From an uncultured Verrucomicrobiota bacterium (GTDB lineage: Bacteria > Verrucomicrobiota > Verrucomicrobiia > Palsa-1439): a stretch of DNA of 33,722 nucleotides. Shown here one piece after another: positions 1-33,722 of the stretch; the first letter of the stretch is position 1, and each line of letters begins with the position of its first letter. The position numbers and the translations under genes were made by a program. Location of the stretch: NCBI GenBank assembly GCA_903825435.1, contig CAIKAP010000116.1, positions 1 through 33,722 of the forward strand. Direction: 5' to 3'. The notes under the pieces were generated by a model. The model did not search any database. It saw nothing but the letters and a program-made list of their open reading frames with translations, and was not told the origin of the DNA.

Positions 1-288
1 CGGGCCGACGCCAAGGGCGGAGCATGGTCGCCCATCGTAAAAGTAAGCCGAAGGGCCTCTGGAAAAACTGTTTTCACACCTTCGGCTCGCCATCTCCACT
101 CCAATCGCCATCCACTAAAAGAAGTTTTGCAAGAACGTCGGATGTTGGAGCATTTTGCGAATGTATTTCCACCCGGCGACACCTGCGTGCCTCGTATTGG
201 CCCCGCCGGACATTTCGTCAAAATTCCTTTTGAAATACATGTTGCAGAAAGCATTGAAATACAAGTGGATGGATGGTGGGCCCGGTAG
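1..288 (+). CDS. Possible 3' end of a CDS entering from the left; open frame 1 ending at TAG 286-288 inside the att/tRNA fragment
   Basis: Frame 1 is open from base 1: ...EVLQERRMLEHFANVFPPGDTCVPRIGPAGHFVKIPFEIHVAESIEIQVDGWWAR*. No start visible and no family recognised. Confidence 0.3.
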   Translation, partial: RADAKGGAWSPIVKVSRRASGKTVFTPSARHLHSNRHPLKEVLQERRMLEHFANVFPPGDTCVPRIGPAGHFVKIPFEIHVAESIEIQVDGWWAR

Positions 289-319
289 GATTCGAACCTA
301 CGACCAAAGGATTATGAGT
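274..319 (-). repeat. attL-like copy: displaced 3' fragment of the tRNA gene
   Basis: tggtgggcccggtaggattcgaacctacgaccaaaggattatgagt, identical to 10944-10989; diverges immediately at 273 and 320. Confidence 0.93.
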
Positions 320-390
320 AGCGGCAGAAGCGTTCAACGACGTTTTCACTTGTGCAAGCATGTCGCCTGAATCCTTTGGCATCGTGCCTC

Positions 391-1677
391 TTACGCCGCT
401 TCGTGTACAACAGGGGACGCGGTTGCACAAGGCATAACCGGCGGGCACGGTGGTATCACTAAAGGTATCACGGCACGGCCACCGGTAGCCCGCAACTGAA
501 TCCGCTTGGCTTGCGCTAACAGGTGGTCTTGCCGCACGTCGCCATACACCGCCGCAATGATTGCCGGGCCGCTCTTGTCGCCGATCAAAGCGGCAATCTC
601 CGCGTCGGTAAGGCCGCTCTGCCGCGCTTGCGTGACGAAGAAGCTGCGCAGCCCGTGCGGGGTGACGTGCCCGATCCCCAGCGCCAAGCAAGCCGCCGTT
701 AAACGCCGATTAACGGCGCATTGTTCCCGGCTTTGTTCCGCGTTCAACGGGCTGGGGAAAAGCAGGTGACTCCGGGCCCGCGTCTGCATCCCGCGCAACA
801 GTTGCACCAAGTCCGGCAGCATCGGCACAAACGGATTGCAGCCGCGTTTCAGGCGTTGGACGTGCAAGACGCCTTCGCGCCAGTCCACCGCTTCCCAATC
901 CATCGCCAGCGCCTCGCCGATGCGCAGCCCGGTGAAGGCGAGGAAACAAGCCAAGTCCGCAAGATCGTCGTTGCCGCGCATCCGCAGCCAACGCTCGATT
1001 GCGGCCAAGCCGTCCGGCGTCGGGGCGACTTCCCGGCAATGCCGAATCTTCGTTGTGTCGTGGTAGCTCTCGCGTCCGGCCAGCGGATTCGCTTTGATAC
1101 TGCCGCGCCGTTTCGCCAGCCGTAGGGCGTTGCTCAGCACGATCAATTCAAGGTCAACGCTCCGGTCACCGCCCTTGTTGCGCTGGTTGACCGTCTCGCC
1201 GTCTTTGCGCGTGTACGTAGTGACGTAGCCGCCCGCCGTCCGCCATTCCCGGTAATCGTCGCAATCGGCCAGCGTCAACGACACCGCCGCCCGGTTGCCG
1301 AAGAAGCCGCGCAGCGGGCGCATACAAACGACTTCCCGCCGCAAGGTCAACGGCGCTTTCGCCTTCATTTTCGGGGTGGGGCAACCGGCTTCAACGTAGG
1401 CGTCCAATACCGCGCCCACCGTCAGACGGTTGCGCGCCAGCGCCGCCACCGGCAATTCGATTCCGTGTGACTTCAAGGCTTGTTGGTTGCGCCATTCCTT
1501 GAAGATTTTCCGCGCCGTCGCCGGGTCATTCGTGCCGGTACTGCGAAACGTCCGCTTACCGTCAATCGTGACGCGGGCAAAGATCGTACCGCCGCGCCGG
1601 TACAAACCGGACCCGATGCGCTCCGGCGTTTGCTGCGCGACGGTGCGCGCCGTCTCGCCTTCGTTGCCGGTAATCAT
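391..1677 (-). CDS. int: Tyrosine recombinase/integrase
   Basis: 428 aa. C-terminal motifs FLAFTGLRIGEALAMDW and HGLRSFFVTQARQSGLTDAEIAALIGDKSGPAIIAAVYGDV; adjacent to attL. Confidence 0.9.
   Translation of the reverse strand: MITGNEGETARTVAQQTPERIGSGLYRRGGTIFARVTIDGKRTFRSTGTNDPATARKIFKEWRNQQALKSHGIELPVAALARNRLTVGAVLDAYVEAGCPTPKMKAKAPLTLRREVVCMRPLRGFFGNRAAVSLTLADCDDYREWRTAGGYVTTYTRKDGETVNQRNKGGDRSVDLELIVLSNALRLAKRRGSIKANPLAGRESYHDTTKIRHCREVAPTPDGLAAIERWLRMRGNDDLADLACFLAFTGLRIGEALAMDWEAVDWREGVLHVQRLKRGCNPFVPMLPDLVQLLRGMQTRARSHLLFPSPLNAEQSREQCAVNRRLTAACLALGIGHVTPHGLRSFFVTQARQSGLTDAEIAALIGDKSGPAIIAAVYGDVRQDHLLAQAKRIQLRATGGRAVIPLVIPPCPPVMPCATASPVVHEAA
449..474 (+). repeat. Left copy of terminal repeat (putative integrase arm-type site)
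   Basis: GGTGGTATCACTAAAGGTATCACGGC, 23/26 match in the same orientation to 10850-10875. Confidence 0.6.
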
Positions 1678-1844
1678 GGTCGCGCCTCTTTCTTCATGTA
1701 CGCCGCCAACGCCTTTTCGATCACCCAGCTTCGCGGGCGCTCATTCTTGGCGCAGTAGGCTTCCAACTTCGTAAACGTTTCGGGCGACAGTGAGATATTG
1801 AATTTGTTCACCGTGCCCAGCGGACTTCGTGGCTTTCGTGTCAT
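1674..1844 (-). CDS. Ribbon-helix-helix (CopG-like) small protein
   Basis: MTRKPRSPLGTVNKFNISLSPETFTKLEAYCAKNERPRSWVIEKALAAYMKKEARP. AAAGGAGA upstream; stop overlaps the int start (ATGA). Confidence 0.65.
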   Translation of the reverse strand: MTRKPRSPLGTVNKFNISLSPETFTKLEAYCAKNERPRSWVIEKALAAYMKKEARP

Positions 1845-1878
1845 GTGTGTTTCTCCTTTGTTTGTATCGGTAGCACCA

Positions 1879-2550
1879 TTAGCCACCGTTTGCAAGTCCA
1901 TTCTCGCCGCGTCGCCGAAAACTCTGCCAATGGAACACCAGCACACCGGCACCGGCAATCCTGTCGGCAATGCTGTCGCCGACACACGGCGCAAATTCGT
2001 CGGGATCGTGGTTGCTGATAAGGATCGTGTCGAGACTGTCATCATGCCGCTGGCAAACGATGTTGGTGAGGTTGCGCCGCTCCCATTCCGTTTCGTTGCG
2101 CTCGCCGATTTCGTCAACGACCAGCAACCGCACGCGCAACACGCTGGCCAGCGTCTTGCGCTCTGATTCAGTGGCCTTGTCATCCCAGCCGCGTTTGATG
2201 TTTTCAGAGAGAAACGCCGCCCGCCAATACCGGGCAGAGTGCCCTTGTAGGCACACATGCCGCCCCGCGCACGTCGCCAGTTGCGTCTTGCCGGTGCCGC
2301 GTCCACCGATAAACGCCAGCGTGACGCCCGCACCGTCCAACCGGGCTTTGACGTGTTGCCAGTACCGTTTCCAGTCGGCATTTTCAGGTTGAACTTTGCC
2401 CGCGCCCCAGCCGTCCGCCCACGTCACGAGCCGGGCAGGGAAGTCGGCGCGCTGGTAACTGTCCACGCACTGCCGCCGCCATTGCTGGTAATCCCATTCC
2501 GACACGTCGCCGCGTCCGGGGATCGTGAATCGCTTGGCAGGCTCGCTCAT
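1879..2550 (-). CDS. DnaC/IstB-like AAA+ ATPase, probable helicase loader
   Basis: Walker A GGRGTGKT, Walker B LLVVDEIGER; directly downstream of the replisome-organizer-like gene with a 4-nt overlap. Confidence 0.8.
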   Translation of the reverse strand: MSEPAKRFTIPGRGDVSEWDYQQWRRQCVDSYQRADFPARLVTWADGWGAGKVQPENADWKRYWQHVKARLDGAGVTLAFIGGRGTGKTQLATCAGRHVCLQGHSARYWRAAFLSENIKRGWDDKATESERKTLASVLRVRLLVVDEIGERNETEWERRNLTNIVCQRHDDSLDTILISNHDPDEFAPCVGDSIADRIAGAGVLVFHWQSFRRRGENGLANGG

Positions 2551-3161
2551 TTGAAAATCTGGTCACGACCCAAAGAGACGGGCGGGCGCGCCTTCCTTCC
2601 GGTTCTTGTGGGTGTTGTTGTGTTCTTGTTTGTGGCCGAATTTCGCGGGGCGGGATTGCCGCCGCTGGTCAATTTGCTGGCCGCAGTCGGGGCAGGGCGG
2701 GCGATTGCGCCAGTGTTTTCAGGGCTTCCCGCGCTGCGCTTGCTGGTCAATTCGCTGTCCGCTTTTGGCGTGTTTGCTGGCCGCTCGCTGGCCGCTTGCT
2801 GGTCAAGTAGCTGGCCGCTCGCTTGGTACTGCCGCCAATTTCGGATTGTAACGATTGAACCTTTGACGGTGCGTAGCTGGTCAATTTGCTGGTCGCTGCG
2901 CATCGTGCGCAACAGCCGCCGCACTTTGGATTCGTCAACGCCCGTCGCCTCTGCAATCGCATGGCGTCCGGTGAACAGTTGACCGGGCTGCAAGGTGACT
3001 TCGCGCCCGGCAACGCGCAGCCGGTAAGGCTTGTGCGTCGCCTTCGTCAACAGGTACACCCACACCGACACCCACGCGGGATCGCGGGAAAGCGGATTCT
3101 CCCAAAGGCGACGGTACAGCTTAACCCAGCCGTCGCCGCCGTCGTTGGCGGGCGGACTCAC
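2547..3161 (-). CDS. Phage replisome organizer / lambda-O-like replication initiator
   Basis: N-terminus DGWVKLYRRLWENPLSR...GREVTLQPGQLFTGRHAIAEATGVDESKVRRLLRTMR...GSIVTIRNWRQYQ is typical of the winged-helix replisome organizer family; low-complexity C-terminal half. Confidence 0.75.
   Translation of the reverse strand: MSPPANDGGDGWVKLYRRLWENPLSRDPAWVSVWVYLLTKATHKPYRLRVAGREVTLQPGQLFTGRHAIAEATGVDESKVRRLLRTMRSDQQIDQLRTVKGSIVTIRNWRQYQASGQLLDQQAASERPANTPKADSELTSKRSAGSPENTGAIARPAPTAASKLTSGGNPAPRNSATNKNTTTPTRTGRKARPPVSLGRDQIFK
2664..2896 (+). repeat. Four iteron-like 21-mers inside the replisome-organizer ORF
   Basis: GCTGGTCAATTTGCTGGCCGC-like units at 2664, 2742, 2798 and 2876 (spacings 78, 56, 78), plus extra GCTGG boxes at 2776 and 2787. 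Confidence 0.65.
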
Positions 3162-3364
3162 AAGCCGCCCCTCAGCGTCTTACCGCGTTGCTGGAAATGC
3201 GCGGCACGGTCGCACACGATCCGACGCGCCGCCGCTTCCACGTCGGCAAGGAATGACTGCGAGACGCGCCAGAATTTCGGCGGGCGATTCATCCGGGCTT
3301 GCCGGGCGTTGGCCGTGTCCAACGCCAACCGGCGAACGGCGCTTTGATTCAACAGGTGTTTCAC
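3158..3364 (-). CDS. Hypothetical small protein (GTG start overlapping the upstream stop)
   Basis: VKHLLNQSAVRRLALDTANARQARMNRPPKFWRVSQSFLADVEAAARRIVCDRAAHFQQRGKTLRGGL; 4-nt overlaps with both neighbours. Confidence 0.55.
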   Translation of the reverse strand: MKHLLNQSAVRRLALDTANARQARMNRPPKFWRVSQSFLADVEAAARRIVCDRAAHFQQRGKTLRGGL

Positions 3365-3576
3365 GCCGCCCCGCTTTCGCCGTGCCGCGCCAACCACTCC
3401 CAAAAAACGGACTCACGCACGCGGCAGACACCGGCAACGCGGATCACCGGCAACCCGTGTTCCTGTCGCCAGCGCCACACCGTGCCGCGTGAAACGCTGG
3501 CGAGGGTTTGAATCTCGCCGAGAGTTAGCAACCGGTCCGGCGCGGTTGCCGTTGGTGCATTCTGTGGCGCGCTCAC
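3361..3576 (-). CDS. AlpA/excisionase-type helix-turn-helix protein
   Basis: LLTLGEIQTLASVSRGTVWRWRQEHGLPVIRVAGVCRVRESVFWEWLARH, a MerR/AlpA-like fold signature. Confidence 0.7.
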   Translation of the reverse strand: MSAPQNAPTATAPDRLLTLGEIQTLASVSRGTVWRWRQEHGLPVIRVAGVCRVRESVFWEWLARHGESGAA

Positions 3577-3776
3577 GGTGTCACCCGGTCGAAAATGGTT
3601 TCCGGTTCAACACCCAGCGCCCGCGCCAGCGTCAGCTTTTGCCCGTAAGTCGCCTCACGGTCGCCGTGTTCAATGGCGCTCAGCACGCTGGGGGCAATCC
3701 CAGCCGCCGCCGCCAACTTGTACGCGGCCAGCCCGCGCCGTCGCCGTTCAAGTAGAATCTTCTCCCCGTCGCTCAT
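3573..3776 (-). CDS. XRE-family transcriptional regulator
   Basis: MSDGEKILLERRRRGLAAYKLAAAAGIAPSVLSAIEHGDREATYGQKLTLARALGVEPETIF. Confidence 0.8.
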   Translation of the reverse strand: MSDGEKILLERRRRGLAAYKLAAAAGIAPSVLSAIEHGDREATYGQKLTLARALGVEPETIFDRVTP

Positions 3777-4029
3777 GTTCGTTTTCTCCTTCGCAACGCG
3801 GGGCAAAATTTTTTCGGGGCGGTGTCTCCGCTCGATTCTTTGCACCGCGTTTGCGGTTTTTGTTTCACTTCGGGCGTGAGAATAGGAGAAACGCCGAAAC
3901 CGCATAAGACGCGGAAAGCTCGGCAGGAATGACGGCGCGGCCACTAATCACCAACGCAATTCACGGCGCGGCCATGAATTGCCAGCCCGATTGATGGCCT
4001 ACCCGCGAAACACCGGAACGTTTCGCGGG

Positions 4030-5070
4030 TTACTTCTCACGCCGCCACGAAAGCGGCTTTTCATCGGCGGGGAGAAACGGAAACAGTTGGTGAAGCCGCT
4101 CCAACACTTCGCGGCGGGCGTCGCGCCACTTGGTAGGATCGCCCCACTTGTCGGAAGCAAATTGCTTCGTCTTGTGAATCGGCGCGCACTCGGCAAGCTC
4201 TGGACGGCGGGCGTTGCCGAGAATCTCAACCGGCGTGTAACGTGAGAGAAGGCGCATTGCTGCCAAGCGCGTGAGATCGGCGCGCACGTCGCGCGGCTTA
4301 TGCCCGCGCCGGTCCGGTGCCGGTGCCGTGGGCGGGCGCAACTTCGGCAACACCTTGCGGAAGTAGTCGGCAATTGATTCGTTGGTAAACTCATTCCACG
4401 CGATTTCTAACAACACCGTTTCGGCATCGCCAATGAAGAATCCGGGGCGCATTTCTGGCGAGTCTGGCAGATCGGGCGCGCCGGGATTTGCTCGCAAATA
4501 TCCTTCGGCGTTCTTGTAAAGGTAACGCTTTTCATATTCCTTCCACTGCCGGAGTTGTTCACCCGCCCAGGTGTCACCCCGGCGGACAATCTCCCTAGCC
4601 ATGCGCCAGTCTGCTAGATTTACCGGCGCAGGTCGAAAGTGTTCCCTGAAGCGTGGCCCGCGTGCCCGCTCCTTTTTTTCGTCATCGGCAAGCGATTGCC
4701 ACGGATCGGGAAAGCTGCCGGTAATCGGCGGGGCGTCCGGGACATCGCTACGGCGTCCACGGCCAAAACAGAAGCCTCTCACGAAAACGTCAGCCGGATA
4801 TCCGATGCTCTGAATCTTGTCGAGTTTGCCGCACCAGTCCGGGCGCGTTTGCTTTGCAAGGTCAACTTTGTCGCCCGCTTCAACGTCGCGCCTTACGCAC
4901 TCGTAACCGTCGCGCAAGGCGTCACGGATGAAAGCGGACTCCCGCGCATATTCCCAATAACAGCACGCCACAAGCTCCGCTTGCGTCACGCCGTCAAAAT
5001 TCCATTCTCGCCAGTCGAGTGCGCGCCCGCGCTCGCTGGGGACTTTCCGGGCTTGTGATTCTGTCGCCAT
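4030..5070 (-). CDS. Hypothetical protein, paralogue A of a tandem pair
   Basis: 346 aa. Shares with the next gene LDWxxWNFDxVTxxELxACCYWEYARES, ITGxFPDxWQSL and ADLTRLAAMRxLSRYTPVEIxGNxRRPxLAECAPIHKTKQFASDKWGDPTKWRDARRE. Confidence 0.8.
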   Translation of the reverse strand: MATESQARKVPSERGRALDWREWNFDGVTQAELVACCYWEYARESAFIRDALRDGYECVRRDVEAGDKVDLAKQTRPDWCGKLDKIQSIGYPADVFVRGFCFGRGRRSDVPDAPPITGSFPDPWQSLADDEKKERARGPRFREHFRPAPVNLADWRMAREIVRRGDTWAGEQLRQWKEYEKRYLYKNAEGYLRANPGAPDLPDSPEMRPGFFIGDAETVLLEIAWNEFTNESIADYFRKVLPKLRPPTAPAPDRRGHKPRDVRADLTRLAAMRLLSRYTPVEILGNARRPELAECAPIHKTKQFASDKWGDPTKWRDARREVLERLHQLFPFLPADEKPLSWRREK

Positions 5071-5079
5071 TTGCCAGCC

Positions 5080-6126
5080 TCAGCTTTCTCGCCGCCATGA
5101 AAGCGGTTTTTCGTCGGTGGGGAGAAACGGAAACATTTCACGAAACCGCTCTGCCGCTTCGCGGCGGGCGTCGCGCCACTTGGTAGGATCACCCCACTTG
5201 TCGGAAGCAAATTGCTTCGTCTTGTGAATCGGCGCGCACTCGGCAAGTGGTGGACGGCGTGTGTTGCCGATAATTTCCACCGGGGTATAACGTGACAAAA
5301 TCCGCATTGCAGCCAACCGCGTGAGATCGGCGCGCAAGTCTTTCGGCTTGTGCCCGCGCCCGTCCGGTTTCGGAATATCGGGCGGGCGGTTTGGTCCTAC
5401 CCACTTGCGAAACGCTTCAACAATTTCGTCGTTGGTGAAGTCCGCCCACTCGATTTTCACTGATAAACATTCCGCGCCGCCTTCCCAAAACACAGAGGCG
5501 GTAGGCCGGTAGTCGGGATACTTGCCTTGTCGCCGCAACGTGCCTTCACCGACACCGGGATTGTCCCGGTGCAGCTTGTCACGTATGGCGATAAAATCGC
5601 GCAAACTCCCCTGTGCCCGTTCAACGAGCATTTCAGCCGTCAACAAACTTCCGTCGCGGTCAAAGGCTCGCAAGGGAATAACTTCACGGTCGCTGCGGAT
5701 GTGCGAACGGTGTGCGCGTTCCGCTACGGTGAGAGATTGCCAGGCATCGGGAAAGTTTCCGGTTATCGGCGGAGCGTCCGGGTGTCTGTAATTCGGCTTG
5801 TCGGGATCGTCGCTTTGAGTAACCGGGTCACGATCAAACGCACAGCCGCAAAGAAAAACCTCCGAGTGATACGGGATCGGCTCTTGAATCCGGCACAATG
5901 CCGCGTCGAGTTCGCCCGCTTCTGGAATGTCCGTGTGTCCGCCCGCTTTCCACCAGTCCCGATACCGCCGCAACGTGTCCCGGATGAAAGTTGACTCCCG
6001 CGCATACTCCCAATAGCAACACGCCAGAAGCTCCGGCTCGGTTACACGGTCAAAATTCCAGTCTTTCCAGTCGAGTGCGCGCCCGCGCTCGCTGGGAACA
6101 CTCCCGGCTTGTGGTTTTGTCGGCAC
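5080..6126 (-). CDS. Hypothetical protein, paralogue B of a tandem pair
   Basis: 348 aa. Conserved N- and C-terminal blocks with paralogue A, divergent middle; nearly identical DNA over part of the 3' end. Confidence 0.8.
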   Translation of the reverse strand: MPTKPQAGSVPSERGRALDWKDWNFDRVTEPELLACCYWEYARESTFIRDTLRRYRDWWKAGGHTDIPEAGELDAALCRIQEPIPYHSEVFLCGCAFDRDPVTQSDDPDKPNYRHPDAPPITGNFPDAWQSLTVAERAHRSHIRSDREVIPLRAFDRDGSLLTAEMLVERAQGSLRDFIAIRDKLHRDNPGVGEGTLRRQGKYPDYRPTASVFWEGGAECLSVKIEWADFTNDEIVEAFRKWVGPNRPPDIPKPDGRGHKPKDLRADLTRLAAMRILSRYTPVEIIGNTRRPPLAECAPIHKTKQFASDKWGDPTKWRDARREAAERFREMFPFLPTDEKPLSWRRES

Positions 6127-6250
6127 GTGCCTACCTTCCTTGTGCCCGGCCAGCGTTGACGCGCTGCGGTGGGTGTGGACTTCCGCCTATCTTTCCCGCC
6201 CCACCATGCCGGGCATTCTTTCGGGAAAGCGGCTCAAATTACCGGTGCCG

Positions 6251-9007
6251 TCAACCGGGCTTCGTCGCCGCTCCGCTGGTTTGACCGGCGGCGCGGTCGT
6301 GGTTCAACTTCAAAAGGCGTTCAAGAATTTCGTCGTCAGTCAGGGTGACCGGCCAGCCGTAGGCCGCGCACACGGCGGCGTCAAGTTTCGCGTGCGCGTT
6401 GGCCAGCCACGTCGCTTTACCGGCGGCAAGTTTGTTGTAAAGGGCGGTCAGGGTTTTGGCGTCGCCGTTCGGATCGCTGAGGACGTTGTTGCGCTGGTCG
6501 GTGAGTTCCTTCGCAGCGGCGGCGATAGCGTCAACGTGTCGGCGCTGTTCAACGGTCAAGGCGTCCAGCGGTGTGCGCGGCGGCCACGGAAACGGGAACG
6601 TTTCAAAGCAGGTCGTCGGCGTGTAGCGCGGGCGTGTCTCCAACCGTGTGCCAAGTTTCAACGCCCAAACCTCATGCGCTCGTGAGTGCAGGACGCCGAA
6701 AAAGTAATCGTCGTCACGAGCAAAGACATACGTTGAAGTGTCCGGCAACCAATCCGAAGGCAGCCAAAGAAAAAGCCGGTGCTTGGAAACACGGGGAGTG
6801 CAGATCATCCGTGACAAGCCTTTTACGCCTTCGCGCATATCCTCACCACTGCGGCGGTGCATCCACCAGAATTTCCGCAACCGTTCATCCCGGTTCTGCT
6901 GCCGTTCCTGCTGAACGTGCTCTTTCAGATACTCAAAGGGCGCTTCAAACTGTGCCACGGCGGTTTCATCTTCCAAACCGGCAAAGTCGATAATCCAAAC
7001 CTCTTTCGGATTCTTCAGCATCATGTCGGCATTCGTCCACCGCCGGAGAACATCGGCGTTGGACTTTCCGTTGGGGTTTTGCTTACGAAGCATGTCCGCC
7101 GCTGTTTCCTTGCTGATTTCAAAAGAGCCGCCTTTCTCGACGGGGCGGAAACAGAAGTTCGCATTTTCCGGTAATGCCATTGCTTGCGTGAGGTCACCGG
7201 CTGCCGTCAAGTTGGCGTTGATTGTCGGCACCGGCTGGCCGTCGAGGGTGCGCGTCTGGTCGCTGCCGTTGTCGAATCCAATCATGGAAATGTGGACGTT
7301 TGCGCCGTCGAGAATCCAATCCCGGTCGCTGACGGCAAAGAAGATGTCACCGGTAGCCTTGATGCGTTTGAGGACTTCCCGGTTAGCGCCGCCGCGAATG
7401 CCTTGCGTTGCCAGCAATCCCGCCCGTTGGCACTTGCCGTCCGCGATAAGCTCGCGTGCCTTTTCAAACCAGTAGCAACAGTAATCGGCGGTCTTTGGCA
7501 CGCGGTCGCTGAATTTTGCGTGCAGCCTGTCAACGTAGGCGTCCGTGAGCTCCCGGCGTTGGAAGGCTGAACCAAGAAACGGCGGGTTGCTGATAATGAA
7601 ATCCACGTCCGGCCAGTCGGTGAAAAGAGCGTCGGCTTGCAGGAAATTCTTGTCGAGTTGCAACAGAATCGGCTCTTTGGGTGAGCCGTAGCCGTGGGCG
7701 CGCAGCCATTGAATGTAACCGATTTGCACGGTGACTTGCGCGAGGCTGTGGGCGTAGGTGTTGATTTCGATCAAGTAAAGCTGTCCCGGATTCACGCCCG
7801 GAAAATACGGGGTAAAACTGTGCGCGCCGAGGTAGTCGTTGACTTCTTTTTCGAGGTCGAGAATTTTTTGCAGCGTGACGTAGAGGAAGTTACCGGAGCC
7901 GCCCGCAGAGTCCAACACGCGCAGACGTTTGAGGCGTTCAAGGAAGGCGGTCAGAAGTTTTTCAGCGGCGGCGCGGTTTTTCTTGGCGTCAGTGGCAAGC
8001 AAGGCGTCCGCCTTGCCGCGCACGTCCGCCCACTCGCGGCGCAGCGGTGTCATAATCACCGGTTCAACAATCGTTTCAATGTCGGCGCGCCCGGTGTACT
8101 GCGCGCCAAGCTGGGAACGCTGTTGCGGGTCAATGCCACGGGTAAAGAGCGTGCCGAAAATTGAGGCGTCAACGGTGTTCCATTCCAACGCGGCAGCGCC
8201 GGCAACGCGCTCGATTTCGTCGCGGGTGAGGTCAAGGACGGTCGCATCGGCAAAGAGGTTGCCGTTAAAATGTTTGATGATGTCCGCGCCAAACTCGCCG
8301 CCGTTGGCCATTGCGCCAAAGAGTTGCGCCACCATGCGACTAAAACGCGGCGGATCGTTGCGCCCCTTGTTGACAATCTCGGCAAAGAGTCCACGCGGCA
8401 GCAAGTCCACGTCTTCAGCAAAGAGACAGAAGACCAACCGAATGAGGTAGTGGGCGACGGCGTGCGGTTCAAGGCCGCGCTTGCCCATCATACCGGCCAG
8501 CTCGCCAAGCTGCGCGGCGGCGTGCTCAGTAATGGCGCGGCTCGGCTCGCCGGGTTTGAGCTTGGCGGGATCGTGGAAGACGGCGCGAAGAATTTCGAGG
8601 TTGCGCGGGGCGTCGAGTGCGGCCAGCGGAATTTCAAACGTCAGCGGCTTGGTGTTGGTAAAGTTGGTGTGGACAATCAGCCGGTCCATGTCGCACACGA
8701 CCAGCAACGGCGGATTTTCGAGGTCTTCCCGGTAAAGCAAAAGCTGGTCGTAAGCGGCGGCGAGGTCTTTGTGTTTGCCCTTGTACTCCCAGCCGAAGAA
8801 ATCTTTTTTCCACACGTCCGCCCAGCCGTCGCCGCCGCCGTGCTTGGCCGCGCCGCGCTCGAAAGTGAAGGTGTCGCCGGTCTTGTCCACGTCAATCGGC
8901 TGGGGATGTCCCAGCACGCCGCACAGATCGTTGAAATGCGATTGCGCGGCGGCGCGCTCGGTCAATTCAACGTTGCGCCAATTGGCGATAAATTCGGCAG
9001 CGGTCAT
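6251..9007 (-). CDS. MmeI-like (Type IIL) fused restriction endonuclease / N6-adenine methyltransferase
   Basis: N-terminal nuclease-like FFGWEYKGKHKDLAAAYDQLLLYREDLENPPLLVVCDMDR (E-x-K); SAM motif LDSAGGSGNFLYVTL; catalytic motif ISNPPFLGS; C-terminal specificity-like region. Start taken at MTAAEFIANW. Confidence 0.85.
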   Translation of the reverse strand: MTAAEFIANWRNVELTERAAAQSHFNDLCGVLGHPQPIDVDKTGDTFTFERGAAKHGGGDGWADVWKKDFFGWEYKGKHKDLAAAYDQLLLYREDLENPPLLVVCDMDRLIVHTNFTNTKPLTFEIPLAALDAPRNLEILRAVFHDPAKLKPGEPSRAITEHAAAQLGELAGMMGKRGLEPHAVAHYLIRLVFCLFAEDVDLLPRGLFAEIVNKGRNDPPRFSRMVAQLFGAMANGGEFGADIIKHFNGNLFADATVLDLTRDEIERVAGAAALEWNTVDASIFGTLFTRGIDPQQRSQLGAQYTGRADIETIVEPVIMTPLRREWADVRGKADALLATDAKKNRAAAEKLLTAFLERLKRLRVLDSAGGSGNFLYVTLQKILDLEKEVNDYLGAHSFTPYFPGVNPGQLYLIEINTYAHSLAQVTVQIGYIQWLRAHGYGSPKEPILLQLDKNFLQADALFTDWPDVDFIISNPPFLGSAFQRRELTDAYVDRLHAKFSDRVPKTADYCCYWFEKARELIADGKCQRAGLLATQGIRGGANREVLKRIKATGDIFFAVSDRDWILDGANVHISMIGFDNGSDQTRTLDGQPVPTINANLTAAGDLTQAMALPENANFCFRPVEKGGSFEISKETAADMLRKQNPNGKSNADVLRRWTNADMMLKNPKEVWIIDFAGLEDETAVAQFEAPFEYLKEHVQQERQQNRDERLRKFWWMHRRSGEDMREGVKGLSRMICTPRVSKHRLFLWLPSDWLPDTSTYVFARDDDYFFGVLHSRAHEVWALKLGTRLETRPRYTPTTCFETFPFPWPPRTPLDALTVEQRRHVDAIAAAAKELTDQRNNVLSDPNGDAKTLTALYNKLAAGKATWLANAHAKLDAAVCAAYGWPVTLTDDEILERLLKLNHDRAAGQTSGAATKPG

Positions 9008-9065
9008 GGCCGCGCATCCTACCGCCAAGCCCACAAACCGGCAAGGCTAGGCGTCAACGCACAGC

Positions 9066-9210
9066 CTTGAAATACCTTGAACAGGGGTGAACAGGCGTTA
9101 ATAGCCGTGAACAGGCGTTACTTGCCGTGTGTGCCGTAGGCGGGAAAAGGCGGAAGAAGGCGGAAATAACCGAAAGTAGGGGAAATTAGCCGCAACAAGG
9201 GGAAACCGGG
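9066..9210. repeat. 10-bp-periodic degenerate decamer array
   Basis: Consecutive decamers from 9076: cttgaacagg ggtgaacagg cgttaatagc cgtgaacagg cgttacttgc cgtgtgtgcc gtaggcggga aaaggcggaa gaaggcggaa ataaccgaaa gtaggggaaa ttagccgcaa caaggggaaa. Confidence 0.7.
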
Positions 9211-9214
9211 GCGC

Positions 9215-9649
9215 TCAGGGTTTGACCTTCAAGCCTTCGGCTTCGGCAAGCCGCCGCTGATTCTTGTCAAACGTCAGAAACACTTTTGCCCCCAGCGTCA
9301 ACGCGGTTGCCACGTGCACAACGTCAAGCGCGCTGTAGCCGTGCCGGACCGTGTGGGTGTTGCTCAGGCGCTCTGCCGTCGCGTGGACTTGTTCCCATTC
9401 GACAGGCGGGATCACCACGCGCCCGGCGTCAACGTCCGCGTCGAAAGCGGCCAGTGCCGCCACTGCCACGCCACCGGGCATGTCTTTGCGAAAGGCCGCT
9501 GCGCGGATCGCGTTGCACGCCTCAAACCGCAACAGGCTGGCGGCGTGGATTGGCTCTTGCATCGTCGCCGCGTGCGCGCTGGCCAAGTCCGCGTTGGCTT
9601 GCGGAACGTACAAGGCGCAAAGGAAACTGGCATCGGGGTAGGCGTTCAC
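9215..9649 (-). CDS. PIN-domain toxin (VapC-like)
   Basis: MNAYPDASFLCALYVPQANADLA... ALDVVHVATALTLGAKVFLTFDKNQRRLAEAEGL; paired with an upstream antitoxin by a 4-nt overlap. Confidence 0.85.
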   Translation of the reverse strand: MNAYPDASFLCALYVPQANADLASAHAATMQEPIHAASLLRFEACNAIRAAAFRKDMPGGVAVAALAAFDADVDAGRVVIPPVEWEQVHATAERLSNTHTVRHGYSALDVVHVATALTLGAKVFLTFDKNQRRLAEAEGLKVKP

Positions 9650-9900
9650 GAGAAACGCCGATCCTCAGCGTCTTTCATCCGTTTTACCGCCGCGTCACTC
9701 ATCACAAAGCCGCCGCTGTACGCCCGCGCCCGCGCCGCGAAGTCCGGCATTTGCACTTTGCCGGGCTTGGCTGGCACGTCCGGCACCAAGCGTGCCACTG
9801 GCCGCCCGCGTCGCGTCAAGCGCACCGTGCCGCCGTGTTCCACGATCCGCAACACGCCGGTCGGGTTGTGCATCAATTCCCGCATAGTGATAGTTGTCAT
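9646..9900 (-). CDS. Phd/YefM-type antitoxin
   Basis: MTTITMRELMHNPTGVLRIVEHGGTVRLTRRGRPVARLVPDVPAKPGKVQMPDFAARARAYSGGF. Confidence 0.82.
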   Translation of the reverse strand: MTTITMRELMHNPTGVLRIVEHGGTVRLTRRGRPVARLVPDVPAKPGKVQMPDFAARARAYSGGFVMSDAAVKRMKDAEDRRFS

Positions 9901-10403
9901 GTCCAACACCATGTCCAACAATGCCGCAAAAGTCAAGTCGCCGCCGTCCGCGAACAAGGCAACGGCAACGCGCCCCGGCAATTCGCGCCCGTCTTGCGCG
10001 GTCAACGTCACACCGCTGCCGCGCTCCGGTAACGCCGTCAGGGAATTGCGAACACGTCAACGCCGTGCCGCCGCCGCCGCTATCGCGCCGCGTCAACGCG
10101 GGCAGGTAATTCGCCCGCGTCGCCACCGGTGCGAGTCGCACCGCTGGCGCGCTTCGGCAACGCGCCGCTGTTGCCCCACCCACCAGCGCGCATAACGGGC
10201 GGGCTTGTAGCCACGCCCCTTTGCGCTCCCCCCGCCCCGCATTGGTCGCTTCGCTCCCTCGCTCCCTTGCGCGGTTGCCCCGCGCTACTGGCGCGCACGC
10301 GCCGCAGACGGCGCGCCGCGCCTCAGTTTGTCGCACGCGCTGCCGCGTTGCGAGGATCACCATTGCCACGGCCAGCCAACGACACGGCAACGACTCCGGC
10401 TAG

Positions 10404-10798
10404 ACCCGCGCCGCCGTCGCCCCGATCCGTGCCGGTAAGGAATGCGCCCCGGCAAGACGTGTCCGGCAGGTGTGGCCTGTCACGTCGCTGGCTTTCAGTC
10501 GCCCCGACACCGCTGCGCGGTCTTTCCGCTACACGACCAGCGCAAAGGCCGCTACGCTTGCCACGTAGTACACATTGTGCGTCCGCTCACTGGCGCGCCT
10601 ACCCGAAGGACGGGCAAGCGCGCCGCTCGCACATGCTGAGCCTCTCCGCTTGCGCGGCGCTCTCAGCACGTCGCACAATGTGGCACTACGTGGCATGTCG
10701 GGGCTTGGTGAGTGCCAGCGCCGCGCCAGTCCACACCTACCGGCCAAGCCGGGGCGCGGGGCGGGGTGACCGGCACGAAGGGCGACGGCGGCGCGGGT
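10404..10798 (-). ncRNA. Candidate large structured noncoding RNA (395-nt foldback, unknown class); strand inferred
   Basis: Terminal 19-bp perfect complement (10404-10422 / 10780-10798), then nested helices: 10428-10436/10769-10777; 10444-10453/10748-10757; 10463-10492/10714-10743; 10501-10509/10696-10704. Inner branches: hairpin 10517-10552; stem 10561-10568/10686-10693 plus 10571-10581/10672-10682; hairpins 10592-10624 and 10634-10668. Confidence 0.55.
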
Positions 10799-10849
10799 GA
10801 CGCCCGAAGATGATGCGCGGGCTACCGCCCGCGCCCCCGGCAAAACGGT

Positions 10850-10875
10850 GGTGGTATCACTTTTGGTATCACGGC
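10850..10875 (+). repeat. Right copy of terminal repeat (putative integrase arm-type site)
   Basis: GGTGGTATCACTTTTGGTATCACGGC; same orientation as 449-474, differing in the 3-nt spacer. Confidence 0.6.
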
Positions 10876-10943
10876 GCATTTCGCGCCTTGCACCGTTGCC
10901 GGGGGTGAACTACAAAAGCCCTTGCATTGCAAGGGTGGGGAAG

Positions 10944-11019
10944 TGGTGGGCCCGGTAGGATTCGAACCTACGACCAAAGGATTATGAGTCCTCCGCTCTA
11001 ACCACTGAGCTACAGGCCC
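10944..11019 (-). tRNA. tRNA with CAU anticodon, most like tRNA-Ile2 (elongator Met not excluded)
   Basis: GGGCCTGTAGCTCAGTGGTTAGAGCGGAGGACTCATAATCCTTTGGTCGTAGGTTCGAATCCTACCGGGCCCACCA, 76 nt with encoded CCA; acceptor GGGCCTG/CGGGCCC; CTCATAA loop followed by TTTGGTCG resembles E. coli tRNA-Ile2. Confidence 0.95.
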
Positions 11020-11078
11020 GCTCGATCAGCGATTGAAGATAGGTTGAGGCGAGCGTGTTGGAAAGCGAAAAACAGTAG

Positions 11079-12761
11079 TCAGAATTGAAGCTGGAGGAAC
11101 CCTTCGATTTGGCGCTGACGGGTGGGGTGGCGCATTTTGCGGAGCGCCTTGGCTTCGATTTGGCGGATGCGTTCACGGGTAACGCGAAATTGGCGGCCGA
11201 CTTCCTCGAGCGTGCGGCAGTAGCCATCGCCAAGTCCAAAGCGGAGTTGGAGGACTTTGCGTTCGCGGTCGGTCAGGGTGTCGAGGACTTCGCCAAGTTT
11301 TTCTTTCAATAGCGAGTAGGAGGCCATATCAGAGGGATTGTCGGCGGTCTTGTCTTCGATGAGGTCGCCGAAGCTGGTGTCTTCGCTGTCGCCGAGTGGG
11401 GCTTGGAGGGAAATGGGTTGTTGGGCCATCTTAAGGACGGCGCGGACACGGTCCACGGGCATTTGCATTTCCTCAGCGACTTCCTCGGGGATCGGCTCGC
11501 GGCCGAATTCCTGGATGAGGGTTTTCTGGATCCGCATGAGTTTATTGATCGTCTCGATCATGTGGACAGGGATACGTATGGTGCGGGCTTGGTCGGCGAT
11601 GGAACGGGTAATGGCTTGACGTATCCACCAAGTTGCGTAAGTGGAGAATTTGTAGCCGCGACGGTATTCGAATTTCTCGACTGCTTTCATGAGGCCCATG
11701 TTGCCTTCTTGGATGAGGTCGAGGAAGCTGAGGCCGCGGTTTGTGTATTTCTTGGCAATGGAGATGACGAGGCGAAGGTTAGCTTCAACCATTTCGCTCT
11801 TGGCCTGTACGGCTTTTCGCATCCAGACTTTCAGTTCGTCGTGAGTCTTAAGGAACTGGTCGGTGGACATACGGGAAAGCAATTCGAGGTGTTTGAGGCG
11901 GCGCTGGACGTTGTGAGTCTGGCTGGTGATGGCGGGAAACTTACGTTGTTTCTGGAGGTCATCGAGTTCGCATAGGGTGCCGTCAAAATCTTCGCGGACT
12001 TCGTTGGCCTTCTCGACAAACTCCTCGAGTACCTTCTGTTTGAAATAGAACTTGTCAAATAGCTTCTGGAGGGCGGTGTCGGCCTTCTTTAGGTCGCGCT
12101 GGAGTTTGGCGCGTTCCCGCTGGGTCAGGCCGGTCTTGATGGTGCGTGTGTAACGGGCATCGGTGGTCTCATCGGCAGTGGTAACTTTCTTGCAGAGCTT
12201 GGGCAGGGCGCGCATGTACTGGTCGCGGCTGTCAATCTTCTTGTCAATGATGACGCGGTCGAAACGTTCGCGGCTGTTGAGGAGGCGTTTAGCTAGGGAT
12301 AGGTGCTCCTTGGCGGTGAAGCCGAAGTTGTTGATGATCAGTCTGACGTTCATCTCGGCGGTTTCAATGCGCTTAGAAATCTCAACTTCCTGTTCGCGGG
12401 TGAGCAAGGGGACCTGACCCATCTGCTTAAGGTACATGCGGACGGGGTCGTCGAGGATGTCGAGGCGTGAATCGGTCTTGGGCGGCGGTTCTTTGTCCTC
12501 CTCGGTCTCGCGCTTGAAACGGTCCACCTCCGAGGCGTCAATGATTTCGATGTCCATGCCTCGCAGTGTGATGATGATCGAATCCATCTCGTCGGGAGAG
12601 AGCACCTTGTCGGGCAACGCGTCATTGATGTCGCTATAGGTCAGGTAGCCCTGTTCCTTTGCGAGCTTGATCAACTCCTTGATCTTGAGGTTTTTCTCCT
12701 CTTGATTCAGACGCGGCACCAACTTGGGTGCACTTTTCTTGCGGTCTTTATTCTTGGCCAT
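11079..12761 (-). CDS. rpoD: RNA polymerase primary sigma factor (sigma-70)
   Basis: [114 protein letters not shown]. Confidence 0.97.
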
Positions 12762-12773
12762 AGGTGAAGACAA

Positions 12774-12920
12774 TTATTCCCGTCGCGCTTTTGTTCTCTC
12801 GAGCAAAAGCGCGGAAATATTGTCCAACTTCCGTCGCAAGTCAAGTGCCTCTTTCAGTAGCCGCAGCACTTCCGCACCGGGCAACCCGGCTAAGCCAATT
12901 CTTGCCGGATTTGCCGACAC
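12774..12920 (-). CDS. Unlisted 48-aa small ORF between dnaG and rpoD (GTG start, overlaps dnaG end)
   Basis: VSANPARIGLAGLPGAEVLRLLKEALDLRRKLDNISALLLERTKARRE*; fills the dnaG-rpoD gap and ends just before rpoD. Confidence 0.45.
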   Translation of the reverse strand: MSANPARIGLAGLPGAEVLRLLKEALDLRRKLDNISALLLERTKARRE

Positions 12921-14689
12921 CGCTGTTGTAGTTCAAAATCCTCTCTGTCTAATCGTATTACATCTGCCGAGAGGCCAACCAACTGTGCTAATTGTCGATG
13001 GATTTGCTGGCGTTGCTGTTCCAGCCAGCACAGTTCCAGTGTGAGCAGACAGTCCGTCGCTACGGTAATTGGTTCGCCTTTCTGAGTCGGCTGGAGCAAC
13101 AGCGCCGACAACAAACGGTTCTCAGTCTCGTCCGCTTCGTGGAACAAGGAGTTCGGTCCATTCCAATTGCCGCGCGCATGCAAATCGAACGCGCGTAGCA
13201 GTAATGACGCCGCCAGGCTGTCGGTGAGCCACTCGCGGGCGAGTCGTTCTGCCGCCATGTCAAGGAGACGTTCGTCGGTCAACACCAACCGCAGCAGAGT
13301 CACTTCAGCCGGCAAACCTTCGGGGTGCGGCGATTCCTTCGCTGGCTCGGGCGGTTCTTCGTGAGGGCGCGGGCCGTGACGGGCGAAGTCTTTCATCTTG
13401 CGGCGCAGGACCTCCTCGCGTACTTCGAGGCGGGAGGCGGTGCGTTGGGCGAAAGTGGCTTGGAGGATCGGGTCTCGGATGCGGCAAAGCCACGGTGTCA
13501 TCTGGTCGGAGATCTGGACCTTGCCGCGTTCGGTGCGGGCGTCGTGTTGGCGCGCGAGCCGTTGCAGAAGGAAATCGAAAAAGCCCAATGCGCCGTCGAG
13601 TAGATCGCGCAGTTTCTCCGGGCCGTGTTGCTTGAGGAAACTGTCCGGGTCGTGCCCTTCGGGCAGCAGGGCGACGCGGATGCCGGCGCCGAGTTCCCAG
13701 AGCGGCTCGGCGTTGCGGACGGCAGCGTTCTGACCGGGCTCGTCGCCGTCGAACATCAGGATCACGTCGTCGGCGTGTCGTTTCAGGATGCGGGCGTGCT
13801 GCTCGGTGAACGCGGTGCCTTGCGGTGCGACGACGTTGGCGAATCCGTTCTCATGGCAGGTGATGGTGTCGAGCTGGCCTTCGCAGACGATGGCGACTTT
13901 CTCGTCGAGTATGGCGCGCTTGGCCTTGTTCAGCCCGAACAGGATTTTGCCCTTCTGGAAAATGGCCGTCTCCGGTGAGTTCACGTACTTTGGCTGGTCC
14001 TTCGCGTCGGTCAGGCTGCGCCCGCTGAACGCGACCACTCGGCCTTGGTCGTCGCAGATCGGGAACATCAACCGTCCGCGGAACCGGTCGTAAAATCCGC
14101 CGCTGTCGCGTTTCAACACAAGTCCCGCCGATTCCAGCATCACGGCGGAGAACTTCTTCGTCGCCGCCCACTGCAACAGCGCATCCCAAGCGTCCGGTGA
14201 GTAGCCAAGCTGCCAGCGTTTTACCGTGTCGAAGCCGATGCGGCGTTTGCGCAGGTAGGCCAACGACGAGCTGTCGGCAGGTTGTTTCAGGAGATGTTGG
14301 TGGAAGAACGCAGCGGCCTGTTCGTGGAGCTTGAAGAGCAGATCCTTCTCGTCGCGGCTAGGCGCGCCCTCGGCAGCGTCGAACTCCAGCGTGATGCCGG
14401 CGCGCTCGGCGAGGCGTCGCACGGCATCAGTGAACTGGAGGTTCTCGTGCTGCATGATGAACTTGAACACATCGCCGCCGGCGCCGCAGCCGAAGCAGTG
14501 CCAGATTTGTTTTTGCGGGTGGACGTTGAAGCTTGGTGTCTTTTCCTTGTGGAACGGGCAGAGCGCGATGAGGTTCGCACCACGCCGCTTCAGCGGGAAA
14601 TACGTGCCGATGACCTCGACGATGTCGTTGGCTGCGCGGACTTGTTCGAGGACGTGGTCAGAGATGAAGCCGGGCACAGCGCCTCTCAA
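12890..14689 (-). CDS. dnaG: DNA primase
   Basis: IGTYFPLKRRGANLIALCPFHKEKTPSFNVHPQKQIWHCFGCGAGGDVFKFIM zinc-binding domain; Toprim region CEGQLDTI...LMFDGDEPGQNAA. Confidence 0.97.
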   Translation of the reverse strand: MRGAVPGFISDHVLEQVRAANDIVEVIGTYFPLKRRGANLIALCPFHKEKTPSFNVHPQKQIWHCFGCGAGGDVFKFIMQHENLQFTDAVRRLAERAGITLEFDAAEGAPSRDEKDLLFKLHEQAAAFFHQHLLKQPADSSSLAYLRKRRIGFDTVKRWQLGYSPDAWDALLQWAATKKFSAVMLESAGLVLKRDSGGFYDRFRGRLMFPICDDQGRVVAFSGRSLTDAKDQPKYVNSPETAIFQKGKILFGLNKAKRAILDEKVAIVCEGQLDTITCHENGFANVVAPQGTAFTEQHARILKRHADDVILMFDGDEPGQNAAVRNAEPLWELGAGIRVALLPEGHDPDSFLKQHGPEKLRDLLDGALGFFDFLLQRLARQHDARTERGKVQISDQMTPWLCRIRDPILQATFAQRTASRLEVREEVLRRKMKDFARHGPRPHEEPPEPAKESPHPEGLPAEVTLLRLVLTDERLLDMAAERLAREWLTDSLAASLLLRAFDLHARGNWNGPNSLFHEADETENRLLSALLLQPTQKGEPITVATDCLLTLELCWLEQQRQQIHRQLAQLVGLSADVIRLDREDFELQQRCRQIRQELA

Positions 14690-15276
14690 CGTTGTTTCTT
14701 GTAGCCATCCGCGGTGGGTTCCTCGCGGCGGGGGATTGGTTTCATGAACCAGAGGCTCTCCTGTTGTTGTTTCTCGGCCATGGCGGCAACGGAAGGGAAC
14801 TGTTGCACCACGCGTGCACCGAAACAGGAGTTGCGTGCGACCTGTTCATGCCAGAGCGGACTACGCATGAGCGCCAGCGCGATGCTCAGCCACGCCATCA
14901 CCACCACCATCACCACGGCCCCGAACAGCACGCCGCCCGCATTGTCAAGCCAGGCCGGTAAGCCGTACTTGGATGTGCGGAACATGATCTCGTTGCTGGC
15001 GAAATGACAGGGGATGTACACCACCAGCCCCACAAGCAGGAACGCCTGCAGGTTGGCCGAGTCGGCCTCCACATCGAAGATGTCATGCAACCCATTTCCC
15101 ATCGTCGGGTAAAGAAGCAGCGCCAGAAACGTCATCAACACCCACATCACCGTCCGCAATAGCGACCGTGTCAACCCGGCCCGCAGCCCGGTGTAAAACC
15201 CAAGGAGCACTGCGGTAGCCACGGCATAATCGTACCAATTCAACGTCGTCGGCAATGTGGCGGCGATCACATTCAT
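14686..15276 (-). CDS. CvpA-family membrane protein
   Basis: NWYDYAVATAVLLGFYTGLRAGLTRSLLRTVMWVLMTFLALLLYPTMG..., multi-TM; 4-nt overlap with dnaG. Confidence 0.7.
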   Translation of the reverse strand: MNVIAATLPTTLNWYDYAVATAVLLGFYTGLRAGLTRSLLRTVMWVLMTFLALLLYPTMGNGLHDIFDVEADSANLQAFLLVGLVVYIPCHFASNEIMFRTSKYGLPAWLDNAGGVLFGAVVMVVVMAWLSIALALMRSPLWHEQVARNSCFGARVVQQFPSVAAMAEKQQQESLWFMKPIPRREEPTADGYKKQR

Positions 15277-15377
15277 CCTCTTACCATAATACCAATTTTC
15301 GCCACGGCTTCCATATAATTTGTTTCGTTCATTATTGCGTTGCCCGCGCCCTCGCCCGGCGGTATCCTGCGCCCGAC

Positions 15378-16817
15378 ATGGAACCGATCAACGACCAAAC
15401 ACAAGCGCGACTGGAGAAACGCCGCAAGCTGATGGAAAAGGGGATTGCCCCGTACGGCGGACGTTTTGAGACGAGCGAGCGGATCGCCGACGCCCGTCAG
15501 AACGGGACCGACGAACGCGAGGTCCGACTCGCCGGGCGTGTCACTAGCCACCGCGACATGGGCAAGAGCATGTTCTGCGACCTCAAGGATTCCTCGGGCC
15601 GCATCCAGCTTTACGTCCAGAAGAAGGTCCTCAGCGACGAGCAGTTCGACCTATTCAAACATTTTGTGGACCTCGGCGACATCATCGGCGTCACCGGTAA
15701 ACTCTTCACCACGCACGCCGGGGAACTCACTGTCCGCGTCGAGAGCTTCACCATCCTCAGTAAGTCCATTCGACCGTTGCCGAAGGAATGGTACGGCATC
15801 AAGGACACCGAGACCCGCATCCGGCAGCGTTACCTCGACCTGATCCTCAACGACAAAGTCCGTGAGACCTTCCTGATGCGCAGCCGCGTCATCGGACAGA
15901 TCCGCCGCTACCTCGACGAACGCGGTTTCATCGAAGTCGAGACCCCGATGATGCAGCCCATTGCGGGCGGCGCGGCGGCCAAACCGTTCGTCACCCACCA
16001 CGAGGCGCTCGACCTCGACCTATTCCTGCGCGTTGCGCCCGAGTTGTACCTCAAGCGCTTGCTTGTCGGCGGCTATGATAGGGTGTACGAAATCAACCGG
16101 AACTTCCGCAACGAAGGCATCTCCCGCCGGCACAACCCGGAGTTCACGATGCTCGAAGTGTACGAGGCTTACGGCGATTACGAGACGATGATGGGCCTCA
16201 TCCAAGGCATGGTCGTGTCGGTGGCCACGAACGTCCTCGACACGTTGGTCGTGCGCCGGTACGACGGGCAGGAGATTGACCTGCGTCCGCCGTGGAAACG
16301 GATCAGCTACCACGAACTGATCGAGGAACGCGTCGGCAAAGATTGGTTTACGATTTCTCCCGAGGAACGCAAGGCGCGCGCCATCCAGATGGGCGTCGAG
16401 TTCCCGCCGAACTCACCTGACTACGAGGTGAGCAACGCCGTGTACGAGAAAACCATCGAACCGACGCTGCTCAACCCGACATTTGTGACGCACCTGCCCA
16501 CAGAAATTGTTGTGCTGGCAAAACAAAACAAGCAGGATGCCTCCGTCGTGGACGTCTTCGAGTGCGTCATCAACGGCCAGGAGATCGCTCCCGCGTACTC
16601 CGAGCTGAACGACCCCGTCGTCCAGCGCGATCGCCTCCTGCACCAAGCTGCTGGTCACGCCGAGAAACTCGACGAGGATTTCCTTACCGCTCTCGAATAC
16701 GGCATGCCCCCCGCCGGCGGCATGGGCGTCGGCATTGACCGCCTCGTGATGATGCTGACCGGCTCCGAAAGCATCCGCGATGTCATTCTGTTCCCGCTGC
16801 TGCGGCCCCAGACATGA
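15378..16817 (+). CDS. lysS: Lysyl-tRNA synthetase (class II)
   Basis: [64 protein letters not shown] and [37 protein letters not shown] 15378 preferred over the longer ORF start. Confidence 0.97.
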
Positions 16818-16962
16818 CAAAACTTCCCTTCGAACTGTTCCTCGGATTTCGGGATCATCGCGTTGACGGTCTCCTGACCGCGCACTTGATGTTTTCGAAG
16901 GGGTTTGAAGTTGGAGAGAATACAATTCCAGTCTCCACCGCCTTGCAATATATTAGTTAGGG

Positions 16963-17163
16963 TTACTTCGGCACGACGTTGGAGGCTTTTGGCCCCTTGG
17001 GAGAGTCGAGCAACTCAAACTCCACCGCTTGGCCTTCCTCCAGATTCTTGAACCCGTCTCCACCGATGGAGGAATAATGCACAAACACATCCGGCCCGTT
17101 ATCCTGCTGAATAAAACCGAATCCTTTTTTCGTGTCGAACCACTTCACTTTTCCCTGCGGCAT
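16963..17163 (-). CDS. Cold-shock protein, CspA family
   Basis: [66 protein letters not shown]. Confidence 0.96.
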
Positions 17164-17214
17164 ACGTCAGTATCTCCTTACTTCGTTGTTTTGCTTCTCC
17201 GTTGAAATGAAATC

Positions 17215-17237
17215 GCCGTTCCGCACTTCGGAACGGC
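17215..17237 (-). promoter_or_regulatory. Perfect 9-bp stem / 5-nt loop hairpin in the cold-shock gene leader
   Basis: GCCGTTCCG cactt CGGAACGGC, about 50 nt upstream of the csp start and downstream of usp. Confidence 0.55.
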
Positions 17238-17313
17238 ACTCCACTCCAAAGACTTCGCGGGGGAGTATATAAACCGCCCTGCCCTTGTCAAGACCGTACC
17301 AGTGACGAAACCG

Positions 17314-17757
17314 TTACAATTCCCGCTTCGACGGCGCCCGCAACAACAGCACCGGTATATCCACAGCGTGTCGCACCTTGTGGACCGCGCTGCCGTACAG
17401 CAAATCAGAGATGAACCGGTGCCCGTGCGTCGTCATCGCGATCAAATCGCACTTCCGGGCGTGTGCCAGTTTCACGATCTCGTCACCGGGGTCACCGTAG
17501 CCGAGCACCGCCTCGACCTCGATCCCCTTCTCGCGTAATTGCGCCGCCAACTTGTCCAAGTACTCGCGATCCTCGCGCACCTCGGGCGAATCGGCGTCCT
17601 CGCTGAAATACCGCGCCGCCCAGCCGTCGGCCACGTGAAACAGGATCAACTTCGCCCCGCTGCACTGCGCCATCGGCACGACATGGCCGAGGATCACCTT
17701 GTCATACTCGGTGCTCTCGACCGGCACCAAGATTGTCTTGTACATGCAACCTTTCAT
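17314..17757 (-). CDS. Universal stress protein (UspA family)
   Basis: MYKTILVPVESTEYDKVILGHVVPMAQ...CDLIAMTTHGHRFISDLLYGSAVHKVRHAVDIPVLLLR. Confidence 0.93.
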   Translation of the reverse strand: MKGCMYKTILVPVESTEYDKVILGHVVPMAQCSGAKLILFHVADGWAARYFSEDADSPEVREDREYLDKLAAQLREKGIEVEAVLGYGDPGDEIVKLAHARKCDLIAMTTHGHRFISDLLYGSAVHKVRHAVDIPVLLLRAPSKREL

Positions 17758-19088
17758 TTACCTCCCAACCAGTCGCCGACGGTCTGCGCCAGCAACCACA
17801 AATTCAATCCGACAATAATCGCCGTCACAATCCACGCCAGCAGCTTCACCCACAACGGATTCACGAACTCGCCCATCCGTTTCCGGCTGCACGTGAACTG
17901 CACCAGCGGCACCACCGCGAACGGCAACTGCACGCTTAAAATCACCTGACTCAAAATCAACAGCCGGTAACTCCCCTTGTCGCCCTGCCACAAAATCACC
18001 AGCACCGCCGGAATAATCGCCGTCGTCCGCGTCAACAACCGCCGCATCCACGGCCTCAACCGCAGATGCAAAAAACCTTCCATCACGATTTGCCCCGCCA
18101 GCGTACCCGTCAACGTCGAACTCTGCCCCGACGCGATCAGCGCCACCGCGAACACCGTCGCCGCCGCGCCGCCGAGCAGCGGCACCAACGTCTTGTGCGC
18201 CTCATCGAGCGTCGTAATCACCACGCCGTTCCGGTAAAACACCGCCGCCGCCATCACCAGAATCGCCAGGTTCACAAAAAACGCCGCGTTCAGCGCGAAC
18301 AACGAATCAATCAAATTAAACTTGTTCGCCTGACGCAACCCCTCCGGCGAGCGGTCCACCTTCCGCGTCTGCACCAACGCCGAATGCAAATACAAATTAT
18401 GCGGCATCACCGTCGCCCCGAGAATCGCCATCGCGATATACAAATCCGACGGCGCATCCGGCGACGCGCGATGCCCCGACAACCGCGGCACAAACCCGCG
18501 CAACACACCGCCCCACTCCGGCCTCGACATCACGATCTCCACCAGATAACACGTCCCGATCGTCGCCACCAACGTCACCACCACCGCCTCGATCCACCGC
18601 ATCCCGCGATGTTCCAGCAACAAAATCAGCACCACATCGAACGCCATCAAAAAGACCGCCCACAACAACGGCATCCCCGTCAACAAATGCACACCAATCG
18701 CCCCGCCGAGCATCTCCGCCAAATCGCACGCCGCGATAGCGATCTCACAAAGCACCCACAAAAAAATCGTCACCGGCCTCGGATAAAAATCCCGGCAACA
18801 CTGCGCCAAATCACGCCCCGTCACAATCCCCAACCGCGCCGACAACGCCTGCAACAGCACCGCCATCAAATTCGACGCCACCAACACCCAGATCAACTGA
18901 TACCCGAACCGCGCACCGCCCTCGATATCCGTCGCCCAATTCCCCGGATCCATATAACCGACACAGACCAGATACGCCGGTCCCGAGAACGCCACCATCT
19001 TCCGCCAAAACCCGCGTCGCGACGCTGTTGGCACCGCGACAGAGCCGTGGATTTCCGGCAACGATTGATTGTGAGGCGCATCCTGCAT
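17754..19088 (-). CDS. mntH: Nramp-family divalent metal (Mn2+/Fe2+) transporter
   Basis: AFSGPAYLVCVGYMDPGNWATDIEGGARFGYQLIWVLVASNLMAVLLQ; ILGATVMPHNLYLHSALVQTR; 4-nt overlap with usp. Confidence 0.94.
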   Translation of the reverse strand: MQDAPHNQSLPEIHGSVAVPTASRRGFWRKMVAFSGPAYLVCVGYMDPGNWATDIEGGARFGYQLIWVLVASNLMAVLLQALSARLGIVTGRDLAQCCRDFYPRPVTIFLWVLCEIAIAACDLAEMLGGAIGVHLLTGMPLLWAVFLMAFDVVLILLLEHRGMRWIEAVVVTLVATIGTCYLVEIVMSRPEWGGVLRGFVPRLSGHRASPDAPSDLYIAMAILGATVMPHNLYLHSALVQTRKVDRSPEGLRQANKFNLIDSLFALNAAFFVNLAILVMAAAVFYRNGVVITTLDEAHKTLVPLLGGAAATVFAVALIASGQSSTLTGTLAGQIVMEGFLHLRLRPWMRRLLTRTTAIIPAVLVILWQGDKGSYRLLILSQVILSVQLPFAVVPLVQFTCSRKRMGEFVNPLWVKLLAWIVTAIIVGLNLWLLAQTVGDWLGGK

Positions 19089-19132
19089 TGCCGATACCGA
19101 TAGACCGCGTCGCCACCTTTTGCAACCCCGCG

Positions 19133-19372
19133 TTATGCTCCGGTTTTGTTCCGGCTATTCTGAGAGGTATGAAGCCATTGCTGGACGGCATGAACAACTT
19201 CGCTAGGGGCGGGCTTATTACACATGCCTTTGAGTTCAGACACCTGCCACTTATCATTTTGGTTCTTGACGATGCGAAGCGTGTACTCGCTATCCTTCAC
19301 TGTCACCCGGTAGATGTAGCCCCATATTTCCCGGATGTGCTTCACAAGGCGGAGGTAGCGAGCTATAGTTCA
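19133..19372 (-). pseudogene. Probable 5'-truncated hypothetical gene abutting the IS1380-like element
   Basis: Minus-frame (T)IARYLRLVKHIREIWGYIYRVTVKDSEYTLRIVKNQNDKWQVSELKGMCNKPAPSEVVHAVQQWLHTSQNSRNKTGA* opens right after a stop near the transposase gene; no good start. Confidence 0.4.
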
Positions 19373-19427
19373 ACCCCATAAACAAAGGCTTTCGTCGCTG
19401 TTGCAGTAACGAAAAACGGAGAATCCA

Positions 19428-20768
19428 ATGGGTGAAGGTAAAAAACAGGCTCTGCGAGTTAGTTTTGACGGACGTTTGCAGTTGGAATTTCATGGCGCGA
19501 ATATCACCTCCGATGCAGGCCTACTGGTGTACCGCGAACTGGATGACGCGCTGGAACTGACCACAAGGAGTGGTGGCCTGTTGGATGATTGGCGCACTGG
19601 GAAGAACACGCAACACTCACTGGTGGCGCTGCTGCGCCAGTCAATCTTTAGTCGTCTGGCGGGATACGAAGACACCAATGACGCGGAACGTCTCGCGATT
19701 GATCCCACCATGCGACAGGTCGTTGGTGGGCGAGCCAGCGAACGCAGCGCCGCCTCCACCAGCCAAATGAGTCGCTTCGAGACGGAGGTGTTGACGCAGC
19801 CGAGGAATCTGGCGGAGTTGACACGGCTGTCGGGAATCTGGATTGAGGAGTTACGGGAACGCCAATCCCTGCAGGAACTGATTCTGGACATGGATAGTTC
19901 GGTCAGTGAAACTTATGGCGAACAAGAAGGCACGGCGTACAACGGGCATTTCGACTGTACCTGCTACCATCCACTGTTCTGCTTCAATCAATTCGGCGAC
20001 GTGGAACGCGCCCTGTTGCGGGCAGGCAATGTCCATAGTGCTAAAGATTGGCGGAGCGTGTTGGAACCGATAGTGGCCCGCTATCGTCGCCAGAAGTTGC
20101 CACGCTACTTCCGAGCGGATGCGGCCTTTGCCAACCCGGAACTCTATGAGTTTCTGGAAGCCGAGGGCTACGAGTATGCCATCCGTCTGCCAGCCAATGA
20201 GGTGTTGCATCGAGAAATCGAGTCATTGTTGACTCGTCCGGTGGGGCGTCCCTCCAACGCGCCGGTGGTTTTGTATGCGGACTTTTTGTATCAGGCGCAG
20301 AGTTGGAAACGCACTCGCCGTGTGGTGGCGAAGGTGGAGTGGCACAAGGGCGAGTTGTTACCTCGCATTGGCTTCATCATCACCAACCTGACTCGGTCAG
20401 CGAAACAAGTAGTGCGGTTCTACAATCAACGTGGCACGGCTGAGCAGTGGATCAAGGAAGGCAAGAACGCCGTCAACTGGACCCGCTTGTCCTGTCACGG
20501 CTTTGCCGACAACCAAGTGAGATTGCAGCTATTTGTGTTGGCGTACAACTTGGGCAACTTTCTGCGTCAGGCCGTGCTGCCCAGAGCGGTGCGGCACTGG
20601 TCGCTGACGACGTTGAAGGAGAAACTCATCAAGATCGGCGCGAAGGTAGTGCGCCATGCGCGACAAGTGATCTTCCAGATGGCAGAGGTGGCAATTCCGC
20701 GTGAATTATTCAGAGCGATTCTGGAGCGGATTGTGCGGCTGAGGTTGCCGACAACGCGGACGGGTTGA
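19428..20768 (+). CDS. IS1380-family transposase
   Basis: FDGRLQLEFHGANITSDAGLLVYRELDDALELT...DMDSSVSETYGEQEGTAYNGHFDCTCYHPLFCFNQFGD...FRADAAFANPELYEFLEAEGYEYAIRLPAN. Confidence 0.9.
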   Translation: MGEGKKQALRVSFDGRLQLEFHGANITSDAGLLVYRELDDALELTTRSGGLLDDWRTGKNTQHSLVALLRQSIFSRLAGYEDTNDAERLAIDPTMRQVVGGRASERSAASTSQMSRFETEVLTQPRNLAELTRLSGIWIEELRERQSLQELILDMDSSVSETYGEQEGTAYNGHFDCTCYHPLFCFNQFGDVERALLRAGNVHSAKDWRSVLEPIVARYRRQKLPRYFRADAAFANPELYEFLEAEGYEYAIRLPANEVLHREIESLLTRPVGRPSNAPVVLYADFLYQAQSWKRTRRVVAKVEWHKGELLPRIGFIITNLTRSAKQVVRFYNQRGTAEQWIKEGKNAVNWTRLSCHGFADNQVRLQLFVLAYNLGNFLRQAVLPRAVRHWSLTTLKEKLIKIGAKVVRHARQVIFQMAEVAIPRELFRAILERIVRLRLPTTRTG

Positions 20769-20942
20769 TGTCGACAGAATGAAATAGCTGCAAAGTGTGC
20801 GTGACGATGGAAGGATTGTGCCGATGAGTGGTCGAAATTCACTGCGGAGTCTGTTGGCGGGCAGAATAACGTGATCCGAGTCAACAAGTCAGGTCGTGGG
20901 ATGGGAAAAATTAAACTTGTGAACAACCCAAGGGAGAATAAA

Positions 20943-21131
20943 ATGACAACAAAGGAACCTAAACAGCCAGCGATGGTCGCCAGCACAGGTCATATGGGAA
21001 ATGTCAGATTAACGCTAGTCGATGTCACGACGGTCGCGTTCCTGCGCCGGTTCGATCAACTTGGTGCTGTCAAATGGGACGCTGAATTGCCGCACTCTGT
21101 TCCGGGCAAAGAGCCAAACGGATTCGTCTGA
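20943..21131 (+). CDS. Small hypothetical protein preceding the Sel1/zinc-finger protein
   Basis: MTTKEPKQPAMVASTGHMGNVRLTLVDVTTVAFLRRFDQLGAVKWDAELPHSVPGKEPNGFV*; GGGAGAA upstream; TGATG overlap with the next ORF. Confidence 0.5.
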   Translation: MTTKEPKQPAMVASTGHMGNVRLTLVDVTTVAFLRRFDQLGAVKWDAELPHSVPGKEPNGFV

Positions 21132-23140
21132 TGAATACATTTATTCGTACAGCCCTCAATACTGCGACGCAATACAAGGTGCCCGCCATTATCGTGCTCT
21201 TGTGCATTACTGTGGTCAGTGCGCGCGCCGAAGAAATAATGTTCATTCGAGACGCAAAGCGCCTATACAACATGATCGGAAATCCGAACTATGATTTGGC
21301 CGACCAGGGTCACGCCTTCGGAGTTCTCGAAAGTAGGGCGAGCGGATATGACAATGCGGACCAGGACGCGGTTTACTATTTGGCGGAGTGCTACGTTACC
21401 GGAAAGACGGGTGAGGGCGGACCAGACTTTGCCCGCAATCGCAAAGGATTCCCTCCAAATCGACCGGAAGCTTATAAGCTTGCAGTTCCTTTGTATGAAA
21501 GAGCCGCCGACCATAACCACCTCCCGTCGCTCGTGAAGCTCGCGGGGCTATATGCCGACGGCCAATATGTTCCAAAAGATTTAGATAAATCCATGACCTA
21601 CTTGGTCCGAGCAGTACAACTGCGAGATAAGGCTGCATTAACGAAGCTTTCTGAGCTTTACTCAGAAGGATTTCGGGGGGTTGACAATCAAGCACGGAGA
21701 TTCTCACTGGTTGAATTACTTGCTAACAATGGCTTCCCGCTGGCTCAGTTGGAGGTGTCACAGGCGTTAATTTCGCAGAACACGAAAGAAGCCTTTGATA
21801 AGGCAAAGCACTTTCTGGTTCCGCTAGCCCAAAACGGAAACACCAATGCAGCCGCCTTGCTGGAAAACATTGCGCGCAAAGAAGACGCCCAGAAAGCGGA
21901 ATACGAAGCATCCTTACGCAAAGACCAAATGGCCAAGGAAGAAGCCGAACAGCACTTGCGAGAACAACAGGGAGCGAAACAGAAGGAATTAGAAGAAGAA
22001 GCATTACACCATAAGCAATTGGTGAAGCAGACAACGGCTGATGCAGAAGTAGCCAAGAGAACATCAGCAAAGGCGGATCTATTCAGCTATTTGGGTTGGT
22101 TCCTGTTCCTCACAAGTCTGGTGTTAGCGATACCGGGTACCATTTTAGGATTCAGAAGGAAGATTGTCATCTATGACGCCAAAACTGATTTGTACCATAC
22201 GTGGATAATTATCTTTAGCTTCATACTGTGCGGCTTCGGATTCGCTAATTCACAATGGGTTGGGTGGACCCTGTTGTCTTTAGGCATTATTTGTCTATTG
22301 TTGTCCGTTCTGCGGTCATTTCGAGCGAACCAATCTGTTGGAAAGGTCATTCTCGCCATGCCCACAAAGTTTGTTCTATTGGTGGCGATAGCGATCTGTG
22401 GGGTGATTGCGGTTGGAGGCGCCTTAGCAGCAGCTCAGGGGGTAAAAGACAAGAAGTATAAAGAGGCTGCTGGCGCGGCGGCGGTCGGGGCTGCTGGAGC
22501 CGGCGGATTCTATTTCCTCAACAAGTTCATCAATACTCTCATCACTACAGATACCGCAGTGCAAGGCAACATGCCTGAACCACCAATTATCGCGGATGTA
22601 TCTTCGAACACTAGCCAGACGAAGACAGCGGTTACCACTTCCACATCTAATCCCAGCACTCCTCCGAGTCACAACTCTGAAGAGCAATCTAGGAGTGGAG
22701 GTGGGGGAGTGCTTGCGGCACTTGGAACTGTATTTGCGGCAGCCCTTGCGGCAGAAGCCATGGAACAACATTCCGCAAAGTGTTACTGTAAGTATTGTGG
22801 TCAGAGCTTTACCACCCTTTCAAACCTAACTTCGAACTGCTGCTCAAGAAATCCACGGGGGTCTGGTGAGCGTCATGCCCCGTATTGTGGCATTGAGAAG
22901 TCCCCATACCACTGTCAGTATTGTGGCCAAAGTTTTACCACCCTTGCTAATTTAACCTCGAACTGTTGCTCAAGAAATCCGCAGGGGTCTGGTGAGCGTC
23001 ATGCCCCATACGAGGGCCGTGATCAATCCCCATATCACTGTCAGTATTGTGGTCAGAGTTTTACCACCCTTTCAAACTTAACCTCGAACTGCTGCTCAAG
23101 GAATCCACGGGGTTCTGGTGCGCGTCATGCCCCCATGTGA
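21131..23140 (+). CDS. Secreted/membrane Sel1-repeat protein with coiled coil, several TM helices and three C-terminal tandem zinc-finger-like repeats
   Basis: Signal-like N-terminus; Sel1/TPR-like repeats; Glu/Lys-rich coiled coil; hydrophobic helices; 3x CxYCGQSFTTLxNLTSNCCSRNPxGSGxRHAP. Confidence 0.75.
   Translation: MNTFIRTALNTATQYKVPAIIVLLCITVVSARAEEIMFIRDAKRLYNMIGNPNYDLADQGHAFGVLESRASGYDNADQDAVYYLAECYVTGKTGEGGPDFARNRKGFPPNRPEAYKLAVPLYERAADHNHLPSLVKLAGLYADGQYVPKDLDKSMTYLVRAVQLRDKAALTKLSELYSEGFRGVDNQARRFSLVELLANNGFPLAQLEVSQALISQNTKEAFDKAKHFLVPLAQNGNTNAAALLENIARKEDAQKAEYEASLRKDQMAKEEAEQHLREQQGAKQKELEEEALHHKQLVKQTTADAEVAKRTSAKADLFSYLGWFLFLTSLVLAIPGTILGFRRKIVIYDAKTDLYHTWIIIFSFILCGFGFANSQWVGWTLLSLGIICLLLSVLRSFRANQSVGKVILAMPTKFVLLVAIAICGVIAVGGALAAAQGVKDKKYKEAAGAAAVGAAGAGGFYFLNKFINTLITTDTAVQGNMPEPPIIADVSSNTSQTKTAVTTSTSNPSTPPSHNSEEQSRSGGGGVLAALGTVFAAALAAEAMEQHSAKCYCKYCGQSFTTLSNLTSNCCSRNPRGSGERHAPYCGIEKSPYHCQYCGQSFTTLANLTSNCCSRNPQGSGERHAPYEGRDQSPYHCQYCGQSFTTLSNLTSNCCSRNPRGSGARHAPM
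22787..23138 (+). repeat. Three tandem coding repeats, exact 126-bp (42-aa) period
   Basis: TGT(A/C)AGTATTGTGG starts at 22787, 22913 and 23039; DNA nearly identical between units. Confidence 0.92.
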
Positions 23141-23180
23141 TGACAGAGAGAGGAGTCCCAAGTTGCTGTAATCATCTGCA

Positions 23181-24722
23181 ATGACCATTATGCACCCGCT
23201 TTCCAAATCCAAACTCCTTGCCTACCGGCAGTGTCCCAAACGACTATGGCTCGAAGTCCATCAGCCTGCGTTGCGGGAAGATTCGGCAGCCACTCAGGCA
23301 AGATTTCAAGCGGGCTACCAGGTCGGTGACATTGCGAAGCGCATTTATGACCCCGAGGGGAAAGGAGCCATCATTGACGTGGAGACTGAGGGCTTTGATG
23401 GTGCATTTGTGCGCACTGCGAAATTGCTGGCCGATTCCCGGTGGCCTGTATTTGAGGCGGCCTTTAGGGCGAACGGGGCGTTGGCGTTTGCGGATGTAAT
23501 GCTGCCGGAGTTTGAAAACGGTCAACGTATGTGGAAAATGGTCGAAGTTAAATCTTCTACCTCCGTTAAGGATTATCATCGGGATGACATTGCGGTGCAG
23601 ACATTCGTGGCGCAGTTCGCTGGGGTGAAATTGAAGTCGATCGCATTGGCGCATATTGACAACTCGTGGGTTTATCCGGGCAATCAAGACTATCGAGGAT
23701 TGTTAATTGAAAACGACCTCACGGCAGAAACGTTTGCTCGATCAGAAGAGGTCAAAGGCTGGATTGCTGAGGCTCAGAGGATTGTCGCCCAGCCCGCCGA
23801 ACCCGAAATTGCCGTCGGTGACCAATGCTACTCTCCTTTTGAATGCGGGTTTTGCGACTATTGCAACCGCGATAATCCGCAGCCGGAGTATCCAATTCAC
23901 TGGCTACCGCGTTTTTCCGCTGCGAAGCGTGAGCAGCTTGCTGAACAGGGCGTGGATGATCTGCGAGGTGTACCGGATGACTTGCTCAGTGAAAAACAAT
24001 CCTTGGTCAAAGAACACACGCTGGCCAATACAGTATTCTTTGATGCCGCTGGCGCCGCCGGCGACCTCGCACCTTACGGTTTCCCTGGGTATTTTCTCGA
24101 TTTCGAGACCATCCAGTTTGCTGTGCCCATCTGGAAAGGCACTCGCCCCTATCAAATAATTACTTTCCAGTTCAGCCTCCACACCCTTGATGAATCCGGC
24201 CACCTTTCACATACCGCGTTTCTTGATCTCTCCGGTAATGACCCGTCCGAGCGTCTCGCCAAGGCGTTGATCACGGCCTGCGGCGAGAACGGTCCCGTAT
24301 TCGTCTATAATGCGGCATTTGAGCCAACTCGTATCGGCGAGCTGGCCGAGCGTTACCCTGATTTAGCCCAGGCGCTGCTGCGCATTAACACACGAGTTGT
24401 TGACCTCCTTCCGATTGCACGTAGCCGGTACTATCACCCCAGCCAACAGGGGAGTTGGAGCCTCAAGGCGGTGCTGCCCGCCGTAGTGCCTGAATTAAGT
24501 TACAACAATCTCAACGGCGTGGCTGATGGTGGAATGGCCATGGACGCATTCTGCGAAGCAATACAACCCGTTACCAGCGAAGCGCGAAAAAACGAAATCG
24601 AGAAGCAGCTTCTCGCGTATTGCCGGCTTGATACGTTTGCCACGGTGCGGCTGTGGCAATTTTTCTTCTGGACGCAATGGGTCTCCGGTGCAACAATGAT
24701 TGCCGTGAGCTGGCTGGAGTAA
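23181..24722 (+). CDS. DUF2779-type protein: Cas4-like PD-(D/E)XK region + Cys cluster + DnaQ-like exonuclease
   Basis: LSKSKLLAYRQCPKRLWLE; ADVMLPEF...WKMVEVKSSTSVKDYHRDDIAVQTFV; CYSPFECGFCDYC; YFLDFETIQFAVPIW; FVYNAAFEPTRI; CRLDTFATVRLW. Confidence 0.82.
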   Translation: MTIMHPLSKSKLLAYRQCPKRLWLEVHQPALREDSAATQARFQAGYQVGDIAKRIYDPEGKGAIIDVETEGFDGAFVRTAKLLADSRWPVFEAAFRANGALAFADVMLPEFENGQRMWKMVEVKSSTSVKDYHRDDIAVQTFVAQFAGVKLKSIALAHIDNSWVYPGNQDYRGLLIENDLTAETFARSEEVKGWIAEAQRIVAQPAEPEIAVGDQCYSPFECGFCDYCNRDNPQPEYPIHWLPRFSAAKREQLAEQGVDDLRGVPDDLLSEKQSLVKEHTLANTVFFDAAGAAGDLAPYGFPGYFLDFETIQFAVPIWKGTRPYQIITFQFSLHTLDESGHLSHTAFLDLSGNDPSERLAKALITACGENGPVFVYNAAFEPTRIGELAERYPDLAQALLRINTRVVDLLPIARSRYYHPSQQGSWSLKAVLPAVVPELSYNNLNGVADGGMAMDAFCEAIQPVTSEARKNEIEKQLLAYCRLDTFATVRLWQFFFWTQWVSGATMIAVSWLE

Positions 24723-24843
24723 TATCAATGACGCTACAAATATCAGTACAACTAAGACATGTTGAAAGTCATCCCACTGTAGCACCTCTTCGCCGCCGGT
24801 GCCGTCTCGATTGAGATTCGCCCATTCACTGAAAGGAAACTCC

Positions 24844-27189
24844 ATGAGCTATCTCAACAACACCATCTCCGTTCCCAAGCCAATCACTGTCACGCTCAAG
24901 CAGGTCGCCGCATGGGATCTTGAGCATCTTAACGCCCCATGCGAGATCAAGGCGGGCGTGCCAGCGCTCCAGCGCGGCCTCGTCTGGAGTCCACGGCAAG
25001 TCGAGTTTTTGTGGGATTCCATCCTGCGGGGCTTTCCCATCGGGAGTCTGGTAGTGAGCAAACAGATGGACAGTCAGAAGCGTAGAGGCGACAAGTCGGG
25101 TATTACCCACCACTTGCTCGACGGTCAGCAACGGGCCAACGCCATTACCCTGGGGTTTCACGACCCATTCGCTCGAAACGATGTCAAGGTCAGAGACAAC
25201 AAGTCCGAGTCAATCCTATGGTTGGATCTCGCACCACCAACGACCAGTTGCCCCGGCTCTCAGTTTCCCCCCAACAGCACCCGCGAGTTCTTAAACAGCA
25301 CCCGCGAATTCTTAACCCGTGTCACAACTCTGGCACATCCTTGGGGCTATCGAGCCGATGACAACGCATTACCACTGAGCGCGGCGGACGCCAGAGCTGG
25401 AATCAAATCAGAATATGAAGGGAGAGCTAGCCCTTTAGGAAAACCTTCCTCACTGCAGCTCTTTCCCAGATGGAGCAATGCGCCTGTTCCCCTGTCATGG
25501 CTTCTTGTCGCAATCGAAGATGGAAAAGATGAGAATGGGCAAGACCAATTCAGGGAAAAGCAGGATTTCTGGGGCATTGTTAAAGGAAGGTTGAAGCAAG
25601 AGGCGGCGGAACGCAGATGGCCAAAGCTGGCTCTCGAAGTCTTGCAGCAACTGTCTGACACATCGAGCCTCAATCAGATTTACCATGGGGTTCTCCGTGC
25701 GGTGCAGACGCCGCTTGTGATCCTAGAGGCACCCGAGGAACTTCTCGCGACCTCACGGCAGGAAAAGTCCAACAACGATGAGAACGCAGAGAATATCGCA
25801 AGTATCGAGCATCTCTTTAATCGGCTGAATCGACTTGGTACCCCCTTAGATGGTGAAGAACTCGCTTACTCAATGATCAAAGCCAATTGGCCGGATGTAG
25901 CGGATGTGATCGACGCCGTGTCAACACGCCGAGTTCCCGCCTCCCACTTGGTTTCACTAGGGGTCCGTGCCTCCATCACCGATTCTCGGAGCGGCAAACT
26001 TGCGCGAGGAATGACAATTCCGCGCCTGCGCGCCATCGCCAAGGCAGTCCCTCCTAATGAAGGGGAAGTAGCCTCGTCCGCATTCGAGCATCGCCGCCAG
26101 ATTGAGGAGTTTATTGGAAAGCAGGACAGCAGCGTTGGCGCAGTGGGAAAAGACCGTTTAGCTAGGGCTTGCGGCAAGGTGGACAAGTGGCTGGTCTTTG
26201 ATCGAGACAATTCTCCCAATGGCCTCCCACCGGTACTTTTATCCAGCTTCGCACGTGGAAGTTCTGATATCTACCTATTCCTCCTTCGTATCGCCGATCA
26301 ACTCGGAACACGCGATCCCGCTCAGGATAGCGAGTGGAATAGTCTGTTACCAGGTCTCGCAACTCTTATTCATTGGTTTACTAGGGATGACAAACTTACA
26401 ATTGCTGATTTGCTCTTGGCGAGTACTGCTCGGGAGATTTCCCCTCAGAATGTCCGCGACGGGATCACAGAAGCGATTGAGAAAGATCTGATTGTTATGC
26501 CACGCCATCCAGATGAGTTGGAAAAGTTTATCAAATTTCCGGACGGCAAGCATTTAATGGACTGGGAATGGTGGAAGTCGCTGATCGAAGCTGCACCAGA
26601 AGAGGAACGCGCCAAACTTCAAAATACTTGGAAGCCATTTCTTAAACGCACGGCGTGGGGAAAAGAGCTGCTTCTGTATGGCCAGAGAAGCTACTTGGAC
26701 AGACAATTCAATGATTATGACCCATCAAGAAAGGATCTCTGGGAGAATCACAACCGGCCGTGGGATTTCGATCACATTCATGCCGTATTTTATTTCTGGG
26801 GTAAGCAGGGCGCCTATGCGCATTTCTGTCGCGAATGGGGCGATTGCATCGGCAATCTGCGTGCATGGCCTTTCGAGGAGAACCGTTCGTACCAGACAGA
26901 TACAGCGAAAGAGAAGCTCAGCGGCAAGCCCAATGAGATGAAGTGGAGTTTGATCGAATCGGAAGCCGAACTGGAGGCTTTCTCACAACGTCACGACACG
27001 CGATTCAAACCTGCAGACGCGCGTGCTTTGGCGGAAGCGATCAAAACCCGATTCATTAGGATTTACAGAGATTGGTACAACTCGACTGGAATGAGTCTCA
27101 TTCTATTACGAAAACCCTCATTAATGTCGCCGGGATCAACCCCGCAACTTGAGGTTACCACTGACTCCAGCCTGTTGAACAATAAATGA
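24844..27189 (+). CDS. DUF262 + HNH (DUF1524-like) protein, GmrSD / Type IV restriction-like
   Basis: N-terminus VPALQRGLVWSPRQVEFLWDSILRGFPIGSLVVSK...HHLLDGQQRANAITLGF; C-terminus RPWDFDHIHAVFYF...GDCIGNLRAWPFEENRSYQ. Confidence 0.85.
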   Translation: MSYLNNTISVPKPITVTLKQVAAWDLEHLNAPCEIKAGVPALQRGLVWSPRQVEFLWDSILRGFPIGSLVVSKQMDSQKRRGDKSGITHHLLDGQQRANAITLGFHDPFARNDVKVRDNKSESILWLDLAPPTTSCPGSQFPPNSTREFLNSTREFLTRVTTLAHPWGYRADDNALPLSAADARAGIKSEYEGRASPLGKPSSLQLFPRWSNAPVPLSWLLVAIEDGKDENGQDQFREKQDFWGIVKGRLKQEAAERRWPKLALEVLQQLSDTSSLNQIYHGVLRAVQTPLVILEAPEELLATSRQEKSNNDENAENIASIEHLFNRLNRLGTPLDGEELAYSMIKANWPDVADVIDAVSTRRVPASHLVSLGVRASITDSRSGKLARGMTIPRLRAIAKAVPPNEGEVASSAFEHRRQIEEFIGKQDSSVGAVGKDRLARACGKVDKWLVFDRDNSPNGLPPVLLSSFARGSSDIYLFLLRIADQLGTRDPAQDSEWNSLLPGLATLIHWFTRDDKLTIADLLLASTAREISPQNVRDGITEAIEKDLIVMPRHPDELEKFIKFPDGKHLMDWEWWKSLIEAAPEEERAKLQNTWKPFLKRTAWGKELLLYGQRSYLDRQFNDYDPSRKDLWENHNRPWDFDHIHAVFYFWGKQGAYAHFCREWGDCIGNLRAWPFEENRSYQTDTAKEKLSGKPNEMKWSLIESEAELEAFSQRHDTRFKPADARALAEAIKTRFIRIYRDWYNSTGMSLILLRKPSLMSPGSTPQLEVTTDSSLLNNK

Positions 27190-27206
27190 CATCGGAAAGG
27201 AAAACT

Positions 27207-27410
27207 ATGCCTGCTAACCCCAAACATCGCGAGCACGTTCGCGCATCCGCCAATGAGAAGGACAAAGACGGTCAGCCGCCATTGAATTATGCCGCAGCCT
27301 ACGGAGACAACGATCTCGCCAAACGGTTGCTGGCTACATGTTGTGCATGTGAACTGAAGTCCCTCAGACAGCTTCGTGTTGATGTTGTCGTAAATGTTGG
27401 GCATGAGTGA
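27207..27410 (+). pseudogene. Truncated ankyrin-repeat-like ORF
   Basis: ANEKDKDGQPPLNYAAAYGDNDLAKRLLA resembles one ankyrin repeat; then unrelated residues and a stop. AAGGA upstream of ATG. Confidence 0.45.
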
Positions 27411-27413
27411 AGG

Positions 27414-28577
27414 TCAATCCACTTCCCCGGCATCCTCGGCCGGCTGGGGTTGCTCGAACAAATCCAAGTAGGGCTTGAACCGGAAACGCCGGTTGCGCTT
27501 CCAGCCGGTGGTCTCCTGCAACAAACCGGCTTGGACGAATTGCTCGACGACCTGGTTGGCCTTCACGTAAGAGCAGTCCAAGTGCTGTTCCACCAAGCGC
27601 ACGGTAATGATCGGTTGCTCGAATAGGTAATCGAACAGCTTGTGGCCGGCGACGGAGTTGCCGAGGGATTCCATGAGGGTCCGGCGCCCGCTCTCGCGCA
27701 GCGCCAAAATCTGCCGGGCCGTATTCGTTGCCGCGTCACTGACTTCGGCGACGCCTTTGAGGAAAAATTTTAGCCACGCTTCCCAGTTTCCGTCGTAGCA
27801 TTCTTTGTTCGACACACTACGGACGTATGCTGCAACACAGTTGTGCTGCGACCGGCTCAGCGTCTGCAAGCCACCAACATTCGTTATGGGAGTGATTGTC
27901 AGATCCACTTTCGTAATCCCGCTCACAGGTGGAGCGGAGAACTGCCGTTCCCGGTATCGTCTTCCGCCGCTACGAGTGATTTCCTCAACGAGTTCTTGGT
28001 GCACTATTCGCATTTCCTTTACGGACGACAATTTCCTTGTGGGTTCCCCATGCCCCAATTCCAGTCGCAACTCATGGATGTCCCTGAGCAATTCTATGTA
28101 CTCCGGTGGCCCATCCTCGATTGCGCCCTCCGCAACCTGCAAACGCAACTGGGGCGCCAAGTACGTTAGAAGTTCTCCCTCGGCAACCAACGCCAGCACC
28201 CCGGTATTGATGCGCGGCAGGTGGGCGAGCAGTTGTCGAATGTCTTCGCGCCGCAACGCCTGACGCAATCTCCGGCACCGCTCAATGGTGAGCGATTCCG
28301 GGACACATTTGCGTCCAATCTTGGCAACTGCTTCGGTTGCTGGTCTAAAACCGAGCCAACCGAGAATCTCCCGTTGCGGCTTGGTCACATAGAAGCGCGC
28401 AGCAGCAAGCGGGGATGGCTCCGGGGGGCATTTGATGTCCGTATTATTGGCCAGACAGAAACCAGCCAGCGGATTCGATGTCAACAGATAAACAGCCGCC
28501 TGCTTCCCCTCCAAGACAAACAATCTGATTGCGCCTCGGGCCGATTGAAACCTCTCAATTGGATTCTTTGCCGACAC
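27414..28577 (-). CDS. Chimeric ORF: PcfJ-like N-terminal part joined in frame to the C-terminal part of a Fic-family protein
   Basis: aa ~1-260 contain SVKEMRIVHQELVEEI and SRSQHNCVAAYVRSV (PcfJ-like); from aa 262 DGNWEAWLKFFLKGVAEVSDAATNTARQILALRE...WKRNRRFRFKPYLDLFE is Fic C-terminal/winged-helix-like; no Fic core motif. Confidence 0.65.
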   Translation of the reverse strand: MSAKNPIERFQSARGAIRLFVLEGKQAAVYLLTSNPLAGFCLANNTDIKCPPEPSPLAAARFYVTKPQREILGWLGFRPATEAVAKIGRKCVPESLTIERCRRLRQALRREDIRQLLAHLPRINTGVLALVAEGELLTYLAPQLRLQVAEGAIEDGPPEYIELLRDIHELRLELGHGEPTRKLSSVKEMRIVHQELVEEITRSGGRRYRERQFSAPPVSGITKVDLTITPITNVGGLQTLSRSQHNCVAAYVRSVSNKECYDGNWEAWLKFFLKGVAEVSDAATNTARQILALRESGRRTLMESLGNSVAGHKLFDYLFEQPIITVRLVEQHLDCSYVKANQVVEQFVQAGLLQETTGWKRNRRFRFKPYLDLFEQPQPAEDAGEVD

Positions 28578-29101
28578 CCATTACTCCTTTGACTACTTGC
28601 CGTGACCTCCTGTGCCTGAGTTTTCCGAGTTGGAGACTCCCGTTAGGCGCGGCGAAATGGCGAATGATGTCGTCGGCGATCTTCTCCGTCAGGCCATGCC
28701 ACGGATCACAGGGAAAGACGGAGCGACCGGGGATATGCTCCAGAATCGGCTCTACCTCGTCGTCGAGGACGGCGTAGTGGCGAATCTTGTCCTCTTTACG
28801 ATACCGCACGGCATCCACGAGCCATTGAAAGATTTCCAAGCCACGTGACTCCGTTTCGATATCCGGTGTGCGCCCAATGACTCGCTCACGCGGGAGGTCA
28901 TGCTGTCGCCAGAGCCAGCCGAGCGTGAAAAAGGAGAAGCCTGTCCGCCAAGAAGTGGAGAAGACGACGTGTACCTGCGGGTGGTGATCCAGAATCCGCC
29001 GCAACTGCTTCACGCAATCAGGGGCGAAGATGTTCTCGTAACTTTTCCTTGTTCGGATTCAACACTCCGTCAACGTCGAGAAACAGAATATCCATTTCCA
29101 T
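28555..29101 (-). pseudogene. HAD-like protein (RNA-repair-associated HAD type) with an apparent +1 frameshift near 29043-29048
   Basis: Frame A MEMDILFLDVDGVLNPNKE... stops at about 29018. Frame +1 continues SYENIFAPDCVKQLRRILDHHPQVHVVFSTSWRTGF...HYAVLDDE, restoring a HAD fold. Confidence 0.7.
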
Positions 29102-29146
29102 CGGCGCAACTTTACACCCCACGTCAAGACGATAGTCGAACCCACC

Positions 29147-29704
29147 TTAATCTTCGAGTTTCCAGACTCGTGATTTCGTCACCATAAGGAAAAGACGCAT
29201 CGTTTCGAGATTGTGGCCAATCGACATTGCCTGCTCTCGCCGATATTCCTCGTCAAGTATTGCTACGCGAGGAAACCAAGACTTGTCGGCGGTTGTCATC
29301 AGGAACTCATCCAGACTGCTTCCGTGGATTACCATCGAGCTCTGCATGTACCCAAAATATCCGAAGCGTATTCCGGCTTGACGCATATTAGCGGCAATAT
29401 TTCTCGCCTGCTCATCAAGCATTTCAAAAAATGAAAGATGAACTCGGCGAGCGGCGGCATCTTCTAGTTTACTTTCCCAGCTTGCCAAAGTTGGGTCTGC
29501 CAGCAATTCCTCGATCTCACGAAGTCGCTTCTTAAGGCCAACTTCAGCTTTCGCGCGGTCGCCCTTTTGAGCAACTCGGTAAACCTCATGTCCACCCCAA
29601 TGGAACTGCTCGACAAATCTTCGATGGCGGGCGTCATTCAGCGTTTCTTGGGCGACTGTGGTACATTCATCAAAACCCGCTGCTAGATTTCTTGGGTCGG
29701 TCAT
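29147..29704 (-). CDS. Hypothetical protein
   Basis: 185 aa: MTDPRNLAAGFDECTTVAQETLNDARHRRFVEQFHWGGHEVYR...; no family recognised. Confidence 0.65.
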   Translation of the reverse strand: MTDPRNLAAGFDECTTVAQETLNDARHRRFVEQFHWGGHEVYRVAQKGDRAKAEVGLKKRLREIEELLADPTLASWESKLEDAAARRVHLSFFEMLDEQARNIAANMRQAGIRFGYFGYMQSSMVIHGSSLDEFLMTTADKSWFPRVAILDEEYRREQAMSIGHNLETMRLFLMVTKSRVWKLED

Positions 29705-29722
29705 CTCCTTGAATTTATCCTT

Positions 29723-30130
29723 TTAGGCCCAGAGACACCAAGCGGCGTAAGCACGCATCCGATTCATCGTCTCCCGCCACTTCTTTTCCTTAGTATCCCT
29801 CTCTTCCGATAATGGGTCCATGATGAGTCTTACCTGCAAGTAGGCTTCGAGGGACATCCGTTCCAAGACCGTGAGCATCATGCGAAGACGACCCGTCAAC
29901 GTCGCCAACGTGGCATCAGACACCGCATACGATCTTGCCCAAAAATTCATCCACGCCAACCGCTCCGGAGTTGCAGTCTGAGTGGGGATGTTCTGTAGCA
30001 ACTCCGTTGCATCCTTTTGAAAATGAAGTATCCGCCTCTCCACTTCATCTCGATCTTCAAACGGATCCGTCCCATCCGGATACCAAAAATCTTTTGGGAT
30101 GCTGATCCTCCGATTATTAAACCCGGGCAT
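29723..30130 (-). CDS. Hypothetical protein
   Basis: 135 aa: MPGFNNRRISIPKDFWYPDGTDPFEDRDEVERRILHFQKDATELLQ...; 18 bp upstream of the previous gene. Confidence 0.6.
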   Translation of the reverse strand: MPGFNNRRISIPKDFWYPDGTDPFEDRDEVERRILHFQKDATELLQNIPTQTATPERLAWMNFWARSYAVSDATLATLTGRLRMMLTVLERMSLEAYLQVRLIMDPLSEERDTKEKKWRETMNRMRAYAAWCLWA

Positions 30131-30302
30131 AAATTTCTCCGATGCTCTATTTCTTCTAGCCTGCCGGTTTGTCGCCGATCTTTTCTAACTTAGCGAGGAG
30201 GACGTTGATATTCACACTTCTCATCGCTTTCGCTCCCATTTGATGGCTGGCTTTCAACGTTTTCAGCGTAGTTTCAGCACAAGGTAATCGCAAGGCATTT
30301 TT

Positions 30303-31094
30303 CTACCACCGGAACAGCCGGGCGGCGTTGGCTTCGGTGGCGCGGGAGATTTCTTCGACGCTGACGCCGCACAGTTGCGCGAGCACGGCGGCGGTCAACG
30401 GGAGGCGCGACGGTTCGTTGCGTTCGCCCCGGTGCGGTTCGGGCGCGAGATACGGTGAGTCGGTTTCCAGCAGCGCGCAGTCGAGCGGGATTTTCACGGC
30501 GACGTCGCGCATGGTGGCGGAGTTTTTGAAGGTGAGGATGCCGGCAAAGCTGATCATCAACCCGGCCTCGATGCACTCGAACGCCATCTTGGCGTCGCCG
30601 GTAAAACAATGCATCACGCCCCACGGTATCCAGTCTTTCGGCAACGCCTCGGCGTGCGCTTTGACGATGTCCAGCATGTCGGCGTCAGAGTCGCGGCTGT
30701 GAATGATGACCGGCAAGCGGCGCTCTTTGGAAAGGACGAGGTGCGCCCAGAACAGGTCGCGTTGTTGCTGGCGCAACGCGTGATCGTTTTTGGCTTCGCG
30801 AAAATAATCCAGCCCGGTCTCGCCGATGGCGACGACTTTAGGATGTTCGGCTAGTTTCGCAATCTCGATCATACCGGCAAGACTGACGTTGGGAATTTCG
30901 CCGGGATGGAGACCGACGGCGACGTGGATGCCGGTATGTTCCGCGGCGAGCGCGAGCGTGTCGCGCGCGGTGGCGAGGTCGGTGGCGACGCTGACGATGC
31001 GATTGACACCGGCAGCGCGAGCGCGTTCGAGCACGGCTTCGAGGTCGCCGGTGAAGGCGGGCCAGCTCAAGTGGGCGTGTGTGTCGGTAAACAT
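30303..31094 (-). CDS. tatD: TatD-family metal-dependent deoxyribonuclease
   Basis: [73 protein letters not shown]. Confidence 0.95.
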
Positions 31095-31162
31095 TGGTCT
31101 TGTCAGTGCGCGCCGAGTTGTTTATCACTCCCCCTGAACCAACTCAACAAAGGAGATTCCAA

Positions 31163-32200
31163 ATGGCAAGACCCGTCACACTCTTCACCGGCCAGTGGGC
31201 CGACCTACCCTTCGAAACGATGTGCCAGAAAGCCAAGAGCTTTGGCTTCGACGGCCTCGAACTCGCCTGTTGGGGCGACCATTTCGATGTGGACCAGGCC
31301 GTTGCCGACAAAGGCTACTGCAAGAAACGCTGGGACATCCTCGCCAGCAATGGCCTCACCGCGTTCGCGATTTCCAGCCACCTCGTCGGCCAGGCGATCT
31401 GCGACAACATTGATGCCCGGCACCAATGCATCCTGCCGCCCGATGTCTGGGGCGACGGCGAACCGGAAGGCGTCCGCAAACGCGCCGCCGAAAAGATGAT
31501 CAAGACCGGCCAGGCCGCACGCGCGTTCATGGACGCGAAGCCCGCCAGCCTCGGCGGCAAGAAAGGCGCCACCGCCGTCGTCAACGGCTTTACCGGCTCC
31601 TCCATCTGGCATTCGATCTACGCGTTCCCGCCGACCAGCGACGAGTACTGGCAGAAAGGCTTCGACGATTTCGCGAAGCGGTTCCGGCCAATCCTCAAGG
31701 CGTTCGATGCGCTCAACGTAAACTTCGCCCTCGAAGTTCACCCGACCGAAATTGCGTTCGACATCGCCAGCGCCCAGCGCGCCGTCGCTGCCGTCAAGAA
31801 ACACAAACGCTTCGGCTTCAACTTCGACCCCTCGCACTTCGGCTATCAACACGTTGACTACGTGAAGTTCATCCGGCTGTTCGGCGAGCGGATTTTCCAC
31901 GTCCACATGAAAGACGTGTGGTGGGGCCACGGCGACGGCACGGTCGGCGTATTCGGCGGCCATGTTCCCTTCGGCGACGCGCGCCGGTACTGGGACTTCC
32001 GTTCGCTCGGCCACGGCGACATCAACTTCGAGGACATCATCGTCGCCCTCAACGATGTCCGCTACACCGGCCCGCTCAGCGTTGAGTGGGAAGATGGCCG
32101 GATGGATCGCGAACACGGCGCCGCCGAGGCGTGCGCGTTCGTCAAGAAGATCGACTTCAAGTCCAGCGCCATCGTGTTCGACGCCCAGTTCGACCGCTAG
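31163..32200 (+). CDS. Sugar phosphate isomerase/epimerase (xylose isomerase-like TIM barrel)
   Basis: [78 protein letters not shown] upstream of ATG 31163. Confidence 0.92.
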
Positions 32201-33718
32201 CAGTCTATGGACTTAGCTCAACACTTTTCTTGAACTGTCTCTGGGTGCGAGGTGTCTGTGGAATATGCTAGCACGGCTCGTCAACATTGATCGCGATACG
32301 CCACTCCTTTTGCCACCCGCCTTGCGCGAGTGGATTCCCGCCGACCATCTCGCCCGCTACCTCCTCGATGCCGTCGAGAGCCTGCCACTGACCACGTTAC
32401 GCGTCAACGAACGGGGTGCCGGTGATGAGCAGTTTCCGCCTCGCATGCTGCTGGGGCTGGTGATCTACTGTTGCGCGACCGGCACCTTCAGTTCGCGGGC
32501 CATCGAACGCGCCACCTACACCGACGTGGCCGTGCGATTCCTCCCCGGCGACACCCATCCTGACCACGACACCATCTGTGAGTTTCGCCGCCAGAATGGG
32601 CCAGTGTTGGCGGAGAGCTTCGTGCAAGTGCTGGAACTGGCGCGGGAGTTGAAGTTGCTGAAGTTTGGGCAACTCACGCTGGCCGCCCACGGCACGAAAG
32701 TGTTGGCCAACGCCAGCAAACACAGCGCCGTCAGCTACCAGCGCGACGGCGAACAGATCGAACTGTTACGCCAAGAAGTGGACCAACTACTGGCCAAAGC
32801 GGAACAAGCCGACCGCGCCCCGTTGCAAGACGGCCTGACGATTCCTGCGGAGATTACCCGCCGCCGCGAGCGCCTCAGCAAGCTGCAAGCGGCGCGCACC
32901 GTGATCGAGGAACGCGCCCGCCATCGCGCGGCGCAGGAACAGCCGGTCTACGCGTCGAAACAAACGGACCGCGCCGGGCGGCGTGCGCGTGGCGAACTCG
33001 TGCGCGGACACGAGCCGCAACCGCCGTCGGCCACACCGGAACCCAAGGACCAATACAACTTTACCGATCCCCCCAGCCGCATCATGACAGCCGGCACCGG
33101 GCAGCATTTTGAGCAAGCCTACAACGCCCAAGCGGCCGTCGAGACGGACAGCCGGTTCATTGTGGCCGCGCGAGTGACCGACGCGCCCAACGATAAAGAA
33201 CAGTTGGTGCCGACGCTGCACGCGGTGGCGGCTCCGGTACGCGCGCAGGTGGTGGCGGTGGTGGAAGCCAACGCGGAACCCACGGTGTACGCAGCGGTCG
33301 AGAAAACGGGACATCATCGGCGTGTGGCCGACTTGGAACAGCGGCTGGAACCGCTGCCTCCGACAGCGGGGGCTGGCCCCGTGGAGCAAATGCGGTACCG
33401 GTTACAGACGGCAGCGGGGCGGGCACTGTATCGACTCCGACAGCAGACTGTAGAACCGGTCTTTGGGATCATCAAGGAGGTGCTGGGCTTTCGTCGATTC
33501 TTGCTGCGGGGACTGGCGGGAGCGGAGTCGGAATGGACGTTGGTGTGTCTGGCATACAACTTGCCCCGCTTACACCGCCTGTCAGTGGCGCCGGCTTGAA
33601 AAGTCGCCAAGCCGGAAGAATATCAGAGGCGTCGGTAAAAAAAACGAAATCGCAACCGCGCTGAACCGGTCGGAATTGTCAGAAGCGAAAAAAACATCAC
33701 GCTAAGTCCAACAGACTG
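32201..33718 (+). mobile_element. IS1182-like insertion sequence, complete, flanked by CTAG (32197-32200, 33719-33722)
   Basis: Left end CAGTCTATGGACTTAGC and reverse complement of right end CAGTCTGTTGGACTTAGC form terminal inverted repeats; identical CTAG flanks. Confidence 0.88.
32265..33599 (+). CDS. IS1182-family transposase
   Basis: LPPALREWIPADHLARYLLDAVESL...FPPRMLLGLVIYCCATGTFSSRAIERATYTDVAVRFLPGDTHPDHDTICEFRR...QAYNAQAAVETDSRFIVAARVTDAPNDKEQ. Confidence 0.93.
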   Translation: MLARLVNIDRDTPLLLPPALREWIPADHLARYLLDAVESLPLTTLRVNERGAGDEQFPPRMLLGLVIYCCATGTFSSRAIERATYTDVAVRFLPGDTHPDHDTICEFRRQNGPVLAESFVQVLELARELKLLKFGQLTLAAHGTKVLANASKHSAVSYQRDGEQIELLRQEVDQLLAKAEQADRAPLQDGLTIPAEITRRRERLSKLQAARTVIEERARHRAAQEQPVYASKQTDRAGRRARGELVRGHEPQPPSATPEPKDQYNFTDPPSRIMTAGTGQHFEQAYNAQAAVETDSRFIVAARVTDAPNDKEQLVPTLHAVAAPVRAQVVAVVEANAEPTVYAAVEKTGHHRRVADLEQRLEPLPPTAGAGPVEQMRYRLQTAAGRALYRLRQQTVEPVFGIIKEVLGFRRFLLRGLAGAESEWTLVCLAYNLPRLHRLSVAPA

Positions 33719-33722
33719 CTAG

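Follow-up and report, generated by a model that had tools for sequence, protein, structure and literature searches.

The window analysed here, 33,722 nucleotides of contig CAIKAP010000116.1 from an uncultured Verrucomicrobiota bacterium, contains a 10.7-kb element that is integrated at a tRNA-Met gene and bounded by perfect 46-bp attachment repeats (Table 1). The initiator gene at the centre of this study belongs to this element, and its stop codon overlaps the start codon of the loader gene (ATGA). Also enclosed by the attachment repeats, besides the genes in Table 1, are a PIN/Phd-like pair, a restriction-modification enzyme of the MmeI type and two paralogues with no assigned function. We saw no capsid, packaging or relaxase genes between the repeats, so the element is a candidate for a satellite or an integrative element. 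In a sister genome, searched for an empty integration site, the tRNA segment and the rpoD segment are on separate contigs. The two paralogues (346 and 348 aa, 57% identical) stand in tandem on the minus strand at 4030-6126 and have no Pfam, PHROG or PADLOC match. Their relatives adjoin MmeI-like enzymes at two loci (L282 and L286) and lie on the same stretch as one at a third (L284), which suggests that they are partners of MmeI-type restriction systems that have so far gone unrecognised; the elements carrying such genes had neither an initiator of the window's type nor a comparable array. The element's MmeI-type enzyme is a single-chain restriction-methyltransferase carried as cargo (6251-9034, minus strand; PADLOC type IIG, 2e-264), and near the tRNA end a gene for a PIN-domain protein overlaps a Phd/YefM-like antitoxin gene (9215-10011, minus strand). 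Two transposase-like ORFs lie outside the element on the plus strand (19428-20768 and 32265-33599).

Table 1. Features of the integrated element and of the repeat array within its initiator gene (half-sites are named by their offset in bp from the first core).
Feature	Coordinates	Strand	Evidence or remark
Attachment repeat 1, 46 bp, tRNA-Met 3' part	274..319	.	perfect match to 10944-10989
Tyrosine integrase	391..1677	-	Pfam Phage_integrase 3.8e-15; phrog_1 1.2e-39
Small ribbon-helix-helix protein	1674..1844	-	Pfam RHH_1 2e-5; Arc-like phrog_3180
DnaC-like helicase loader	1879..2550	-	phrog_50 1e-31; IstB_IS21 7e-14
Initiator gene, 204 aa: winged helix and disordered, iteron-encoded linker	2547..3161	-	phrog_2514 1.4e-27, tblastn, AlphaFold2, alignment
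End motif GGCCACAAACAAGAAC with A/C-rich tail, weak candidate unwinding region	2604..2637	-	matches homologues' array end GACCACAAACAAGAATG
Half-site +224, GACCAGC	2664..2670	-	
Half-site +212, GGCCAGC	2676..2682	-	
Half-site +146, GACCAGC	2742..2748	-	
Half-site +134, GGACAGC (variant)	2754..2760	-	
Half-site +112, GGCCAGC	2776..2782	-	
Half-site +101, GGCCAGC	2787..2793	-	
Half-site +90, GACCAGC	2798..2804	-	
Half-site +78, GGCCAGC	2810..2816	-	
Winged-helix domain, residues 17-113	2823..3113	-	AlphaFold2 per-block pLDDT mostly above 90
Least stable stretch of the gene, alternative unwinding candidate	2836..2871	.	top 0.8% of the element's 36-bp windows
Half-site +12, GACCAGC	2876..2882	-	
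Half-site +0, GACCAGC	2888..2894	-	
R81 codon, predicted recognition helix	2919..2921	-	covaries with core base
Excisionase-like HTH protein	3361..3576	-	HTH_17 2e-7; phrog_66 8.5e-8
Repressor-like HTH_3 protein	3573..3944	-	Pfam 1.5e-7
Attachment repeat 2, inside intact tRNA-Met 10944-11019	10944..10989	.	perfect 46-bp repeat

The initiator matches the PHROG 2514 family, annotated as "DnaD-like helicase loader", and more weakly an entry annotated as "replication initiation O-like". It reached the cut-off of no Pfam family; specifically, Phage_rep_O (PF04492) was absent from the Pfam matches at E<=0.1, and RepA_N gave no Pfam or NCBIfam match. AlphaFold2 models residues 17-113 with confidence as a winged helix and the remainder as disordered, with R81 in helix 77-89 and S102 in wing strand 102-106. 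The Foldseek matches are generic winged helices (TubR, CAP), none with an E-value below 0.001, and the RepA_N structure 4pt7 appears as a weak fold match at rank 45; a profile search of solved structures did not find a relative of the initiator. This prediction and the profile matches of the neighbouring loader (Table 1) agree with an earlier note on this DNA, which had read the two genes as a winged-helix replisome organizer followed by a DnaC-like ATPase. Beyond the linker, most homologues continue for about 100 aa into a C-terminal region that the window protein is missing, a point that counts against taking the array described below as an origin. This region is common in the family, not universal, and other short members measure 166-209 aa.

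Within the initiator gene, the earlier note had marked four copies of an 18-bp word as iterons. The four words are present at 2664, 2742, 2798 and 2876 with spacings of 78, 56 and 78 bp, and the repeats are real; the proposed unit was wrong, as each word consists of two neighbouring half-sites, the four words being the four core pairs spaced at 12 bp. What actually repeats is a direct unit of 11-12 bp whose core is G[A/G]CCAGC on the coding (minus) strand. Ten such cores lie within 2664-2894 on an 11-bp lattice, all on one strand and uniform in orientation throughout the array; one reads GGACAGC, and CCAGC is kept in the other nine. Successive cores start 12, 66, 12, 11, 11, 22, 12, 66 and 12 bp apart, each step equalling a multiple of 11 or exceeding one by a single base, and a period of 11.16 bp keeps the ten positions in phase (resultant 0.977). 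The GCTGG boxes that had been listed at 2776, 2787, 2798 and 2810 in steps of 11-12 bp share their coordinates with four of the half-site cores. As to reading frame, the core codon phases are 2, 2, 2, 2, 1, 0, 1, 1, 1 and 1, so that copies 1-2 of the word do differ in phase from copies 3-4, as had been claimed, whereas the array uses all three frames rather than two. A segmental duplication of the 78-bp module was discarded as an explanation because the two spacers match at 16 of 56 positions.

These repeats are far more frequent than base composition or coding would predict. The 18-bp word has seven matches at <=3 mismatches, a number reached in 0 of 100 dinucleotide shuffles (mean 0.82), and GCTGG[CT]C occurs nine times in 2660-2900 where 0.11 occurrences are expected from the rest of the window, with none on the opposite strand of that interval. 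The array could in principle be a by-product of codon bias and a low-complexity Q/S/T-rich linker, which is indeed predicted to be disordered and is rich in Q, S, A and T. We find this explanation scarcely credible, given that in 1000 synonymous-codon shuffles, which preserve both the protein and its codon usage, the null mean was 3.2 different-phase 8-mer pairs against 52 in the gene (p=0.001). This excludes the by-product at p of about 0.001 and speaks against a refuting condition named in the earlier note, namely that the repeats are no commoner than codon usage predicts. Of nine control genes taken from the window, eight gave p>=0.04 in the same test; since the MmeI-like control gene was mildly high (24 vs 8.8), the test is good, though imperfect if taken alone. 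A linker by-product is also at odds with the 11-bp step, which is no codon multiple and yet recurs family-wide, and with a core base that changes in concert across four elements, as described below.

To place the array in a wider context, we compared it with those of homologous genes. A tblastn search with the initiator returned 189 phage records, including Pseudomonas phage KLEP17-4 (1e-19), the O proteins of HK022, HK620 and Sf6, and staphylococcal and lactobacillus DnaD-like proteins. All annotated phage and plasmid homologues examined, except ctekg1, have an array with 11-bp spacing immediately behind the part that encodes the winged helix, and in the HK620 and Sf6 records a rep_origin is annotated at this same intragenic place. 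Among 69 distinct viral homologues, autocorrelation peaks at a lag of 11 bp in 61, with p<=0.01 for lag 11 in 46 and for different-phase repeats in 49. Single-protein scans of viral and genome contigs found no relative, and profile and alignment searches were needed; 93 related genomes held no relative beyond the window's own, and an alignment of 13 distant members offered no conserved stretch usable for a contig scan. A match in another genome (L022, G266) was rejected as a different type of initiator without an 11-bp array, and the array is likewise absent from L025, L026 and L033. Four further loci (L029, L030, L032 and L036) were left out of the comparison, as the ORF extracted from them was not the right one.

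The window and KLEP17-4 share the core offsets +0, +12, +78, +90, +101 and +112 with two further genomes from the same phylum as the window (G244 and G449). The words at these offsets differ: G[A/G]CCAGC in the window, GAACAGC in KLEP17-4, GAGCAAC in G244 and GCACAAC in G449. The variable core base (C, A, G and A, respectively) is the same throughout each element in all three codon phases, and words resemble one another more within an element than between elements at a given site (p=5e-5 by label shuffle). By this comparison, the words appear to have changed together at all sites of each element. Such concerted change is a stronger argument than the shared register, because the register is partly inherited via the aligned protein. 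The window array is looser than those of its relatives, with the +123 site lost or degenerate, a variant at +134 and 12-bp steps, and this too counts against an origin.

We then asked which residues of the protein follow the core base, using the 116 members whose core base could be called clearly (60 with A, 52 with C and 4 with G) and excluding the repeat-encoded columns. The most informative column corresponds to R81 of the window, in the predicted recognition helix, followed by S102 in the wing. Residue 81 is R or K in 47 of the 52 C-type members, mostly Q in A-type members and E in the four G-type members. On a tree built without the covarying columns, the core base changes at least 19 times, and Pagel's test of residue 81 against the core base gives a likelihood ratio of 54, or 58.5 with the best residue split. 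This is the highest value of the 28 columns tested (34 for the next column, lower for the other 26); the residue splits were chosen post hoc, and the ranking of columns therefore weighs more than the p-value. Of 17 non-overlapping, tree-independent pairs on the best tree, 14 change together, one changes in the opposite direction and two show no difference; only three of the independent pairs lie on well-supported branches, which counts against the reading. Exceptions to the pairing of R/K with C include HK022, HK620, Lrm1, ctekg1 and IME1364 among others, mainly in distant subfamilies (HK022, Gram-positive phages), and the window (R81, S102, core C) obeys it. On balance we favour the view that the family keeps its sites inside its own initiator gene, on an 11-bp lattice running through three codon phases, and that protein and sites coevolve by a code in which R/K at residue 81 goes with C (G on the other strand) and Q/E with A, residue 102 being a second determinant. 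If so, a change of one residue needs the same change at 6-10 sites, which would also alter the protein's own linker.

Homology, the conserved register, the concerted word change and the covariation of protein and DNA make an intragenic origin bound by its own product the best reading. We propose that 2664-2894 is very probably a binding-site array for the product of its own gene and the replication origin of the 10.7-kb element; binding, melting, helicase loading and actual use as an origin are what we infer from sequence. The winged helix of the initiator would bind the 11-bp-spaced half-sites, which share an orientation and a helical face, building a nucleoprotein array on its own coding DNA. 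This array may then open nearby DNA, where the DnaC-like ATPase would recruit the replicative helicase of the host once the element is excised or induced. As to the site of opening, the letters CACAAACAAGAA in the A/C-rich tail at 2604-2637 match the homologues' array end, and 2596-2631 is among the top 3% least stable windows, while the alternative candidate at 2836-2871 sits between the outlying core pair and the main array. No AT-rich tract stands out clearly beside the array, which counts against an origin.

Alternatively, the array was functional in an ancestor and the element no longer replicates; the degenerate +123 site, the variant at +134, the weak AT tract and the short protein would fit such decay. 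We consider this unlikely: the replication and integration ORFs are all open, the ATGA coupling and the 46-bp attachment repeat are perfect, and CCAGC persists in 9/10 cores. It is very unlikely, in our view, that the array serves mainly as an autoregulatory operator or partition-type site of the same winged-helix protein, with replication starting elsewhere. A protein bound within its own gene could repress the operon, and the partition protein TubR is among the top fold matches; against this, the homologues are annotated as replication proteins and have a rep_origin marked in the corresponding position, the adjacent gene encodes a helicase loader, and the element showed no TubZ/ParM-like gene.

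An intragenic origin bound by its own initiator has known counterparts. In lambda and Stx phages, the origin lies in the middle of gene O, with 4-6 iterons and an AT-rich tract, and the helicase-loader gene follows (PMC7466680). The lambda-O-like origin suggested in the earlier note is well supported in its outline, a position inside an O/DnaD-like initiator gene upstream of a DnaC-like loader; its lambda-type details are not, given the one-strand 11-bp direct half-sites, the weak AT tract and the lack of a Pfam Phage_rep_O match. Among named proteins, the O proteins of HK022, HK620 and Sf6 (gene 43) are the nearest relatives; they are homologous to the initiator (tblastn 9e-12 to 4e-9), and their genes carry 11-bp units (ACCAGCAGATT/ACCAGCAAATT or TTGTCCAACGG) just after the winged helix, as in the window. 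These phages differ in that a P22-gp12/DnaB-like P gene lies downstream and the protein measures about 300 aa; in the window the next gene encodes a DnaC-like loader, the initiator has 204 aa, and the array is more spread out, with additional 12-bp pairs. KLEP17-4, of the PHROG 2514 family, resembles the window in register and in the DnaC-like gene that follows, and differs in its word and its longer C-terminal region. A homologous initiator, head-to-tail 11-bp units after the winged helix and a loader gene downstream are traits that the window shares with the HK022/HK620/Sf6/KLEP17-4 group. The RepA (RepA_N) of PLE satellites is also a winged-helix initiator, with a DnaD-NTD-like fold and intergenic iterons with inverted sub-repeats (PMC7145576); it resembles the window in pairing such a protein with iterons on a satellite element, but the window array is intragenic and sequence homology was not found.

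Origins inside O genes are known; the family-wide lattice and the residue-base code are newer, and we found no description of either an 11-bp three-phase lattice or such a code in the open-access literature, with subscription literature outside the search. Our findings extend O/DnaD-like replication to a small, non-phage-like integrative element with restriction-modification and toxin-antitoxin genes, whose origin can thus be predicted and cloned. The family offers well over a hundred natural pairs of initiator and sites, each in a single reading unit, and with a conserved register and concerted words, the specificity of initiator for origin, and how it switches without killing the replicon, become directly testable. 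In G244, the locus (L021, 5567-9071, contig C162) has an integrase gene just after a tmRNA gene, then the homologous initiator gene with GAGCAAC words and then a replicative helicase gene, and is probably a prophage. In G449, the homologous initiator gene (L024, contig C188) contains at about 1820-1890 a perfect tandem array of 6 x GCACAACCACC, which is the cleanest model of the family.

Follow-up and report, generated by a model that had tools for sequence, protein, structure and literature searches.

The tRNA-Met island

The window analysed here is a contig of 33,722 nt from an uncultured Verrucomicrobiota bacterium (CAIKAP010000116.1) and contains an integrative element inserted at a tRNA-Met gene (Table 1). 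This island combines an integrase with phage-type replication genes and also encodes an Arc-like regulator and a repressor-like protein, and no structural genes were found among its main ORFs, a gene make-up that suggests a phage-satellite-like element, which might be mobilised by a helper phage. Close to both ends, at 449 and 10850, paired GGTATCAC repeats resemble arm-type sites of the integrase. The cargo includes two tandem paralogous proteins of ~347 aa (4030-5070 and 5080-6126, both on the minus strand) with DNA stretches 82-85% identical and no match in Pfam, PHROGs, PADLOC or NCBIfam. Diverged direct repeats of ~64 nt, recognised mainly by eye, are found at 9967-10158, adjoining the conserved non-coding unit described below, and two copies of a ~64-nt diverged direct repeat (75%) are present in another locus (L025, 7046-7172). 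Outside the island, Cas4-like, GmrSD_N/HEC-05-like and PcfJ/SoFic-like matches are clustered at 23181-28577, in what is possibly a defence cluster.

Table 1 Features of the island and of the foldback at its tRNA-proximal end
Feature	Positions	Strand	Remarks
Integrative element	274-10989		10.7 kb, between 46-bp perfect direct repeats
attL	274-319	+	Duplicates the 3' portion of tRNA-Met, 100% over 46 bp
Tyrosine integrase	391-1677	-	PF00589
Putative integrase arm-type repeat, left end	449-474	+	GGTATCAC x2
DnaC-like helicase loader	1879-2550	-	phrog_50, 1e-31
DnaD/O-like replication initiator	2547-3161	-	phrog_2514
Type IIG/MmeI-like restriction-modification cargo	6251-9034	-	
PIN toxin/Phd-type antitoxin pair	9215-10011	-	Antitoxin just under the Pfam cut-off
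Conserved non-coding unit	10131-10800	-	Common to three islands, sharp edges
Predicted hairpin	10137-10201	-	Far (3') edge of the unit
Most conserved block	10212-10289	-	Purine-rich on minus, no strong structure
Branched foldback domain (main feature)	10404-10798	-	Proposed 5' domain of a candidate RNA
Outermost helix	10404-10423/10779-10798		20 bp
Helix	10427-10436/10769-10778		10 bp
Helix	10444-10453/10748-10757		10 bp
Helix	10463-10475/10731-10743		13 bp
Core of the fold	10494-10707	-	77 consensus pairs; 0 broken between homologues, 7 compensatory
Helix	10501-10510/10695-10704		10 bp
Side hairpin	10517-10552	-	2 compensatory pairs and 1 G.U change
Apical stem	10560-10581/10672-10694		Around hairpins 10592-10624 and 10631-10671
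Apical hairpin	10592-10624	-	14 bp; 6-nt difference in loop length among homologues
Apical hairpin	10634-10668	-	Window loop GCAA, replaced in G009 by a GAA triloop
Putative integrase arm-type repeat, right end	10850-10875	+	GGTATCAC x2
Terminator-like stem-loop with T tract	10919-10935	-	Between tRNA-Met and the fold, just inside the element
attR	10944-10989	+	Within tRNA-Met, 10944-11019 (minus)

A foldback inside a conserved non-coding unit

Next to attR, the DNA of the island folds over its full 395 nt as a branched rod, with 151 pairs on the minus strand. A preliminary description made from the letters alone had placed a multi-branched foldback of 395 nt at this tRNA-proximal end, and both its position and all the helices then listed were recovered by computation; the extensive pairing was borne out as well, with the hand count of about 130 pairs rising to about 150. 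The same description had judged the minus strand to be favoured, and this is what was found: the minus strand reached -285.9 kcal/mol (z -15.3) and the plus strand -254 kcal/mol (z -10.2), with no shuffle as good in either case. In a scan across the element, the 400-nt segment at 10401 was the most extreme fold on either strand. The foldback had been described as a feature by itself, but it forms part of a longer conserved non-coding unit of ~670 bp. The foldback keeps an identical fold when the entire unit is folded, and the remaining part (10130-10403) shows no exceptional degree of structure (z -1.2).

Two homologues of the unit were found. One (C105) lies in a second island of the same genome, with an integrase 60% identical, on a contig that ends inside the fold; the break falls within the apical part of the foldback (L005, 6924) and was perhaps caused by the structure disturbing sequencing or assembly. 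The other is a complete copy (G009, CAINDI010000099.1) from isolate Kiruna2, of a related Verrucomicrobia genus in the same family. The genome that contains the window is probably a freshwater Verrucomicrobia MAG, the lake habitat being read from this isolate name. Similarity begins at ~10131 and, in the comparison between the window and G009, in which the right edge can be seen, it ends at 10800, the edge of the foldback. Within the unit the three islands are 84-91% identical, and identity in the flanks drops to about 47-63%. The stretch 10200-10290 is the best preserved, with about 91-92% identity in the pairs that involve the window and 99% between G009 and C105. Over the unit, C105 is 91% identical to G009 and 84-85% to the window, so that it is nearer to the copy of another genus than to the other copy of its own genome, which points to horizontal exchange. 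Furthermore, the integrases and replication genes of the three islands differ or are unrelated: the initiators have no significant mutual similarity and the DnaC-like loaders are weakly similar between two of the islands. Since the main replication proteins are not recognisably related, the unit is not tied to one initiator.

The G009 homologue has the same architecture (z -11.0 on the minus and -6.5 on the plus strand). On the minus strand it has 135 pairs in common with the window, 7 of them with both bases changed and 6 with a one-sided change to or from G.U; 8 window pairs are broken in G009, and the outer stem accounts for half of these. In the core, 77 of 77 pairs are intact in both sequences (154 of 154 cells paired) and the 7 both-side changes are spread over five helices, against 0-1 in slid controls. 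When the substitutions were permuted 5000 times, at most 4-6 double changes appeared, compared with the 8 observed, and 15-21 broken pairs were expected, compared with 8. The homologues thus retain the structure through compensatory changes, as expected of a structured ncRNA, which supports the interpretation in the preliminary description, although the power of covariation is limited because the comparison comprises two complete copies (window and G009) and a partial one (C105).

Wobble pairs gave the same strand preference as the energies. Where pairs are predicted for both strands, the minus reading has 10 positions with G.U against 2 with A.C (probability about 0.02 in a one-sided sign test), although the counts are small and come from few sequences. 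Two C.A mismatches reported earlier, at 10467/10739 and 10482/10724, do become G.U on the minus strand. As the wobbles are G.U there and rarely A.C, it seems to be the minus strand, in single-stranded form, that is under selection. Overall, the structure is real, selected and narrowly distributed. We also considered whether the loop CCCCGCCCC (10758-10768) might pair with the G-rich block and rejected this, as G009 does not conserve the loop.

A candidate RNA and the alternatives

We consider the foldback to be probably a large structured ncRNA, new and of narrow distribution, that belongs to satellite-type islands. In its specific form, that of the 5' domain of a minus-strand ncRNA of up to ~670 nt at the attR end, exchanged between islands as a module, this is the reading that we favour by a modest degree. 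If made, the RNA may extend to about 670 nt, because of the conserved block 10212-10289 and the hairpin 10137-10201 at the edge of the unit. The earlier proposal of a large structured RNA holds as regards structure, non-coding nature, strand preference and conservation, and we infer the transcript, with leftward transcription. The read-through from the tRNA promoter that had been suggested is weakened by a terminator-like hairpin (10919-10935; 1 found compared with 1.3 expected by chance) that sits between the tRNA and the fold, so that a promoter of its own seems likelier. A search for a consensus promoter gave no match. In an active island, transcription would start leftward from the element's own promoter, most likely near 10800-10915, and the transcript would act as a free-standing structured RNA, with a role comparable to those of the PLE IIR transcript, GOLLD and ROOL. 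It could scaffold RNA or RNP assembly, or regulate genes of the element or of the helper phage, and the invariant purine-rich block 10212-10289 would be a likely contact surface, its exact target being a guess. Antisense action on gene leaders was set aside, since the fold has too few long unpaired stretches. More tentatively, and with less than even confidence, the unit could represent an undescribed class of RNA that moves as a module between Verrucomicrobia phage satellites, whichever replication genes these carry, and that works in trans, perhaps through RNA-particle assembly or interference with a helper phage.

The chief competing reading is a cis-acting signal formed by folded single-stranded DNA (such as a single-strand origin, a primosome site or a transfer signal), in which the minus strand would fold during a single-stranded stage; we regard it as rather unlikely. 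DNA folding parameters yield equal z-scores (-11.0 for the plus and -15.0 for the minus strand), the G.T wobbles on one strand would be expected here too, and GNRA/GNA loops suit DNA hairpins as well. The islands bear replication modules, the unit of G009 adjoins O/DnaC-like genes, and there is a precedent in ICEBs1, an integrative element in which a folded strand (sso1) is orientation-specific (PMC4595007). However, the ICEBs1 signal consists of three stem-loops and not of a rod of 395 nt, and it serves rolling-circle replication (PMC4595007), while neither a cognate HUH Rep nor a relaxase was seen among the main ORFs scanned in the island, although a helper could supply the enzyme. A regex scan for HUH/RT motifs matched only unsupported frames. 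In addition, an initiator-specific origin would be co-inherited with its initiator gene, and here a unit 84-91% identical accompanies initiators that are not recognisably homologous.

A functionless, decaying inverted duplication or MITE-like insertion, its arms kept alike by template switching, appears quite improbable. The arms are indeed an inverted repeat 72% identical and the unit has sharp edges; moreover, template-switch repair of inverted repeats can maintain stems and create paired changes that resemble compensation (PMC8794818). But the compensatory changes found here are isolated single pairs over five helices, short hairpins included, and substitutions are depleted at paired positions, which take up 302 of the 395 but received 30 of the 55 changes. 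Template switching alone would not explain the strand bias of the wobbles either. Only two copies are present in the genome, both within islands, and no target-site duplication was noticed by eye. Finally, a coding unit, either as a 223-aa protein (10129-10800, plus strand) whose frame is open across the whole unit or as a 116-aa protein (10529-10879, minus strand), is already contradicted by sequence and can practically be dismissed, given indels of 1 nt between copies that shift the plus-strand frame, substitutions with no clear excess at third codon positions, no Pfam match for either ORF and a GC content of 70% that makes long chance ORFs likely, in agreement with the non-coding nature first proposed.

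Precedents and distribution

At the gathering threshold tRNA was the sole Rfam match, and the GOLLD and ROOL covariance models gave none even at E<=10, so the absence from Rfam foreseen in the preliminary description held; weak matches (Termite-flg, E 0.22, and others) were far under the threshold and were discarded. Retron, bridge, omega and HEARO RNAs are also structured, come from mobile elements and in some cases have paired ends, but the island proteins scanned yielded no reverse transcriptase, IS110-type, IscB or TnpB. By analogy, the nearest precedents in role for the candidate RNA would be PLE IIR and GOLLD/ROOL. The former, flanked by inverted repeats, is transcribed abundantly in Vibrio cholerae satellites (PMC7567579). 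Like the foldback, it is a non-coding stretch with inverted-repeat ends in an integrated satellite without structural genes; the likeness is one of layout and role, and PLE IIR differs in lying between gene clusters and in being a proven transcript, while here a branched fold at attR is known from sequence. GOLLD and ROOL are ncRNAs, large and ornate, that phages and prophages carry and that often lie close to tRNAs; GOLLD env-38 was originally identified downstream of a Met-tRNA (PMC12286853). A satellite-like island at tRNA-Met resembles the setting of GOLLD, which is encoded in phages or prophage-like elements close to a tRNA, but in context only, and the foldback differs in being shorter, dominated by one long rod and devoid of an Rfam match. 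Few ncRNAs of this large, ornate kind have been described from phages and satellites, mostly without a known function; the unit would add a compact example whose module edge is defined and whose small host islands have exchanged their replication genes, and could make a tractable case.

The unit seems to be confined to few genomes. DNA searches covered 385 genomes of the class and 390 of the phylum, an RNA model was applied to 141 relatives plus 7 genomes from a different family, and pattern searches used one 29-base pattern against genome_contigs and four patterns against viral_contigs; together these found only C105, C99 and chance matches. No homologue was detected in integrase-based scans of genome_contigs and viral_contigs or in plasmid and phage collections, and islands with related integrases in other genomes had no similar fold at the tRNA end. 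With such a narrow spread, family-wide searches can miss RNAs of this type. Two strong folds met during these comparisons, at 10301 in L052 (a 21-nt tandem repeat) and at 1201 in L057 (a hairpin around 1361-1440), were dropped as att mapping placed them outside the islands. The related integrases (L048-L058) mark an island family in this Verrucomicrobia class, and in at least six of these loci tRNA-derived att repeats of 45-95 bp flank an island of 7-15 kb. The repeat array of L052 (10271-10575), outside the island, has a ATGCATCTTC core and is strongly self-complementary.
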